DNA from: Mucilaginibacter rubeus
Lineage (GTDB): Bacteria; Bacteroidota; Bacteroidia; Sphingobacteriales; Sphingobacteriaceae
DNA: 64,000 nucleotides
Direction: 5' to 3'
NCBI RefSeq assembly: GCF_003286415.2
Contig: NZ_CP043450.1
Span: 186,001 to 250,000 of the forward strand
In this document: in pieces, positions 1 to 64,000 of the stretch
Layout of the letters: each line of letters opens with the position of its first letter
Numbering within the stretch: the first letter of the stretch is position 1
Notes under the pieces: model-generated
The model's input: only the letters and a program-made list of their open reading frames with translations
What the model was told of the DNA's origin: nothing
Database searches by the model: none
Program-made: the position numbers and the translations under genes

Positions 1-293
1 GTAAAACTGTGATATACCTGGGCGTAAACCAATAGCTTATCATGATAGCTGGTAGCCCGTTGAATGCGCTCCTGGATCTGTTTACGCACCTTGCCCGAGT
101 TATATTCAAATACTTCGGCAGCTACTTCTTCCTTGTTTTTAAAGTTGCCGTAAATGCTGCCTTTGGTAAGGCCGGTAGCCTCGGTAAGGTCAGAAAGAGA
201 AGTGCCCGCGTACCCCTTTTTATTAAATACAGGTGAAGTACGCTCAATTATGAACTGACGCGTACGCTCGGCTTTTGACAATTCGTTTTCCAT
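1..293 (-). CDS. TetR/AcrR family transcriptional repressor, N-terminal part (runs off the window)
   Basis: The first 97 or so residues are visible on the minus strand, starting at the ATG complementary to 291-293. They contain a standard TetR_N helix-turn-helix: the segment TSLSDLTEATGLTKGSIYG is followed by FKNKEEV, the recognition helix and the start of helix 4. The ligand-binding domain lies outside the window. A 14-bp palindrome sits just upstream at 303-316, so autorepression is likely, and identical or near-identical palindromes precede the efflux gene and the SDR gene upstream. The inferred role is a repressor of the drug-efflux transporter and the oxidoreductase. The family call is firm; the inducer is unknown. 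Confidence 0.88.
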   Translation of the reverse strand, partial: MENELSKAERTRQFIIERTSPVFNKKGYAGTSLSDLTEATGLTKGSIYGNFKNKEEVAAEVFEYNSGKVRKQIQERIQRATSYHDKLLVYAQVYHSF

Positions 294-302
294 AATACAA
301 AT

Positions 303-316
303 ATACCAACTGGTAT
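303..316. promoter_or_regulatory. TetR-type operator upstream of the tetR gene
   Basis: The palindrome ATACCAACTGGTAT lies 10 bp upstream of the tetR start codon. It shares the ATACC-N4-GGTAT pattern with the sites at 1904-1917 and 2723-2736. Binding by the adjacent repressor is inferred. Confidence 0.7.
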
Positions 317-323
317 TTAGTTT

Positions 324-1865
324 TTAGTGATCACTAACAATAACAACAGGTCTGTTTTGTTTTTTACGGCTGATAACCAGGAACAGGAGCGGCATAGCCA
401 GTAAGAATACCAGGCCAGAAAACAGGTAAGCATCCAGGTAGCTTAGCAGTGATGATTGCCTGTTGATGGTGCTGTCGATAACTGCTATGGCCTTGTTATG
501 CGCGTCGAACGATGAGAAACCCCGGCTGCTGAAATAATTAGTTAACTTGGCTATCCTTGCCGTAGTTTGATCGTTAAAGATATTGATGTTCTGCAACAAG
601 TCACTGCGGTGCAACCCGAAACGTTGGGCTACGTAAGTATTGATAACCGCTATACCGAAGGATCCGCCTAACTGCCTCATCATATTATTAAGGGCTGTAC
701 CCTGTGGAATATCTTTAGGTTCAAGACCGGATACAGCCAAAGCGGTAAGCGGAACGGTTAATAACGCGATACCCATAGCCCTATAAATAAGCGGGCCAAC
801 AAGGTCGCCGGGGGATGCCTCCAGATTCATGTGCGACATTTGCCAGGTAAATGAGATGAAGATAACGAAGCCCGCGGTGATAATAACCAGCGGTGATACG
901 CCCTTCTTCAGCAGCGTTGCTGAAAACAACAAACCCACAATGGCCAGCACCGCGCCCGGTAATAAAATAAGGCCGGTAATGGTAGGCGGAAATAGTAACA
1001 CCCTTTGTGCAAGTACCGGTGTAAGGAATACGGATGTAAATAACCCAAAGCCGGTCACAAATGTAAGGATGGCGGCAACTGCCAGAGATTTACTTCGCAA
1101 TACACGCAAATCAATAACCGGGTTAGGGGTTGTCAATTCCCACCAGATAAATGTGCTTAACGAGATAACAGCTACAATAGTTAAAACGATAATGTAATTG
1201 GCAGAAAACCAATCGTCAGTTTCACCACGTTCCAGCACAGTTTGAAGCGATCCAATGCCTATGATCAGCAGGAGAATACCCCACCAATCTACACTTTTTA
1301 CTTTGGCTTTTATCTCAGGTTCGGTAACCAGCAATAAGCTTGATACGGTTACAGCGATACCGATAGGGATGTTAATGTAAAAGATCCATGGCCAGGTGTA
1401 ATGCTCGGTGATAAAACCACCAAGTGTAGGGCCAATTGTAGGGCCTAAAAACACGCCTACACCAAATAACGCGCTGGCTATGCTTACGCGCTCCTTACCA
1501 TAAACCTCAAATACAATGGCCTGCGATACTGATAGCAATGCACCGCCGCCAATGCCTTGCAAGAAGCGGAAGGCGACCAGCGTCCAGATATTTGAGGCCA
1601 GCCCGCACATAGCCGAAAAGAAGGTAAACGCGATGATGGAGCCGATATAATAATTGCGGCGACCGAGTTTTGTGGTCAAAAAGCTGGTCATGGGTATTAC
1701 TATAATGTTAGCTATGGCATAAGCCGTAATAACCCAGGAAGTATCTTCAAGCGTGGCGCCAAGGTTACCGCTCATGTGCGATAGGGCTACGTTTACTATT
1801 GAGGTATCTATCAGTTCCATGATAGCGGCGGCTATAACGGTTATGATAAGGATGCTTTTTTTCAT
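324..1865 (-). CDS. MFS drug efflux transporter, DHA2 (EmrB/QacA) family
   Basis: This 513-residue inner-membrane proton-driven multidrug exporter has the 14-helix DHA2 layout. The N-terminus carries the DHA2 signature MELIDTSIVNVAL at about 15-27. The motif A-like loop TTKLGRRNYYIG follows at about 65, motif B-like RFLQGIGGGALL at about 100, and a motif C-like stretch GVGVFLGPTIGPTLGG at about 135-150. Length is normal for EmrB. No HlyD/EmrA adaptor or TolC-like gene is visible on either side; partners could lie beyond the window edge or be encoded elsewhere. The tetR gene follows on the same strand, and a TetR-type palindrome lies 39 bp upstream of the start, so drug-inducible derepression is the likely control. 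Confidence 0.92.
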   Translation of the reverse strand: MKKSILIITVIAAAIMELIDTSIVNVALSHMSGNLGATLEDTSWVITAYAIANIIVIPMTSFLTTKLGRRNYYIGSIIAFTFFSAMCGLASNIWTLVAFRFLQGIGGGALLSVSQAIVFEVYGKERVSIASALFGVGVFLGPTIGPTLGGFITEHYTWPWIFYINIPIGIAVTVSSLLLVTEPEIKAKVKSVDWWGILLLIIGIGSLQTVLERGETDDWFSANYIIVLTIVAVISLSTFIWWELTTPNPVIDLRVLRSKSLAVAAILTFVTGFGLFTSVFLTPVLAQRVLLFPPTITGLILLPGAVLAIVGLLFSATLLKKGVSPLVIITAGFVIFISFTWQMSHMNLEASPGDLVGPLIYRAMGIALLTVPLTALAVSGLEPKDIPQGTALNNMMRQLGGSFGIAVINTYVAQRFGLHRSDLLQNINIFNDQTTARIAKLTNYFSSRGFSSFDAHNKAIAVIDSTINRQSSLLSYLDAYLFSGLVFLLAMPLLFLVISRKKQNRPVVIVSDH

Positions 1866-1903
1866 TGGAGTATGAATTATGTACTAATAATCGTCCTAAA
1901 AAA

Positions 1904-1917
1904 ATACCAATCGGTAT
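1904..1917. promoter_or_regulatory. TetR-type operator upstream of the DHA2 transporter
   Basis: The palindrome ATACCAATCGGTAT is the exact reverse complement of the site at 2723-2736, and poly-A/T flanks it on both sides (AAAAAATACC...GGTATTTTTTT). It lies between the SDR stop and the transporter start, where the transporter promoter must be. Confidence 0.72.
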
Positions 1918-1948
1918 TTTTTTAGGGTAAAAAAATTAAGCCAGAGAA

Positions 1949-2686
1949 TTATCTCTGGTGAAGGGCTTTCAGGGCTTCGGCTGGGTTTGACAGGAACAAG
2001 CGGTAAAATGGCTCGGTACCACCAACACGGATTTCGAAGTTATTGCTTTCAAAACCGGCAATAAACTCATCAGCAACCTGTGAAGCTGGGATACCGTTAT
2101 GACCACCAATCTCTGCCGAAAATTCGGTATCAACCAATGGTGGCATCAATTCAAATACTTTAACATTGGTATCTTCTAAAGCTACCCTTAACGAGATGGT
2201 ATATGAGTGTAAAGCAGCTTTACTTGCCGAATAGGTAGAGGTTTGTTTACCTGGCAAAAATGCAACTATTGATGATACGTTTACGATGGCAGCTTCGCTT
2301 TGTTGTTGTAAAACAGGCAACAATTTTTCATTTAAACGGATAACTGAAATATAGTTGGTAAACATTTCTGCTTGCGCGTTTTCGAAAACATTAGGCGTAG
2401 TAAGCAGGTCGTTGATTGATGCTGCACCGGCGTTATTGATCACTACGTTCAATTGAGGGAAATCTTTAGTCAGTTTTGCGGTTAACGCTTCTACATCACC
2501 TGCATTTGATATATCGGCTTTAATAGCAGTTACGTTTTGCAATTGGGCCGCTGCTTTATCCAAACGTTCCTGGTTACGGCCAACTATAATTACATGGTTA
2601 TTTTTAGCTGATAGTTGTTTTGCAATTTCAAAACCTATGCCGGCACTGCCGCCGGTAATAAGTACTGTATTTTGTGAGTTTTTCAT
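1949..2686 (-). CDS. Short-chain dehydrogenase/reductase (SDR), DltE-like
   Basis: This 245-residue classical SDR is cytosolic and NAD(P)-dependent. The Rossmann motif TGGSAGIG occurs near residue 12, NNAG near 85, the catalytic Ser in VNVSSIVAF, and the YSASK pair (Tyr and Lys) near 155. The start was placed at MKNSQNTV because a longer frame reaching 2749 would read through the TetR-type palindrome at 2723-2736; that palindrome marks promoter sequence. The gene lies upstream of the DHA2 transporter on the same strand and appears to share its operator. The substrate is unknown; a detoxification role beside an efflux pump is an inference. Confidence 0.9.
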   Translation of the reverse strand: MKNSQNTVLITGGSAGIGFEIAKQLSAKNNHVIIVGRNQERLDKAAAQLQNVTAIKADISNAGDVEALTAKLTKDFPQLNVVINNAGAASINDLLTTPNVFENAQAEMFTNYISVIRLNEKLLPVLQQQSEAAIVNVSSIVAFLPGKQTSTYSASKAALHSYTISLRVALEDTNVKVFELMPPLVDTEFSAEIGGHNGIPASQVADEFIAGFESNNFEIRVGGTEPFYRLFLSNPAEALKALHQR

Positions 2687-2722
2687 TTTGTTGAGTGTTA
2701 TTAATTTCGACAAGACAAAAAT

Positions 2723-2736
2723 ATACCGATTGGTAT
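2723..2736. promoter_or_regulatory. TetR-type operator upstream of the SDR gene
   Basis: The palindrome ATACCGATTGGTAT lies 37 bp upstream of the SDR start and matches the transporter site exactly in reverse complement. It is flanked by A and T runs like the other sites. Confidence 0.72.
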
Positions 2737-2834
2737 ATTTTTTTATCATCTTTCTGTCATTGTTGTAAATACTTGGTTTTTAAGGACGGAGGGGAGTTTG
2801 CGCTCGATTGGACGAGTACAATTGTTAGAAAACT

Positions 2835-2930
2835 ATGTCATTGCGAGGAGGAACGACGAAGCAATCTCGTAGCTATGCAAATCGAACATGCATTAGCTAC
2901 GAGATTGCCACGCTTCGCTCGGAATGACAT
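2835..2930. repeat. Interspersed palindromic repeat, family A copy 1
   Basis: A long imperfect inverted repeat begins ATGTCATTGCGAGG and ends CGGAATGACAT, with an inner arm built on GCAATCTCGTAGCT and its complement. It lies in the gap between the SDR gene and the 3' end of the lut operon. Related copies are at 5897-5978 and 45007-45098. A small frame crossing it (2695-2973, plus) is not considered a gene. Confidence 0.8.
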
Positions 2931-2959
2931 GAGTTTTTGGGATGTTTTGAAAAAGCCTT

Positions 2960-3553
2960 TTACGAAAGTATAAACACCGATAAACTCCTCGGCCCGTGGG
3001 CACCGATAACTAATGATTGCTCAATATCAGCCGTTTTTGAAGGACCGGAAATAAATGCGCCATAGCCGTAATCGGCCGCGCCAATGACCTGGTAGGCCTG
3101 GGCCATGGTAGGCACAAAATTATCTTTGCCAATCACAACTGCCAGATGCTGGGCAATAAAAGGTAATACCCGGCTGCCCATATCCTTTTCGGTGAGCCAA
3201 AGTGCGCCGTTTTCGGCAACGCCAAGTTTGGTGCGAAGTACCGTTAGTTCCACATCGGCAAAGTTGTGGCCGTCTTCGTGTTTTACGGTTTCGGCATAAA
3301 TGTAATCGCTCAGCTCATCAAGGGCCGATATGATCTTCACCCCTGGTTTAAATTCATTATTGATGATGGCTTTGATCTCGTCAAAACCATTCACCTCGTA
3401 AACAAAGCTGCCGCCTGCTGTAGCTATGGTTTTGTATTTTGATACCAGGTCCGTTCTGACATCGGTTAACGTATTCAATACCTCCATATCAGGCAGAGGC
3501 AAAGCTGCTGGCTGATTAAATTTTACAGCGGCTAATATTTTTTCGCGGCTCAT
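2960..3553 (-). CDS. lutC: LutC/YkgG-type LUD domain protein (lactate utilisation)
   Basis: This 197-residue protein consists of a single LUD domain, the family of LutC in the LutABC L-lactate-to-pyruvate oxidation complex. The start at MSREKILAAV overlaps the lutB stop by 4 bp (ATGA); an in-frame extension to 3586 would lie wholly inside lutB and is rejected. The C-terminus carries a glycine-rich stretch (IGAADYGYGAFISGPSKTADIE) and a final HGP motif, typical of the domain. It is the third gene of a translationally coupled three-gene operon. Family and operon order make the call strong; the substrate could be another 2-hydroxy acid. Confidence 0.9.
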   Translation of the reverse strand: MSREKILAAVKFNQPAALPLPDMEVLNTLTDVRTDLVSKYKTIATAGGSFVYEVNGFDEIKAIINNEFKPGVKIISALDELSDYIYAETVKHEDGHNFADVELTVLRTKLGVAENGALWLTEKDMGSRVLPFIAQHLAVVIGKDNFVPTMAQAYQVIGAADYGYGAFISGPSKTADIEQSLVIGAHGPRSLSVFILS

Positions 3554-4938
3554 GAGTTTTTTGCTCCTTTCCTTTTGGCATACCACTCGCCAAATGATTC
3601 GTCGGGTGCTTTAGGCATTTCTCTTTGGTTATACCAGGGGTTTAATTTATTGTTTACCGCGAATGGGGCATATTTAAATACCAGTCGACCGGTTTTGCCG
3701 CCCATACGGTATAGTGTCGGCGATGCCAGCGTTAAAGCCATGGCTTTCATGGCCATAGTTTTTGCTTTAGGCGAATATCCCTCCTTCACTATAACCTGCC
3801 GCCATTTATACAACTGATCATGAATATCAATCTTTACCGGGCATACATTACTGCACGAACCGCAAAGGGTAGAGGCAAAGGGCAGATCGGCATATTTTTT
3901 CATATCCAGGTTAGGGGCCAGGATAGAACCAATTGGCCCGGCAACGGCTGTATGATAACTATGCCCACCGCTTTTACGATAAACCGGGCAGGTGTTCATA
4001 CAGGCTCCACAACGGATACATTTTAATGAGTTGCGGAATTCCTCACGACCCAGTTGGATGCTGCGACCGTTATCAACAATAATAATATGAATTTCGCTGC
4101 CATCCTGCGGCTTGCTAAAATGGCTCGAATAGGTTGTAATTGGCTGTCCGGTGGCGCTGCGGGTAAGCAGGCGCAAAAATACACCCAGGTGCTTTCTTTC
4201 GGGAATGAGTTTTTCAATACCCATCGAGGCAATATGGATCTCGGCCAGGTGCGCCCCCATATCGGCATTGCCCTCATTGGTGCAAATCACAAATTCGCCG
4301 GTTTCCGCAACGGCGAAGTTAACACCCGTAAGTGCCGCGCGACGGGTTAAAAATACCTCGCGCAGATGCTGGCGGGCCGTTTCCGTCAATATTTTAGGAT
4401 CCGATTCGCCTTTGGCCGAACCTAAATGCTCGTGAAAAATATCGCCTATCTCTTCTTTCTTTTTGTGGATACACGGCAGCACGATGTGGCTTGGCGGTTC
4501 ATTGGCCAATTGTACAATGCGTTCGCCAAGGTCGGAATCAATTACGTCGATGCCATGGTCTTTCAGGTAGTCGTTCAAATGGCATTCCTCGGTAAGCATC
4601 GATTTACTTTTTACCATTTTGGTAATACCGCGTTGCTCAAGCAGGCTGTGTACAATCTGGTTATGCTCTGCAGCATCGGCAGCCCAATGTACTATGATGC
4701 CATTTTTAGTGGCGTTGGCCTCAAACTGCTCCAGGTAGGTGCTTAAGTTTGAGAGTACGTTAAATTTTATTTGCGATGCCGTTTCACGCAGTAATTCCCA
4801 TTCGGGGAGTTTATGCGCGGCAATATCCCTTTTGGCGCGTACCCACCACAGGGTTTCATCGTGCCAGTTTACACGGGGTTCATCGCGGTTAAAGTCGGCA
4901 GCTAAATGCGGGTGATCTTTGGTAGTGGTAGTACTCAT
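3550..4938 (-). CDS. lutB: LutB-type iron-sulfur protein (lactate utilisation)
   Basis: This 462-residue protein is the electron-transfer subunit of the LutABC complex. It has an N-terminal LUD domain and a C-terminal ferredoxin-like region with two 4Fe-4S motifs: CIRCGACMNTCP near residue 305 and LCGSCSNVCP near 355. A C-terminal helical tail of the LutB type follows. The start overlaps the lutA stop by 4 bp and the end overlaps lutC by 4 bp, so the three genes are almost certainly cotranscribed and translationally coupled. Length is normal for the family. Confidence 0.93.
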   Translation of the reverse strand: MSTTTTKDHPHLAADFNRDEPRVNWHDETLWWVRAKRDIAAHKLPEWELLRETASQIKFNVLSNLSTYLEQFEANATKNGIIVHWAADAAEHNQIVHSLLEQRGITKMVKSKSMLTEECHLNDYLKDHGIDVIDSDLGERIVQLANEPPSHIVLPCIHKKKEEIGDIFHEHLGSAKGESDPKILTETARQHLREVFLTRRAALTGVNFAVAETGEFVICTNEGNADMGAHLAEIHIASMGIEKLIPERKHLGVFLRLLTRSATGQPITTYSSHFSKPQDGSEIHIIIVDNGRSIQLGREEFRNSLKCIRCGACMNTCPVYRKSGGHSYHTAVAGPIGSILAPNLDMKKYADLPFASTLCGSCSNVCPVKIDIHDQLYKWRQVIVKEGYSPKAKTMAMKAMALTLASPTLYRMGGKTGRLVFKYAPFAVNNKLNPWYNQREMPKAPDESFGEWYAKRKGAKNS

Positions 4939-5675
4939 TGCATGCTGTGGTTTAAAATTTCGGCCACGTGAATTACTTTAACATCGCTGTTTTGGCGGCG
5001 TAAAATACCTTCGAGGTGCATAAGGCATGAAAGATCGGCCGAGGTGATGTATTGTGCCCCGTGTGATACGTGATCGGCCACGCGGTCTTTACCCATTTTG
5101 GCCGATACAGCTTCCTCAACCACGCAGAATGTTCCGCCGAAGCCGCAGCAATCGTCCTGGCGGCTTAACGGTACCAGTTCAAGTCCGTTAACCATATCAA
5201 GTAGTTGGGCCGGTTTGCTGAAAGGTTCCGCAACCAGTTCGCTCATCTGGGCTATGCGCAAACCACGCAAGCCGTGGCAGCTTTGGTGCAAGCCAACCCG
5301 GTAAGGGAAACTGGCCGACAGTTGTTTCACCCGTAATATATCAACCAAAAATTCGGTAAGCTCATAAACCTTTTTGCGGATCTCCGTTGCCTGTTCCTCT
5401 TTCCCATCAGCATGTAAATGCTCTTTGATGTGCAGAGTACAACTCCCCGAGGGACAAACGATATAATCGTATCCCGCAAAATTATCGACAAATAAATTAT
5501 TGCAACCGCCGGTTAAATGCTCATAGCCCGAATTGGCCATCGGCTGTCCGCAGCAGGTTTGATTTTTGGGGTAATGGACCTCACAGCCAAGTTTCTCCAG
5601 TAACTCCAGCGTGGCAATGGCCGCTTTGGGATAAAACTGGTCAACATAGCAAGGAACAAACAAGGCAACTCTCAT
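4935..5675 (-). CDS. lutA: LutA-type CCG-domain oxidoreductase subunit (lactate utilisation)
   Basis: This 246-residue protein has the two CCG (cysteine-rich) domains of LutA and the glycolate oxidase iron-sulfur subunit family. The first shows NQTCCGQPMANSG near residue 40 and the second QDDCCGFGGTF near 175, with SGSCT and HQSCHG cysteines between. It is the first gene of the lut operon. No regulator gene is adjacent. In the upstream gap (5676-5896) I see a possible minus-strand -7-like TAATATTG but nothing I can call firmly. Confidence 0.93.
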   Translation of the reverse strand: MRVALFVPCYVDQFYPKAAIATLELLEKLGCEVHYPKNQTCCGQPMANSGYEHLTGGCNNLFVDNFAGYDYIVCPSGSCTLHIKEHLHADGKEEQATEIRKKVYELTEFLVDILRVKQLSASFPYRVGLHQSCHGLRGLRIAQMSELVAEPFSKPAQLLDMVNGLELVPLSRQDDCCGFGGTFCVVEEAVSAKMGKDRVADHVSHGAQYITSADLSCLMHLEGILRRQNSDVKVIHVAEILNHSMQ

Positions 5676-5896
5676 CGTTTACACGTTTACTTTATTGGTT
5701 AAAGCAATATTAGCGTTTATAATTTGCACAACTATCCTTTGGTATCCTGTAGGCAAATTAAACGGTTATACACTAAACACCGAAAGTACAGCTAAGTGTG
5801 ATACGAGTTTTCAATTTTATTTGCAAAATGTTGACGTTTATTTGCAGAAAAGGGAGAATTGTCTGAGCCGGGATTTGGGACCCGTATATACCACCA

Positions 5897-5978
5897 CGTC
5901 ATTGCGAGGCACGAAGCAATCCCCGATTAGTAGAGCGGCTCTGTATAGTTTGGGATTGCTTCGTGCCTCGCAATGACG
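5897..5978. repeat. Interspersed palindromic repeat, family A copy 2
   Basis: A 27-nt perfect inverted repeat (5897-5923 with 5952-5978) begins CGTCATTGCGAGGCACG; the arms are separated by a 28-nt loop. It is the tidiest copy of family A. The rest of the gap 5676-6008 shows no convincing gene. A plus-strand frame at 5695-5976 is formed partly by this repeat and is rejected. Confidence 0.85.
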
Positions 5979-6008
5979 GTTGGATTAAGAAGTAGGGTAC
6001 GGAGGAAC

Positions 6009-6653
6009 TTACTGCACATACGATAACTTCACATCCTTATAAGCAGGTTTCTGAAGTTGTTTTTTTAATCCTTTAAAGCTTTCTGTAGGGCCTTGCGCAG
6101 CAAACATATTAATAAGCCAGGCTGGTACCGAGCCTCCGGGATCAAGATGTAGTGTGTAAATAATGCTCACATGGGCACTGTCAATGGGGGTAATAACCCA
6201 TCTGCCGGTTGAGTTTTCAACCCTCACAATGCCATCTTTGGCAGGTACCATGTTTGAGATGACCGGCGCATCGATAGTAACTACTTTGGTTTTGGGATCT
6301 TGGGTTACTTTTAAATGCGCCACAAAGTCGCGGTTATGCACCGGCCATGGAATATTTACCTCCGAGTAATAATATATATCTGAGGGAGATACTTCTTTAA
6401 TAACAGTGGCCGATTTGGTATGATAAACCCACTCGCTGCAGGTTTTAATATCCATTAGTACAGCTACCAACTGGGCCGCGGTAGCATTAACGGTACATTC
6501 TACTTTAATGGCTTTGATCTTTGAATCGGGAATGTGCCGGGTATAAACCCTGATGCCTTCCTTGTCGGTGCTTAGCGACCATGGCTCTTCAGGTCCTGCC
6601 ACGGCAAATTTGGCAATAAATAATAAAACGATGATAGATAATATCCTGCGCAT
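6009..6653 (-). CDS. Secreted START domain protein
   Basis: This 214-residue protein has an N-terminal signal peptide (MRRILSIIVLLFIAKFAVAG) followed by a START-type lipid-binding fold. Recognisable features are GIRVYTRHI near 33, the conserved WVYHTKSATVIKE and WPVHNRDFVAHL near 85-115, and a C-terminal helix with FKGLKKQLQ. It probably acts in the periplasm or outer-membrane lumen and may bind a lipid or hydrophobic ligand; the ligand is unknown. It stands alone behind a terminator that separates it from the rhamnosidase gene upstream. Confidence 0.85.
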   Translation of the reverse strand: MRRILSIIVLLFIAKFAVAGPEEPWSLSTDKEGIRVYTRHIPDSKIKAIKVECTVNATAAQLVAVLMDIKTCSEWVYHTKSATVIKEVSPSDIYYYSEVNIPWPVHNRDFVAHLKVTQDPKTKVVTIDAPVISNMVPAKDGIVRVENSTGRWVITPIDSAHVSIIYTLHLDPGGSVPAWLINMFAAQGPTESFKGLKKQLQKPAYKDVKLSYVQ

Positions 6654-6698
6654 GGTATAAGTGACTGTAAATAAGGTGTGACAAATTTATATACAAAA

Positions 6699-6723
6699 AC
6701 AGGCCGGGGTTGCCCCGGCCTGT
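6699..6723 (-). terminator. Rho-independent terminator of the rhamnosidase gene
   Basis: A perfect 11-bp GC-rich stem (ACAGGCCGGGG and its complement) has a 3-nt loop. On the minus strand it is followed by a T run, so it terminates transcription coming from the GH78 gene. Confidence 0.85.
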
Positions 6724-6789
6724 CAGTAAATGGTCATTTGATATGTGCAGATATTAAAATATGAAAATGCTATGGCATTTCTGGTAATA

Positions 6790-9459
6790 TTATTTTACCT
6801 CGAATACATAACTGCCCGCGTTTATTTTGTACAATGCTGGGTTGTTGATCGCCTTGCCTGCAAGATAAACTTTACCCGCCGGGAAGGTAATGGTGGCACT
6901 TGAGTTTGCAGGCACGGTCACTTTATAAGTTACTCCGCTGGCGGTACGTTGCCATGATGAAACAATGTTACCGTAAGGGCCTTTGTGAGTAGCAGTAAAT
7001 TCATTTAAGCCAGGTACAAAATGCGGTTGCAGCAATACATTTTTAAAACCAGGATGCTCGGCATCCGGATGAATGCCTGCAATGCCTTTGTAAAGCCATG
7101 CGCCAATTTCGCCAAACATGATGTGGTTAAGGGAAATATCGGATTTGGCATCTATCTGCCAGTTTTCATACAGGGTAGTAGCTCCGTTTACCATCCACCA
7201 GCCCCATGAAGGGAAGGTTTCCTGCGATGCTATTTTGTAAGCTACATCCGGGTAGCCATTATCGCTTAGTGCGCTTAAGATAGCTTTGGCTCCTAATATG
7301 CCTACATCCAGATGGAAATTATCGGCCTCAACACGTTTTGCCAAATTGGCCGCGACTTTACTTTTCATGTTTTCGGGCACAACTCCCCAGTAAAGTGGTA
7401 CGCTTAGTTCTGTTTGTAAGCCTTTGCCGTAAATACCGGTTGTGGTATCTAAATATTTAGCATTGATAGCGTTTTTAATCTTGTTGGCCAATGCCGAGTA
7501 TTTTATATAGTCGGCCTGTTTGCCTAATATTTTAGCGGCTTTGGCCAATATGCTGGCATCGGTATAGTAATAAACCGATGAAGTTAACTCAACCGGCGAA
7601 ACTGATTTTACCGGTACCCAATCGCCCAGGCCCCAGGTGGTGAGACCGCTTGGGTAAAGTTCATCAATGTGGTTCACATATTTTTCGATGGCGTTATAAC
7701 TATCGGCCAATAGCTTACTATCGCCATAAAACAAATAAATATTATACGGAATAATGGCGATGGTGCTTGTCCAATCGGGGCCGTTACCCCATTCGTAGCC
7801 CCAGCCACCGGTTGGGATAATAGATGGCAAAACGCCGTTGGGCTGCTGCTCGTCGCGATGATCGGCCAGCCATTTTTCATAAACTGTGATGCCATCAAAA
7901 TTGTATAAACCCGTTTCGCTGGCGATGTGCGCGTCGCCTGTCCAGCCATTCTTTTCACGCTGTGGGCAGTCGGTTGGGTAACCGAACAGGTTACTTAAGT
8001 AGCTATTGTTAGTGGCAGTCCAGATTTGGTTAATAGTTTGGTTAGATGCTTTAACGGTACCAATAGGCTCCACATCGCTGTGCATAAAAAACGCTTTGAT
8101 GTTGTCCTTACCAATCTGGATAGGTTTGCTGGCGCTTACCTCGATATATTGAAAACCTTTGTAATTGAAGCGCGGCGAAAAGGTTTCCTGGCCTTTGCCG
8201 CCTAAAATGAAAATATCAGTTTGGAAAGGATCTTTATCATCGGTAGGGCGGTAGTGCAAATCGATGTTTGATTGGTCAACGTGTCCATTCTTATTTAGTC
8301 TTTCAGCATGTTTAAGGCGGATCACCGTACCCGAATCGCCTTTAACCGTAATTTGGCTTACACCCGAAATATTTCGGCCCATATCAAATACCCAAACATC
8401 ACTGTCGAGTTTGGTAATGCTTTTAGTGCTGATGGTATCAACCGCGCGGATAGGCTGCATAGCCTGCGATACAATATTCATAGAAGGCGCCGAACGGTTA
8501 ATGACAGGTTTCCATTTACTATCGTCAAAGTTGGCGGTATTCCAACCCGGTTGTTCCAGCCTGCCGTCATAATGCTCGGCAGTGTAAATACTGTTGAAAA
8601 CGACGGGGCTGAGTGATGTTTTCCAGTCTGTACCTGATTTTACAGTTTCAACGGTGCCATCGGCGTAGGTTATGCGCAAATCCATACAAAATGCCGGACG
8701 ACCGCGCCATGGCGCCTGGTGAAAAAACCACACGGCGGTACTCTGGTGGTTATACCAGCCGTTACCTAATAATACGCCAACCGCATTTTTGCCGTTTTGT
8801 AATTGTGCTGTAACGTCATAAGATACGTAAAGCGTACGCCTGTCAAACCGGGTATACATTGGATCAAGCCTGTGATTGCCGATCTTTTTACCGTTTAGAT
8901 AAAGTTCATATAAACCCGCGACAGCGATATAAGCCCTTGCCGAGCGAATTTGTTTAGCTACCTTAAATGTATTGCGGAAATAGGGGGCAGGGTTAACCGC
9001 TATCCCTTTGTTATCGCTAATCCATGAGCCCTTCCAGTTTTGCATGTTCATCATACCGGTTTCAAAACTGGCTACCGGCGATGCGGTAAGCTTTTTACCA
9101 GTCTTATCCCAAAGCTGAACCTTCCAGTAATATTTAGTAAAAGGTTTTAGTTGTTGACCACTATAAACGGCAAGGTTATTTGATGAAGCTATTTTGGTGG
9201 TGGTCCACGCGTTGCCTTGGCCTGTTGAAACAGCAACTGAATCGGTACCTACATAAAGCTGATAAGCACTTTGGGCTGCACCCTGTGCTTTATCGTTCAT
9301 TAACCAGGTTAAGCGGGGATGCGCATTGTCGATACCTATGGGGTTTACAAGATATTCGGATTTAAGACCTGCAGCCCCCGGCGTTTGGGCTTGTGTTACC
9401 GAAAAAGAGCAGCATAATAAGGCAATGCAAAGCAATGGCTTACGTAAAGGGTGTTTCAT
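6790..9459 (-). CDS. Alpha-L-rhamnosidase, glycoside hydrolase family 78
   Basis: This 889-residue secreted enzyme removes terminal alpha-L-rhamnose from plant polysaccharides or glycosides. A signal peptide (about 1-24, ending SVTQAQ) leads into N-terminal beta-sandwich domains. The Bac_rhamnosid_N segment has the galactose-binding-like fold, and the (alpha/alpha)6 barrel follows. The hallmark PTDCPQREKNGWTGDAH, which carries the general acid region, is present, as is GLGDWVPVK. A C-terminal beta-sandwich ends the protein. The start was set at MKHPLRKPLL because it begins a canonical signal peptide; the frame extends 19 codons further upstream. No SusC/SusD pair is nearby, so this is an orphan glycosidase rather than part of a visible polysaccharide-utilisation locus. 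Confidence 0.94.
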   Translation of the reverse strand: MKHPLRKPLLCIALLCCSFSVTQAQTPGAAGLKSEYLVNPIGIDNAHPRLTWLMNDKAQGAAQSAYQLYVGTDSVAVSTGQGNAWTTTKIASSNNLAVYSGQQLKPFTKYYWKVQLWDKTGKKLTASPVASFETGMMNMQNWKGSWISDNKGIAVNPAPYFRNTFKVAKQIRSARAYIAVAGLYELYLNGKKIGNHRLDPMYTRFDRRTLYVSYDVTAQLQNGKNAVGVLLGNGWYNHQSTAVWFFHQAPWRGRPAFCMDLRITYADGTVETVKSGTDWKTSLSPVVFNSIYTAEHYDGRLEQPGWNTANFDDSKWKPVINRSAPSMNIVSQAMQPIRAVDTISTKSITKLDSDVWVFDMGRNISGVSQITVKGDSGTVIRLKHAERLNKNGHVDQSNIDLHYRPTDDKDPFQTDIFILGGKGQETFSPRFNYKGFQYIEVSASKPIQIGKDNIKAFFMHSDVEPIGTVKASNQTINQIWTATNNSYLSNLFGYPTDCPQREKNGWTGDAHIASETGLYNFDGITVYEKWLADHRDEQQPNGVLPSIIPTGGWGYEWGNGPDWTSTIAIIPYNIYLFYGDSKLLADSYNAIEKYVNHIDELYPSGLTTWGLGDWVPVKSVSPVELTSSVYYYTDASILAKAAKILGKQADYIKYSALANKIKNAINAKYLDTTTGIYGKGLQTELSVPLYWGVVPENMKSKVAANLAKRVEADNFHLDVGILGAKAILSALSDNGYPDVAYKIASQETFPSWGWWMVNGATTLYENWQIDAKSDISLNHIMFGEIGAWLYKGIAGIHPDAEHPGFKNVLLQPHFVPGLNEFTATHKGPYGNIVSSWQRTASGVTYKVTVPANSSATITFPAGKVYLAGKAINNPALYKINAGSYVFEVK

Positions 9460-9567
9460 GTGGTTAAGATAGCGGTTTATACAATATTGGCCAAAGGCTA
9501 TGAAATGTTGTCGCAATCAACAATGTTAACCGGATAGATTGGCATTGGCATCCTGAACTGTCTTATT

Positions 9568-9669
9568 GTCTGAACTCGAATTAAACAAATTTTTTGAATT
9601 TATCGAATCATCCATTTTGCTGTAATTCTGAGAATTCAATTAATTTCAAAAATTCTGGTTCAGACAAAT
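9568..9669. repeat. Interspersed element with GTCTGAACTCGAATT end, copy 1
   Basis: The element begins GTCTGAACTCGAATT and ends AATTCTGGTTCAGACAAATT, so its ends are roughly inverted. It is AT-rich, with repeated GAATT words. The same opening 15-mer and a similar close occur at 52575-52670. It fills most of the 300-bp gap between the rhamnosidase and argH. Confidence 0.7.
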
Positions 9670-9747
9670 TCACGCTGCCAGTTTGTTGGCGCCGAGCGGT
9701 GGTGACATTAAATAATACACAATAACGCACATAAATACACAAATTTA

Positions 9748-9755
9748 TACATTTG
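9748..9755 (+). promoter_or_regulatory. -7 promoter element of argH (TAnnTTTG)
   Basis: TACATTTG matches the Bacteroidota sigma consensus TAnnTTTG exactly. It ends 5 nt before the argH ATG, so the predicted transcript is leaderless or nearly so. I see no clear -33 TTTG at the expected spacing. Confidence 0.65.
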
Positions 9756-9759
9756 CACC

Positions 9760-11094
9760 ATGAGCAAGCTTTGGCAAAAAACTACCAACGTTAACGAACT
9801 GGTTGAAAACTTTACTGTTGGTCGCGACCGCGAATTTGATGAGCAAATGGCGGCGTTTGATGTTTTAGGATCGTTGGCCCACACCCGTATGCTGCAAAGC
9901 GTAGGGCTGATGGACAGCAACGATCTGGAGCTTGTTCAGCGTGAGTTGAAAAATATTTATGCCGATATCGCGCAAGGCGGCTTCAAAATTGAAGAACATG
10001 TTGAGGATGTGCATTCGCAGGTAGAGTTGCTATTAACCCAACGCATTGGCGATGCCGGTAAAAAGATCCATAGCGGCCGCTCCCGTAACGACCAGGTTTT
10101 GGTAGATCTTAAACTGTTTTTCCGCAGCCAACTACAGGAAGTTGTTGAAAGTACCGAAACTCTGTTTCGCCAGCTTATCGAACTGAGTGAAAAACATAAA
10201 GATGTGTTATTGCCGGGTTATACTCACCTGCAGGTAGCTATGCCATCATCATTTGGCTTGTGGTTTGGTGCTTATGCCGAAAGTTTGGTTGATGATTTGG
10301 AATTGGTTTTAGCTGCTTATCGCATTACTAATAAAAATCCGCTGGGTTCGGCTGCCGGTTATGGCTCGTCGTTTCCGCTTAACCGGACCTTAACTACACA
10401 GCTTTTAGGTTTTGATAACCTGAATTATAACGTAGTTTATGCGCAGATGGGGCGTGGTAAAACCGAGCGCATTATAGCGCAGGCTATATCAACCATCGCG
10501 GCAACGCTTGCTAAGATGGCTATGGATCAAACCCTGTACCTGAGCCAGAATTTCTCTTTCGTGAGCTATCCGGATGCGTTGACAACCGGAAGCAGCATTA
10601 TGCCGCATAAAAAGAACCCGGATGTTTGGGAAATTATGCGCGGCAAATGTAACCGCCTGCAGGCATTGCCTACCGATGTAGCCATGATGACCACCAACCT
10701 GCCATCAGGCTACCACCGCGAACTTCAGTTGCTGAAAGAGCTACTGTTCCCTGCCTTTGCCGACCTGAAACACTGCCTTCAAATGGCAACCTTCATGCTG
10801 CAAAATATCACCGTTAAAACAGATATCCTGAATGATGCTAAATACGCATACCTGTTCAGCGTAGAAGAAGTGAACCGTTTAACCCTGAGCGGCACACCAT
10901 TCCGTGATGCTTATAAACAGGTTGGTTTAGCTATCGAAGCTGGTGATTTTAATCCAGATAAAACCGTGAACCATACACATGAAGGCAGCATTGGTAACTT
11001 GGGTAATGAGCAAATCTCGGCTTCTTTCGACAAGCTGATCAATAATTTTGACTTCGGAAAAGTAGAGCAGGCAATAAAAGGGTTGGTTGAATAG
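9760..11094 (+). CDS. argH: Argininosuccinate lyase
   Basis: This 444-residue cytosolic enzyme catalyses the last step of arginine synthesis, argininosuccinate to arginine plus fumarate. The fumarase/aspartase superfamily signature GSSIMPHKKNPDVWE is at about 278-292, and the conserved HSGRSRNDQV is near 105. H156 in LPGYTHLQVA matches the catalytic-base region. Length is slightly below the usual 455-470, mainly because the N-terminus is short. No other arg genes are adjacent. The start follows a strong -7 box with almost no leader. Confidence 0.95.
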   Translation: MSKLWQKTTNVNELVENFTVGRDREFDEQMAAFDVLGSLAHTRMLQSVGLMDSNDLELVQRELKNIYADIAQGGFKIEEHVEDVHSQVELLLTQRIGDAGKKIHSGRSRNDQVLVDLKLFFRSQLQEVVESTETLFRQLIELSEKHKDVLLPGYTHLQVAMPSSFGLWFGAYAESLVDDLELVLAAYRITNKNPLGSAAGYGSSFPLNRTLTTQLLGFDNLNYNVVYAQMGRGKTERIIAQAISTIAATLAKMAMDQTLYLSQNFSFVSYPDALTTGSSIMPHKKNPDVWEIMRGKCNRLQALPTDVAMMTTNLPSGYHRELQLLKELLFPAFADLKHCLQMATFMLQNITVKTDILNDAKYAYLFSVEEVNRLTLSGTPFRDAYKQVGLAIEAGDFNPDKTVNHTHEGSIGNLGNEQISASFDKLINNFDFGKVEQAIKGLVE

Positions 11095-11139
11095 TTATCT
11101 TAGTATCAGGATAATTCTGAAAACCCTGATACTAAACCA

Positions 11140-12237
11140 ATGAAAAAACCTTATTACATCATTTTGCTGATGCTCATCGGCCTGGTTTCCTGTAAACAAG
11201 ATAATACAGTTACTATCAGAGGCAACATCAAAGGCCTTAAAAGCAAGTGGGTTTATTATAAACCTACATTTCCTATTGGAGGCAAATCCATCGATTCGGC
11301 CAAAGTCACTGATGGGAAATTTGAATTTAACTTTCGGCCTGATACCGCCTTCTTCGCTGATATTGTTTCTTTAAGTTATAAAGATGAAAAGGGGAAAAGA
11401 GAGTATATAGCTGTTGGTAATCCGAATGAACCTGCTAAAAATCATTCCAGGTACGTTGATTTTGTTGTAGGGACGGGAGTGACAACAATAACCGCTGATC
11501 TTTCTAAAACTGAGGGGGCAATCCTGAACGGTGGATCGCAATCTGAGTCGTATTTAAAGAATATAACGTTGCCTTATATCCGCATAAGTAAAGACAGCGT
11601 TAGGAGAGCTGCCCAGACAGAAAGGATAAAAAAAATTATTAGTGAAAACCCCGACTCATATTGGAGTTTATCAGCATTGCATAATTTTAGATTTTACGTA
11701 GAACATGCCCAATTAATAGAATTATACAACTCTTTTGGCGATGCCGCAAGAACATCTTACTATGGTAGAAAACTGAAGCAGTTTATAGACAATCAACCTG
11801 CAAATAAAAGTCAGTTTGCGAACAGCATTTTCAATGATGTTGATGAAAAACCGGTAAACCTGGTAGATAATACTAAAAAACTAAATATGGTGATATTTTG
11901 GGCGAGCTGGTGCGGGCCATGTCGCCAGGAAATCCCATCCTTGAAGCGAATTGCAGCTCAATTTAATAAAGATGATGTAAGGTTTGTGAGCGTGTCAGTA
12001 GATGAAAAAAAAGAAAATTGGTTAACGGTTATGAAAGCTGAAGATATGCCTTGGCAGCAGTTGATCATCCCTCGGCCAATTTTTCAAAAAGCGCAAGTAC
12101 AATACAATTTGGGATTTGTGCCACAGGTATACCTGGTTAATAATAAAAATATAGTAGTAAAAAAGATAGACGGTTTCGATGAGGGTAACGAAGAGCGCGT
12201 TAAAACTTTTATAGCCGATTATCTCGCGAAAAATTGA
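11140..12237 (+). CDS. TlpA-like thiol-disulfide oxidoreductase lipoprotein with DUF4369 domain
   Basis: This 365-residue protein has a lipoprotein signal peptide with lipobox LVSC (Cys near 19) and an N-terminal DUF4369-type beta domain (about 25-130, beginning TVTIRGNIKGL). A helical linker and a C-terminal thioredoxin fold follow. The redox motif WASWCGPCRQE lies at about 252-262, and the cis-Pro is in GFVPQVYLV. It is probably anchored to a membrane facing the periplasm and reduces or exchanges disulfides, as in cytochrome c maturation or oxidative stress. It starts 45 bp after argH, but a functional link is not evident. Confidence 0.9.
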   Translation: MKKPYYIILLMLIGLVSCKQDNTVTIRGNIKGLKSKWVYYKPTFPIGGKSIDSAKVTDGKFEFNFRPDTAFFADIVSLSYKDEKGKREYIAVGNPNEPAKNHSRYVDFVVGTGVTTITADLSKTEGAILNGGSQSESYLKNITLPYIRISKDSVRRAAQTERIKKIISENPDSYWSLSALHNFRFYVEHAQLIELYNSFGDAARTSYYGRKLKQFIDNQPANKSQFANSIFNDVDEKPVNLVDNTKKLNMVIFWASWCGPCRQEIPSLKRIAAQFNKDDVRFVSVSVDEKKENWLTVMKAEDMPWQQLIIPRPIFQKAQVQYNLGFVPQVYLVNNKNIVVKKIDGFDEGNEERVKTFIADYLAKN

Positions 12238-12276
12238 TATTTGCGATTATATGGGCACGTTCTTTAATTGAAAACC

Positions 12277-12738
12277 ATGGTGATTTTGCTTGATATTGAT
12301 GGTGTATTGGTAACCGAACCTGCATGGCGAAAAGTTGAATCGGAAGCAGACGGATTTATGCGGTTTGATAAACAATCCGCCAATAATCTTGCACATATCT
12401 TAGCAGAAACAAATGCCGCTGTGGTTTTAACTACAACACATCGAATTAATTTCACCAATCAACAGTGGTTTGAGATATTTAAGTTAAGAGGGATTGCTAT
12501 AAATAGTATTTCGAAGTTAAACAACAAGCTATCTCTTGCCGAACTGGGGGAAAGGGGAAAAGAGATTGAAGTGTGGGCAAAAGATAATTGTGATGAAAAT
12601 TTTGTAATTCTTGATGATGATCCGTCAATAAACCAACTGCCCGAATGGATAACACAGCGATGGGTAACCATAAAGCCATTTAAAGGAATTGACGACGAAG
12701 CAAAACAAAAGACTTTATCAATCCTGTTAGATCGGTGA
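12277..12738 (+). CDS. HAD superfamily protein (Swiss Army Knife RNA-repair HAD type)
   Basis: This protein of about 153 residues has HAD motif I as LLDIDGVLV at the very N-terminus, motif II as VVLTTTHR near 50 and a motif IV-like VILDDDPS near 110. The cap is minimal. This matches the small HAD domain annotated in Swiss Army Knife RNA-repair proteins; members also occur alone and their substrates are not known to me. An upstream TTG at 12268 could also start it, but ATG at 12277 places motif I at the usual position. Confidence 0.75.
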   Translation: MVILLDIDGVLVTEPAWRKVESEADGFMRFDKQSANNLAHILAETNAAVVLTTTHRINFTNQQWFEIFKLRGIAINSISKLNNKLSLAELGERGKEIEVWAKDNCDENFVILDDDPSINQLPEWITQRWVTIKPFKGIDDEAKQKTLSILLDR

Positions 12739-12808
12739 AATCAAACCAATCAGAAATATCAAAAAGGTGAAATCAGCGCAATCAACGTAATAAAAACAAT
12801 CAACGGTC

Positions 12809-13012
12809 ATGAACGGACAAAACAGAAGCGATATATACCCAGGCCTTGAGGTTGACATTATACTTAAAAAAGATCAGCGTACCGGTACGCTTACACGCGG
12901 CTTTGTGAAGCGATTGCTTACCAGTGCGGCTTACCACTCGCGCGGGATAAAAGTGCAGCTGGATGACGGACAGGTGGGCCGTGTGGCATGGATTGTTGAG
13001 GAAGAAGATTAA
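12809..13012 (+). CDS. YwbE family protein
   Basis: This 67-residue protein belongs to the small YwbE (DUF2196) family, recognised by NGQNRSDIYPGLEVDIILKK at the N-terminus. The KDQRTGTLTRG and GIKVQLDDGQVGRV segments follow. It is predicted to be a small all-beta cytosolic protein of unknown function. The spacer before it (12739-12808) is rich in AATCA words but contains no gene. Confidence 0.9.
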   Translation: MNGQNRSDIYPGLEVDIILKKDQRTGTLTRGFVKRLLTSAAYHSRGIKVQLDDGQVGRVAWIVEEED

Positions 13013-13074
13013 GTTTAGTATCTTCATTTAATCTACACTAATCATCTGCATATTTACCGTGTAGCCTAAATGAT

Positions 13075-13773
13075 ATGTCTCAAAAAGCCAGAACAAAAAC
13101 AAAAGTTTTTTTTAGTCTTGACGCCCATCACCGCCTCCTGATCTCGTTGGGAGCTGCCGCGATAACTCTATTTCTTTCCTGGGGGCATTTTTCGGCACCG
13201 GTAATTGCTTTGGTAACCTGGATAGCGTTTGGTATGTGCATTATTATTATGGACTGGATCATTATCCTGACAGCCCAACCGGCCGAGATCCGAAGGATAG
13301 CGAGTATCGAGGACTCGAGCCGTACGCTGATATTTTTGTTTGTGATAGTGGCTTCAATGGCAAGCTTGCTGGCAATAGTGTTTTTGCTGATATCTACTAA
13401 AAATCAGTCGGATGAGATAGTGACAGCAAGGGTTTTACTGGCCATGGGGTCGGTAATTGTTTCATGGTGGCTGGTGCATACTATTTTTACGTTGCGATAC
13501 GCACACATGTATTACGCCACCGATCCTGATGACGATAAAAAAATAAAGCCCTTAGGCGGCCTTGATTTTCCGGGCGATCTGAAAGAGCCTGATTATCTCG
13601 ATTTTGTTTATTTCTCATTCGTTATTGGCATGACGTTCCAGGTATCCGATGTCGAGATCTCGGCCCAGTCTATCCGCCGCCTGGCCTGGTTGCATGGTTT
13701 AATTTCTTTCGCCTTTAATACAGCTATAGTAGCTTTGAGTATTAATGTGATATCGGGGATGATATCGAAGTAA
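13075..13773 (+). CDS. DUF1345 integral membrane protein
   Basis: This 232-residue protein has about five or six predicted membrane helices. A conserved central region holds HTIFTLRYAHMYY near 140, and FPGDLKEPDYLDFVYFSFVIGMTFQVSDVE near 165-195 is the DUF1345 hallmark. Family function is unknown. It stands alone between YwbE and a 386-bp repeat-rich gap. Confidence 0.88.
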   Translation: MSQKARTKTKVFFSLDAHHRLLISLGAAAITLFLSWGHFSAPVIALVTWIAFGMCIIIMDWIIILTAQPAEIRRIASIEDSSRTLIFLFVIVASMASLLAIVFLLISTKNQSDEIVTARVLLAMGSVIVSWWLVHTIFTLRYAHMYYATDPDDDKKIKPLGGLDFPGDLKEPDYLDFVYFSFVIGMTFQVSDVEISAQSIRRLAWLHGLISFAFNTAIVALSINVISGMISK

Positions 13774-13854
13774 GGTTGACTGCGGATTACTGATGTCATC
13801 CTGAGTGGTTTAAATTTGTTGGTCTGTGAAGGAGAAATGACAAAAGTAGGAGCC

Positions 13855-13924
13855 GTCATGCTGGGCCTGTCGAAGGGTGCGCGCAGAGGCCCTGCCCACC
13901 ATGCTTCGACAGGCTCAGCATGAC
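13855..13924. repeat. Interspersed palindromic repeat, family B copy 1
   Basis: An imperfect inverted repeat begins GTCATGCTGGGCCTGTCGAA and closes on TTCGACAGGCTCAGCATGAC. It is one of two adjacent elements in the gap 13774-14159. A half-degraded third copy may start at 13793 with ATGTCATCCTGAG. Confidence 0.75.
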
Positions 13925-13941
13925 ACCCACTTTTTAATTAT

Positions 13942-14029
13942 TGTCATCCTGAGGGACGAAGGATCTTCTTCGCTCTGTATTGCGACTTTGCATATTAGAG
14001 AAGATTCTTCGCTATAGCTCAGAATGACA
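13942..14029. repeat. Interspersed palindromic repeat, family B copy 2
   Basis: The element begins TGTCATCCTGAGGGACGAAG and ends CTATAGCTCAGAATGACA, with inner GAAGATTCTTC-type arms. It is closely similar to the copy at 35356-35445. The remainder of the gap (14030-14159) holds only AT-rich sequence that may include the amidase promoter. Confidence 0.78.
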
Positions 14030-14159
14030 GGAGATTTCGAATACAGAGCGCCTCCGAGTATTTAACCTCTCATTGTAACATTTAACTATCTCCACCCTCC
14101 ACAATTTTCAAAGTAGTTAAATATTTTGTTACTTGTAATGCCTTTTATTTTAAACATTT

Positions 14160-15794
14160 ATGCATAGAAGAAATTTCCTCAAAACCGGCTCGCTGGCCGG
14201 GCTAACGATATCTACTTTGGTAGCTGCTTCCTGCAATCAGCCATCTGCGACGAGCAAAGCCGATGATACTGTTGCTGCCGAAAACAGTAAGGACGATATA
14301 TTTGAACTGAGCGAAATAACGATAACTGATCTGCAGCAAAAAATGCAGAGCAAACAGTTTACTTCAAGGCTCATCACCGAACTGTACCTGAAACGTATAG
14401 ATCAGATTGATAAAAAGGGTATTATGCTCAACTCCGTGATCGAGCTTAATAAAGATGCCTTGAATATGGCTGATGCCATGGACAGGGAAAGGGAAAAAGG
14501 CAAAGTACGCGGTCCGCTGCATGGCATACCTGTACTCATCAAGGACAATATTAATACGGGCGATAACATGCATACCACGGCAGGTTCATTGGCTTTGGCC
14601 GATAATTTTGCCAAACAGGATGCTTTTATAGTGCATAAGCTTCGCGAGGCAGGAGCTGTGATATTGGGCAAAACCAATTTAAGCGAATGGGCAAATTTCC
14701 GGTCTACACATTCAACCAGCGCCTGGAGCAGCAGGGGAGGGCAAACTAAAAACCCTTATATTTTAGACCGAAACCCCAGCGGTTCAAGTGCCGGAACGGG
14801 AACGGCTGTAGCAGCTAACCTTTGCGTGATAGGCATTGGCACCGAAACTAATGGCTCTATTGTTTCGCCGGCTTCGGTTAATGGCTTGGTGGGTATTAAA
14901 CCAACGGTAGGTTTATGGAGCCGGTCGGGAATAATTCCTATTTCTAAAACTCAGGATACCGCCGGCCCAATGACGCGTACGGTTAAAGATGCCGCCATAC
15001 TGCTCGGCGCACTTACCGGGATAGATACGCTTGACCTGGCAACCCTTGGAAGCAAAGACAAAGTAGAGGCTGACTATACCAAATTTTTAGATGCCAACGG
15101 TTTACAAGGCAAACGGCTTGGTATAGAAAAATCGGCATTAAATGATAATCCGGCTGTTGTGGCCTTATTGCAGGAAGCTATCAAAACGCTGAAAAGCAAA
15201 GGAGCCGAGGTAGTGGAGATAGAATTGAACAAAGAGCTGAAAACCATCAATAATAGTGAGTTTAATGTGCTGCTTTATGAATTTAAAGACGGCCTTAACC
15301 AATATTTTGTTAATGCTAACAGCAAAATAAAAACGCTGGCTGATGTGATTGCCTTTAATAAGCAGAACGAGGCCAAAGCCATGCCATTTTTTAAACAAGA
15401 AATTCTGGAGCAGGCCCAGGCCAAAGGCGATTTGAACAGTAAGGAATATCTTGAAGCGGTTAAGCAAACCAATGCAGGCACGCGTAAAATTATCGATGAT
15501 ATGCTGGCCAAATACAAGCTTGACGCGATTATAGGAACTACCAATGGTCCGGCGGTATGTATTGACCTGGTAAATGGTGATTATGATAATGGCTTCAGCT
15601 TTTCCGGGCCGGCTGCTATGGCGGGATATCCGCATATTACGGTACCTATGGGACTGGCGCATGGTCTGCCAATTGGCTTATCGTTTTTTAGTACGGCGTA
15701 TAAAGAGGGGGAGATCATTAAATTAGGATATGCTTATGAGCAGGCATCTAAAAAGCGGGTTGCCCCGTTGTTTAAGCCCGATCTGTTTGCTTAA
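14160..15794 (+). CDS. Amidase-signature family lipoprotein
   Basis: This 544-residue serine amidase is probably exported. The N-terminus MHRRNFLKTG...VAASC combines a twin-arginine-like RR motif with a lipobox Cys near 25. The amidase-signature catalytic triad is visible as Lys128 (VLIKDN), cis-Ser209 (PSGSSAG) and Ser233 (TETNGSIVSPAS). The spacing between the two Ser is 24, as in known members. The substrate is unknown; relatives act on peptide amides, acylamides or Glu-tRNA, but export argues against a GatA role and no gatB or gatC is nearby. A short AraC-type gene follows after 9 bp. Confidence 0.9.
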   Translation: MHRRNFLKTGSLAGLTISTLVAASCNQPSATSKADDTVAAENSKDDIFELSEITITDLQQKMQSKQFTSRLITELYLKRIDQIDKKGIMLNSVIELNKDALNMADAMDREREKGKVRGPLHGIPVLIKDNINTGDNMHTTAGSLALADNFAKQDAFIVHKLREAGAVILGKTNLSEWANFRSTHSTSAWSSRGGQTKNPYILDRNPSGSSAGTGTAVAANLCVIGIGTETNGSIVSPASVNGLVGIKPTVGLWSRSGIIPISKTQDTAGPMTRTVKDAAILLGALTGIDTLDLATLGSKDKVEADYTKFLDANGLQGKRLGIEKSALNDNPAVVALLQEAIKTLKSKGAEVVEIELNKELKTINNSEFNVLLYEFKDGLNQYFVNANSKIKTLADVIAFNKQNEAKAMPFFKQEILEQAQAKGDLNSKEYLEAVKQTNAGTRKIIDDMLAKYKLDAIIGTTNGPAVCIDLVNGDYDNGFSFSGPAAMAGYPHITVPMGLAHGLPIGLSFFSTAYKEGEIIKLGYAYEQASKKRVAPLFKPDLFA

Positions 15795-15803
15795 TTTTGC
15801 GTT

Positions 15804-16205
15804 ATGGAAGCAACGCTTACCGTTCCGAAGAAAATACTGGCCCGGCAGCATGAAATTACTGCCGACTATCTAAAGGCTGTTGACAAACATCTTGACGATG
15901 TGCTGAACAAGCGCGTATTGGATATGTACGAGATCCGTGATTTTGCCGATGAAATGCATATCCATCCTACACATTTAAGCAATACCATCAAACTTACTAC
16001 CGGCAAGCATCCCTGTTTCTTTTTCGAGGAAAAGATCATGGAAATTGCCAAAGCCATGCTACAGGAAAATCAGGTAAGCGTAGCCGAAATAGCAGGCAGG
16101 CTTACCTTCGATCCGTCAAATTTTACTAAATTCTTTAAACGTTTTGAAGGGGTAACCCCCAAGCAATACCGCGAGCAATGGCTGATTGCTAAGCTTGAAC
16201 CGTAA
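15804..16205 (+). CDS. Short AraC-type helix-turn-helix regulator
   Basis: This 133-residue protein is almost entirely an AraC C-terminal DNA-binding domain. The first helix-turn-helix covers FADEMHIHPTHLSNTIKL, and the second is VAEIAGRLTFDPSNFTKFFKRFEG, ending with the family signature GVTPKQYRE. It lacks a sensor domain. It starts 9 bp after the amidase stop, so cotranscription is likely. What it regulates is not evident; the amidase gene itself is a candidate. Confidence 0.85.
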   Translation: MEATLTVPKKILARQHEITADYLKAVDKHLDDVLNKRVLDMYEIRDFADEMHIHPTHLSNTIKLTTGKHPCFFFEEKIMEIAKAMLQENQVSVAEIAGRLTFDPSNFTKFFKRFEGVTPKQYREQWLIAKLEP

Positions 16206-16228
16206 ACATGGGATGTGAAAACGTAAAT

Positions 16229-17212
16229 CTAATTCTCTAACACAGCCCTTCTGCAATATTTGCTCCGGTAATCCTGCGGGGTTAAGCCTGTTATCCTTTT
16301 AAATATCTTTCTGAATGTCTTCAGATCATTATAGCCCACTTTATACATCAATTCGCTGATATTGTGGTTGGTTTTCTCCAGTCCTTTTTTTACCGATTCG
16401 ATCTTTACCTTTTGCAGGTATTCCATAGGGGTGTTTTGGGTAGCGCTTTTAAAACGGCGGATAAAATTGCGCTTGCTCATATTGGTTTGCCCGGCAATTT
16501 CCTCTACCGAAATAGGCAGATGGTAATTGTTTTCAATAAATAATTGCGAGCGCATAATTTCCTGGTCTTCATGCTGATGCTGCCCTTCAAATACCTTGAA
16601 ATGTGCCTGGCTGGTACGGTCAATGTCCAGCGAAAACATTTTACTGGCCCAGATGCCGGTATCCCGGCCGCAATATTTTTCAATTAGGTATAGTACCAGG
16701 TTCATGCTTGAAAAAGCCCCGCCGCTGGTGTAGGTACCATCTTTATCTGTGGTTACCATATCGGGTAAAATATCCACCTGCGGGTAACGGCGTTTCATAT
16801 CATCAACAGCAACCCAGTGGGTGGTGCAGGGTTTGCCGTTAAGTACCCCGGCTTCGGCCAAAAAATAGCTGCCAAAACACAGGCTGGCTACTTCGGCACC
16901 CTTGTCATACATGTTTTTGATAAAATCTATCAGGTTTTTGTTTTTACGCATGACCAAATCAGGCGGACCGTAAAATGCCGGGGCAATAACCAGGTCGATA
17001 TTATCGATCTCGTCAATGGTTTTGAAACCGGTAAACTGTGCAGGGAAGTAAAGCAGGTTATTGTTTATTTTTTCGCCTACAAGCATCACGCTGAAAGCTT
17101 CGGTTTTGCCGCTTTCTACCAAAAAACGGTTGGTATGTCTCACCATATCCAATACCCCGGAAATGGTTGAAAGATTGATGTCTTCGTGAATAAGCAGCGC
17201 TATTTCTCTCAT
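16229..17212 (-). CDS. GlxA-type AraC family regulator (DJ-1/PfpI domain plus AraC HTH)
   Basis: This 327-residue regulator has an N-terminal DJ-1/PfpI-like domain (about 1-190). The nucleophile-elbow-like segment ASLCFGSYFLAEAG and CTTHW are present. A C-terminal AraC domain (about 220-320) has helices ISVEEIAGQTNMSKRNFIRRF and ISELMYKVGYNDLKTFRKIFKRITGLTPQDYR. The cysteine in SLCFGS is where a DJ-1 catalytic Cys would lie, but in this regulator class the domain is usually a sensor. It converges with the short AraC gene, with a 23-bp gap. Confidence 0.92.
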   Translation of the reverse strand: MREIALLIHEDINLSTISGVLDMVRHTNRFLVESGKTEAFSVMLVGEKINNNLLYFPAQFTGFKTIDEIDNIDLVIAPAFYGPPDLVMRKNKNLIDFIKNMYDKGAEVASLCFGSYFLAEAGVLNGKPCTTHWVAVDDMKRRYPQVDILPDMVTTDKDGTYTSGGAFSSMNLVLYLIEKYCGRDTGIWASKMFSLDIDRTSQAHFKVFEGQHQHEDQEIMRSQLFIENNYHLPISVEEIAGQTNMSKRNFIRRFKSATQNTPMEYLQKVKIESVKKGLEKTNHNISELMYKVGYNDLKTFRKIFKRITGLTPQDYRSKYCRRAVLEN

Positions 17213-17340
17213 TTGTTATAATTCAGGTTATTACAAATATATAAAAGCGCCCGACACAAAAACATGCGATAAGCTTTAAAAAACACCCATGAACTATAAA
17301 ATACTATCGCTTAATAGGTTTAAAATTAAGCGTTTAAACA

Positions 17341-17988
17341 TTAACTCAAGATGTCGGCTATTTCTTCAAAGCCTTTTTCACGGGCCAGATCGGCAGGGAG
17401 TTTACCGCCTTCCATGCGGGTGAAAACTTCGGCACCGCTTTCCAGTAACAGGATAATGAGCTCGAGGTTACCGTTTTGCGCGGCAGAATGCAGGGGCGTA
17501 GCACCCGCTTGTTGTACAACGTTTACTTTAGCGCCGTTTTCAATCAGCATCCGGGCAATTTCGGTATAATTACCGGCAACCGCAGAGTGAATAGGAAATA
17601 CATTGAACCCATTGTTTGATTGGAGATTAACATTTGCTCCCTTCAGCACCAGGTACCGAGCCACATCAAACTGGCCGAAATAGCAGGCCAATCCAAGGGC
17701 TGTAAAGCCATCATCGGCATAGTCATCAAGGGCATTGGGATTGCTGCTTACAAGGTGGGTAACAATATCAAATTTGCCGGCCGCGGCGGCTTCAAATAAA
17801 CTGATATCGCTTACGTAATTTAACAGCAAATTGGTAACCTCGGGCTTTTTATAATAGCACGAAAGCATAAGCGGAGATACCCTAAGGCTCGTTTTTTGGG
17901 TAGCCAATGCCCGGTCGCGGCCAAGCAGGGTATTGATACTATCTAAATCGGCAGATGCAATGTATTCTTCCAGTCTTTCTATGCTCAT
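17341..17988 (-). CDS. Ankyrin repeat protein
   Basis: This 215-residue cytosolic protein is made of about five to six ankyrin repeats. Clear repeat consensus segments are DGFTALGLACYFGQFDVARYL, NVFPIHSAVAGNYTEIARMLIENGAKVN and GATPLHSAAQNGNLELIILLLESGAEV. It lacks a signal peptide and any other domain. It is probably a protein-protein interaction module; the partner is unknown. Confidence 0.9.
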   Translation of the reverse strand: MSIERLEEYIASADLDSINTLLGRDRALATQKTSLRVSPLMLSCYYKKPEVTNLLLNYVSDISLFEAAAAGKFDIVTHLVSSNPNALDDYADDGFTALGLACYFGQFDVARYLVLKGANVNLQSNNGFNVFPIHSAVAGNYTEIARMLIENGAKVNVVQQAGATPLHSAAQNGNLELIILLLESGAEVFTRMEGGKLPADLAREKGFEEIADILS

Positions 17989-18229
17989 TACTCGGTTAAG
18001 TAAAGCGTGACTATTAAGCCCGCTGTATATTTACTTGATTAAAGTTGCTTTTTATGTTAGAGGTAAATGTTGTTTTTCAATTATACTAAAAAATTAAAAA
18101 TGTTACCAATAAGTTATATAATCTGTTAACTTTATATTCATTCGGCCTGTAATTTTTGGCAGGTTAATGAATCTTATATAAAATATTTACCGGGGGTAGC
18201 CGCAAAGTTTACATAGGTGAAATTTTACG

Positions 18230-18237
18230 TAAGTTTG
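18230..18237 (+). promoter_or_regulatory. -7 promoter element of ftsK
   Basis: TAAGTTTG matches TAnnTTTG and predicts a transcription start about 20 nt before the ATG at 18262. It lies inside the longer possible reading frame that begins at 18217, which supports the downstream start. The rest of the gap 17989-18229 is AT-rich with no gene. Confidence 0.65.
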
Positions 18238-18261
18238 CACATAAACGATTGTTACATCAGG

Positions 18262-20874
18262 ATGCCGGCAAAAGGAAACCAGTTTAGAACTAATAATTTC
18301 AAGGGAGAAAATCAGCCACGCCAAACCGGTAAAGCTGAAAAGGAACGTGCGACAGGCAGGAGATTACCTAAGCTGCCCAGCTTTGATTTTGACTATGAAA
18401 ATGGCAAAGCTGTTAAAATTGCGGGTTTGTTTTCGCTGCTTTTATCTGTTTTTTTCCTGATTGCTTTTACCTCGTACCTGTTTACCTGGCAGGAAGACCA
18501 AAGCTATATTTCCAAAACAAATGGTGGCTGGCATAACCTTTCAACTGGTACCACTATTCATGAAATAGCAGACCTCAACGATCAAACCGTCAGGGCGCAA
18601 AACTGGCTGGGTAAGTTTGGAGCGTTGTTATCAAACCAGTTTATTTATGAGTGGTTTGGTGTGGCTTCGTTCATATTTGTTTTTGTGTTTTTTGTTGCGG
18701 GATACCGTTTGCTTTTCAAGGCAAGGTTGTTTTCTATCCGTAAAACACTGGCATACTCATTATTCAGCATTGTTTTTATTTCGGTAGCGATAGCATATTT
18801 TCACTCATTTATCATCGATTATCCGCACTACCTTGAAGGAGGTTTCGGTTTTTGGAGCAACCGTTTACTTGCAGCGCAGATAGGCGAGGCGGGCACCGGC
18901 GGCCTGCTGGTGTTTTTGGCGCTTACCGTATTGGTAATAGCCTATAACATCGACTTTAAAATACCTAAACGCAAAGACCGTCCGGTAGCACCAATGGAGG
19001 TTGAAGAAGTAGCGCCTGAACCGGTTGAATTGATTGATGAAGAACCATCAGCACCTCTTGAATGGCCGCGGGGAAATAATAATATTCGTGAAACTCATGT
19101 AAGCAGTATTATGCCTGAGCCCATGGTGCAGGAACCGATTGCTCCTCCATCACAATTCAGACAGCCTCCTATGGAGCAGGTGCCCGAGTATCACGAGCCT
19201 GTTGTTTTGCGCCCGGAAAATACCCTTAAGCACGAGCCGGAAGAGGATGATGAGATCCCACTTACCATTGACACCAGCAGGCCACTGCCTGAGCTGAGTG
19301 TGGAGCAGGCCGATGAAGCTAAGAAGGATGATTTGCTAAGCAAGTTTGGTGTTTATGACCACAAGCTTGACCTGGCTTCTTATAAACTACCACACATCGA
19401 GCTGTTAGAGAATCACGGTTCAAACAAGATCTCGGTTAACGCCGAAGAACTGGAGGCCAACAAAAACAAAATTGTTGAGACCCTGAACCACTACAACATC
19501 GAGATTGATAAGATCAAGGCGACCATCGGGCCAACAGTTACTTTGTATGAGATTATCCCGGCTCCGGGTGTAAGGATCAGCAAGATCAAGAACCTGGAAG
19601 ATGATATCGCGCTAAGTTTGGCGGCTTTGGGTATCCGTATCATTGCTCCTATGCCGGGTAAAGGTACTATCGGTATCGAGGTACCAAACCAGAATCCGGA
19701 AATGGTTTCGATGCGCTCGATACTATCGACAGAAAAATACCAGAACACTACCATGGACCTGCCTATCGCTTTAGGTAAAACCATATCAAACGAGGTGTTT
19801 ATTGCCGATTTGGCTAAAATGCCTCACTTACTGGTAGCTGGTGCCACCGGGCAGGGTAAATCGGTTGGTATTAACGCTATCCTGGTATCACTGCTGTACA
19901 AAAAACACCCTGCCGAACTGAAGTTTGTACTGGTTGATCCTAAAAAGGTGGAGCTTACGCTTTTCCGTAAGATAGAAAGGCACTTTTTGGCGAAATTACC
20001 AGATGATGGCGATGCCATTATCACCGATACCAAAAAGGTGGTAAACACGCTCAACTCGCTTTGTATTGAGATGGATCAGCGGTATGACCTGTTGAAAGAT
20101 GCGCAGGTACGTAACCTGAAAGAGTACAACGCCAAATTTGTGAACCGTAAGATCAGCGATCCTGAAAAACACCGCTATCTGCCATTTATTGTACTGGTAA
20201 TTGACGAGTTTGCCGATTTGATGATGACCGCCGGTAAAGAGGTGGAAATGCCTATTGCCCGTATCGCGCAGCTGGCCCGCGCGGTGGGGATCCATTTGGT
20301 TATCGCTACACAGCGTCCTTCGGTAAATATCATTACGGGTACTATCAAAGCCAACTTCCCGTCGAGGCTGGCATTTAGGGTACTTTCTAAGATAGACTCA
20401 CGTACCATTTTGGATGCGGGTGGCGCCGATCAGCTGATCGGTCGCGGGGATATGTTGTTCTCAACAGGAAGCGACCTGATCCGTTTACAGTGTGCCTTTG
20501 TTGATACGCCCGAAGTTGAGGCTATTTCCGACTTTATCGGTAACCAAAAAGGATATCCATCGGCCATGTACCTGCCTGAATACGTTGGTGAAGGTGAAGC
20601 CAGCAGCGGTGCCAAAGAATATGATCCTGATGACCGCGACCCGATGTTTGAGGACGCCGCGCGTTTAATTGTATTGCATCAGCAGGGCTCAACATCACTT
20701 ATTCAGCGTAAAATGAAACTGGGCTACAACCGTGCCGGTCGTATCATTGACCAGCTGGAAGCAGCCGGAATTGTTGGTCCGTTTGAAGGCAGCAAAGCCC
20801 GCGACGTGCTTTATCCTGATGAGTACAGCCTTGAGCGTTACCTGGAAACGCTGCAAAAACCTATTAAAGATTAA
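18262..20874 (+). CDS. ftsK: DNA translocase FtsK/SpoIIIE
   Basis: This 870-residue inner-membrane DNA pump segregates chromosome dimers at the division septum. The N-terminus has about four membrane helices (about 50-230). A proline- and glutamate-rich linker (about 240-350) is followed by the RecA-like motor with Walker A AGATGQGKSVGIN (about 540), Walker B FIVLVIDEFADLM (about 655) and the IATQRPSVNIITG segment. The C-terminal gamma winged-helix (about 795-850, RKMKLGYNRAGRIIDQLE) reads polar KOPS-type sequences in known members. The start MPAKGNQF follows the -7 box; the 15-codon extension overlaps the promoter. lolA follows 69 bp downstream. Confidence 0.96.
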   Translation: MPAKGNQFRTNNFKGENQPRQTGKAEKERATGRRLPKLPSFDFDYENGKAVKIAGLFSLLLSVFFLIAFTSYLFTWQEDQSYISKTNGGWHNLSTGTTIHEIADLNDQTVRAQNWLGKFGALLSNQFIYEWFGVASFIFVFVFFVAGYRLLFKARLFSIRKTLAYSLFSIVFISVAIAYFHSFIIDYPHYLEGGFGFWSNRLLAAQIGEAGTGGLLVFLALTVLVIAYNIDFKIPKRKDRPVAPMEVEEVAPEPVELIDEEPSAPLEWPRGNNNIRETHVSSIMPEPMVQEPIAPPSQFRQPPMEQVPEYHEPVVLRPENTLKHEPEEDDEIPLTIDTSRPLPELSVEQADEAKKDDLLSKFGVYDHKLDLASYKLPHIELLENHGSNKISVNAEELEANKNKIVETLNHYNIEIDKIKATIGPTVTLYEIIPAPGVRISKIKNLEDDIALSLAALGIRIIAPMPGKGTIGIEVPNQNPEMVSMRSILSTEKYQNTTMDLPIALGKTISNEVFIADLAKMPHLLVAGATGQGKSVGINAILVSLLYKKHPAELKFVLVDPKKVELTLFRKIERHFLAKLPDDGDAIITDTKKVVNTLNSLCIEMDQRYDLLKDAQVRNLKEYNAKFVNRKISDPEKHRYLPFIVLVIDEFADLMMTAGKEVEMPIARIAQLARAVGIHLVIATQRPSVNIITGTIKANFPSRLAFRVLSKIDSRTILDAGGADQLIGRGDMLFSTGSDLIRLQCAFVDTPEVEAISDFIGNQKGYPSAMYLPEYVGEGEASSGAKEYDPDDRDPMFEDAARLIVLHQQGSTSLIQRKMKLGYNRAGRIIDQLEAAGIVGPFEGSKARDVLYPDEYSLERYLETLQKPIKD

Positions 20875-20943
20875 ACCAAGCAAAATTTAATTACTCTAAT
20901 CCAATAACTATTAATGATTATAGTTGTTGTTGAATAAAACTGA

Positions 20944-21621
20944 ATGAAAAAGATCATAGCATATACCATTTTAGCAATAAGTACATACAGCACGGCTTTT
21001 GCGCAAAAAGACAGCCAGGCAAAAGCGATTTTAGGTGAGGTTAGTCAAAAGTATCGTTCATACGATGTTATAAAAACTGATTTTACCCTGAGCCTCAATA
21101 ACCAGCAAGCCAACATCAAAGAAACACAAACTGGTACATTGGTATCAAAAGCAAAATCCGGAAAATACAGGGTTACGCTGTATAACTCGGCGGCAAAACC
21201 CGAAGTTGATAAGGAAATACTAAGCGATGGCAAAAGCCAGTGGACATACCTGAAAAAAGATAAAGAAGTACAGGTAAGCGACGCCGATAAAAACGGCGAC
21301 GGACTAAGCAACCCGGCCCAGATTTTTACCATGTATGAAAAAGGTTTCAAATACCTGTACACCGGCGAACAGAAGATAGCAGGTAAAACCTATCAAACTA
21401 TTGAGCTTACTCCGGAAGATGATAAAAAAGCTATTTACAAAGTGAAGCTTACTATCGATAAGGTAAAAAAACAAATTTACAGTGCTTTACTGTTCGATAA
21501 GAACGGAAACAGGTATACTTATACCGTGCGCACCTTTACCCCAAATGTACCTGCAGCCGATGCAACTTTTGCATGGGATGCCAAAGGTCACCCTGGTGTT
21601 GAACTTGTGGACTTGAGGTAA
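20944..21621 (+). CDS. lolA: LolA-type outer-membrane lipoprotein carrier
   Basis: This 225-residue periplasmic protein has a signal peptide ending AFAQ near residue 21 and the LolA beta-sheet fold. It shows the QTGTLVSKAKSGKYRV and DGKSQWTYLKKDKEV segments and the C-terminal FDKNGNRYTYTVRTFTPN. It ferries lipoproteins from the Lol ABC exporter to the outer membrane. The ftsK-lolA adjacency resembles the order seen in other bacteria. A hairpin with a T run follows at 21670. Confidence 0.87.
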   Translation: MKKIIAYTILAISTYSTAFAQKDSQAKAILGEVSQKYRSYDVIKTDFTLSLNNQQANIKETQTGTLVSKAKSGKYRVTLYNSAAKPEVDKEILSDGKSQWTYLKKDKEVQVSDADKNGDGLSNPAQIFTMYEKGFKYLYTGEQKIAGKTYQTIELTPEDDKKAIYKVKLTIDKVKKQIYSALLFDKNGNRYTYTVRTFTPNVPAADATFAWDAKGHPGVELVDLR

Positions 21622-21669
21622 GTCTTATTTAGATGTGAGATTCGAGACGTGAGATTTGAGATATTTTAA

Positions 21670-21865
21670 AGCGGAAGGTTTTACCTTTCGCTTTTTTGTT
21701 TCTTTAAATTTGCCCCTTACGCCGTTGTTGGTGTTGTCACCAACAACCATAAGATTGGCAACGAAATATGATAATTGTACGTCGTAGAGTTGTTGGTGAC
21801 AACACCAACAACGGCAAGCGGAAGGTTTTATCTTCCGCTTTTTTGTTTCTTTAAATTTGCCCCTG
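21670..21865. repeat. Duplicated terminator module flanking a 26-nt inverted repeat
   Basis: A 49-nt module (21670-21718) contains a GCGGAAGG...CCTTTCGC hairpin, a T run and TCTTTAAATTTGCCCC. It recurs almost exactly at 21817-21865. Between the copies lies a perfect 26-nt inverted repeat (21722-21747 with 21789-21814) that starts CCGTTGTTGGTG. The first hairpin, followed by TTTTTTG, is a good rho-independent terminator for lolA. The short frames in this stretch are products of the repeats. Confidence 0.8.
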
Positions 21866-21892
21866 TCGCTCACCTCTTGGCTATAAATAGAA

Positions 21893-22037
21893 AAATTGTC
21901 ATTTCGAACGAGGAACGAGGAGAAATCTTATACAAGATGCTGAGCGAACTATTCGGGCTGAATTTGCATGGCGTATAAGATTTCTCTTTCGCCCCGACGC
22001 ACGATCCCTGCCCTCTGCTCATTCGAAATGACAATTT
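21893..22037. repeat. Interspersed palindromic repeat, family C copy 1
   Basis: The element begins AAATTGTCATTTCGAA and ends TTCGAAATGACAATTT. Inner arms GAGAAATCTTATAC and GTATAAGATTTCTC pair in the middle. A closely related copy lies at 35191-35332. Confidence 0.8.
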
Positions 22038-22087
22038 AGGAGATAACGCCAATAACGGTCTATTGGGGTGCTAAGGCGGGAGTTGTT

Positions 22088-22621
22088 TTAAATCGCTTTT
22101 AACTTCCTCAAAACAGCTTCAACTCTTTCCTCCACAGTAGTGTCACCTTCGATAACCAATAAAGGCGTTTTTAGGTTATTCATCCAGTTTTTGTGCGAGT
22201 GCAGGCTGCGGCTGTTAGTGATAAGCTCATCATAGCCTCGTGCCCATTCAATAAATTCATTATAGAGCCTGTTCCGCTCTCTGTCGGTATGGATGATATC
22301 GCCGTAGCGTTCATACTCCCTTTCCTGCAAACGCCGGATCCTGATGGTCGGCGGAATATATAAGAATACCGACAGATCAAATTGCCAATTATTGTTCCAG
22401 TTGATAACCGAGCCACCGAGGATCCAGTTTTCGTTACCGGCCATTTCATTGTTGATCATGGCATTTCTCTCTTCGGGTGGTCGCCGGTTGGTAAAAGGAG
22501 GATTGGAAGGGAACCAGAAATAATGATCACTGTCAAAATAAGGGTAGCCAAGTTTTTCGCTCAAAGCCTGGCCGAGCGTGGTTACTCCTGAGCCTGATGC
22601 TCCAAAGATGTTGATGCGCAT
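22088..22621 (-). CDS. P-loop kinase-like NTPase with non-canonical Walker A
   Basis: This protein of about 177 residues begins MRINIFGASGSGVTTLG. That is a Walker A position in the adenylate/shikimate kinase-like fold, but the usual Lys is replaced by Val (GASGSGVTT). DSDHYFW follows as the substrate-binding Asp region, with RRLQERE as a LID-like arginine segment and a final LVIEGD strand. Relatives with GASGSGTTT or GASGSGVTT exist, so this may be a true subfamily trait rather than damage. The start was chosen at MRINIF because the upstream eight codons are not part of the fold. Function is unknown. Confidence 0.75.
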   Translation of the reverse strand: MRINIFGASGSGVTTLGQALSEKLGYPYFDSDHYFWFPSNPPFTNRRPPEERNAMINNEMAGNENWILGGSVINWNNNWQFDLSVFLYIPPTIRIRRLQEREYERYGDIIHTDRERNRLYNEFIEWARGYDELITNSRSLHSHKNWMNNLKTPLLVIEGDTTVEERVEAVLRKLKAI

Positions 22622-22733
22622 AAAAGCAGATAGAATGTTCGGCAAGTAACTAAAATTTCGCCAAAGATGTAATGTAATGTAGAGTAGATTTAAAATAAGC
22701 TATAAATCAGTTGGTTATGGTTAGGTTATTGTT

Positions 22734-22775
22734 TTACTCAATACACTGAGTAATTTTACTCAGTGTATTGAGTAA
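22734..22775. promoter_or_regulatory. Perfect 20-bp inverted repeat (possible operator or AT-rich hairpin)
   Basis: TTACTCAATACACTGAGTAA is followed after TT by its exact reverse complement. Each arm is itself a shorter inverted repeat (TTACTCA...TGAGTAA), so four TGAGTAA-type half-sites are evenly placed. It lies between two minus-strand genes, 113 bp upstream of the P-loop gene and 10 bp downstream of the DUF4265 gene. It could act as an operator or as an intrinsic hairpin; the sequence does not decide. Confidence 0.7.
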
Positions 22776-22785
22776 TTTCAGATAG

Positions 22786-23247
22786 TTAATATTGATGCTC
22801 TTCTGATAAACACGATTCAGCATAACCTATAATATCCTGCTGTTTTAATTCCTCTAAGCGGGCCTTGACTAAAACGTAATCGACCGAAACGGGGACGTCT
22901 ACGGCAAAATATTTATTGCCCATCCCTTCCCAGTTACATCCCAGTTCTTCAAATGGTTTACCAATGTTTTTGAGCTCTGCGGTATCATCCATTAAAATCA
23001 CGTGGATAGTTGAATTGCCCGAATACTCCCGGGTTTCACGGTAAGTAAGCATTTTTTCATCTTCATCAAACTCAGCAAATATGATATCGCCCGATGCTAT
23101 AATGGGCAGATAAAAAGGAATGTTATTTAACTCGTAAAGTCCTTGAACTTCGTCAATTACTTTAGTCCACATGGTTTCTACAGTAATCTCTTCTAAAATA
23201 TTGCTATATACCCTGAATAGTACTTTAACGTGTTTATCATCATTCAT
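22786..23247 (-). CDS. DUF4265 domain protein
   Basis: This 153-residue cytosolic protein matches DUF4265 by ETMWTKVIDEVQGLYELNNIPFYLP near the N-terminus. GDIIFAEFDEDEKM and REYSGNSTIHVIL also match, and a middle GCNWEGMGNKYFAVDVP segment follows. Family function is unknown to me. It starts 10 bp after the stop of the upstream deacetylase-like gene on the same strand and may be cotranscribed with it. Confidence 0.8.
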   Translation of the reverse strand: MNDDKHVKVLFRVYSNILEEITVETMWTKVIDEVQGLYELNNIPFYLPIIASGDIIFAEFDEDEKMLTYRETREYSGNSTIHVILMDDTAELKNIGKPFEELGCNWEGMGNKYFAVDVPVSVDYVLVKARLEELKQQDIIGYAESCLSEEHQY

Positions 23248-23256
23248 AAAACAAAC

Positions 23257-24318
23257 TTACTCATTTCCCACCTTAGCCCTGCGTTCCATTACCTCTTTCC
23301 ACGTAGTTAAAATAAACCCTTTTTGTTTCAGGTAAGCTTTCAACCGTGGATCGGTCATGGCCAGTAAGTCGCCTTTGCGTTTCTGGCCTTCGTTACAGAT
23401 ATTTTTAAATTGTGATGATGGCTGGGTGCAATGCATCAACACCATGGTTAAGCCAGGTGAAAATCGGTCGAAGTTTTCGATATAATGCTCGGTATACCAT
23501 TTTTGTAACTCCTTATCGGTAACCTTGTCAATATCGGGCATTACCCAATCGTAGCTTGAGTTATCCAGATCGTCCAATACCGGGAGACCACCTTTCCAGG
23601 CCAGCTCGCCAAGCTCACGTACTTTAGCCAGTTCTGCCGGTTCGGGAATGATCATGCCCTCGATATACTTGCCATCTTTTTTGAGTTGGGCAATGGTGGC
23701 ATTTTTAGCTTCAGCACGGTAAAATGCATCTTCGCCGCCGGGCAGCATTACCGGTATCTTTTTTTCGATGCCCAGGTTTATATATTTTTCGAGGAAAGCG
23801 GGTTTAGCAAACAGTGTTCCCATGTGCGAGTCGAGATGTGTTGGCGTAAAGCCCATGGCTAAGGCACGGTCAAGCTGGGCGCGTATTTCCTTATCAATTT
23901 CATCTGCGGTAGCACGGAAATATACGGCGGCAACTCCCGGCCAGAAAGCCCCCTCTTTATCCACCAATCCGGGCACCGCGGCTTTACCGGAAAGTGGTCC
24001 CCAGCGGTAATTTTGCCATTCGGAAGTTAGGGTTAAATGCAGGCCGGCATCTATGCCGGGGTGTTGATCCATATAATGTTTAAAATCGGGCACCCAGGGG
24101 CAGGGCATCATCACACTGGTTGATGTAGCTACACCTTCACCAATGGCTTTTTCAACGCCCTCATTTGATTCATGCGACATTCCCGCATCATCAACGTGCA
24201 AAATAATTACACGGGCGCCTTTGGGCCAGCCAAGCTTTTCGGCATAGGTTTTTGTTTGCTGGGCGTAAATGCTGATACTAAAAACAATACCGGCTGTGGT
24301 GAGCAGTAAGTTCTTCAT
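23257..24318 (-). CDS. Secreted ChbG/YdjC-family carbohydrate deacetylase-like protein
   Basis: This 353-residue protein has a signal peptide (MKNLLLTTAGIVFSISIYAQ) and the YdjC/ChbG fold. The metal site is visible as LHVDDAGM (Asp43, Asp44) and AGLHLTLTSEW, with THLDSHMGTLF giving further histidines. Family members deacetylate chitooligosaccharides; here the substrate is unknown. Export suggests action on extracellular or periplasmic sugars, which fits the other secreted carbohydrate-active enzymes in this window. Confidence 0.88.
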   Translation of the reverse strand: MKNLLLTTAGIVFSISIYAQQTKTYAEKLGWPKGARVIILHVDDAGMSHESNEGVEKAIGEGVATSTSVMMPCPWVPDFKHYMDQHPGIDAGLHLTLTSEWQNYRWGPLSGKAAVPGLVDKEGAFWPGVAAVYFRATADEIDKEIRAQLDRALAMGFTPTHLDSHMGTLFAKPAFLEKYINLGIEKKIPVMLPGGEDAFYRAEAKNATIAQLKKDGKYIEGMIIPEPAELAKVRELGELAWKGGLPVLDDLDNSSYDWVMPDIDKVTDKELQKWYTEHYIENFDRFSPGLTMVLMHCTQPSSQFKNICNEGQKRKGDLLAMTDPRLKAYLKQKGFILTTWKEVMERRAKVGNE

Positions 24319-24421
24319 TTGGATAGTTTTAGGATATAAAAGGTAAATAAAAATAGAAATTTATTTAGCAAATGTGACATGCAAATGCCAAATTGGGTAC
24401 TTTAAATACCCCTGTTTTTAC

Positions 24422-24429
24422 TACTTTTG
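24422..24429 (+). promoter_or_regulatory. -7 promoter element of the 24436/24705 gene pair
   Basis: TACTTTTG matches TAnnTTTG and ends 6 nt before the ATG at 24436, so the transcript would be nearly leaderless. It overlaps a possible TTG start at 24427, which argues against that start. Confidence 0.6.
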
Positions 24430-24435
24430 AAATTA

Positions 24436-24708
24436 ATGCTTACCGCAACAAACCATACGCTTGAGAAACTGGAAATGCTGTTAAAAACGGCAGGTTACAA
24501 GGTTCGCTATGAAAAAGGCAACTTTAAAACCGGTGCATGTTTGCTGCTCAGCAGTAAAATGATTGTGGTGAACCGTTTCTCTAACCTGGAAAGTAAGATC
24601 CTTGCTTTGACAGAACTGTTACGCGAACTTGAGGTTGATTACAAGCTGCTTGATGATAAACAGATTGCATTTTTACAAGAGATTAAACAAACAAAACTGC
24701 AGCTGTGA
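24436..24708 (+). CDS. Conserved small hypothetical protein
   Basis: This 90-residue soluble protein has alternating helices and strands and ends in a helical KQIAFLQEIKQTKLQ. I do not recognise the family. Its stop overlaps the GTG start of the next gene by 4 bp, so translation is coupled to the metallo-beta-lactamase-fold hydrolase. The pairing suggests a shared role, and the same pairing is familiar from other Bacteroidota, but no function can be read from the sequence. Confidence 0.8.
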   Translation: MLTATNHTLEKLEMLLKTAGYKVRYEKGNFKTGACLLLSSKMIVVNRFSNLESKILALTELLRELEVDYKLLDDKQIAFLQEIKQTKLQL

Positions 24709-25466
24709 CCATAACATTCTTAGGAACCGGAACATCGCAGGGCGTACCTGTTATAGCGTGTAACTGTGAGGTATGCCTCTCTACAGATAAGCATGATAAG
24801 CGCCTGCGCAGCTCTATTTTAATTGAAGCCGAAGACAAGGTTATTTCAATTGATTCGGGGCCCGATCTCAGGTACCAGATGCTCCGCGCTAATGTACAAC
24901 GGTTGGATGCCATAGTTTTTACCCATGAGCACAAAGACCATGTTGCCGGTATGGATGATATCCGGGCGTTTAATTACAAACAGAATGCGCCAATTGATAT
25001 TTACGCGGATGAACGGGTTCAAAAAGCTTTGGCGCGTGAATTTCCCTATATTTTTGACGGCACAGGTTATCCTGGCATTCCGCAGGTAAAAATGCATACC
25101 ATCGCGCTTAAGCCGTTTAGGATAGGTAACGTTGAGCTTATCCCTATCGAGGTATTCCATTACAAGCTTCCTATAAAAGGTTTCAGGATCAAAGATTTTA
25201 CGTATCTCACCGACGCCAAAACCATTCCAGATGCCGAAAAGGAAAAAATACGGGGCACAAAAACGCTGGTGATAAACGCCCTGCAAAAGGAAACCCATAT
25301 CTCGCATTTTACACTTAGTGAGGCCATTGCTTTTGCCAATGATATAGGGGCGGAAACCACCTATTTTACGCACATCAGCCACAGGCTGGGCAAACATGCC
25401 GATGTTTCTAAAGAACTACCTGCGGGTATCGAACTGGCTTATGACGGGTTAAAATTGACTTTTTAA
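24705..25466 (+). CDS. Metallo-beta-lactamase-fold hydrolase (PhnP-like)
   Basis: This 253-residue protein has the zinc-binding motif THEHKDHVAG near residue 75, the PhnP-like TFLGTGTSQGVPVIAC N-terminus, a VEVFHYK-type histidine near 150 and a final YFTHISHRLGKHADV. The CNCEVCLSTD cysteines near the N-terminus are typical of this branch. It probably hydrolyses phosphodiester bonds, as PhnP does with cyclic phosphates; the substrate here is unknown. The GTG start overlaps the preceding gene by 4 bp. Confidence 0.9.
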   Translation: MTITFLGTGTSQGVPVIACNCEVCLSTDKHDKRLRSSILIEAEDKVISIDSGPDLRYQMLRANVQRLDAIVFTHEHKDHVAGMDDIRAFNYKQNAPIDIYADERVQKALAREFPYIFDGTGYPGIPQVKMHTIALKPFRIGNVELIPIEVFHYKLPIKGFRIKDFTYLTDAKTIPDAEKEKIRGTKTLVINALQKETHISHFTLSEAIAFANDIGAETTYFTHISHRLGKHADVSKELPAGIELAYDGLKLTF

Positions 25467-25538
25467 CATCGACATAAAACCACCGCCTCTTTTTCTTCGT
25501 AGTTATGAAAATAAAATAGCCCCTAATTTTATTTCTAT

Positions 25539-25979
25539 ATGGAATATCTTGTATTTATTAGCACCTCTAAAAAGCTAATGAGCGATGCTGAACTATTGGA
25601 CCTGCTGCAATCGGCCAGGTCAAAAAACTCCGAAAACAACATTACCGGAATGCTTCTTTATGGCGAGGGCACCTTTTTGCAGGTTCTTGAAGGTGAAAAG
25701 GACGATCTGCACAGGGTTTATAACGCCATTCAGGCCGATTCCAGGCACCGCAACATAATTATGATGATCAGTGGGATACTTAATGAACGGATTTTTCCAA
25801 AATGGTCAATGTCTTTCGCGTCAGTAAATGGGGATGTGCTTGAAGTGGTTGAGGGTTATTTAAACCCGGCAAAGATGAGCTTTGCGGCTGATGTTAATAA
25901 CCACCCAACGGTTAATATGGTAAAAACCTTTGCAGAAAGTAACAGACTTACAATACCCGTTTTTACCCTGTTTAATTAG
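25539..25979 (+). CDS. BLUF-domain protein with Phe in place of the photoactive Tyr
   Basis: This 146-residue protein is a single BLUF (FAD-binding blue-light sensor) domain plus a short C-terminal helix, like the PixD class. Aligned by eye without gaps to Slr1694/PixD, it keeps the flavin-contacting Asn30, Gln48 (FLQVLEG), Trp89 and Met91. Residue 6, which should be Tyr (Tyr8 in PixD), is Phe, encoded by TTT in LVFIST. In known BLUF proteins loss of this Tyr abolishes the normal red-shifted photocycle. The next gene is a paralogue that keeps Tyr. There is no output domain. Confidence 0.9.
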   Translation: MEYLVFISTSKKLMSDAELLDLLQSARSKNSENNITGMLLYGEGTFLQVLEGEKDDLHRVYNAIQADSRHRNIIMMISGILNERIFPKWSMSFASVNGDVLEVVEGYLNPAKMSFAADVNNHPTVNMVKTFAESNRLTIPVFTLFN

Positions 25980-26075
25980 TTATTTAGGTTAGAAACCGGA
26001 TTGCTACATTAATATTTTTGTGCTTTTTTGTATTAACTCTTCGTATATTGAGGAGGTAATATTGACCCTAATGTC

Positions 26076-26498
26076 ATGGAATATCTTGTTTATGTCAGCA
26101 CCGCTAAAAAATTCATGAGCGATGCAGAACTATTGGATCTGTTACAAGCGGCACGGATAAAAAATGCCGAACATAATGTGACAGGTATGCTCCTTTATAG
26201 TGAAGGGACTTTTATTCAAGCCCTTGAGGGTGAAAAAGAAAATCTTTACGCTATCTATAACGCTATTACGCTTGACTCCCGCCATCGTAATATTATCTTG
26301 ATGGTATCCGGGAGTGTTGAAGAAAGGATTTTCCCTAATTGGTCTATGGGTTTTGCTTCAGTAAATGCGGATGTACTGGAATTAATAGAAGGCTATCTAA
26401 ATCCATCAAACAAAAATTTCATTGGCGATAGTAATCATGCTACCATTTTGATGCTCAAAACTTTTGTGAAAATCAACAAGTTATCCCTGTCATTTTAA
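26076..26498 (+). CDS. BLUF-domain blue-light sensor
   Basis: This 140-residue PixD-like BLUF protein is a tandem paralogue of the preceding gene. All key residues are present: Tyr6 (LVYVST), Asn30, Gln48 (FIQALEG), Trp89 and Met91. It should bind flavin and show a normal photocycle. The gap before it holds a good -7 box (TATTTTTG at 26013-26020), so it may be transcribed separately. It has no attached effector domain; partner proteins or homo- or hetero-oligomers with its neighbour are the likely output route. Confidence 0.92.
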   Translation: MEYLVYVSTAKKFMSDAELLDLLQAARIKNAEHNVTGMLLYSEGTFIQALEGEKENLYAIYNAITLDSRHRNIILMVSGSVEERIFPNWSMGFASVNADVLELIEGYLNPSNKNFIGDSNHATILMLKTFVKINKLSLSF

Positions 26499-26632
26499 AA
26501 AATAATTGTTTAAACCAGTGCCTATTTATGTTGCAGTTCACTTATCCCTTTAGATGCTTCGGCCTTGGTTAATGATCCGTTAGGTTCTTAGCCGGCTTCA
26601 TCAGTGTTATATGCATGAATGTCTGTAGGAAC

Positions 26633-27100
26633 TTATAACTCAATAAAGCTTACCCTGTCAATAGTCCCCTTATATTGTTTTAAATGGCCTTTGTCGCTCA
26701 CGTCAACCACGCCACGAATGGTTACCTTACGTTTATTCATTTGGGTAAACTGCCCATCATTATAGGTAAACAAGCCAATATGTGTACCAGGCAAATAAAG
26801 CGGACAATCCTGACTGAAATCAATCCATAAAGCATTGTGCAGATCGTGATTTGAAAAAAGACTGTCGTTAAAAAGCGCCGACTGCTCATTTCCTTCTTTG
26901 TATTTGCCACTCACCTCAACATATTGCTTGTCATATTTTTCGATATGATTGACCAGTTCGGTAAATGAAATCTTCTTGTAATCTTTGGAGATATTGCAAT
27001 CGCTTTGAAAGATCTTTTTTTGTTTGGCGCATGCTCCAAGCAAAATGAGCAACGGAAAAATCCGGAGCAGATTTTTGATATGGATAAACGCCGCAGTCAT
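26633..27100 (-). CDS. Hypothetical lipoprotein
   Basis: This 155-residue protein has a lipoprotein signal (LLILLGAC, Cys near 24). The mature part is a single small, probably beta-rich domain with VEVSGKYKEGNEQSALF and KVTIRGVVDVSDKGHL. The fold resembles small OB-like lipoproteins, but I do not recognise the family. The region 26499-26632 before it on the plus strand has no gene I can support. Confidence 0.72.
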   Translation of the reverse strand: MTAAFIHIKNLLRIFPLLILLGACAKQKKIFQSDCNISKDYKKISFTELVNHIEKYDKQYVEVSGKYKEGNEQSALFNDSLFSNHDLHNALWIDFSQDCPLYLPGTHIGLFTYNDGQFTQMNKRKVTIRGVVDVSDKGHLKQYKGTIDRVSFIEL

Positions 27101-27286
27101 ATAAATCAGGAATGTTTAAGATAGCGAAAATATCTGTCACTAAACCTTATAACAGATATTTTACAGCGAGGTTACAGATACGGTGACTAATTAGGAATTT
27201 ATCTTTGCTAAAACGTTTCGGCATCTTGCTTATTAGCTTTATGCTGTTATTTTTGTATATCAACATTAACCTGAATTAAACCTCCC

Positions 27287-28861
27287 ATGAAATTAAAACT
27301 GATAGGCTCCTTACTCCTGTTAGCGTGTCTTGGTGCGCAAGCTCAGCAAAAAGTTATTCCGTTGTATCCCGGTGCGGCCCCCGGTTCTGAAAGCTGGAAC
27401 TGGAACGAAGCCGAAAGCGAAAACAATGCTTTTAACACCAAAGTAGTTTACAACGTTACACGTCCCTCATTAAGCGTTTTCCTGCCTGATTCAGCTATTG
27501 CCACGGGTACGGCCGTAGTTATTTGTCCGGGCGGCGGTTTTCATACCCTTTCTATCAACAGCGAGGGGTATGACGTAGCTAAATGGCTCAACAAACAGGG
27601 GGTGGCCTGTTTTGTACTCAAATACCGACTGGCACACAGTTTAACCAATGATCCGGTAAAAGAGCTGATGAGCAAAATGAGCCAGAAAGATTTTCCTAAA
27701 CAGGTAGCGCCAATTATCCCTCTGGCCGTAGCTGACTCGCGCACGGCTCTTGCCTATGTACGTGAACATGCTGCCGAATATCATGTTTCGCCGAAGCGCA
27801 TCGGGATCATGGGCTTTTCGGCAGGAGGTACATTGGCTGGTGCAGCCGCATTTAATTATACGGCCGCTAATAAACCCGATTTTGACGCGCCTATTTACGC
27901 TTACGTACCGCCCGAATTGCTTTCACAAATTCCTGATGACGCGCCGCCAATGTTCATTGCCGCCGCTACTGATGATCAACTTGGCCTTGCACCGCATAGT
28001 GTTGAGCTTTACAGCAAATGGCTGGCATCAAAACACAGCGCCGAATTGCATATGTACCAAAAAGGCGGTCATGGTTTTGGCATGCGCAAACAAAATCTGC
28101 CTACCGACAACTGGATAGAACGTTTTAACGACTGGCTGGAACTAAACGGTTTACTGAAACCGGTTGACCCTAAGATAAAATCGGTGAAAGAGAGGAACGA
28201 ACAGTGGGAAGCCTACCACAAGCAATGGGAAGACGCTTTTCATAAAGACTGGGCAAATATGGGTCGTTACAAAGCCGATAATGACAAAATAAAAGCATCG
28301 GCCCCAAACCCTAAAAGTGTAGTTTATATGGGCGATTCCATTACCGATTTCTGGCTCAACAGGGATTCGACCTTTTGGAGCGGCAAGCCATATTATAATC
28401 GTGGCATCAGCGGCCAAACCACTACCCAAATGCTGGTACGTTTCCGTGAAGATGTAATTGACCTGAAACCCGGCGCGGTAGTGATCCTGGCGGGTGTTAA
28501 TGATATAGCCCAAAATAACGGCCCTATAGCTATTGAAGATATTTTTGGCAATATTCAATCCATGGCCTTGCTGGCCAAAGCTGCCAATATTAAAGTGGTG
28601 ATTTGTTCGGTATTACCTGCTTATGCTTTCCCATGGCGTCCGGGTATGGAGCCTGCCCAAAAAGTTATCCAGCTTAATAGCATGCTTAAAGCATTTGCCG
28701 ATGCCCAGAAAATGGTTTATGTAGATTACCACCGCGCCATGGCCGACGAGCGTAAAGGCCTGCCAAAAAATCTTGCCGCCGATGGTGTACATCCTACTTT
28801 AGAGGGCTACCGGATAATGGGGCCGTTGGTAGAGAAAGGGATAGCAGAGGCTCTGAAATAA
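27287..28861 (+). CDS. Secreted two-domain esterase: alpha/beta hydrolase plus SGNH hydrolase
   Basis: This 524-residue exported protein (signal about 1-19) fuses two esterase folds. Residues about 20-290 form an acetyl-xylan-esterase-like alpha/beta hydrolase: an oxyanion PGGGFH near 81, nucleophile elbow GFSAGG (Ser178), Asp near 229 and His near 262 (GGHGFGM). Residues about 340-524 form a GDSL/SGNH hydrolase with GDS (Ser351), GVNDI and the C-terminal DGVHP His. The likely role is deacetylation of plant polysaccharides. A good promoter precedes it: TTG at 27226, 19 bp, then TATTTTTG at 27248-27255. Confidence 0.9.
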   Translation: MKLKLIGSLLLLACLGAQAQQKVIPLYPGAAPGSESWNWNEAESENNAFNTKVVYNVTRPSLSVFLPDSAIATGTAVVICPGGGFHTLSINSEGYDVAKWLNKQGVACFVLKYRLAHSLTNDPVKELMSKMSQKDFPKQVAPIIPLAVADSRTALAYVREHAAEYHVSPKRIGIMGFSAGGTLAGAAAFNYTAANKPDFDAPIYAYVPPELLSQIPDDAPPMFIAAATDDQLGLAPHSVELYSKWLASKHSAELHMYQKGGHGFGMRKQNLPTDNWIERFNDWLELNGLLKPVDPKIKSVKERNEQWEAYHKQWEDAFHKDWANMGRYKADNDKIKASAPNPKSVVYMGDSITDFWLNRDSTFWSGKPYYNRGISGQTTTQMLVRFREDVIDLKPGAVVILAGVNDIAQNNGPIAIEDIFGNIQSMALLAKAANIKVVICSVLPAYAFPWRPGMEPAQKVIQLNSMLKAFADAQKMVYVDYHRAMADERKGLPKNLAADGVHPTLEGYRIMGPLVEKGIAEALK

Positions 28862-28919
28862 CTTCAGTTAAATCTCTCATGAATGAGGCGCAATCAAGCA
28901 GAAAGCAAGGGCAGGTGCG

Positions 28920-29029
28920 ATTCCCCTCTCGAGAGGGGGTGTAGGGGTGTGTTCTTTCTTCGATAAGTCAATCGTAGAACATACCCCTGCTTGCGCTCAT
29001 ACCGCCGCGCCCCCTCTCAAGAGGGGAAT
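28920..29029. repeat. Interspersed CCCCTC/GAGGGG inverted repeat, copy 1
   Basis: The element opens ATTCCCCTCTCGAGAGGGGG and closes CCCCCTCTCAAGAGGGGAATT; an inner GTTCT...AGAAC pair lies near its centre. It sits between convergent genes and may also serve as a bidirectional hairpin. A related element is at 33970-34087. Confidence 0.75.
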
Positions 29030-29073
29030 TTTGCCGGCTTCGCATTTTGCTATTACCACCCTTTGTTAAAGGC

Positions 29074-30048
29074 TTACTTATTCAACTCCCTCAATACATT
29101 CCTGATAAAGATGCCGGCCGGGGTTAGGTTGGCTTTTGTCCAGCCACCTTGTATGGGGGCATTGTTTTGCAGCAGGGCGGTGGTTTCGTGTTTATCGGTG
29201 ATATTCCAGTTAGTCCAGCTTAGTTTATTGTCTTCGGTCCATTTAAGCCAGGCTTGAGTTTTTTGCAGATTAAATTCACCGTCGCCGCTGGCTTCGCCAA
29301 CGCCCCATTCGGTAACAATCAACGGTAGTTTCATGGCGATAGCCTTGTCAGCTTTTGCCCGTAAAGCATCCTGATGATACGGGTCGCTGGCATAAAAGTG
29401 GAAAGAATAGGCTATATTACTGTAGCCCTTTATCGGATCGGCAGCGGCAATATCTACATCCTGGTCCCAGTGCGGACTGCCCACTACTATGATATTACTC
29501 TTATCGTATTTGCGGATGACTGGGATGATTTGCAGCGCATAATCCTTAACCGTTTTCCAGTCGGTTTTTTCAGGTTCGTTCCAGATTTCGTAGATCACGT
29601 TAGGTATACCGACATATTTCTTAGCCATCTGCCTGAAAAAATCTTTCGACTCGCTCACATGCAGGTTTGAGTTATGATCGTGCCAGTCTATCAGCACATA
29701 AATACCGCTCCTTATCGCCTGGTCAACTACACTTACAATCAGGTCTTTTTGCTCTTCAGGTTGTTGCAGATAGCCGCCATCGGGCTGCACACCCATTGCG
29801 GCCCGGATAATGGATGCTTTAAAATCGTCGGCTAACCAGCTTACTACGCCCGGATTAAAATACTTACGCCCCTGCCAAAGCGACCATGAAAAGCTGATCC
29901 CCCTTAATTGAGGGGCAACACCATGTTCGTTTACAAGTTTGCCATTCTCTACCTTTAGCTTACCGTTTTGGGCAACAGGTGTTTGGGCCGATACAGACCA
30001 GCTAAAGGCAACTGACAATAATAGCGCTATAAGGATTTTCATTCGCAA
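29074..30048 (-). CDS. Secreted endoglucanase-like glycoside hydrolase family 5
   Basis: This 324-residue secreted enzyme has a signal peptide (ending SVSAQ near 22) and a single GH5 (beta/alpha)8 barrel. The family signature VIYEIWNEPE holds the acid/base Glu near 158. The nucleophile Glu is in IVTEWGVGE near 247, and DWHDHNS and SFHFYA are typical GH5 strands. It probably cuts beta-1,4-glucan or a related plant polymer. The start could also be the Met at residue 3. It converges with the esterase gene and is read away from the pyrophosphatase gene. Confidence 0.93.
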   Translation of the reverse strand: MRMKILIALLLSVAFSWSVSAQTPVAQNGKLKVENGKLVNEHGVAPQLRGISFSWSLWQGRKYFNPGVVSWLADDFKASIIRAAMGVQPDGGYLQQPEEQKDLIVSVVDQAIRSGIYVLIDWHDHNSNLHVSESKDFFRQMAKKYVGIPNVIYEIWNEPEKTDWKTVKDYALQIIPVIRKYDKSNIIVVGSPHWDQDVDIAAADPIKGYSNIAYSFHFYASDPYHQDALRAKADKAIAMKLPLIVTEWGVGEASGDGEFNLQKTQAWLKWTEDNKLSWTNWNITDKHETTALLQNNAPIQGGWTKANLTPAGIFIRNVLRELNK

Positions 30049-30201
30049 TTAAATTAAGAGGAAAGTAATTTATAGCTACGTTGCTGCTTTTATAGCAAGA
30101 TGTAAAAATTTGATTAGATAATGCTAAAAACAGCCAAAGTTTACCGGTTGTTTTTATTCAGGTAACGCGGTATGGCTACATTCGCGCATCATTGTTTCAG
30201 C

Positions 30202-31467
30202 ATGAAAAAGTACAGTATTCTTTTAGTTTTCCTATTACTGGTTAGCGCCGCTTTCGCGCAGGATACCACGCAAAAAATAATCCCCAACCGTAAAAACAGC
30301 ATTGCTCAACAGAAAAAGCCTTACGTTATCCTGATTTCGGCAGATGGCTTCAGGTATGATTATGCTAAAAGATACAACGCGCAGCATTTACTTGGTTTAA
30401 GCGCCAAAGGCGTACAGGCCGAATCTATGATCCCTTCATATCCTTCGGTAACTTTCCCTAATCACTATGCTTTAGTAAGTGGCTTATATCCATCGCACTC
30501 TGGTTTGGTTAATAACTCCTTTTATGATCGTGCGCGTGACGACAGTTATTCCATGGGCAATAAGCAAAAGGTAAAGGACAGCAGCTGGTATTTTGGTTCG
30601 CCACTTTGGGTTTTGGCCGAGCAGCAAAAAATGGTTTCGGCAAGTTTTTACTGGGTGGCTTCGGAGGCGGCCATACAGGGCATTAACCCTACTTACTATT
30701 ATGTTTATAATGATAAGATAGACATTCATGACCGGATCAGTGCCGTGGTAAACTGGCTGAAGCTTCCTGAAGATAAACGCCCGCACCTGATCACATTTTA
30801 CTTTCCACAGGTTGACCACGCGGGCCATACCTTTGGCCCTGATGCTTCGGAAACCGAGCATGAGGTACATTTTGTTGATTCGGCAGTTAATGAGCTGAAC
30901 AAGGCTGTAAAAACTACCGGCGTTGATGTTAACTTCATTTTTGTATCAGACCACGGTATGACCAAAATTGACCGTGAGCATACTATGGGCATTCCCGCTG
31001 CCATTGACACGGCTAAATTCAAGATCTCCGGCGACGGTATACTGGTTGAATTGTATGCCAAAGATAAAGCGGCTATCCAGCCAACTTATGATCGCCTTAA
31101 AGCTGAAGCGAAGGATTACGATGTATATCTGAAAGCCAATATGCCGGCTAACATGCACTATAGTACTGCCGACGATTGGCATAACCGCATAGGCGATATT
31201 TTGCTGATTCCGCATTATCCCCTGATTTTTAATTTATGGAACAATAAAAAAATAAATATCGGCTGGCATGGTTATGATCCATACGCTGTAAAAGATATGC
31301 ACGCTACCTTCCTGACTTGGGGGCCGGCCTTTAAAACAGGCAAACAAGTACCTTCTTTTAAAAATGTTGATGTTTTTAATTTAGTAAATCGGATATTGGG
31401 GCTTAAATACAATGGTAAGGTTGATGGCACCGATCAACTTGCCGATGAGATCCTCATTAAAAAATAA
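30202..31467 (+). CDS. Secreted ectonucleotide pyrophosphatase/phosphodiesterase
   Basis: This 421-residue protein has a signal peptide ending AAFAQ and the alkaline-phosphatase-superfamily NPP fold. The metal site and nucleophile are visible as ADGFRYD (Asp48), SVTFPNH (Thr84 nucleophile and Asn87), PQVDHAGHTFGP, FVSDHGM and the C-terminal GWHGYD. It hydrolyses phosphodiester bonds of nucleotides or lipids outside the cytoplasm. The start at MKKYSIL gives a canonical signal peptide; the frame extends ten codons upstream. The next gene begins 9 bp later and is probably cotranscribed. Confidence 0.92.
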   Translation: MKKYSILLVFLLLVSAAFAQDTTQKIIPNRKNSIAQQKKPYVILISADGFRYDYAKRYNAQHLLGLSAKGVQAESMIPSYPSVTFPNHYALVSGLYPSHSGLVNNSFYDRARDDSYSMGNKQKVKDSSWYFGSPLWVLAEQQKMVSASFYWVASEAAIQGINPTYYYVYNDKIDIHDRISAVVNWLKLPEDKRPHLITFYFPQVDHAGHTFGPDASETEHEVHFVDSAVNELNKAVKTTGVDVNFIFVSDHGMTKIDREHTMGIPAAIDTAKFKISGDGILVELYAKDKAAIQPTYDRLKAEAKDYDVYLKANMPANMHYSTADDWHNRIGDILLIPHYPLIFNLWNNKKINIGWHGYDPYAVKDMHATFLTWGPAFKTGKQVPSFKNVDVFNLVNRILGLKYNGKVDGTDQLADEILIKK

Positions 31468-31476
31468 AAACATCCT

Positions 31477-31980
31477 ATGAAAAAAGTATTCAGGCTCCTG
31501 ATCATCATATTGTCGCCACTGGCTTTACACGCGCAAAACCCGGCTGTAGTAAAACAACAGGCTACCTTAATGGCCCAAAGCATGACCAAAGGCGATTACA
31601 AAGGCATCGTTAATTACACTTATCCTAAAGCGGTGCAAATGGCCGGTGGTAAAGAAAAAATGACAGCCATGATGGGCGCAGCCATGCAGCAGATGAAAGC
31701 CGCTGGTATAAACTTTGAAAGTATTACCGTAGGCGACCCCGGCAAGTTTTACAAGGCCGGTACCGAAACCCATTGCCTGCTGCCGGAAACCATCGTTATG
31801 TCAAGCCCTAAAGGCAGGGTAGCTATGCATAGCTACCTGTTGGCGGTTAGCGGCGATGGTGGTAAAAGCTGGTCGTTCCTGGATATGAACAACTCTACCG
31901 CCGATAAGGTGAAGCAACTGATCCCAAACTTTAACCCGGCTTTAAAAATTCCGCCTGCTACTACCGAGCCATTACAATAA
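31477..31980 (+). CDS. Secreted hypothetical protein
   Basis: This 167-residue protein has a clear signal peptide (MKKVFRLLIIILSPLALHAQ) and a small mature domain that may be NTF2-like. The family is not firmly recognised. It follows the pyrophosphatase by 9 bp, so it is likely in the same transcript. Its stop codon overlaps the 3' end of the convergent DUF72 gene by 9 bp. Confidence 0.8.
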   Translation: MKKVFRLLIIILSPLALHAQNPAVVKQQATLMAQSMTKGDYKGIVNYTYPKAVQMAGGKEKMTAMMGAAMQQMKAAGINFESITVGDPGKFYKAGTETHCLLPETIVMSSPKGRVAMHSYLLAVSGDGGKSWSFLDMNNSTADKVKQLIPNFNPALKIPPATTEPLQ

Positions 31981-32907
31981 GAGCGAGGTTTGTGCGGTTG
32001 GCTTATCGTCGCGTTGGATAAACGTTGGGCGCATTAGCTGCGTGCCCAGCGCTTTGTTTAATTCTTCAACTACGTAATCGGCCAGTTCGGGCGAGTAACG
32101 CTCATCGTGCTGGTGCATAAAAAACCATACCGATTTAAGTCCCTGATCTTTCCAGTTTTTAATCCTTTCAACCCACTCGTCAACGCGGGCGTAATCGGTA
32201 GGATGGAGGCTGTTACCTACAAAGCGGATAAAGGCATGCGGTGTGGGCAAAGCCATGTGCACTACATCGCGTCTGCCGCTGGCATCAGTTATAATTGAAC
32301 CAATATTGAGTTCGCGGAAGAGGTTAAATACCCTGTCGCGGTTTTCGGCAACGGCAAACCAGTCTTTATGGCGTAGCTCAACAAATACCGGGATATCTTT
32401 CGGCAATTGCTCCAGGTAGGCTTTAAGTTCCGGGAAGCTTTTAGGCGTATAGTTATCGCTCAGCTGTAAAAACAGCGGGCCAAGCTTTTCGCCGAAGGCT
32501 AAAATACCTTCATAGTAGGTAGTGGTAATATCATCGGCGTTTTTTAAACGGCGAATATGGCTGATACTTTGTGAAAATTTGGGGCAAAATTTAAAACCGG
32601 GGTTGCTATCGGCCTTGGTTTTCCATTTAGCAATAGTGTCGGTGCCGTAAACCTGGTAGAAGGTAGCGTTAAGCTCTATGCAATCAAAGTGCTTAACATA
32701 TTCGTCCAGGAAATTGGCGTCTTTGGTTTTTGGCGGATAGATCTTGCCGATCCATTCCTTGCGTCCCCATTTAGCACAGCCAACATGTACCTGCAGAGGT
32801 ACATCATTTTTGGCGGCTGCAAGCGTATCAACAGTAATCTGCGGATCTGCTGGCAGGGTAAAATCAACCCTTACTAATTCCTCATCTGTTACTCTACCAA
32901 ATTCCAT
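31972..32907 (-). CDS. DUF72 domain protein
   Basis: This 311-residue protein is of the YecE/DUF72 TIM-barrel-like family. Conserved marks are HVGCAKWGRKEWIGKIYP near 40, NATFYQVYGTDTIAKWK near 78, FCPKFSQSISH near 107 and the closing FFMHQHDE near 265. Function is unknown for the family. It converges with the upstream secreted-protein gene and overlaps it by 9 bp at the 3' ends. Confidence 0.9.
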   Translation of the reverse strand: MEFGRVTDEELVRVDFTLPADPQITVDTLAAAKNDVPLQVHVGCAKWGRKEWIGKIYPPKTKDANFLDEYVKHFDCIELNATFYQVYGTDTIAKWKTKADSNPGFKFCPKFSQSISHIRRLKNADDITTTYYEGILAFGEKLGPLFLQLSDNYTPKSFPELKAYLEQLPKDIPVFVELRHKDWFAVAENRDRVFNLFRELNIGSIITDASGRRDVVHMALPTPHAFIRFVGNSLHPTDYARVDEWVERIKNWKDQGLKSVWFFMHQHDERYSPELADYVVEELNKALGTQLMRPTFIQRDDKPTAQTSLLL

Positions 32908-32937
32908 TTGCTTTTTTTGTGGGAAAGATAGTGATTT

Positions 32938-33065
32938 GGTTGATTAGGTGAGTGGTTGATTGGGGGAATAGTTGATTAGGTTGAAAGCTCGCAAACAAGC
33001 ATTCCGCCTGTAACTACTCACTTAATCAACCCAGTCAACCACTCACCTAAAAATCAACCACTCAC
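32938..33065. repeat. Imperfect inverted repeat of TGGTTGATT words
   Basis: The left half is built from GGTGAGTGGTTGATT-like words and the right half from AATCAACC...ACCACTCACC words, so the ends are complementary. The element lies between two minus-strand genes and may be another mobile palindromic element. Nothing else is seen in this gap. Confidence 0.65.
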
Positions 33066-33069
33066 TAAA

Positions 33070-33831
33070 CTACAAGAACATCCCGCCCGAAGCTTCAATA
33101 CGCTGAGCGTTGATCCAGCGGGCATCTTCTGTACAAAGGAAGGCTACTACGCCTCCGATATCATCCGGCTGACCAACCCTGCCTAAAGCTGTTGATTTCG
33201 ACATCATTTCTTCCAAACCGGGGTGTGAGTCAAATGCCGCTTTGGTAAAATCGGTCTGGATGATACCCGGAGCCACAACGTTTGCGGCTATACCGCGACC
33301 GCCCAGTTCTTTTGCAAGGTATTTGGTAAATACTTCAATAGCGCCTTTCATGGATGCATAGGCAGCATAGCCGGGAGTTGAGAAACGAGCCAGTCCGGTC
33401 GAAAAATTGATGATGCGGCCGCCATCGGCAATTATAGGCAGGCTTTTCTGGGTTAAAAAGTAAACGCCTTTAAAATGCACATTAAACAGGTTGTCAAAAT
33501 CCTCTTCGGTGGTTTGTGCAAATGGCGAGGCCGCGTCAATACCCGCGTTGTTGATCAGAAAATCAAAAGTATCACGTCCCCATTTTTCATTTAGGGTTGA
33601 TTTTAGTGTTGTAATAAAAGCATCAAATGTTGATACAATACCGGTATCCAGCTGCAAAGCGGCAGCCTTTTGCCCCATCAATTCTATTTCGGCCACAACA
33701 GCTTCGGCTTCTTCTTTTTTGGTGCGGTAAGTAACTATAACGTCAATGCCTTTTTGGGCGATGTGTTTTGCGGCGTTTTTGCCCAGGCCTCGGCTACCGC
33801 CGGTTATTAATGCTATTTTGTTTGCTTTCAT
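33070..33831 (-). CDS. Short-chain dehydrogenase/reductase, FabG-like
   Basis: This 253-residue classical SDR is cytosolic. It has TGGSRGLG near 10, NNAG near 90, the catalytic Ser in INFSTG, the YASMKG pair (Tyr and Lys) near 155 and a PG motif (APGIIQT) near 187. It starts at MKANKIALITGG; a frame reaching 33870 adds a non-family N-terminus and is rejected. It differs clearly in sequence from the SDR at 1949. The substrate is unknown and no pathway context is visible. Confidence 0.9.
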   Translation of the reverse strand: MKANKIALITGGSRGLGKNAAKHIAQKGIDVIVTYRTKKEEAEAVVAEIELMGQKAAALQLDTGIVSTFDAFITTLKSTLNEKWGRDTFDFLINNAGIDAASPFAQTTEEDFDNLFNVHFKGVYFLTQKSLPIIADGGRIINFSTGLARFSTPGYAAYASMKGAIEVFTKYLAKELGGRGIAANVVAPGIIQTDFTKAAFDSHPGLEEMMSKSTALGRVGQPDDIGGVVAFLCTEDARWINAQRIEASGGMFL

Positions 33832-33969
33832 TATGGTGTGTTTTAATGTTTTAACAATACAAAGGTGCAATGGTTAGCTAATAAAATTATGGTGACTACT
33901 TCAGATTAAATGGTGATCATTTAAGTTTTTTAGTGGGGAGTACCAAAAAACAAAGTGAAGATATCGGAA

Positions 33970-34087
33970 ATTCCCTCCCCCGGGAGGGGTGCGTTAGGGT
34001 TGCGTATTGGCAGGGAGGGGTTTATACGTCTTTGCAATGACCGGCATCTCGCTGAACCCCTCCCTACACCCTCCCAGGGGAGGGAAT
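33970..34087. repeat. Interspersed CCCTCCC/GGGAGGG inverted repeat, copy 2
   Basis: The element begins ATTCCCTCCCCCGGGAGGGG and ends CTCCCAGGGGAGGGAAT, with a second CAGGGAGGGG / CCCCTCCCT pair inside. It shares layout with 28920-29029. The rest of the stretch 33832-34250 shows no gene. Confidence 0.75.
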
Positions 34088-34250
34088 CGCACGGCCCGCG
34101 CTCTTCCTTTTTATGGTCTAATGGCTATCCTGTCTCAAACAAAGACATCACAATCACTCCCTTCCTGAATTTATCTCCCTCAAAATCAATATAAAACAAA
34201 TATAAATGAAATTAAACTACTAAAACCATAGGATTTATATAATTAATTAT

Positions 34251-34258
34251 TACATTTG
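34251..34258 (+). promoter_or_regulatory. -7 promoter element of the SAM-I riboswitch transcript
   Basis: TACATTTG matches TAnnTTTG exactly, about 30 nt upstream of the riboswitch P1 stem. It indicates that the riboswitch is transcribed from its own promoter on the plus strand. Confidence 0.65.
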
Positions 34259-34287
34259 CACTGTCAACAACGACAAAGCGTTCTTTT

Positions 34288-34405
34288 ATAACTTATCAAG
34301 AAAGACTGAGGGAAAGGCCCAAAGACGTCTTAGCAACCTGTACATCCGCATAATGTAAAAGGTGCTAATTCCTGCTCCTGTGCAAAACGGGAGAGAGATA
34401 ATTAT
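34288..34405 (+). ncRNA. SAM-I (S-box) riboswitch
   Basis: The conserved skeleton is readable by hand. P1 pairs TTATC (34293-34297) with GATAA (34397-34401). P2 pairs AAGAC (34302-34306) with GTCTT (34327-34331) and encloses GAGGGAAAGGCCC with the K-turn-like purines. P3 pairs ACCT...TACAT with ATGTA...AGGT, followed by the canonical GTGCTAATTCCTGC and a P4 stem CTCC...GGGAG. It binds S-adenosylmethionine in known members. It is unusual here because no methionine or cysteine biosynthesis gene follows: the next element is a tRNA-Cys-like gene at 34457, then a TMEM220-family gene at 34710. No obvious terminator/antiterminator was found. Confidence 0.9.
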
Positions 34406-34456
34406 ATCTACACCCCACAACCGATCTGATTAAGTGATTTTTTTCTATAGTTTTCA

Positions 34457-34526
34457 AGTCGCGTGACCGAGAGGATAGGTGGGGGTCCGCAATACCCTAA
34501 ACGGCAGTTCGAATCTGCCCGCGACA
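34457..34526 (+). tRNA. tRNA-Cys-like gene (anticodon GCA) with unusual features
   Basis: Folding by hand gives a 6-bp acceptor stem (GTCGCG with CGCGAC) and a D arm ACC...GGT. The anticodon stem GGGGT/ACCCT has the loop CCGCAAT, giving anticodon GCA at 34489-34491. A 4-nt variable loop and a perfect T arm GGCAG-TTCGAAT-CTGCC complete the fold. The T loop TTCGAAT and a T at the discriminator position (34527) fit bacterial tRNA-Cys. Odd points are C rather than U at position 33, an A-A mismatch at the 1:72 position, and no encoded CCA. It may be a real minor isoacceptor or a decaying copy. It lies about 50 nt after the SAM-I riboswitch on the same strand. Confidence 0.68.
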
Positions 34527-34709
34527 TCAAATTTTCATCAGGTTCATTTTATATACATCAATTTTCCTGCCTGTTTTTGCCACTTTTTAAGTATATAAAA
34601 ACTATTTTTTGCCTTTAAAAAGTGCAAACTAAATTTCTATATTTAGCATTGCTTAACCTGCATATTAGGCGCCAAAACCAGTATAAATTATTGCAATTGC
34701 TTTTTACTT

Positions 34710-35111
34710 ATGAAAATCTTCAACATTGTATGGATTGTACTTTTTATCATCTTCGCGGGTTTACAGTATAATGATCCCGACCCATACCTTTGGATGCCTA
34801 TTTATTTGTATTGTGCCTGGTTCTGCTACCTTGCGGCAAAAAAAGAATTTTATCCAATTGGGTACGCGGTAGGTATCGCTGTTTTTACAGGCTACGCCAT
34901 CTATAAAATATTTGACAATAATGGCCTGGTAGACTGGTTTGAATACCACCATGCCGAAAGCCTTGTACAAACCATGAAAGCCGAAAAGCCATGGGTTGAA
35001 GAAGTACGTGAGTTTTTTGGATTGGTGATATGTATAGCGGTACTGGGAGCCAATTGGGTTTACGCGGTGAAAGAGCGTAAAAAAGTGCCGGTTAAAAAGG
35101 GGAAAAGGTAA
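34710..35111 (+). CDS. TMEM220-family small membrane protein
   Basis: This 133-residue protein has four predicted membrane helices and the family hallmark LQYNDPDPYLWMPIYLY near residue 18. A second short motif ENHHAES-like (FEYHHAESLVQTMKAEKPWVEEVREFFGL) lies near 80. Function is unknown. It is the first protein-coding gene after the SAM-I riboswitch and the tRNA-Cys-like gene on the same strand, about 300 bp downstream of the riboswitch, so riboswitch control cannot be excluded. Confidence 0.82.
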   Translation: MKIFNIVWIVLFIIFAGLQYNDPDPYLWMPIYLYCAWFCYLAAKKEFYPIGYAVGIAVFTGYAIYKIFDNNGLVDWFEYHHAESLVQTMKAEKPWVEEVREFFGLVICIAVLGANWVYAVKERKKVPVKKGKR

Positions 35112-35190
35112 AGATTTGCCAAGGGGCTTGTTTCAAATACCTTGAAGGCTATTACACGATCTATCCTTTAAAGCTGATCATAAATAAGCG

Positions 35191-35332
35191 ATGTCATTTC
35201 GACGAAAAAGCGTTGGGTTTGAGCTCCGGTGAGGAGAAATCTTATACACCATGCATTTTCGCTTTGCTTTGAGTATAAGATTTCTCTTTCGCCCGTACAT
35301 CAGCCCAACCCGCTGCTCTATCGAAATGACAT
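35191..35332. repeat. Interspersed palindromic repeat, family C copy 2
   Basis: The element begins ATGTCATTTCGACG and ends TCTATCGAAATGACAT, with inner arms GAGAAATCTTATAC and GTATAAGATTTCTC as in 21893-22037. Together with the next element it fills most of the gap 35112-35476. Confidence 0.8.
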
Positions 35333-35355
35333 TTTTTGACACCTGTTTTAAAATT

Positions 35356-35445
35356 TTGTCATGCTGAGGAACGAAGCATCTTCTTCGCTCTGTACAGCGG
35401 CTTTGTCTACTGAAGGAGATCCTTCGCTATCGCTCAGGATGACAA
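35356..35445. repeat. Interspersed palindromic repeat, family B copy 3
   Basis: The element begins TTGTCATGCTGAGGAACG and ends ATCGCTCAGGATGACAA. It is closely similar to 13942-14029, including the inner TCTTCTTCGCTCTGTA. Confidence 0.8.
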
Positions 35446-35476
35446 ATAGATAGGGGCGGTTTACAGAGCTTCCCTT

Positions 35477-36325
35477 TTACAAATACGACAATCCCTTAAA
35501 CTCACCATCAACATAATAAAATGGTTCAAAGCCGTCTTCGGCAAGCTCGCAGCTTACCTGCATGGTTGTAAAGGTAACGTCGCCAAAAATGTTGGCTATG
35601 GCCGAGTCGGCGGCATCATGACCGGTGGCTATTTTGACCAGGCCGTTTAATGGTACCAGTCGTGTAGCATCAAACAGAATCCATTTTCCACCAAGGTATG
35701 CCTCAAAGCAGGCATGAAAATCAGCCGGTTTAAGGTGATAGGCATAACCAGTAAAATATCTTGCCGGAATAGTTAAGGCCCGGCAAAGAGCTATACCTAA
35801 ATGCGCGAAGTCCCTGCAAACACCTGCCTGTTCAGTTACCGTATCAAAAGCGGATGTTTGCGAATTGGTTGAACCACTTAAGTACTGCACGTTTTTATGG
35901 ATCCAGTTGGTTAATTCAACTACTTGCTCAAAAGGGTTGGTTATATGCCCAAACATATTATGGGCAAGACGATATAACTTGTCCGACTGGCAATAGCGGC
36001 TCGGGTTAAGATAAGGCAACACCGGCGAAGGCAATTCCGAAACGTGGGTTTCCTGTAGCTCACTGAAATCGGCTACTTCATAACAATTATCAACTACAGC
36101 CTTGTAAGTGACTTTAATATCAGGCGTATCGGCACTCACATCAAAGCGCACTAAACGGCTTTCGCCCTGCAGCGTTTGCAGTTCTTCAAACTTAATGTAC
36201 GGCTCTAAGCTAAATTCTTCGCTTAGTATGGTTTGATTGGGGCTGCGTAATGCATGTATGTTTAAAATCAATGTGCCGGGCGACCGCACCACATATTCCA
36301 TTTGGGAAAACACATCGAATTTCAT
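35477..36325 (-). CDS. Transglutaminase-like cysteine protease-fold protein (Anbu-cluster type)
   Basis: This 282-residue cytosolic protein has an N-terminal beta domain and a transglutaminase core. The catalytic triad is visible as Cys170 (GVCRDFAH), His204 (DFHACFEAY) and Asp219 (FDATRL). It belongs to the COG1305 type commonly encoded beside Anbu genes, and here it starts 4 bp after the Anbu stop. The two other usual members of the Anbu cluster, an alpha-E (DUF403) protein and a circularly permuted ATP-grasp enzyme, are not in the window. The likely chemistry is peptide cleavage or amide transfer; the substrate is unknown. Confidence 0.9.
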   Translation of the reverse strand: MKFDVFSQMEYVVRSPGTLILNIHALRSPNQTILSEEFSLEPYIKFEELQTLQGESRLVRFDVSADTPDIKVTYKAVVDNCYEVADFSELQETHVSELPSPVLPYLNPSRYCQSDKLYRLAHNMFGHITNPFEQVVELTNWIHKNVQYLSGSTNSQTSAFDTVTEQAGVCRDFAHLGIALCRALTIPARYFTGYAYHLKPADFHACFEAYLGGKWILFDATRLVPLNGLVKIATGHDAADSAIANIFGDVTFTTMQVSCELAEDGFEPFYYVDGEFKGLSYL

Positions 36326-36329
36326 GTTA

Positions 36330-37067
36330 TCAGCTTTCTGTTTTTATTTCTTCTAATTTGTTAAATGTCGCGTCCATCCAGTCTTCCGATATATGGTCGA
36401 GGGCAAGTTTCAGTTCTTCGGCCCATTGGGTGGAGATGTGTTCCAGATCTTGCTTGTTATAACGTTGCTCAACAATATTAAAGCTATCCTTTTTATAAAC
36501 AGCAACATCTATAGGGAAATCAACATTATTTGAGCTTACCCTTGTTGAATCGAACGAAAGAAAACCTGTTTTCAACGCCAATTTCAGGCTCGAGTTTTCA
36601 TCAAGAATCCGGTTTAGGATAGCCTTGCCATGGCCCGAATTACCGATAACCACATAAGGCGCACCTTGTCCCAACTCAACCCAGTTACCTTCGGGATAAA
36701 GCAAAAACAGCTTGTGCTCATCGTCATCGCGTAATTGTCCGCCTATGATGGTATTCAGGTCAAACCGTAAGCCAGAGGCATCAAGCGATTCCTTATCTTC
36801 CTGGGCGGCACGTTTCACCTGCTCGCCAAAAGCATTCACGGCTTTGTACATTTTGTTGAACTCGGCTGTTTCCAGTAGTTCATTGAAATAGATCACTGCC
36901 TTATCGCGCACCGAACGCAAGCCACTGGTCATGATAAACAGCGAGAAGTGATCTTTTTGTTCTATTGTGATCTTCTTTTTTACAGTAGTATCAGTCCCCG
37001 AAGTTATGCGGGTGTCGGCAATGGCCAACAACCCCTCTTTAACTTTAATTCCCAGGCAATAAGTCAT
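36330..37067 (-). CDS. Anbu-type (ancestral beta-subunit) proteasome homologue
   Basis: This 245-residue Ntn-hydrolase starts MTYCLGIKVKEGLLAIADTRITSG, matching bacterial proteasome-type proteases (COG3484). After Met removal, Thr2 is the expected nucleophile, and the ADTR Asp and a Lys near 32 fit the active site. The C-terminal half shows GQGAPYVVIGNSGHGKAIL and FDSTRVSSNNVDFPIDV, typical of Anbu. It probably assembles into a ring- or helix-like peptidase. It starts a two-gene unit with the transglutaminase. No proteasome ATPase or Pup system is nearby. Confidence 0.92.
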   Translation of the reverse strand: MTYCLGIKVKEGLLAIADTRITSGTDTTVKKKITIEQKDHFSLFIMTSGLRSVRDKAVIYFNELLETAEFNKMYKAVNAFGEQVKRAAQEDKESLDASGLRFDLNTIIGGQLRDDDEHKLFLLYPEGNWVELGQGAPYVVIGNSGHGKAILNRILDENSSLKLALKTGFLSFDSTRVSSNNVDFPIDVAVYKKDSFNIVEQRYNKQDLEHISTQWAEELKLALDHISEDWMDATFNKLEEIKTES

Positions 37068-37281
37068 TTGATTAGCGAGTTCGTTATAAATTAATACCTG
37101 CCAAAGTAATCAAATAATGTGATAATTAACCTTTAAAAAGCCATCGCAGCCTTTTAGGAATTCCTGAAGTTAAATTTGAATTTAATTAACTGCCTTAAGA
37201 TATAATATCCTATCCTAAAAAGAAAGTTCACAAAGCTTATTTTGCGCAAAAATATTCCTACCTTGTTTAAAATCTATCTCC

Positions 37282-37581
37282 ATGCACTACTCGCAACAGG
37301 AAATACAACCGATTTTAACCAACCTCAATAAGAACAAATTTTATGAAAAGTTCTGCTATCAAGACTCCACGTCGAAATATAATTTGAAGTTTTCATTTGG
37401 GATGACTAAGAATGTCAAGTTTTCAATACTCCTTATTCAAGGTCACGTACAATTTCTTATAGATAGCGTCGGAGTTAATGAACTCTCTGCGGTTATAGCT
37501 AACATGCAGCATTTAAGACAAATTTTAGATACAAAAAAAACTACAATCGAAAATCAATTTAATATGATGATAAGAGATTAG
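37282..37581 (+). CDS. Hypothetical protein, 99 residues
   Basis: This soluble small protein contains a central beta region (FSFGMTKNVKFSILLIQGHVQFLIDSVG) and a helical C-terminus. The family is not recognised. No neighbours suggest a role: it is flanked by AT-rich gaps (37068-37281 and 37582-37815) that contain nothing else I can name. Codon use looks normal for the region. Its reading as a gene rests on composition and length only. Confidence 0.5.
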   Translation: MHYSQQEIQPILTNLNKNKFYEKFCYQDSTSKYNLKFSFGMTKNVKFSILLIQGHVQFLIDSVGVNELSAVIANMQHLRQILDTKKTTIENQFNMMIRD

Positions 37582-37815
37582 AAAAGCACCCCGACGAAGG
37601 ACTTAGCTAAAGAACAAAATCCACAACTGCAAATGCATAACATGGCTTTAAATAATTCGGGGCGGCATCTATATTTTTCTTTTTACCGCGCATCTAATAT
37701 TAATTGATTAGAATAATCATTTTAATAAATGCGAATTAATTTCTTAGATTTATAGTATCGCAACTTGTTAATAACCAATTATTAATAGCATCTACCTAAA
37801 ATTTTATTGTAAAAA

Positions 37816-38820
37816 ATGAACCTTAGATCAGCATCCCTCACCTTGCTATTATTTTTTACGTTGAGCTTTTCCAAAGCGCAAAAACACAATCCTATCCCTG
37901 TTATTTTTGATACTGATATTGCCGGCGATTATGACGATGTAGGCGCGATGGCGTTGTTACATGCCTTTGCCGATAAAGGCGAAGCAAAAATATTGGCTAC
38001 CATATCATGTAATGCTTTTGAAACTACTGCGCCAACCATCAGCGTGATCAATACTTATTTTGGCAGGCCCGATATCCCGATAGGGATTGTAAAAAAAGAT
38101 AAACCCAATAAAGACTGTGCGCAACGCTGGGCACAAGCTATCATAGCAGGATATCCGCATAAAATTAAATCAAACAGCCAGGCAGTTGAGGCGGTGTCGC
38201 TTTACCGCAAAATACTGGCAAGCCAGGCCGATGGCAGTGTGACCGTTATTTCGGTTGGCTTTTTTACCAACCTGGCCGATCTGCTTCGTTCAGGAGCTGA
38301 TAAATACAGCGAGTTAACAGGAGTGCAACTGGTAAAACAGAAAGTGAAAAACCTGGTATCCATGGCTACCGGCATAGGTGCTGATGGTAAAACTTTCAGC
38401 GAGTACAACGTAAATGTAGATGCAGCTTCGGCGCAGGAAGTATTTAAAAACTGGCCTACACCGATAACCTTAAGCGGTTTTGAAATAGGCGAAAAGATCC
38501 TGACGGGAATTAAGCTCACCCATAACTATTCGATACAAAACAGCCCGATAAAGGATGCCTTTCAGATTGCGCTGGACAGGGATAAAAATACAATAGGCCG
38601 TAACAGTTGGGATGAAACAGCCGTGCTAACTGCCATCAGAGGGCCTAAGCCATATTTTGCGTACCGAAAGCTTAATATGGAGATAAAGGATGATGGTACC
38701 GACGTGGTAATACCCGGCGAACGATTTTTATACCTTCAGTTTGCTATGGAACCGGGAGCTATTGCAAAAGATATTGAACAACTGATGATGCATCAGCCTT
38801 TAAAAAAGGCCAAACGGTAG
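37816..38820 (+). CDS. Secreted nucleoside hydrolase-family protein
   Basis: This 334-residue protein has a signal peptide (ending SKAQK near 22) and the inosine-uridine nucleoside hydrolase fold. The calcium-site motif is FDTDIAGDYDDVGA near residue 32; NVDAASAQEVFKNWPTPITLSGFEIG and WDETAVLTAIRG are typical later elements. It probably cleaves the N-glycosidic bond of nucleosides, here outside the cytoplasm. The secreted pyrophosphatase elsewhere in the window could generate upstream substrates, but that link is inference. Confidence 0.88.
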   Translation: MNLRSASLTLLLFFTLSFSKAQKHNPIPVIFDTDIAGDYDDVGAMALLHAFADKGEAKILATISCNAFETTAPTISVINTYFGRPDIPIGIVKKDKPNKDCAQRWAQAIIAGYPHKIKSNSQAVEAVSLYRKILASQADGSVTVISVGFFTNLADLLRSGADKYSELTGVQLVKQKVKNLVSMATGIGADGKTFSEYNVNVDAASAQEVFKNWPTPITLSGFEIGEKILTGIKLTHNYSIQNSPIKDAFQIALDRDKNTIGRNSWDETAVLTAIRGPKPYFAYRKLNMEIKDDGTDVVIPGERFLYLQFAMEPGAIAKDIEQLMMHQPLKKAKR

Positions 38821-38831
38821 TGGTTAAAAAA

Positions 38832-38849
38832 ATACCAACTACTTGGTAT
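38832..38849. promoter_or_regulatory. Inverted repeat resembling the TetR-type operators
   Basis: ATACCAA-CTAC-TTGGTAT has perfect 7-bp arms. The half-site ATACC/GGTAT is that of the three sites near 303-2736, but the spacer is 8 rather than 4, giving an 18-bp site. It lies 39 bp upstream of the small zinc-ribbon-like gene. It may be a site of a related regulator. Confidence 0.5.
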
Positions 38850-38888
38850 TGAATTTTCGGCCGATTGGTGGCACCTTAGTTTTAAATT

Positions 38889-39113
38889 ATGAGCAAACCA
38901 ATTAAAATTCAGGTATCAATTTTTTGCGAGCCTTGCATCATTTGCGGCAGCAGACCTGTAATTGCACAGGCCAAGGGTAAATTTATAGTGAGATGCGGTG
39001 CCAATCCGGATCATTATCAAACTCCGCCGGGTTTGGTTGATATTGCCAACTGGAATAAGCATAATAAGCGCGATCCTAAAATGCTTGTACCCAGTCAGCT
39101 AAGGCATGGCTGA
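38889..39113 (+). CDS. Small Lar-like zinc-ribbon protein
   Basis: This 74-residue protein has CEPCIICGSRPVIAQAKGKF followed by CGANPDHY and ends with a WNKHN-type segment. That layout (CxxCG, second Cys pair, WN) resembles the Lar restriction-alleviation family and related zinc ribbons, but the match is by eye. No restriction or defence gene is nearby. An 18-bp inverted repeat lies just upstream. Confidence 0.6.
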   Translation: MSKPIKIQVSIFCEPCIICGSRPVIAQAKGKFIVRCGANPDHYQTPPGLVDIANWNKHNKRDPKMLVPSQLRHG

Positions 39114-39863
39114 TCATTTAAAATAGCGAGTTACTACGTAGCCGATGGCTTCTTTTATGTACGTTCCCCAACCGGCCAGGGCGCCGGCATTGGGCAGGAA
39201 GTCATCGAATGATACGGCAAATCTCCGGCTTGAAAAATTGCATGGGTACGCTATAACATCAACCCCCTGCTTTTTAAATATCATCATGGAGCGGCGCATG
39301 TGAAATGCCGAGGTAACCAACAGATATGGGCCTTTAAGTTTGTGCTGTTGCAGTACTACCTTTGAAAATGCAGCATTCTCGATGGTGTTACGCGATTTGG
39401 ATTCGCTGAGTATACAACTGTCGGGTACCTGCATTTCCTTGAGTTGCTCTCTTGTCCAATCGCCCTCCCTAAATGCTGATGGCATCAAAAGACCGTTTCC
39501 TCCTGTTACCAAAATATGACTAACCTGGCCGGTTCTTTGTAATCGTACGCCCTGGATAAACCTATCGGCAGCACCATTAAAAAAGCCCCCGCCATTGCCA
39601 TCATCCGAGCTGAAACCACCCAGCACAATTGCACAAGTATATTTTTTGTCTGCCGGTACATTTATTTCCCTGATATCCCAGCACCAGCTTACAAAGTTAA
39701 TTACCAGTGGGTTGGAGAAAATATAAAGTGCGATAATACCGATAAGCAAAAATTTCCGTTTACGTTTTACGTTCTTTGAAAAAAGGGCTATCAGTAAAAA
39801 TGCGAATACCCATAAAAGCAGGTTCATTATAAATGAAAGCACTTTTGAAAATATAAAAAACAT
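39114..39863 (-). CDS. YdcF/ElyC/SanA family membrane protein (DUF218)
   Basis: This protein of about 249 residues has two N-terminal membrane helices and a DUF218 domain. The domain shows ILVTGGNGL, the conserved SRNTIENAAFS segment and LVTSAFHMRRSMMIF. Members affect envelope or peptidoglycan precursor homeostasis in other bacteria. The start at MFFIFSKVLSF is chosen because family members usually begin so; the frame continues to 39923. It is read divergently from the next small gene. Confidence 0.87.
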   Translation of the reverse strand: MFFIFSKVLSFIMNLLLWVFAFLLIALFSKNVKRKRKFLLIGIIALYIFSNPLVINFVSWCWDIREINVPADKKYTCAIVLGGFSSDDGNGGGFFNGAADRFIQGVRLQRTGQVSHILVTGGNGLLMPSAFREGDWTREQLKEMQVPDSCILSESKSRNTIENAAFSKVVLQQHKLKGPYLLVTSAFHMRRSMMIFKKQGVDVIAYPCNFSSRRFAVSFDDFLPNAGALAGWGTYIKEAIGYVVTRYFK

Positions 39864-39964
39864 ATTGTGGCTATTGTGTTTAAGTGCTTCAAATATAGAA
39901 GCTTTTAGTAAACCGGGTAACAAACTGGCATTATCATTGTCATATATCAGAAAAGAAAATTAAA

Positions 39965-40174
39965 ATGGGCTTTATCAAAACTCTTGCTATAGGTGCTGCA
40001 GTTGCTTACGGCATAAATTACGTAACCAAAAAAGGACCGGACGGTAAATCAATTATCGATAACCTGGTTGACAATGCCCCTGAATGGGCAGATCGCGCTA
40101 AAAAATACGGTGAGCTTACTTTAGAGCAAATTGCCGTACGTACTCAAAATTTCAGGGACAACAGCAGGCGTTAA
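39965..40174 (+). CDS. Small hypothetical protein with N-terminal hydrophobic segment
   Basis: This 69-residue protein has a weak N-terminal hydrophobic stretch (KTLAIGAAVAYGINYVTK) and a charged helical tail. This pattern is like small YtxH-type membrane-associated proteins, but no family is certain. It lies 12 bp upstream of the arylesterase gene and is probably cotranscribed with it. Confidence 0.7.
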   Translation: MGFIKTLAIGAAVAYGINYVTKKGPDGKSIIDNLVDNAPEWADRAKKYGELTLEQIAVRTQNFRDNSRR

Positions 40175-40186
40175 CTTACCCTGCTT

Positions 40187-40741
40187 ATGCACAATATATT
40201 ATTCTTTGGCGATAGCCTTACGGCAGGCTATGGCCTTAAAGATGTAAAGAATGAATCATTACCCGCACTAATCCAGCAAAGAATTGATGCCGGTGGTTTG
40301 GCCTATCATACAATTAACGGTGGGCTCAGCGGTGATACTACTTCAGGTGGCCTGTACAGGCTTGATTACTGGATAAACCGGCCTGTAGCTGTATTTGTGT
40401 TGGAACTGGGTATTAATGATATCATAAGGGGAATCCCGCCCCAAACTACAGCGCATAACCTGCAAACCATAATTGACAGGGTTAAACAAAGGCATCCTCA
40501 CGTTAAGATAGCCTTAATGGGTATGGAAATTCCTGCTTTTATTCCCGGTGCATTTGCTGCACAGTTTAAAGCCATTTTCCGGAAGCTTTCAGAAACAAAT
40601 CATACAGCGTTTGTCCCGTTTTATTTACAGGATGTTGCCGGTATTGCCCATCTTAACCTGCCCGATAGGCTTCATCCCAATGCCGAAGGCTATAAGATTA
40701 TAGCCGATAACGTTTGGCCGGTGATAAAAAAGTTGCTGTAA
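40187..40741 (+). CDS. SGNH/GDSL hydrolase, TesA-like arylesterase
   Basis: This 184-residue protein starts MHNILFFGDSLTAGYG, giving the catalytic Ser10 in block I; Gly (GGLSGDTTSGG), Asn (ELGINDI) and His (DRLHPN) of blocks II, III and V are all present. This is the TesA/arylesterase branch. No signal peptide is evident, unlike many members. The substrate may be short acyl esters or thioesters. Confidence 0.9.
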   Translation: MHNILFFGDSLTAGYGLKDVKNESLPALIQQRIDAGGLAYHTINGGLSGDTTSGGLYRLDYWINRPVAVFVLELGINDIIRGIPPQTTAHNLQTIIDRVKQRHPHVKIALMGMEIPAFIPGAFAAQFKAIFRKLSETNHTAFVPFYLQDVAGIAHLNLPDRLHPNAEGYKIIADNVWPVIKKLL

Positions 40742-40792
40742 ATTAATACTGAATGTGTTGGCTTTAGGCTTTAAGCATTCTGCTTTCAGCTT

Positions 40793-41839
40793 TTATACCA
40801 CTTCTTCCTTTTTACCCTGCTCTACAGTTTTCTTTTCCTGTTGATGGTCTTTTGGCTCAAGCGATTCAAAGTAGGCCTTTTTAACCACAGTTGTCATTTT
40901 ATGATCGCCGGTATGGCTCCAGCCGGGAGGCATAATAATATACAGGAACTTGTTTTTGATACCCGGGGCCTTGCGCACATCTTTAGCCAGCGCTATGATC
41001 TCGCCAAAGTAGGCATCTAAAAAGCTGTTTTTAATCATAGGGCGGCTGATGCCATATTCAATCGGGATTTTGCGGTCTTCATTTTGGAAAGTACCGAATA
41101 CTTTGTCCCATATAGGCAGCAGGTTGCAAAAATTGGTATCCATGTATAATGGGTTGCGCGCATGGTGTACCCTGTGGTGCGAAGGTGTAAGAACAATGTT
41201 ATTCAAAAAGCCAAGGCGACCGTCTTGAATAAGGTTTTCGCCGATATGGATCATTGATCCCCAGAAACCATCTATAAACATAATCACAAACAGCATTGGC
41301 GGGTTTACGCCCAGTAAAATGCAAATGCTGGTACGGATGAGATCAGCATAAGGAGCTTCAAGGAAAAAGTGCGCGAAGGTAACCGAAAGGTTCATGCTTT
41401 CGGGCGCATGATGAGTTGAATGCAGGCACCATAAAATCCTTACTTTATGTGCAAGATAATGGTACCAGAAATGCGCGAATTCCCACACGATATAACCGTA
41501 AATGAACCAGTACCAGGTAAACGTGGTTTTAAGAACGGCAAACCTTGAAAAAAAGCCGATACAGAAGCCTACCATGGCTATGGATAGCACGCTGCCTATA
41601 AAAGCATTGAGTACGTATGTCCAGAATGAGATTTTGTAATGGATTACCTTGAATTTTTTATAAAAAGCCCCCCTGATGATCTCGAATACCAGAAGTACAG
41701 GCAGCATGGGGCCTAATAAGGCTGTAATGCCGTCATAGGTGAGCAGCTTACCGTAATCGCCAGATTTGACGATGTCGTATAATCCGCCTAAGCCAAAAAA
41801 TCCTGTAATCTGATCGTATATCGCTTTTAAAAAATCCAT
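40793..41839 (-). CDS. Sterol desaturase/fatty-acid hydroxylase superfamily membrane protein
   Basis: This 348-residue integral membrane di-iron enzyme has several helices. Three histidine clusters are clear: HFWYHYLAHK near 130, HSTHH near 148 and HHRVHHARN near 216. The C-terminal 40 residues are charged (KDHQQEKKTVEQGKKEE). It probably hydroxylates or desaturates a lipid. The gene is monocistronic between two gaps. Confidence 0.9.
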   Translation of the reverse strand: MDFLKAIYDQITGFFGLGGLYDIVKSGDYGKLLTYDGITALLGPMLPVLLVFEIIRGAFYKKFKVIHYKISFWTYVLNAFIGSVLSIAMVGFCIGFFSRFAVLKTTFTWYWFIYGYIVWEFAHFWYHYLAHKVRILWCLHSTHHAPESMNLSVTFAHFFLEAPYADLIRTSICILLGVNPPMLFVIMFIDGFWGSMIHIGENLIQDGRLGFLNNIVLTPSHHRVHHARNPLYMDTNFCNLLPIWDKVFGTFQNEDRKIPIEYGISRPMIKNSFLDAYFGEIIALAKDVRKAPGIKNKFLYIIMPPGWSHTGDHKMTTVVKKAYFESLEPKDHQQEKKTVEQGKKEEVV

Positions 41840-42033
41840 TTTGAAAAATTAGGTTAACCGGTAAAAGGTTTTTCCAAATCTATAAATTTTATTTGTATGT
41901 ATGTAGGTACATGTTACTTTTTTTTAAAAATAACGTCTCTTTAAATGTGTTGTAAATGAGCGTAATGCTTTATGCTTTTTAACGGCCCGGAACCCGGGTG
42001 ACCGTCTATTTTGTTATAAAAGCGGACGCAGCA

Positions 42034-42049
42034 TGTACGGTTTCGTACA
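42034..42049. promoter_or_regulatory. Candidate operator upstream of the permease cluster
   Basis: The inverted repeat TGTACG-GTTT-CGTACA has perfect 6-bp arms. It lies 120 bp upstream of the first permease gene in the 331-bp gap 41840-42170, which has no other gene or clear promoter that I can name. The regulator is unknown. Confidence 0.45.
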
Positions 42050-42170
42050 GTAATGCTATTTGTTTTTGTTTAAATATTTGATAATTAATAAGTTATATAA
42101 ATGGCACATGTTTTATTTAGCATTAACAGTAGTGTACTGCCTTTTGATAAACTGATAACCTGTTTGGGAT

Positions 42171-44954
42171 ATGAACTTAGATGACCACGTTTGGAACCTG
42201 GCTTCAAAGAAGTTGGCCCGCGAAGCTTCGGATGGGGAGCTGCGCGAGCTGAACGCTTTATTGGCCGAAAATCCCGAACTGCATAGTCAGCTAAAATTAA
42301 TGTCTAAATGGTGGGATGAAGGAGAAGAAAAGCCTGAAAATAATAGCTCAGCTTTATTTGGCAGGATCCAGGCAAAGATCAAAGATATTGAAGGGAGTAT
42401 CTCGCCTGAACCTGTAGTTGGAGAGCGATCCCCGGCTAAAGGGACGCAGCGCAAACCAGCTAATCATAACAGCAATAGGGAATTAAAACCATATAGTCCG
42501 TTTTTTAACCGTACAGCCATGATCAAAAATTACCTGAAAGTAGCTCTCAGACAGTTGCGTAAACAAAAGATGTATACCGCTATTAAAATTGGTGGCTTTG
42601 CGTTTAGCATTGCAGCCTGTCTTTTAATAGCCCTGTACATTCGTGACGAGCTGAGCTTTGACAGAAGCTATCCTAACGCCAGTAATATTTATCGTTTAAT
42701 TGCCGATTACCACGATGGCGGCTCGCGTGAAAAAGGTGTCGACTGGCCTTCGGTTATGGGGAAGGTGATCAAGCAGGATTTTCCGGAAGTGGAGAAATCG
42801 GGTCGGCTGATGCCTAATTCGCTTTTTTGGGGTGCCGGCAGCAATGAACTAAAACGTGCAGATCAGGCTGATAACACCCATGAAGAAGGTTTTGCCTATG
42901 CCGATCAGGGTTTGATTGACATTTTGAATGTGCCCATGGTTTATGGCGATCCTAAACACGCGCTGACCGAACCTTTGAGTATCGTTATCTCAAAAAGCAA
43001 GGCCGATAAATACTTTCCCGGCCAAAACCCGGTAGGGAAGGTGATCTACCTGAATAATAACAAAACCAAGCCTTTTAAAATATCGGCAGTAATGCAGGAT
43101 ATGCCAAATAACTCGCACCTGCACGAGTTTAAGTTTTTGCTAACTCTTGCCGGAGTTGAGTTCTGGAATGGTGAGCAGGCCACCTGGGACGCCAATAACT
43201 ACCATATTTATATGGCGCTGAAGCCCGGTACCAATATAGCGCAGTTTGAAAAAAAGGTGAGCGCCAATATTCTTAAAAACTACTATGTGCCCAACATGAT
43301 TAAAAACGGCGATAAGCGGGCAAGCCGGGTAATGGATATTTTTAGCATGAAAGTGCAGAATATCCAGGATATCAACCTGCTCTCTTATGATATTCATGAT
43401 GGTATGTCGCATGGGGATATGAGGTTTATCTGGTTGTTTGGCGCGGTAGCTGGCTTTATTTTGGTCATTGCCTGTATCAACTTTATTAACCTTTCAACCG
43501 CTAAGTCGGCCAACAGGGCCAAAGAGGTTGGTTTGCGCAAAGTTGTTGGTTCGCAACGGGCTGGTTTGATCAGGCAGTTCCTTACCGAGTCATTACTCTA
43601 TAGTTTTTTCTCTTTTGTTTTAGGCTTGATACTGGCCTGGGTTATGTTGCCTTACTTTAATATTCTGGCATCCAAATCGCTGCATATGCCATGGGCACAA
43701 TGGTGGCTGGTTCCAGTGATATTAGTTTCGGCTTTCCTGATTGGTATTGTGGCCGGCATTTATCCCGCGTTTTACCTGTCGGGCTTTAAACCAGCTGATG
43801 TGCTGAAAGGCAAACTAAGCACCGGTAGCAAAAGCTCGGGCCTCAGGAACGTGCTGGTAGTTTTTCAGTTTACAACATCTATTATACTCATCATCAGCAC
43901 GGTGGTTATTTATAACCAGATGCAGTTTATCCTTAATAAAAAGGTAGGCTTTGAAAAAGACCAGGTAGTGATGATCCAGGGCACCAACACACTTGATAAC
44001 CAGGTGAAGGCATTCAAGAATGAGCTTGTAAAGCTGCCTACGGTTAAAAGTGCTTCCATCAGTGATTTCTTGCCGGTATCAGGTACCAAGCGTAATGGCA
44101 ACCAGTTTTTTAATGATGGCAAGCAAAAAACGGAAGCCGGTGTTGGCGGGCAGTTTTGGGATGTTGATCATGATTACCTGAAAACTTTAGGTATTAAACT
44201 GGTGGCAGGCCGTGACTTTAACCCTGATATGAAAACCGATTCGCAGGCGGTAATCATTAATCAGACTATGGCCAGTAAACTGGGGCTCAAAAATCCGATA
44301 GGTAAAAAGATTGTAAACTATGGTGCCGGCAGAACTATTATTGGGGTGGTTCAGGACTTTAATTTTGAATCCATGCGTGATGGCATAGAGCCCATGGTGC
44401 TGCACCTGGAAGCCAGCGAATCAATAGTATCTGTAAAAATAAAAGCAGGAGATGTAAAGAACGCCCTCGCGCAGATCACAACTACCTGGAAGCAGTTTGC
44501 TCCTAACCAACCAATCCGCTATACTTTTATGGATGAGCGATTTGCCAGTATGTATGCCGATGTTCAGCGCATGGGGCGAATTTTTACAAGCTTCGCGGTA
44601 TTGGCAATCATCATAGCTTGTCTTGGCCTGTTTGCCTTAGCAGCCTTTATGGCCGAGCAGCGTAGCAAGGAAATAGGGATCCGTAAAGTGTTGGGCGCTA
44701 CCATAGGGAACATCACCACCATGTTATCCATGAATTTTGTGAAACTGGTATTTATTGCCATTGTAATAGCAACACCGATAGCCTATTACGCCATGACACA
44801 ATGGCTACAGGATTTTACCTACCGGGTAGAGCTGAAGTGGTGGATGTTTGCTCTTGCAGGCGTAGCTGCTATCATGATAGCGCTGGCCACGGTAAGTTAC
44901 CAAAGCATAAAAGCCGCGTTAACGAACCCGGTAAAGAGTTTGAAAACGGAGTAG
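42171..44954 (+). CDS. MacB/FtsX-type permease with N-terminal anti-sigma-like domain
   Basis: This 927-residue protein has two parts. Residues about 1-115 form a charged cytosolic region. Its start (VWNLASKKLAREASDGELRELNALLAENPEL) resembles the N-terminal segment of FecR-type anti-sigma factors. From MIKNYLKVALRQ on, it is a typical FtsX-like permease with a first helix, a MacB_PCD periplasmic domain (about 150-390), three helices, a second periplasmic domain and four terminal helices carrying RSKEIGIRKVLGA. The three following paralogues lack the first part. No ATPase is encoded nearby. Export of a macrolide-, lipoprotein- or peptide-like substrate is possible but not shown. Confidence 0.85.
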   Translation: MNLDDHVWNLASKKLAREASDGELRELNALLAENPELHSQLKLMSKWWDEGEEKPENNSSALFGRIQAKIKDIEGSISPEPVVGERSPAKGTQRKPANHNSNRELKPYSPFFNRTAMIKNYLKVALRQLRKQKMYTAIKIGGFAFSIAACLLIALYIRDELSFDRSYPNASNIYRLIADYHDGGSREKGVDWPSVMGKVIKQDFPEVEKSGRLMPNSLFWGAGSNELKRADQADNTHEEGFAYADQGLIDILNVPMVYGDPKHALTEPLSIVISKSKADKYFPGQNPVGKVIYLNNNKTKPFKISAVMQDMPNNSHLHEFKFLLTLAGVEFWNGEQATWDANNYHIYMALKPGTNIAQFEKKVSANILKNYYVPNMIKNGDKRASRVMDIFSMKVQNIQDINLLSYDIHDGMSHGDMRFIWLFGAVAGFILVIACINFINLSTAKSANRAKEVGLRKVVGSQRAGLIRQFLTESLLYSFFSFVLGLILAWVMLPYFNILASKSLHMPWAQWWLVPVILVSAFLIGIVAGIYPAFYLSGFKPADVLKGKLSTGSKSSGLRNVLVVFQFTTSIILIISTVVIYNQMQFILNKKVGFEKDQVVMIQGTNTLDNQVKAFKNELVKLPTVKSASISDFLPVSGTKRNGNQFFNDGKQKTEAGVGGQFWDVDHDYLKTLGIKLVAGRDFNPDMKTDSQAVIINQTMASKLGLKNPIGKKIVNYGAGRTIIGVVQDFNFESMRDGIEPMVLHLEASESIVSVKIKAGDVKNALAQITTTWKQFAPNQPIRYTFMDERFASMYADVQRMGRIFTSFAVLAIIIACLGLFALAAFMAEQRSKEIGIRKVLGATIGNITTMLSMNFVKLVFIAIVIATPIAYYAMTQWLQDFTYRVELKWWMFALAGVAAIMIALATVSYQSIKAALTNPVKSLKTE

Positions 44955-45006
44955 AGGTGGTTAGAGGTTGGAGATTAGAGGTTAGGTAGGCTGAATGTAA
45001 TAATTC

Positions 45007-45098
45007 ATGTCATTGCGAGGAGGAACGACGAAGCAATCGCATGCTATACAGAGCGGCCCTGCTTCCGTGCGATTGCCACGCTTCGCTCGCAATGACAT
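45007..45098. repeat. Interspersed palindromic repeat, family A copy 3
   Basis: The element begins ATGTCATTGCGAGGAGG and ends TTCGCTCGCAATGACAT. It is placed between the first two permease genes and is very similar to 2835-2930, including the GGAACGACGAAGCAATC segment. Confidence 0.82.
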
Positions 45099-45125
45099 AT
45101 TTGAATGAACCATTGAACCAATAAA

Positions 45126-47555
45126 ATGATAAAGAGTTATTTAAAAACAGCATGGCGGTTTTTGTTGAAAAACAAAACCTTTAGTTTAATTAATATAGTT
45201 GGGTTGGCTACGGGTACGCTTTGCTGCCTTTACATTTTGCTGTATGTGCAGGACCAGTATAGTTACGATAAGCAACATAAGGATGTTAAAGATATTTATC
45301 GCGTCACCACCGCGCTTGAACTAACCGGTGATAAACACAATAGCGCCACCAGTTCGCCGCCAATTACACCTGCCATGAAGAACGAGTTTGGTGAGGTATT
45401 GCAATATACCCGCCTGGTAACTACCGAGGGTTTTGGCGCTAAACAACACCTGCTGCGTTACAAGGAAAAATCATTTTATCAGCAAAACGCGGCATATGTT
45501 GATTCTACGTTTTTTGATGTGTTCAACTTCCATTTTGTAGCCGGCAACGCTAACAAAGTGTTATCTGAGCCTTATACCATCGTATTGCAGAAACCGGTTG
45601 CCGATAAACTTTTCGGCAGCGAAAACGCGGTAGGGAAAATGATCTCTATCGATAATTCATTCGGAAAGCATGATTTTAAGGTTACCGGGGTGGTAGATGA
45701 GAGTGCCGGCCAGTCGCACATCAAAGTAAGTATGTTCATGGCTATGAACAGCGGTGGCTTAGGCCAGTATGTAAGGCAAAATACTGCCTGGGCGGGCAAT
45801 AACTTTTTGTACGCTTATGTGAAACTTCGCCCGGATGCCAATGCTGCCGCGCTTGAAAAAAAACTCCCCGACTTTTTAAATAAATACGGTGCCGACCAAT
45901 TGAAAGCTATCGGTATGAAAAAGGTATTGCACTTGCAGCCGGTAACCACCATTCATACCACGCCCGGGCATGAGCATGAGCTTACCAAAACGCTTGATCC
46001 GGCATTTTTGTATATCATGATATTGGTAGCTGTGTTGATACAGGTAGTGGCCTGTATTAACTTCATGAACCTTTCAACCGCGCGCGCATCAAAACGGGCT
46101 AAGGAAGTTGGCGTGCGTAAGGTAATAGGTGCCGGCCAGGGCGATTTGATGAAACAATTTTTGGGCGAATCATTTATGCTCACACTAATTGGCGTGGCTA
46201 TAGCCCTGCCATTGCTGATAGTACTGCTTCCGTTCTTAAATCAGGTAACCCATACCGATATTCACTTATCATTTTTTAGCAATTACAAGCTTTGGATAAT
46301 GCTGGTATGTATGGTAGTGGTTACCGGCTTTGTGGCGGGCAGCTACCCGGCTTTTTACCTGTCTGCATTTAAAGCCATTAAAGTTATCAAGGGGAATTTT
46401 ACCAATCATATTTCGGCAGCGGGCATTCGTAAATCATTGGTGGTATTCCAGTTTGTATTGTCGATAGTACTCATAACCGGCATTATTGTGATATATAGCC
46501 AACTTAACTTCGTGAAGAATAAAGATCTTGGCTTCGACCAGAACCAGAAGCTGATCTTTAATTTTTATACCGAAACCACCCAGGGCAAAATGAAAAATTT
46601 TGCAAACGATTTAAGGCAGCTGGCTGGGGTAAAAACCGTAAGCAATGCCGATAATTACCTGAGTCAGTTTGTACCTCACGACCATGGAGTTTATACCGCA
46701 GGGGGCAACATGGCTACTGCTACCGACGCACAAAATATTGTTACCGATGAATTTTTTGCCAAAGCAAACGGCATTAAAATAATTGCCGGCAGGGATTTTC
46801 GTATTGGCGATACTACCCGCGTACTTATCAATGAAACTTTATGCAAACGATTAGGAATAAAACCCGACGCTGCTCCGGGCACCCGACTTTATACCCAATA
46901 TGCACCGGATCCGGTAACCTTTGTTGAGGTGGCCGGTGTAATGAAAGATTTTAATTACAACTCGCTGCATATGGAAGTAAAGCCATTCATGCTGGTTTAC
47001 CGTAACGATCCGCGGCAGTTTAATGTAATGGTGGTATCAACCAGTAGCAAAAACTATAAATCGATGCTTGACAAAATGGAAGCCCTGTGGCGAAAAGACA
47101 TTGCCGATGCGCCATTTGAATATTCGTTTTTAGATGCCGAAGTACAAAAGCAATATGAAAGTGAAGTTACCCTGTCGCAAATCATCAACTCCTTTACGCT
47201 GATGGCTATCGTGATTTCCTGCCTTGGTTTGTTTGGCCTGGCAGCATTCAGCGCCGAGCAGCGCAGCAAAGAGATTGGCGTACGTAAAGTGCTTGGCGCC
47301 AGCGTAACCGGCATTGTACAGCTGTTATCAAAAGATTTTGTAAAGCTGGTACTGATAGCACTTGTAATAGCCACGCCAATAGCCTGGTGGGGCATGAGTA
47401 AATGGCTTCAGGCCTTTGAGTACCGTGTGAATATTAGCTGGTGGATGTTTGCCCTTGCAGGCGTGTTGGCGTTGGTAATAGCCCTTATCACGGTAAGCTC
47501 ACAAGCCATCAAAGCGGCAAGAATGAACCCGGTGAAGAGTTTAAAAGCGGAGTAG
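45126..47555 (+). CDS. MacB/FtsX-type ABC transporter permease
   Basis: This 809-residue inner-membrane permease carries an N-terminal helix (ATGTLCCLYILLYV), a MacB_PCD-like periplasmic domain, the GVRKVIGAGQGDLMKQFLGES block near 330, a second periplasmic domain and a C-terminal four-helix FtsX block with RSKEIGVRKVLGAS. It is the most divergent of the three shorter paralogues. The partner ATPase and membrane-fusion protein are not in the window. Confidence 0.88.
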   Translation: MIKSYLKTAWRFLLKNKTFSLINIVGLATGTLCCLYILLYVQDQYSYDKQHKDVKDIYRVTTALELTGDKHNSATSSPPITPAMKNEFGEVLQYTRLVTTEGFGAKQHLLRYKEKSFYQQNAAYVDSTFFDVFNFHFVAGNANKVLSEPYTIVLQKPVADKLFGSENAVGKMISIDNSFGKHDFKVTGVVDESAGQSHIKVSMFMAMNSGGLGQYVRQNTAWAGNNFLYAYVKLRPDANAAALEKKLPDFLNKYGADQLKAIGMKKVLHLQPVTTIHTTPGHEHELTKTLDPAFLYIMILVAVLIQVVACINFMNLSTARASKRAKEVGVRKVIGAGQGDLMKQFLGESFMLTLIGVAIALPLLIVLLPFLNQVTHTDIHLSFFSNYKLWIMLVCMVVVTGFVAGSYPAFYLSAFKAIKVIKGNFTNHISAAGIRKSLVVFQFVLSIVLITGIIVIYSQLNFVKNKDLGFDQNQKLIFNFYTETTQGKMKNFANDLRQLAGVKTVSNADNYLSQFVPHDHGVYTAGGNMATATDAQNIVTDEFFAKANGIKIIAGRDFRIGDTTRVLINETLCKRLGIKPDAAPGTRLYTQYAPDPVTFVEVAGVMKDFNYNSLHMEVKPFMLVYRNDPRQFNVMVVSTSSKNYKSMLDKMEALWRKDIADAPFEYSFLDAEVQKQYESEVTLSQIINSFTLMAIVISCLGLFGLAAFSAEQRSKEIGVRKVLGASVTGIVQLLSKDFVKLVLIALVIATPIAWWGMSKWLQAFEYRVNISWWMFALAGVLALVIALITVSSQAIKAARMNPVKSLKAE

Positions 47556-47567
47556 TTTAGTCACTCC

Positions 47568-47641
47568 GTCATTTGCTTCGCGTCATTGAGTCATTGAGCG
47601 GGCAAAATGAAATAATGACTCAATGACCTAATGAATGAAAT
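47568..47641. repeat. Spacer repeat with TCATTGAGTCATTGA words, copy 1
   Basis: Left-hand GTCATTGAGTCATTGAGC words and right-hand AATGACTCAATGACCTAATGA words form an imperfect inverted repeat in the 89-bp spacer between permease genes. A related spacer is at 50011-50122. Confidence 0.65.
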
Positions 47642-47644
47642 GTC

Positions 47645-50005
47645 ATGTTAAAGAATTACATTAAAATCGCGTTCCGCAATATTGTTAAAAACAAGGTGCA
47701 TGCCTTTATTAACATCGCGGGTTTATCGGTAGGGATGGCGGTGGCTATGCTTATCGGTCTCTGGGTTTGGGATGAGCTGTCGTTTGATAAATACCACAGC
47801 ACCTATAACAGCGTGGGGCAGATCATGGTAACGCAAACAGCCAATGGCGAAACAGCTACTTTCCGGTCGACAGTGGTGCCGTTAAGCGCGGAGTTACGAA
47901 CCAAATATGCCAGCGATTTTAAACATGTTGCACTTTTTTGGGGTGGGGCACATATTCTTTCGGTTGGCGATAAAAAAATATCACAAATAGGTGGTTGGGC
48001 CGAAAGTGACTTGCCGGCCATGCTGGCACTGAAGATGGTAAAAGGCAGTTATTCGGGATTCAAAGACCCTACATCTATAGTCATATCTCAATCAATTGCC
48101 AAATCGCTGTTTGGTGATGCGGACCCGATCAACAAAACCATTAAGGCTGATAACAAAACCAACCTGAAGGTGATCGGCGTATATGAAGACCTGCCGCGCA
48201 ATACCTCGTTTTATGAAACCAAGTTCCTGATGCCTTTTTTTAACAAAGACAGCTGGTGGGGCACACAAACCGCTGCCTGGGATAACCATGGTTGCTCATT
48301 ATATGTGCAGATGGCCGATCATGTGGATTTTGACAAAGTATCGGCGAAGATCAGGAATATCACCAAGCCTCACTTTAAGATGAATGATGAAAGCATCCAG
48401 GTGCATCCGATGAGTAAATGGCACCTGTACAGTGATTTTAAAAACAGTAAACCTGTTGGCGGCTTGATTGAGATGGTTTGGTTATTTGGTATCATTGGTG
48501 TATTTGTATTGTTGCTGGCCTGTATCAATTTCATGAACCTGAGTACCGCCCGCAGCGAGAAACGCGCTAAAGAAGTAGGAATCAGAAAGTCTATTGGTTC
48601 ATTACGTTCACAACTCATTAACCAGTTTTTAAGTGAGTCGATAATATTTGCCTGTCTGGCGCTGGTGGTTACACTTGGTATAGTGTTGATAGCACTGCCG
48701 TCATTTAATCATATTGCCGATAAGCAGATAGCTATACCTTTTGGTAATGCCTGGTTCTGGATGATGGTTTTAGGATTTACGTTGTTCACCGGTGCTATCG
48801 CCGGCAGTTACCCGGCGTTTTACCTGTCGTCATTTGAGCCGGTGAAGGTTTTAAAAGGGACTTTCAAGGTAGGCCGTTTTGCATCGCTGCCCCGTAAGGT
48901 TTTGGTTGTTGTGCAGTTTACAGTTTCCATCGCGCTTATTATTGGAACCATCATTGTATTCCGGCAAATTCAGTATGCCAAAAACAGGCCCGTAGGTTAT
49001 TCACGCGCGGGGTTGCTTTCCATCGAAATGAATACCCCGGAAATTTACGGGCATTATGAAACTATGCGTAATGACCTGATCCAAACAGGGGCGGTTGAAG
49101 ACATGGCCGAATCAAACAGTACCACAACCCAAATCTGGTCAAACAATGGAGGGTTCGACTGGGAAGGTAAGCCCGCTGGTTTTGATCCAACTTTTGGTAC
49201 CATTGCCACAACTTATGATTTTGGACATACTATTGGTTGGAAAATTATTGAAGGCCGCGACTTTTCGAGGAGTTTCCCAACCGATACCGGGGCCTTTATC
49301 ATGAATGAATCGGCTGTAAAAATGAGTGGGATTAAAAACCCGGTTGGCAAAGTGATCAGATGGAACAAGCAGGACCATATTGTTACCGGTGTGGTGAAGG
49401 ACATGGTAATGGAATCGCCATATGCTAAACCAGTGGCCACTGTATTTATGATGATTCCGGGTTGGGTTAACTTTATAACCCTGAGGGTTAAACCAACCAT
49501 GCCAATGCAGGAAGCATTAAAGAAGATAGAGCCTGTGTTTAAAAAATATAATCCCGGCAGCCCCTTCAATTTTAAATTTAATGACGATGAATATGCGCAC
49601 AAGTTTTCGGACGAGCAGCGCATCGGTAACCTGGCTACCATTTTCGCGGTGCTGGCTATCTTTATATCATGCCTTGGTTTGTTTGGCCTGGCTTCATTTG
49701 TAGCCGAGCAACGTATTAAGGAAATCGGCGTGCGTAAGGTACTTGGTGCATCGGTTGCTAACCTATGGCGATTACTTTCTACCGAGTTTGTAGTATTGGT
49801 TACCATATCGCTGTTAATTGCCATACCAACCACTTATTATTATATGAACAATTGGCTGCACAGGTACGAATACCGGTCGCCCATAACCTGGTGGATCTTC
49901 GGGGCGTCAGGAGTGGGCGCTATCGTAATCACACTGCTAACCGTAAGTTATCACGCCATAAAAGCGGCGCTGGCTAATCCGGTAAAGAATTTGAGATCAG
50001 AATAA
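47645..50005 (+). CDS. MacB/FtsX-type ABC transporter permease
   Basis: This 786-residue permease is closely related to the next one. It starts MLKNYIKIAFRNIVKNKVHAF and has the first helix LSVGMAVAMLIGLWVW, two periplasmic domains and the repeated FtsX signature (KEVGIRKSIGS near 320 and KEIGVRKVLGAS near 700). The arrangement suggests duplication of an ancestral gene; the two share long nearly identical blocks around the first helix and the middle helices. Confidence 0.88.
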   Translation: MLKNYIKIAFRNIVKNKVHAFINIAGLSVGMAVAMLIGLWVWDELSFDKYHSTYNSVGQIMVTQTANGETATFRSTVVPLSAELRTKYASDFKHVALFWGGAHILSVGDKKISQIGGWAESDLPAMLALKMVKGSYSGFKDPTSIVISQSIAKSLFGDADPINKTIKADNKTNLKVIGVYEDLPRNTSFYETKFLMPFFNKDSWWGTQTAAWDNHGCSLYVQMADHVDFDKVSAKIRNITKPHFKMNDESIQVHPMSKWHLYSDFKNSKPVGGLIEMVWLFGIIGVFVLLLACINFMNLSTARSEKRAKEVGIRKSIGSLRSQLINQFLSESIIFACLALVVTLGIVLIALPSFNHIADKQIAIPFGNAWFWMMVLGFTLFTGAIAGSYPAFYLSSFEPVKVLKGTFKVGRFASLPRKVLVVVQFTVSIALIIGTIIVFRQIQYAKNRPVGYSRAGLLSIEMNTPEIYGHYETMRNDLIQTGAVEDMAESNSTTTQIWSNNGGFDWEGKPAGFDPTFGTIATTYDFGHTIGWKIIEGRDFSRSFPTDTGAFIMNESAVKMSGIKNPVGKVIRWNKQDHIVTGVVKDMVMESPYAKPVATVFMMIPGWVNFITLRVKPTMPMQEALKKIEPVFKKYNPGSPFNFKFNDDEYAHKFSDEQRIGNLATIFAVLAIFISCLGLFGLASFVAEQRIKEIGVRKVLGASVANLWRLLSTEFVVLVTISLLIAIPTTYYYMNNWLHRYEYRSPITWWIFGASGVGAIVITLLTVSYHAIKAALANPVKNLRSE

Positions 50006-50010
50006 ACTTT

Positions 50011-50122
50011 TCATTGAGTCATTCGCTTTGCGTCATTAAGTCATTTTTGTATGACGATAACCAAAACAAAATGGAGCGAAAAAATGACCCAATGACGCAC
50101 AAGTAAATGACCTAATGATATA
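50011..50122. repeat. Spacer repeat with TCATTGAGTCATT words, copy 2
   Basis: The spacer between the third and fourth permease genes repeats TCATT / AATGA words (TCATTGAGTCATTCGC at the left, AATGACCCAATGACGC at the right), as in 47568-47641. It may have been duplicated along with the genes. Confidence 0.65.
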
Positions 50123-50127
50123 ATATC

Positions 50128-52521
50128 ATGTTCAAAAACTATTTAACCGTTGCGTGGCGAAATCTTGTTAAGAACAAGGCGCATACGCTTATTAATATTA
50201 CCGGCCTTTCGGTAGGGATGGCAGTGGCTATGCTTATTGGCCTGTGGGTTTGGGATGAGTTATCGTACAATAAAAACTTTGATAATTATGACCGGATAGT
50301 TCAGGTTTGGCAAAACCAGACTTTTAACGGTGTAACAGGGTCTCAAACGGCAATGCCTATACCCCTGGGTTATAAGTTAAGAGATGATTATAAACACGAT
50401 TTTAAATACGTGGTGCTTTCTTCCTGGAATTATGGACATATTATGGCCTATGGTGAGAAAAAGCTCACCAAGGACGGAAGTTACATGCAAGCCGAAGCGC
50501 CCAATATGCTTACGTTAAAAATGCTGAGGGGCACGCGTGATGGATTGAAAGATCCATCATCTGTTTTACTTTCAGCTACATTGGCTAAGGCTTTGTTTGG
50601 TGATACCGATCCGATGCTTAAAACCATCAAAATTGATAATGTATGGAATGTTAAAGTAACCGGCGTTTATGAGGATATGCCGCACAATTCAGAATTTCGC
50701 GAACTGGGTTTTATAGCTCCGTGGGATTTATATATGACCACCGCGCCGTGGTTAAAACGAGCTGAAACACGTTGGGGCAATAACTCATGGCAAATATTCG
50801 CACAGCTGAAACCCGGTGTTGATGCCGCTAAAGTTTCCGCCGAAATCAAAGACCTTAAATTGCATGCCATCAAAGCCCAGGGTGACGATGTGGGGGCCAG
50901 CTTTAAACCAGTAGTATTCCTGCACCCAATGAGTAAATGGCATCTGCACTCTGAGTTTAAGGATGGTTTTAATACCGGAGGAGATATCAAATTTGTGTGG
51001 ATGTTTGGCATCATAGGTGTATTTGTATTGATGTTGGCCTGTATTAACTTCATGAACCTGAGCACTGCCCGCAGCGAAAAGCGGGCAAAAGAAGTAGGCA
51101 TCCGTAAAACGGTTGGTTCGTTAAGGAGCCAGCTCATTAGCCAGTTTTTTATCGAGTCGGTAATATTGGCGCTGTTTGCTTTTCTTATTTCAATTTTGCT
51201 GGCTCAGCTTACGCTATCATGGTTCAATACAGTTGCAGACAAAACCATGCACATCCTTTGGGGGAGTGCTGTTTTCTGGCTACTTGGATTAGGCTTCAGT
51301 ATCACTACCGGCTTAATAGCGGGCAGTTACCCGGCGTTCTATCTGTCGTCATTCCAGCCGGTTAAAGTACTTAAGGGTACATTTAAGGCAGGGCGTTATG
51401 CCGCGGTGCCACGTAAAATACTGGTGGTACTGCAGTTTGCCGTATCGGTTACGCTCATCATTGGTACAATCATTGTTTTCAGGCAGGTGCAGTACACCAA
51501 GAACAGGCCTATCGGTTATGAGCGTACCGGGTTGGTACAGATAGATATGCGCACCGATGAAATTCATAAACATTTTGAAGCCGTAAGGAACGATTTGCTT
51601 AAATCGGGGGCTATCATTGAAATTGCCGAGTCGGGTAGTCCGCTTACTGCTGTGTATTCAAACAATAGCGGACTAAACTGGCGAGGCAAACCAGCCGGCT
51701 TACAGGACGACTTCGCGACGATAACGCTTAGTCCGGAGTTTGGCAAGGTTGCTCAGTGGAAGTTGGTTGAAGGCCGCGATTTTGAACGCAACAGACTGGG
51801 CGATTCATCAAGCATGATTGTAAATGAAACTGCCGCCCGTTTTATGAATTTTAAGCATGCGGTAGGTGAAACAATAGACTGGGGCAAAAAATTTAAGATC
51901 ATAGGCGTAGTAAAGGATATGGTGATGTCATCGCCGTACGAGCCTGTCAAGTCATCGATATTTTTGCTGGATAATGACCCGGGCGGGCTTGTAGATATCC
52001 GGTTAAATCCCAAAATGAGCGCGCACGACGCTATTGCCAAAATAGAGCCGGTTTTTAAACAGTATGCCCCTGGCAGTCCGTTTGAATATAAATTTACCGA
52101 CGAGGAATATGCCCGTAAATTCACTAATGAAGAACGCATAGGCAAACTGGCCGGTTTTTTCACACTGCTGGCCATTTTTATCAGTTGTATGGGTTTATTC
52201 GGTATGGCATCGTTCATGGCCGAACAGCGCACCAAAGAAATTGGGGTACGCAAGGTACTGGGCGCGTCTGTATTCAGCCTGTGGCAACTAATGTCGAAGG
52301 AGTTTGTGGTACTGGTGAGTATCTCTTTATTGTTCGCTATACCAACAGCTTACTACTTTATGGCGGGCTGGCTGAAGGATTATAAGTATCAGGCCGAGCT
52401 ATCCTGGTGGATATTCGGGGTAACCGGGATTGGTGCTATCGCGATCACATTACTCACCGTAAGTTATCAAAGTATAAAAGCTGCATCCATGAATCCGGTA
52501 AAAAGTTTGAAAACGGAGTAA
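50128..52521 (+). CDS. MacB/FtsX-type ABC transporter permease
   Basis: This 797-residue permease is the fourth and last of the tandem set. The N-terminus MFKNYLTVAWRNLVKNKAHTL and LSVGMAVAMLIGLWVWDELSY almost match the previous protein. The FtsX signature occurs at RAKEVGIRKTVGS and TKEIGVRKVLGAS. A terminator lies about 150 bp after its stop, marking the end of the cluster. Confidence 0.88.
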   Translation: MFKNYLTVAWRNLVKNKAHTLINITGLSVGMAVAMLIGLWVWDELSYNKNFDNYDRIVQVWQNQTFNGVTGSQTAMPIPLGYKLRDDYKHDFKYVVLSSWNYGHIMAYGEKKLTKDGSYMQAEAPNMLTLKMLRGTRDGLKDPSSVLLSATLAKALFGDTDPMLKTIKIDNVWNVKVTGVYEDMPHNSEFRELGFIAPWDLYMTTAPWLKRAETRWGNNSWQIFAQLKPGVDAAKVSAEIKDLKLHAIKAQGDDVGASFKPVVFLHPMSKWHLHSEFKDGFNTGGDIKFVWMFGIIGVFVLMLACINFMNLSTARSEKRAKEVGIRKTVGSLRSQLISQFFIESVILALFAFLISILLAQLTLSWFNTVADKTMHILWGSAVFWLLGLGFSITTGLIAGSYPAFYLSSFQPVKVLKGTFKAGRYAAVPRKILVVLQFAVSVTLIIGTIIVFRQVQYTKNRPIGYERTGLVQIDMRTDEIHKHFEAVRNDLLKSGAIIEIAESGSPLTAVYSNNSGLNWRGKPAGLQDDFATITLSPEFGKVAQWKLVEGRDFERNRLGDSSSMIVNETAARFMNFKHAVGETIDWGKKFKIIGVVKDMVMSSPYEPVKSSIFLLDNDPGGLVDIRLNPKMSAHDAIAKIEPVFKQYAPGSPFEYKFTDEEYARKFTNEERIGKLAGFFTLLAIFISCMGLFGMASFMAEQRTKEIGVRKVLGASVFSLWQLMSKEFVVLVSISLLFAIPTAYYFMAGWLKDYKYQAELSWWIFGVTGIGAIAITLLTVSYQSIKAASMNPVKSLKTE

Positions 52522-52574
52522 GGTTTATTTCGGAATTCGGAAGTTCGATTTCGGATTTAGAGAATTGGAAATTC

Positions 52575-52670
52575 GTCTGAACTCGAATTTATAGAGGTAA
52601 TGAATTACCAGAATTTGGGAAAAGGGAAATTCTACAAATTCTTTAATTCGGTAAATTCTGATTCAAACAA
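52575..52670. repeat. Interspersed element with GTCTGAACTCGAATT end, copy 2
   Basis: It opens with the same 15-mer GTCTGAACTCGAATT as 9568-9669 and closes TAAATTCTGATTCAAACAA, similar to that copy. It lies between the permease cluster and its terminator. Confidence 0.7.
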
Positions 52671-52708
52671 AAAAAGAGCTGAAGGATTTTCCCTCAGCTC
52701 TTTTTTTT
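52671..52708. terminator. Bidirectional rho-independent terminator
   Basis: The stem GAGCTGA / TCAGCTC, extended by GG/CC around a short T loop, has an A run on the left and a T run on the right. It can therefore serve the plus-strand permease cluster and the minus-strand bacilliredoxin gene. Confidence 0.85.
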
Positions 52709-52770
52709 GTTTTTTAGCTTTCTGCTTTAGGCTTTCAGCTTTTAGCTATGCTTTCAGTCTTCCGCTTTAA

Positions 52771-53184
52771 TTAGCAGTATTGTTCAAACGCGTCGATCAG
52801 GTTATCGGCAATCATTTGTGCCGGACGACCTTCAATCTGGTAACGCTCGATGATATGTACCAGTTTGCCATCTTTAAACAGCGCCATAGCTGGTGATGAC
52901 GGTGGGTAAGGCAACATGTAGTTACGTGCAGTATCAACAGCTTCTTTTTCCATACCGGCAAACACTGTTACCAGTTTATCGGGATGTTTGCCATTAGCGG
53001 CAGCAATTTTAGCAGCAGGGCGTGCATTAGCTGCAGCACAACCACATACCGAATTAACCATTACAAATACTGTGCCTTCGCTTTCAATAGCGTTTTTTAC
53101 AGCATCTGCATCTTTCAATTCCTCAAATCCAACCTTGGTAAGGTCTTCCCGCATCGGGGCTACTAAATATTCAGGATACATCAT
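52771..53184 (-). CDS. Bacilliredoxin BrxA/BrxB (YphP/YqiW family)
   Basis: This protein of about 137 residues has the family N-terminus MYPEYLVAPMREDLTKVGFEEL and the CGC redox motif SVCGCAAANARPA near residue 52. PPSSPAMALFKDGKLVHIIER follows near 100. In firmicutes the family removes bacillithiol from proteins; Bacteroidota members also occur, but the thiol used here is not shown by the sequence. The frame reaches 53268; the family start is MMYPEY at 53184 or MYPEY at 53181. Confidence 0.92.
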   Translation of the reverse strand: MMYPEYLVAPMREDLTKVGFEELKDADAVKNAIESEGTVFVMVNSVCGCAAANARPAAKIAAANGKHPDKLVTVFAGMEKEAVDTARNYMLPYPPSSPAMALFKDGKLVHIIERYQIEGRPAQMIADNLIDAFEQYC

Positions 53185-53381
53185 TTCTTTTTGCTTTACA
53201 ATAAAATCAGTATTACAAAAATAAGAAATGATACTTGGTTTACGTTTATAAAAACTTAATAATAACAATTGGTTGACGATTAGCGTACAAGGCTATTCTA
53301 TTGATAACCTGTTTACATACATTTAATATTGTTTTATTATCGGTAATTTATAACTTGCATTCCCTAATTTATTTAAACTTG

Positions 53382-54251
53382 ATGAAGCGTAAAACATCTG
53401 ATATTAGTACCGTTGTTATCATCAACAAAAACCAGCAACCAACTAAATCCTTACAAATAAAAACCAAACATCTTGACAGGTTAAAACACTATGCATGGAG
53501 TATTGCAGCAGTTGTAGCAGTACTTGGCGGCCTGGTGTTTTATCTGCATCATAAAAGTGCCGAACAGGAAGCTCAAAACCTACAGTTACAGGCACAAATT
53601 GCTAAGCTTAAGGGTGCTATTCCGGTAGCTCAGGGCCCTGTAGTAAATACCAAAGTTACTGCGCAGTCATATATTCAATCTATCGAAGTAAAGCTTAAAA
53701 CAATAAACGAATATTTGAAGAGAAGAGGCCTTAAAGGCTTCGCCATTAAAGGAACCGGGGGCAGCGGTAATAATGAGGCGGCTAACCTTCCAGATACCGA
53801 GGCGTACAGCCTGTATGACGATTATCTTAAACATTTAACCAGCACCATTGCATTTACCCCAATGGGTTACCCGAGGATCAGTTCTTTCACCTCGTTTTTT
53901 GGTTACCGGAGCGATCCTTTTAATTCGGAACATGCCGAGTTTCATCCGGGTATCGATTTTCAGGGCCATCGTGGTGACGAAGTAAAATGTACTGCCAGCG
54001 GCAAAGTTGTTTTTGCGGGATGGGCCGGCGGTTACGGTAATTGCATCAGAATAAAACATATCAATGATTTGGAAACGCTTTACGGTCACCTTTCAAAAAT
54101 TGAAGTAAAGGTTGGTCAACAAGTTACCGTTGGCGACAATATTGGCAAAGTAGGTTCAACCGGCCATTCAACTGGTACACACCTGCACTATGAAGTACGT
54201 AAAAACGGAAAACCAGTTAATCCTGTAAACTTTTTAACCCTTAATAAATAG
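53382..54251 (+). CDS. M23 family (LytM) peptidase-domain protein
   Basis: This 289-residue inner-membrane protein has a cytosolic N-terminal tail, one helix (about 39-56), a coiled-coil-like stretch (about 58-115) and a LytM domain. The metal ligands are His188 and Asp192 (FHPGIDF) and HLH (267-269), with His236 supporting. It should act on peptidoglycan in the periplasm. The bactofilin gene follows after a repeat, suggesting that the two act together in cell-shape control, as in other bacteria. The start at MKRKTSD matches the first residue after a likely leader; the upstream 27 codons look spurious. Confidence 0.88.
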   Translation: MKRKTSDISTVVIINKNQQPTKSLQIKTKHLDRLKHYAWSIAAVVAVLGGLVFYLHHKSAEQEAQNLQLQAQIAKLKGAIPVAQGPVVNTKVTAQSYIQSIEVKLKTINEYLKRRGLKGFAIKGTGGSGNNEAANLPDTEAYSLYDDYLKHLTSTIAFTPMGYPRISSFTSFFGYRSDPFNSEHAEFHPGIDFQGHRGDEVKCTASGKVVFAGWAGGYGNCIRIKHINDLETLYGHLSKIEVKVGQQVTVGDNIGKVGSTGHSTGTHLHYEVRKNGKPVNPVNFLTLNK

Positions 54252-54259
54252 GTTTTTTT

Positions 54260-54382
54260 AGTCTGAAGTTCTGAGTCTTAAGTCGTGAGCCCTAAGTCGG
54301 CTGCGGATTATTTACTACCTTAAGCTTAGAATTTCAGATTTGGAACTAATGACTTAGGACTACCTACTTAGAACTTAAGACT
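54260..54382. repeat. Imperfect inverted repeat of AAGTCT-type words
   Basis: The left part is built from AGTCTGAAGTTCTGAGTCTTAAG and the right part ends in CTTAGAACTTAAGACT, giving complementary ends. It lies between the M23 and bactofilin genes and separates two genes that otherwise look like an operon. Confidence 0.65.
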
Positions 54383-54391
54383 AAAAACAAC

Positions 54392-54775
54392 ATGGCTATT
54401 TTTTCTAAAAAAGAGAAGGTTGCGCTCGACCTGCAGGCAATCTCAACCCTCATTAGTGAAGGCAGTGTATTGGAAGGTAATTTAAAAGCCCCGGCTTTTG
54501 CGCGCATTGACGGCGTAGTTAATGGCGATGTAACCGTTGATGAAGGCCTGATCCTGGGCGAAAAAGGCGAGGTTAAGGGAAATATAAGTACCAAAGAGAT
54601 ATTTGTTTATGGTACGGTAAGAGGCGATATCAATACTTCATCTCTCGAAATAAAAGCTACCGGCCGTATCACCGGCGACATCAAAACACAGAACCTGGCC
54701 GTAGAAAATGGCGGCGTTTACAATGGCAACCTTACCATGCAACAGGCAGAGGTGCAAAAGCAGCTACAGGCGTAG
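54392..54775 (+). CDS. Bactofilin
   Basis: This 127-residue polymer-forming cytoskeletal protein has the bactofilin beta-helix core, with regular strands such as EGNLKAPAFARIDGVVNGDV, EKGEVKGNIST and TGRITGDIKTQNLAVENGGVYNGNL. Short disordered ends flank it. It polymerises without nucleotide in known members and works with M23 peptidases in shape control. It follows the M23 gene. Confidence 0.93.
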   Translation: MAIFSKKEKVALDLQAISTLISEGSVLEGNLKAPAFARIDGVVNGDVTVDEGLILGEKGEVKGNISTKEIFVYGTVRGDINTSSLEIKATGRITGDIKTQNLAVENGGVYNGNLTMQQAEVQKQLQA

Positions 54776-54798
54776 GGTTATGAGATAATGAAGAGAGG

Positions 54799-54945
54799 AG
54801 GCACCTACGGAGCCAAATTGCCGTTTATATTAATACCACAAACACGATACTCCTACGGAGTGTTAGCATGGCTTTCTAAAAACTCCGTGGGAGTACCATG
54901 TTTATAGTTCAAAGTACTCAATCGGATTTTTGCTCCGTAGGTGCA
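54799..54945. repeat. Interspersed inverted repeat with CACCTACGGAGC ends
   Basis: The outer arms (GGCACCTACGGAGC and GCTCCGTAGGTGC) and an inner ACTCCTACGGAGT / ACTCCGTGGGAGT pair form a long imperfect hairpin between bactofilin and ahcY. No gene is seen in the gap. Confidence 0.75.
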
Positions 54946-55007
54946 ACCCCCAAATCGATAATACTTTAGGGGGAAACCAAACATTTCATTTTCACAAGGA
55001 TATAAGT

Positions 55008-55015
55008 TAACTTTG
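55008..55015 (+). promoter_or_regulatory. -7 promoter element of ahcY
   Basis: TAACTTTG matches TAnnTTTG and predicts a leader of about 20 nt before the ahcY ATG. No clear -33 box is visible. Confidence 0.6.
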
Positions 55016-55038
55016 CACTCTCAAAAATAAAAATCGAT

Positions 55039-56355
55039 ATGTCATCAGTAGAAACTGCATTCGTTAAATACAAAGTAAAAGATCTGTCGCTGGCAGAGTG
55101 GGGTCGCAAAGAAATTGAACTGGCTGAGGCTGAGATGCCTGGCTTAATGGCTTTGCGTAAAGAGTACGGTCCGAGCCAGCCGCTTAAAGGCGCAAGGATT
55201 GCCGGTTGTTTACACATGACCATCCAAACCGCTGTTTTAATTGAAACCCTGATTGCACTTGGCGCCGAAGTTACCTGGTCGTCATGTAATATATTTTCAA
55301 CGCAGGATCACGCTGCTGCTGCTATTGCTGCTGCCGGTATTTCTGTGTATGCCTGGAAAGGTATGAATGCTGAAGAGTTTGACTGGTGCATTGAACAAAC
55401 TTTATTTTTTGGCGAAGAACGCCAGCCGCTTAATATGATCCTTGATGACGGTGGCGATTTAACCAACATGGTATTGGATAAATACCCTGAGCTGGTTGCT
55501 GCTATCAAAGGTTTATCAGAAGAAACTACTACCGGTGTACACCGTTTATATGAGCGCATGAAAGCAGGTACCCTGCCAATGCCGGCAATTAACGTTAACG
55601 ACTCGGTTACCAAATCAAAATTTGATAACAAATACGGTTGCCGCGAATCATTGGTTGACGCTATCCGTCGTGCAACCGACGTAATGATGGCCGGTAAAGT
55701 GGCCGTTGTTTGTGGTTATGGCGACGTAGGTAAAGGTTCGGCAGATTCATTACGTAACTCTGGCGTGCGTGTTATTGTTACCGAAATTGACCCTATCTGT
55801 GCTTTACAAGCCGCAATGGAAGGTTTTGAAGTTAAAAAACTAAGCACTGCTATTACCGAAGCTGATATCGTGGTTACCGCTACTGGTAACAAAAACATCG
55901 TTCGTGAGCAACACTTCCGTGCTTTGAAAGATAAAGCTATCGTTTGTAACATCGGTCACTTTGATAATGAAATTGACATGGCCTGGTTAAATGGTGCTTA
56001 TGGCAATTCTAAAGTTGAAATTAAACCACAGGTTGATAAATATACCATTGAAGGTAAAGACGTTATCGTATTAGCCGAAGGTCGTTTGGTTAACTTAGGT
56101 TGCGCTACCGGTCACCCAAGCTTTGTAATGAGTAATTCGTTTACCAACCAAACTTTAGCCCAGTTAGAGCTTTGGACAAACGGTGCCGCTTATGAAAACA
56201 AAGTTTACACCCTGCCAAAACATCTTGATGAGAAAGTAGCCCGCTTGCACCTTGCTAAAATTGGTGTTGAGCTGGAAGTACTTGACCAGGATCAGGCTGA
56301 TTACATCGGTGTAACTGTTGAAGGTCCGTTTAAACCTGAGTACTACCGTTACTAA
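55039..56355 (+). CDS. ahcY: S-adenosylhomocysteine hydrolase
   Basis: This 438-residue cytosolic enzyme cleaves SAH to homocysteine and adenosine in the activated methyl cycle. The NAD-binding motif is [15 protein letters not shown] near 222-236. The signature [15 protein letters not shown] lies near 78 and the ending PFKPEYYRY is universal in the family. Length is normal. Its SAM-cycle role makes the orphan SAM-I riboswitch notable, although the two are about 20 kb apart. A strong hairpin terminator follows. Confidence 0.97.
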
Positions 56356-56409
56356 ATTTAGGTGAAAGGTTAAAGGCGAAAGCTGAAAGGTTTTTGCTAT
56401 TTTAATATA

Positions 56410-56438
56410 AAAGGCATGGTTTTCAAAACCGTGCCTTT
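56410..56438 (+). terminator. Rho-independent terminator of ahcY
   Basis: The near-perfect stem AAAGGCATGGTTTT / AAAACCGTGCCTTT is followed by a T run. It lies about 55 bp after the ahcY stop. Confidence 0.85.
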
Positions 56439-56639
56439 TTTGGTTTATTTCTACCGTAACGTAAGCGGATAACGGGCTTGTATGCCTATACTTTTATGCA
56501 ACTTTTAGTACAAATATTTCGCTAATCGTAACAAAAAACTAAGAAATCCGTAACAATAGATGTGATATGATATAAACGAGAAAAATTGTAACAAACGTGA
56601 TACAATTATCAAAATTCATATTATATTTACAATTCAATA

Positions 56640-56716
56640 ACGGGTATCTACACCCGGATTTGTGATAAGGTTTAGGTTTAAAGCCCCATGCAGCGAGTGC
56701 TATGGGGCTTTTATTT
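56640..56716 (+). ncRNA. Possible small RNA ending in a strong terminator
   Basis: After the ahcY terminator there is no gene for about 350 bp, yet a second strong hairpin (AAAGCCCCAT / ATGGGGCTTTT, 56679-56716) with a T-rich tail is present. A short hairpin (CGGGTATCTACACCCG) begins near 56641, and a weak -7-like TATATTTA lies just before it. Upstream, GTAACAA occurs at 56528, 56550 and 56588. A short transcribed RNA, or a leader of the next gene with attenuation, is possible. No known family is recognised. Confidence 0.4.
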
Positions 56717-56791
56717 TACCCGCGCTCTTAACTCTTTTTAACAAATACCCAGGTTGCTTTATCTTAACTTTGATCATAAATCTAAACTATT

Positions 56792-57388
56792 ATGCATTTC
56801 AAAACGTTTTTTACGTGTTTGTTCATCGTTTTATTGAAATGCGCTTGCTATGGCCAGCAAGCCGCACCGGCATATGCGCTAACTAAACCCGAAAATTGGC
56901 GTACCGAAACTTTTTCGTTGCCTCCGCAGTTTGCAAATAGCTTGCCTTTTAAAGGTACTGAGGACATTCGCTTTTCACCTGACTGGGCAAAAAAGGGATC
57001 GGAAGGTTACTGGACTTATGCTTTTTTATGGATAATTAGCGAAAAGGCCACTTTTACCAAAACACAACTTGAAAAATACATGTGCGATTATTATACAGGC
57101 CTGGTAAAGGCCAATTTAAAAGAAGCAAAAATTGATACCGTGATTGCTGCACCCGTAAAAGTAAAACTTCGAAATATCAAAACAGCTGAGAAGGATATTC
57201 AGACTTTTGAAGGTAAGGCGGCAATGACTGATTATATGACGCAGGATCCGCTAATCCTTAACTTTCGTATCCACGTTAAAAAAACTAAACCCGGCAGTGA
57301 TGCAACCGCAGTTTATTTTGAAGCATCACCGCAATCATACGATCATAAAGTTTGGGTGCAGTTGGACGCGCTCGATAAAAGTTTATAA
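56792..57388 (+). CDS. Secreted hypothetical protein
   Basis: This 198-residue protein has a signal peptide (MHFKTFFTCLFIVLLKCACYGQ) and a single small domain that shows no recognised motif. The segment FRIHVKKTKPGSDATAVYFEASP near the end suggests a beta-rich fold. It is preceded by the possible small RNA and followed by a strong terminator, so it is monocistronic. Confidence 0.75.
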   Translation: MHFKTFFTCLFIVLLKCACYGQQAAPAYALTKPENWRTETFSLPPQFANSLPFKGTEDIRFSPDWAKKGSEGYWTYAFLWIISEKATFTKTQLEKYMCDYYTGLVKANLKEAKIDTVIAAPVKVKLRNIKTAEKDIQTFEGKAAMTDYMTQDPLILNFRIHVKKTKPGSDATAVYFEASPQSYDHKVWVQLDALDKSL

Positions 57389-57398
57389 CATATTAAAA

Positions 57399-57431
57399 AG
57401 CCTTACGAAGTTTTCAAAACTTCGTAAGGCT
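57399..57431. terminator. Perfect 16-bp hairpin between convergent genes
   Basis: AGCCTTACGAAGTTTT and its exact complement are separated by one C. A short A run precedes it, which gives T on the minus strand. It probably terminates transcription of one or both converging genes. Confidence 0.75.
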
Positions 57432-57470
57432 GCATAGTACTGCAACTACAAGCTGCAACTGCCACTGAAA

Positions 57471-58469
57471 TCAAGGAGCTTCGCTAAACTCTTCATCTAC
57501 ACTTTCACGAAGGTCATACAGCAACCATTGCTTCCCTGCTATGGATCGTGTTTTTGATTGCAACAGCTTAATAAAATCGTTCACGCCAACAGGTTCGTTG
57601 CCATTGCCGTGAATGAGCACAATACTGCCGTTTTGCGGCTGCTGTCCTTTAGCGAGCCAGGCATCGGTACCAACTGGTATCAATCCGAAGTTGGTGATTT
57701 GGTAAACCAGTTGCTGGTCAGACACTAGTCCAGGAAAACGGAAAAATACCGAGGGTAACAGACCGTTGCGTAACATGGCTTGTTCCGTTTCCAATACTTC
57801 ATAATTGATGTCGGTGCCGGGTTCCAGCAAAAAGTTCTCTTTGAGGGGAGCTTTGAGGCTTACCCGGTGATTGAAGGAGTGGTTGATCCAGGTGATATAG
57901 ATCTCGCGGTTCGCCTGCATTTGTTTAAGCCAGGCCAGGTCCTGCGGGTGTTGGCGCATCCAGATACCGGTTACCGAAAGTGCTATAGGAACCGGGCGCT
58001 CCACTTTTTTAAACTCTGTAAAGATATCGGTAAAAATGCGTTTATCCAGCGGACGGTGAGAGGGGCAAAGATCAGCAGTGAGGCTGATGCCTGTTTGTTT
58101 GGGAATGCCGCTTTCAATACCCGCGTCCTGGATATTTATGGATTGTTTTTCAGCTTTGGCCAATGCCTTTTGATAGGGCGTACTTTTAAAAAACTCACGC
58201 GCCTGCTCCATCGTCATGGGTTTGATCTGGTAAAAGCTGCTCTCATTTATTTTGGTTTCGAGCGTTTGCGGATTTACCATCAACAGATAATTGCGCCCTT
58301 CATTATCAAAACGGCGAAGGATCATCCAATCTTGAGGATAGTTATGCGCCCAGCCGTAGTAAACTTTATAGTTTTCTATTTTGCGGTAGATAGTTTGGGC
58401 TGATATATCACGACAAAGAGGTAGTAGAATAAAAAGTAATAGAGATATTCTAAGAAGGTGTTTGTTCAT
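57471..58469 (-). CDS. Secreted NodB-like polysaccharide deacetylase-family protein
   Basis: This 332-residue protein has a signal peptide (about 1-24, ending DISAQ) and a C-terminal NodB-type domain from about 125. The metal histidine pair is present (NHSFNH near 195), as are FFRFPG and VLIHGNG. The first motif, normally TFDD, reads LTADLCPS, so the metal-binding second Asp is replaced by Leu. It may be a degenerate or specialised deacetylase. The gene overlaps the end of the following membrane-protein gene by 20 bp on the same strand. Confidence 0.8.
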   Translation of the reverse strand: MNKHLLRISLLLFILLPLCRDISAQTIYRKIENYKVYYGWAHNYPQDWMILRRFDNEGRNYLLMVNPQTLETKINESSFYQIKPMTMEQAREFFKSTPYQKALAKAEKQSINIQDAGIESGIPKQTGISLTADLCPSHRPLDKRIFTDIFTEFKKVERPVPIALSVTGIWMRQHPQDLAWLKQMQANREIYITWINHSFNHRVSLKAPLKENFLLEPGTDINYEVLETEQAMLRNGLLPSVFFRFPGLVSDQQLVYQITNFGLIPVGTDAWLAKGQQPQNGSIVLIHGNGNEPVGVNDFIKLLQSKTRSIAGKQWLLYDLRESVDEEFSEAP

Positions 58470-58989
58470 ACGTGTTTGTTTTCCAGTTTTTACCGGTAAG
58501 TATACTGCTGATTACTAATATCAGCATAAAGATAACTATGGGAATGAACATGTAGCTGTCGAAATGCGGGTGTTCTACAGGGATCTTCGGAAACTCGTTT
58601 CCGTCATGTCCTGAAAGGGGAGGATAGATAGTCCATCCTTTAGCATTTGCATCTATGCTTTGTTCCAAAAGTAAAATCACCCGATATACTTTTATCAATA
58701 TAATAATTAGCAGAAAGTCGCCTGTTAGTAATATCACATTGACCAAATTGTTTTTATAACGTTTAATGATGGCTCGTACTAAATAGGTTAAAGTACTTAA
58801 AACGCAAAAAGTTGACAGTACAAGGATTTGCCATGGAGAGGCAGACATCATAAAATAAGTATCGTGCAGATTAATATCAAGTGCCATATTACCATACAGC
58901 GTTCCAAATAAAACCGGCCAGCAAAAGCATGCTACAAGATATATTACGATGAGTATGCATAACTCAATAGCAATTTGTTTAGGCTTCAT
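58450..58989 (-). CDS. Four-helix membrane protein with an oxidase-like HDTYF motif
   Basis: This 179-residue protein has about four predicted membrane helices (near 8-30, 50-72, 82-105 and 148-167). Between helices 1 and 2 it carries INLHDTYFMMSAS, which resembles the HDTYYVV segment of haem-copper oxidase subunit I; no other oxidase signatures are present. It overlaps the start of the NodB-like gene by 20 bp, so the two are translationally linked. Function is unknown. Confidence 0.68.
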   Translation of the reverse strand: MKPKQIAIELCILIVIYLVACFCWPVLFGTLYGNMALDINLHDTYFMMSASPWQILVLSTFCVLSTLTYLVRAIIKRYKNNLVNVILLTGDFLLIIILIKVYRVILLLEQSIDANAKGWTIYPPLSGHDGNEFPKIPVEHPHFDSYMFIPIVIFMLILVISSILTGKNWKTNTYEQTPS

Positions 58990-59032
58990 GACCTAAAGTT
59001 AAATATATCGGGCATTTTATCTAAATGATATC

Positions 59033-59040
59033 TAACTTTG
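59033..59040 (+). promoter_or_regulatory. -7 promoter element of pdxJ
   Basis: TAACTTTG ends 4 nt before the pdxJ ATG, predicting a leaderless or nearly leaderless mRNA. Confidence 0.6.
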
Positions 59041-59044
59041 AAAT

Positions 59045-59761
59045 ATGACCCGTCTATCTGTCAATATCAACAAAATAGCCACTTTGCGTAATTCGCGCGG
59101 TGGTAATAACCCCGACCTGATACAGGTTGCTAAAGATTGTGAACGTTTTGGCGCACAGGGTATCACCGTGCACCCCCGTCCCGATGAGCGTCACATCCGT
59201 TATAACGATGTGTTTGAGCTTAAGAAAATTGTTACTACCGAGTTTAATATCGAAGGTAATTGCCAGGAACAAAAATTTATCGACCTGGTATTGGCCAATA
59301 GGCCCGAACAGGTTACCCTGGTGCCCGATGTTTTGGGACAGATCACTTCAAACCACGGCTGGGATACTATCGCCAATTATCATTATTTAAAAGATATGAT
59401 AGCGGTGTTTAAAGAAGCCGGTATCCGTGTATCTATTTTTGTTGACCCTATTCCCGCAATGGTTGAAGGTGCCGCTAAAACCGGTACCGACCGCGTAGAA
59501 CTGTATACCGAAGGTTATGCTACCCATTTCCCACAAGGAAAAGAATTGGCTATTGCTCCTTACGTTGAAGCTGCGAAAGCCGCTCAGCAAGCAGGCCTGG
59601 GCTTAAATGCCGGTCATGATCTTGATTTGCACAACCTGAAATACTTTGCCGAAAATATACCGGGTCTGCTTGAAGTAAGTATCGGTCATGCCCTGGTAAG
59701 CGATGCCCTGTATTACGGTTTGGAAAATACCATCCAGATGTATTTACGACAACTGGCTTAG
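59045..59761 (+). CDS. pdxJ: Pyridoxine 5'-phosphate synthase
   Basis: This 238-residue cytosolic TIM-barrel enzyme makes pyridoxine 5'-phosphate from 1-deoxy-xylulose 5-phosphate and 3-amino-2-oxopropyl phosphate in vitamin B6 synthesis. The N-terminal [32 protein letters not shown] near 40 and [13 protein letters not shown] near 195 are characteristic. No other B6 genes are adjacent. It overlaps the convergent surface-protein gene by 4 bp. Confidence 0.97.
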
Positions 59762-62112
59762 CGGATAATGCTTAAGTTGCCTGATAGCAGGCCGCAACCC
59801 GCACTAAGGTTAATGATGTAGTAATAACTGCCCGAAGGCAATTTTTGGCCATTATACATGCCGTTAAACGGGCGGCTGTATCCTTTTGAATCAAAAATGG
59901 CTTTCCCGTAACGGTTAAATATTTTTACCGTTGCCAAAGGGTAGTTTTCCATACCTGCTATCTGCCAGTAATCGTTTACGCCATCATTGTTTGGGGTAAT
60001 CACATTGGCAATATTGAGGTTGGACAGGCCTACACTTACATCAATCTTAGTACGGGTGCTCTCGCAGGCATTACTAAACCGACTTATGTAATAACTCCTG
60101 TTAGCGGTAACGTTTACCTTAAACTTGCCATTGGTTTCCTCATCAAGCGGAGTAGCATCAGTCTCGTTATCATAAAGCCTGTAGGTTGATGTTGCCACTG
60201 GGTTGCTAACCGGAATAATGGTTTCGCCGGGGCCGCATAGTTGAAAATTTTTAACCACCGGCGGATCAAGAATAAGCTCCTGGTTAAGGATGGTAACATG
60301 ATATGGTACAGCGCATCCGTCAGGATCAATGGTAAGTGTATAGGTTCCGCCCGGAAGTTTATCCACGTCAAGAGTGGTACGTATTACATCGCCTGCTTCG
60401 TTTGTCCACTTTAATGGTGGTACAACGTCATTGGTGTTTATGATTTTTAAGTTGCTGATGCTGCCGTTTGCGGCATCGCATGAGGCATTAACTTTCTGTA
60501 TTCCTGAATCATCAACCCCGGGATTTGAGCTGGTTAATGTTATCGGGATAGATTTTGCAAAGCAATTGCCATTATAGCATTTGGCATAATAGGTGCCAAT
60601 ACCTACGCCCTCCAGTTTAGGGCCTCCGGATTGTACCAGGTGATCCTGATCGTTATACCAATCAACCCCAATCACATTCTTTAAATTTTGCAGGGTAATT
60701 GAGCCGTTATTTTTAAAGCAGGTGGGATTAACCTTAATATAATCAGCTGCTAAAGTTGAAATAACCGGCTGGGTATATTCAGACGAGCTGTTGTTAAATG
60801 TAGCGTTTGCTACCAATTTTTTATTGTGCAGGTCGCCGGTAAACTTCCATTTGCCGTTGGCATCGGCAATAATAGTAGTTATATATTGAACCGGGTTACA
60901 AACATCGCAATCTGTATTATCATTATAAATGTAGACGGCAGCCCCGGGCGATGCTGTTCCTGAAAATTCATCGGCATTGCTGATGAGTACATTAATATCA
61001 GGTATGGCTGTGCCTTGCGAAATAAGATAAGGTACAGTATTGCACATGATACTGTTTTTAGCTATAGTAATATTGGTTGATTGCACGGCATAAAACGCGC
61101 CGCCATCATTTCTGAAAATATTGATATCGCTGTCATTATTATCGCCAATAAAAGCATTATTGCATTTAAATAAGGACATGCCTGAATTGCCCTGTATACT
61201 GCTTTGTTTATTCCGTACAAACAGGAATCCGTTTACTGAAACAAATTGAAACTGTGTAGCGCAAAAATCATTATCAGTTATCAGTGCGTTACTTCCCTGA
61301 AACCGTAACAAAATAGATGAATTACCACGGTTGTCCTGTCCGTTTACATCAAGCGAAAGCGAATTGTTAATAAACTTATTATCGATCCCGTTCAGGGCTA
61401 TAGCGGTAGCAAAATAGTTTCGTTCTTTTGGTGACGCGCCACCTATCAACGAGTTATCTGCAGTAATGTCAAGCGCATAGCCCAATTCAACAACATTAAT
61501 TCCCGACTCGTCATAACCGATAAAGTTTGATTGGATAACTATGTTGTCGTTGTTCTTTGAATCGGTTAACGAGTTTGTACCGCAGTAAACGCCATAAATA
61601 TTATCGCAAAAAACGTTGCCTTTATCGGGGGCACCTATAGTGATATTAGTACAATCATAAGCCGATATAGCAGTGAAAAGCAGGTTGCCGTTAAAGTTTG
61701 TGAGTTTACTGCTGTAGCCTTTTACACATAAGCCATAAATACTAACGTCGGTAACTTCGGTCATGAGAAATGCGGCGGCTTTTGTGCCTGGGAAGGTATA
61801 GCTCACATCAGGTATGATGTAAACCCTGGCGTCGCTCCGGCCAAATTTGGGCCCGGGTTGCGTACTGCCGTCGATAATTAAATTTGAGGTAACTTCCGGA
61901 AGCTGCGTGTACAGCGTTATAGTTGGATTGCCAGTTATATTAAAATTAATAACATCCTGCTGAACCGTTCCGTTGGCGGCTGCCTGGGTGAGGGCCTCAC
62001 GTAACGTACCCGGTCCGGCATCAGCATTACTGGTTACAGTAAATACAGCAGCCATAGCGCGCGATCCGGCCAGTACCAGGAATAACGTAAACAGCAACAA
62101 CCTTTGTTTCAT
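59758..62112 (-). CDS. Secreted beta-helix surface protein with gliding-motility/T9SS C-terminal domain
   Basis: This 784-residue protein has a signal peptide (ending RAMAA near 21) and an N-terminal right-handed parallel beta-helix with many NN- and NI-rich turns (about 30-380). Beta-sandwich repeats follow (about 400-690). The gliding-motility-associated C-terminal domain is recognised by [14 protein letters not shown] and [12 protein letters not shown]. That domain (type B CTD) marks cargo of the type IX secretion system in Bacteroidota. It is therefore probably exported and attached to the cell surface. Its ligand is unknown; a carbohydrate-binding or adhesive role is possible. Confidence 0.88.
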
Positions 62113-62454
62113 GGTTGCAATTTGGGTATGAATGTTAGTTTATAATTAATTGGCAATAAATTGGTTGATATTGTCCGTTAGTAAGTTACGGTTTTGTTGG
62201 CAATAACGCTACAGTACCAAACAGGTTGTTACTGCTTTGTGAAATATTGAGTTAACTTACCAACTGTAGCAGGAGGGAATTCTGATATTTACCTGATGCT
62301 TGACGGGCTTCCGGGAGTTGGTTGCGGCTTTTGCCGGGAATGAAAAGAAAAATCGTGATAAAAAGTAAAACTCGCCTGCCCGTCATGTTTGGGTATTCAT
62401 AAGGCAAATTACATTTTTTTCCTGTAAATGCATTGTCAATATCATATTACCTCA

Positions 62455-62485
62455 TTGTTACTCAATTTGTAAAACCGTACCTTTG
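62455..62485 (+). promoter_or_regulatory. Promoter of gcvP (-33 TTG and -7 TACCTTTG)
   Basis: TTG at 62455-62457 is followed 20 bp later by TACCTTTG (62478-62485), a complete Bacteroidota promoter, and predicts a leader of about 25 nt before the gcvP ATG. The rest of the gap 62113-62454 shows no gene. Confidence 0.65.
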
Positions 62486-62513
62486 CGGTAAATTTAAGAG
62501 GGACGATTAATTC

Positions 62514-64000
62514 ATGAAGTTGAATACAACCTATCAGGAGCAGTTTCAGTCGAGGCACATTGCTCCAAGCGAGGCCGACACGGCCAAAATGTTAAAAACC
62601 ATCGGCGTAAGTACGCTTGATGAATTAATAGGGCAAACAATACCGCAAAAGATCAGGCTTACCCAACCGCTTAATTTGCCAGCTGCAAAAAGCGAGTTTG
62701 ATTACCTGAACACTTTAAAGCAAACTGCTTCAAAAAACAAAGTTTTCAAGTCGTTTATTGGCAAAGGTTACTATGATGTAATTGTACCGGGCGTTATTCA
62801 GCGCAACATTCTTGAAAATCCGGGATGGTATACCCAATACACCCCGTACCAGGCAGAAATTGCACAGGGCCGTTTACAGGCTTTGTTGAATTTCCAAACC
62901 ATGATCATTGATCTTACCGGTATGGAAATTGCCAATGCTTCATTGCTTGACGAGGGTACTGCCGCTGCCGAAGCTATGTTTATGCAATACACCTTGCGTA
63001 AAAACAACAGCGCCAATGTATTCTTCGTTTCTGAGGAGCTGTTCCCGCAAACCATAGATATTTTAAAAACCCGCTCTGAGCCTTATGGCATTGAGCTAAG
63101 AATAGGCGACCACCGTACCCTTGAGTTAACCGACGATATGTTTGGCGCCATTGTACAATACCCTGCAGGCGACGGCGCTGTTTATAACTATGCCGACTTT
63201 GCCGCTAAAGGTCACGAAAAAGGAATTAAACTAACCGTTGTTGCCGATATCATGAGCCTTGCCCTGTTAACGCCTCCGGGCGAATGGGGCGCCGACATTG
63301 TAGTTGGCTCATCACAACGTTTCGGCGTACCAATGGGCTTTGGTGGCCCGCATGCCGCTTTCTTTGCAACTAAAGAAGAATACAAACGCTCTATCCCAGG
63401 CCGCATCATTGGTGTTACTATCGACAGCGCCAATAACTATGCCCTGCGTATGGCCCTGCAAACCCGCGAGCAGCACATCCGCCGTGATAAAGCTACTTCA
63501 AATATCTGTACCGCTCAGGCATTATTGGCTATCATGGCCGGTATGTATGCCGTATATCATGGTCCGGATGGTATTAAGTTGATTGCTGAACGTATTCACG
63601 GCTTAGCAGTTTTATTAGCCAAAACTTTAGGACAGCTTGGTTACGAGCAGCTTAACGAATCATACTTTGATACCGTTAAGTTTGATGTAGCCCACCTTGC
63701 AGGCCCAATTCATTCTGAAGCTTTAAATAACGAAATGAACCTTAACTACGAAGGTTCAATAGTTACTATCTCTATCGACGAAACAACTTCGGTTGAGGAT
63801 ATCAAAACCATTGTGAGGTTCTTTGCCAAAGTAAAAGGCAAAACCATTAATGATGTTGATTTCGATGGCGCCAACGCAAGCCTTGAAACGGTTATTCCTA
63901 CAGCGCTTCAGCGTACTTCGGCTTACTTAACACACAGCTTGTTCAATACCCACAGGTCTGAGCATGAAATGCTGCGTTATATCAAATCATTAGAAGCAAA
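62514..64000 (+). CDS. gcvP: Glycine dehydrogenase (glycine cleavage P-protein), N-terminal part
   Basis: The first about 495 residues are visible and the frame runs off the window. The N-terminus MKLNTTYQEQFQSRHIAPSEAD, the IGKGYYDVIVPGVIQRNI segment and GWYTQYTPYQAEIAQGRLQALLNFQTM are typical of the PLP-dependent P-protein. So are GSSQRFGVPMGFGGPHA and ALQTREQHIRR. The PLP lysine lies beyond the edge. P-protein decarboxylates glycine and passes the aminomethyl group to H-protein. No gcvT or gcvH is visible. Confidence 0.96.
   Translation, partial: MKLNTTYQEQFQSRHIAPSEADTAKMLKTIGVSTLDELIGQTIPQKIRLTQPLNLPAAKSEFDYLNTLKQTASKNKVFKSFIGKGYYDVIVPGVIQRNILENPGWYTQYTPYQAEIAQGRLQALLNFQTMIIDLTGMEIANASLLDEGTAAAEAMFMQYTLRKNNSANVFFVSEELFPQTIDILKTRSEPYGIELRIGDHRTLELTDDMFGAIVQYPAGDGAVYNYADFAAKGHEKGIKLTVVADIMSLALLTPPGEWGADIVVGSSQRFGVPMGFGGPHAAFFATKEEYKRSIPGRIIGVTIDSANNYALRMALQTREQHIRRDKATSNICTAQALLAIMAGMYAVYHGPDGIKLIAERIHGLAVLLAKTLGQLGYEQLNESYFDTVKFDVAHLAGPIHSEALNNEMNLNYEGSIVTISIDETTSVEDIKTIVRFFAKVKGKTINDVDFDGANASLETVIPTALQRTSAYLTHSLFNTHRSEHEMLRYIKSLEA

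Follow-up and report, generated by a model that had tools for sequence, protein, structure and literature searches.

A FecR-like anti-sigma domain ahead of MacB/FtsX-type permeases in Mucilaginibacter and a second bacterial family

Why should only one of four adjacent permeases carry an extra N-terminal segment, and could that segment tie the permease to gene control? The question is raised by the window, a stretch of 64,000 nucleotides from Mucilaginibacter rubeus, which contains a tandem array of permease genes (Table 1). An earlier note on this DNA had claimed that the first of the four has about 115 additional residues resembling the cytoplasmic start of FecR-type anti-sigma factors, and that the other three start at the equivalent position. 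In its view, the joined protein could couple export or envelope stress to gene control. It had proposed a profile search, structure prediction and a search for an ECF sigma partner as checks, and named an unrelated structure or translation from the downstream Met as outcomes that would speak against it. Herein, the prefix was compared with FecR proteins and followed across related genomes. Labels beginning with G denote genomes and those beginning with L denote loci; the genome of M. rubeus, searched as a single contig of 7.63 Mb, is G000.

Table 1. Coordinates of the features discussed, in the window or, where a label is given, in the locus named
Feature	Coordinates	Strand	Remark or basis
Promoter-like element TGGCACATGTTTTATT	42102..42117	+	69 bases ahead of start codon
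ORF with prefix and permease	42171..44954	+	927 aa, starts MNLDDHVWNLASKKLAREASDGELRELNALLAENPEL
Domain assigned to FecR-type class I anti-sigma domains (ASD), residues 1-75	42171..42395	+	profile, AF2, structural neighbours, dN/dS, conserved residues
Variable linker, residues 76-116, mostly predicted disordered	42396..42518	+	dN/dS, pLDDT
FtsX/MacB-type permease part, residues 117-927	42519..44954	+	Pfam, full-length model, PDB relatives MacB
Second tandem permease, without prefix	45126..47555	+	ORF, Pfam
Third tandem permease, without prefix	47645..50005	+	ORF, Pfam
Fourth tandem permease, without prefix	50128..52521	+	ORF, Pfam
Stand-alone ASD genes	L247:7014-7241, L248:6631-6858, L249:4507-4725, L250:4623-4841, L251:4122-4340	opposite	
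ECF genes downstream of fusion	L227:2856-3443, L228:7305-7865	same as fusion	

The prefix and its kinship with FecR

The reading frames of the array agreed with the earlier description. The permease-equivalent start of the first protein is M117 (MIKNYLKVALRQ), an ATG at 42519, leaving a prefix of 116 residues (42171-42518), and the other three ORFs begin at the position equivalent to M117 with MIKSYLKTAWRF, MLKNYIKIAFRN, and MFKNYLTVAWRN. Behind M117, Pfam found two stretches each of MacB_PCD (108.7 bits against a cut-off of 27) and FtsX (91.6 bits against 25.5), which places this part among the MacB/FtsX permeases, and its relatives in the PDB are MacB. Eight membrane helices are predicted, as counted by eye from the helix list of the full-length model, the first spanning residues 133-160. 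The protein scored 337.5 bits with the ADOP family model TIGR03434, below the curated cut-off of 622.3. An 88% identical homologue occurs in another genome of the genus (G391).

Since the ORFs of the other three permeases begin at this position and an ATG is present there, translation could be thought to start at M117, leaving the prefix as an untranslated leader or an annotation artefact. The substitution pattern contradicts this. In 16 non-independent pairs of relatives, dN/dS estimated by the Nei-Gojobori method was 0.044-0.232 over residues 2-75 in 15 pairs, with the 16th saturated, and 0.022-0.080 over the permease part, again in 15 pairs with the remaining one saturated. For the linker, the values were 0.218-1.212 in 14 pairs, two being saturated. 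Because residues 2-75 are under purifying selection, the prefix is not a chance open frame and translation does not begin at M117. Moreover, L052 and L053 encode the domain independently, in ORFs of 83 or 82 aa that end 29 and 62 bases ahead of the permease. As judged from these codon comparisons, the ASD is translated and selected, and a start at the downstream Met is most improbable. The fused relatives in L050 and L054 have no ATG ahead of the domain, and GTG would be the simplest start.

The profile search against FecR N-termini gave a clear result. When a profile of 22 prefixes and stand-alone domains was aligned by hhalign with a profile of 20 FecR N-termini from the M. rubeus genome, the score was 97.4% (E 1.1e-11, 69 columns), compared with at most 0.9% in 40 column shuffles and 1.3% with the FecR profile reversed; removal of the three closest FecRs still left 95.9%. 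The prefix profile, built without any FecR, matched 19 of 395 genomes of the phylum, and 23 of the 31 matches listed lay in frames as long as FecR genes (245-410 aa); the best of these had an E value of 6e-17. The FecR of Pollutibacter soli, with an ECF gene upstream, is 49% identical to the prefix over residues 4-48, the best such match in a named record. In a search of its whole own genome, the prefix matched, besides itself, three places that all lie outside the window. Two are the N-termini of true FecR proteins, in both cases downstream of an ECF gene (E 1e-4 and 1.4), and the third is a chance-like match that holds stops (E 0.92).

Conservation by position told the same story. Over 79 positions, conservation in the fused ASDs tracked that in 41 FecR ASDs (Spearman 0.79, Pearson 0.87), a comparison that leans to similarity because the FecR set was gathered with a profile holding two FecR rows. 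An ECF gene lies within 300 bp of 36 of these 41 FecR genes. Residues W8, L10, K13, K14, L15, A19, E23, L27, P35, and W48, as well as an aromatic residue at position 63, are conserved in both groups, and the KKL signature is lost in one subgroup (L132/L233 and relatives). In FecR itself, an excerpt of PMC9249621 reports L13, W19, W39, and W50 as needed for induction. Taken on sequence grounds, homology of residues 1-75 to the FecR ASD is nearly certain.

General domain searches returned less. Nothing above noise was found for the prefix in Pfam, NCBIfam, or PADLOC; the Pfam result carries no information, since Pfam leaves three true FecRs uncovered at their N-termini too. A sequence search of the PDB with the prefix profile gave chance-like matches only. 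The 927-aa protein is no complete FecR: FecR (PF04773) and FecR_C (PF16344), present in three reference FecRs, are absent from it. Two other assignments were rejected. A zinc-binding anti-sigma (ZAS) domain would require an Hx3Cx2C motif, which is impossible in a 116-residue prefix without cysteine. For the permease prefix domain 2 of NCBI (NF038404), the prefix had no NCBIfam match at E 10, and the model had no match in the genome.

The predicted structure is consistent with the profile result. The AlphaFold2 model of the prefix has helices at residues 3-15, 21-33, 35-51, and 59-76 (mean pLDDT 74.9). Foldseek with this model gave a poor best E value of 1.9, and the anti-sigma entries MucA, RsiW, and RslA made up five of the first six rows and 8 of 17 overall. 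On structural realignment, the nearest were RsiW (Z 7.4, 69 residues), MucA (7.2 and 7.0), and RslA (5.7), all below the Z of 8 that counts as proof by the tool's own yardstick, and the next row was a DNA ligase at 4.4. The full-length model falls below pLDDT 50 at residues 49-63 and 73-115, and helix 4 is weak. According to an excerpt of PMC7406223, class I ASDs touch sigma region 4 with helix 1 and region 2 with helix 4, and a passage of PMC9249621 states that the FecR N-terminus interacts with FecI region 4. An unrelated fold did not emerge; the FecR resemblance proposed in the earlier note has strong backing from profile, conservation, and selection, and the predicted four-helix structure also speaks for it.

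Spread and recurrence of the fusion

Fused status was judged first by frame length (at least 850 aa) and then by the ASD and window-permease profiles in one frame. Within the genus Mucilaginibacter, 86 of 149 genomes had some match and at least 35 had a fused-length frame; all 35 carry ASD and FtsX profiles in one frame. In a second family, which we take to be Chitinophagaceae as the family that holds Pollutibacter soli, 154 of 294 genomes matched and at least 13 had fused-length frames, all verified by profile. A short fusion of the ASD with part of a permease (L217:1498-2493) is additional to these. Across the class, 16 of 395 genomes matched, and fused-length frames were found only in G000, G072, and G645, all of these two families. 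Within this sampling, the fusion seems to be restricted to them.

The loci examined contained distinct ASDs of three kinds: 53 on permeases, 41 in FecR proteins, and 22 standing alone. Six further frames had odd lengths. One is a broken fusion with ASD and FtsX, its permease split over two frames (L305, 255-2955), and four are FecR genes, two of them broken (L307-L310). The sixth, of 179 aa (L306:2528-3067), adds a single hydrophobic stretch and a short tail to the ASD, and matches neither FecR nor FtsX; from its sequence it might be either a third architecture or a cut-down FecR.

Permeases of the MacB/FtsX type are themselves abundant, with at least 11-49 per genome in nine genomes, including G901 and G779, and many lie side by side. 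Among the matches listed for G901, the one most similar to the window permease (59% identity) is an 813-aa frame with no room for a prefix, and the fused permease of the same genome is 36% identical to the window permease.

A tree was built from 53 permease parts, fused and unfused, with the prefix excluded. The fused label needs nine changes on it, against a mean of 17.5 for shuffled labels, in a quick tree with SH-aLRT support only, with a sample of the unfused permeases and a count blind to gain versus loss. All nine changes are forced by starred branches, and the fused L231, L238, L232, and L245/L246 each stand beside unfused permeases with support of 97-100. A single origin of the fusion was rejected on account of these nine changes, subject to those limits of tree, sample, and count. 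On this tree, the ASD recurs on permeases that do not form one clade.

One chromosomal site suggests how such a pattern could arise. It shares the neighbours found at 52771-56355 of the window, namely a disulphide isomerase, an M23 peptidase, a bactofilin, and a last gene that is presumably an adenosylhomocysteinase. At this site, the ASD is fused to window-type permeases or, in L234, to a permease of another clade; in L256 it is separate and ahead of a permease, and in L253 it is ahead of a putative esterase. Because the partners behind it differ at a site with shared neighbours, the ASD looks resident and the permease variable. Turnover of permeases behind a resident ASD may explain part of the recurrence, and is cheaper than many independent fusions. 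Some orthologous loci lack the ASD or carry it as a separate piece, so the permease can do without the fusion. A possible remnant of the prefix was read, by eye only, in L049.

Sigma partners, stand-alone domains, and the upstream element

The search for an ECF partner was mostly negative. It used nine ORFs as queries with a limit of E 1e-6; at least two of these were neighbours of ECFs rather than ECFs, and two further ORFs that are not ECFs were left out. No ECF gene was found within 300 bp of any of the 53 fused genes. Among the 48 fused loci with longer stretches, 41 were without an ECF gene and seven had an ECF-type gene, five of these seven genes being either oppositely oriented or accompanied by a FecR of their own. 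The ECF gene near the fusion has such a FecR in L221, L223, and L226; that in L225 runs on the other strand and is truncated where the locus ends, and in L242 a 409-aa sigma factor with DUF6596 is on the opposite strand. The remaining two loci are L227 and L228, from the only two genomes examined of one genus, in which a same-strand ECF gene lies 1676 and 656 bp downstream of the fusion with no FecR in the stretch. These two ECFs are 50% identical and both pass the Pfam cut-off for sigma region 4, one also that for region 2; general synteny between two relatives could explain their placement. When the two were compared with ORFs from 30 of the 69 sigma loci in the M. rubeus genome, only general ECF similarity appeared (best E 3e-18). 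In that genome, 33 of the 69 sigma-region-2 matches, which include non-ECF sigma factors, have no FecR match within 3 kb, and 3 of 39 FecR matches have no sigma match within 3 kb.

The near absence of closely linked ECF genes from fused loci favours an explanation in which the prefix is a FecR ASD by descent that has lost sigma binding and serves as a helical bundle in permease assembly, pairing of tandem permeases, or ATPase docking. The permeases kept at orthologous loci without an attached ASD fit this as well, and so does the loss of KKL in one subgroup. Against it stands the conservation by position, which follows that of mostly ECF-linked FecR ASDs. One may argue, as reasoning rather than a test, that exposed conserved positions would be expected to drift in an ASD freed from sigma binding. 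An assembly role also does not predict ASDs free of any permease, five of them beside ECF genes.

Such stand-alone ASD genes encode 70-140 aa. Some lie beside permeases, an FtsX gene following directly after 4 of the 22. In five genomes of the genus (L247-L251), an ECF gene and a FecR gene flank the ASD gene, which itself runs on the opposite strand and encodes 72-75 aa; Pfam confirmed all five FecRs and, where checked, one of the five ECFs. The ASD genes overlap the end of the ECF gene by 20 bases or stand 24-25 bases away, and their dN/dS was 0.137-0.204 where estimable. Judging by gene order, this arrangement is the clearest genetic tie of the ASD class to an ECF factor, and the encoded protein is possibly a second, soluble regulator of one sigma factor. 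With these genes in view, we regard a role in assembly, pairing, or docking without sigma binding as rather unlikely.

A promoter-like element lies upstream of the fused ORF, preceded by an AT-rich GATAATTA-type stretch. Its strict pattern, TGGCAYRTNTTTTATT, occurs once in the whole genome, at this place. A relaxed form (TGGCAY, 3-5 bases, TTT[TG]A, located 44-78 bases ahead of the gene) precedes 23 of 53 fused genes and 7 of 22 stand-alone ASD genes, with about 0.009 expected per 300 bases. It precedes none of the 41 FecR genes, a weak control since only 4 of the 41 are from the genus; the M. rubeus genome, with 39 FecR matches and the strict form present only once, is the better one. The element precedes ASDs on different permease clades, and is missing from the fused genes of the second family and from many of those in the genus. 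A second relaxed match, at 38869 of the window, has no same-strand gene close downstream.

A sigma-54 promoter was considered for the element and not adopted: compared with the consensus in an excerpt of PMC12316311, which also mentions FtsX-like permeases under sigma-54 control, the -24-like TGGCAC is present and the -12 GC is missing.

The sharing of an upstream element between fused and stand-alone ASD genes suggests transcriptional control, as would be expected if the prefix were a sigma decoy. It would then bind ECF sigma factors and sense nothing, the permease being an anchor and the amount of prefix following the permease operon. Soluble stand-alone forms and the long linker, predicted to be disordered, are in line with a decoy. 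Nevertheless, among the examined ASD frames of at least 150 aa, the domain is always attached to a permease or FecR with the sole exception of the 179-aa frame in L306, which counts against a mere anchor, and we consider a decoy quite improbable.

A proposed role and its relation to known systems

We propose that a flexible linker, some 40 residues long, would tether a FecR-type class I ASD to an orphan MacB/FtsX-type permease at its cytoplasmic N-terminus, and that the ASD would there bind an ECF sigma factor whose gene lies at another place in the genome. The bound sigma factor would be held at the membrane or, as with FecR, delivered. The permease and its periplasmic domains would take the place of the single membrane helix and periplasmic sensor of FecR, and substrate load, conformation, or proteolysis of the permease would set the amount of free sigma. 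This membrane-tethered ASD for an in-trans ECF factor, with a permease in place of the FecR sensor, is in our view probably what the locus encodes. Its parts differ in strength: sigma binding by the prefix is likely, control of sigma by the permease or coupling to transport is plausible, and the cytoplasmic side of the prefix and the identity of the sigma factor are matters that we infer.

The FecR profile match, the fold, conservation, selection, recurrence, and the gene orders of L247-L251 and L227/L228 favour such a tethered ASD. Counting against it are the lack of a close ECF gene, the weak Foldseek E value, Z scores below 8, the low confidence of helix 4, the loss of KKL, and a fusion that is not essential. 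More tentatively, the promoter element and the ASD may form a unit that has settled on different MacB/FtsX permeases, the state of each orphan permease controlling an in-trans ECF factor; this wider reading is possible and at present doubtful.

Most MacB/FtsX permeases of this kind have, to our knowledge, no assigned role. The ASD on some of them offers a direct handle, leading from the sigma factor to its regulon and then to what the permease senses or exports, and the combination hints at an exporter that might inform gene control directly. If the proposed tethering holds, it would be an input route to ECF factors without a TonB receptor and without the FecR sensor domain, and would extend ECF signalling in the phylum past ECF-FecR-receptor loci. 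It might also explain why some ECF genes of the M. rubeus genome stand without a FecR nearby.

Among known systems, the closest are the FecR/PupR regulators of ECF sigma factors, with FecR assigned to group AS243 in an excerpt of PMC7406223. They share with the window protein a homologous N-terminal class I ASD, which in them precedes a membrane helix and a periplasmic part. The window protein differs in having a multi-helix permease instead of one helix, no FecR or FecR_C domain, and no adjacent ECF gene. It resembles MacB/FtsX-type permeases in its duplicated MacB_PCD and FtsX stretches and departs from them in the additional ASD; unlike the ADOP family, it stays below the cut-off of TIGR03434. 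The permease prefix domain 2 of NCBIfam likewise is a short domain ahead of a permease, but its model does not match. In searches of open-licence PubMed Central papers, we found no description of an FtsX or ABC permease that carries an anti-sigma or FecR domain. A parallel is IutY, a sigma factor fused to its anti-sigma part according to excerpts of PMC9249621 and PMC8999054. Both are unusual fusions within an ECF regulatory module, whereas IutY joins a sigma factor to a FecR-like part and the window protein joins an ASD to a permease. The window protein is a known regulatory domain on a new membrane partner, and a recurrent one.
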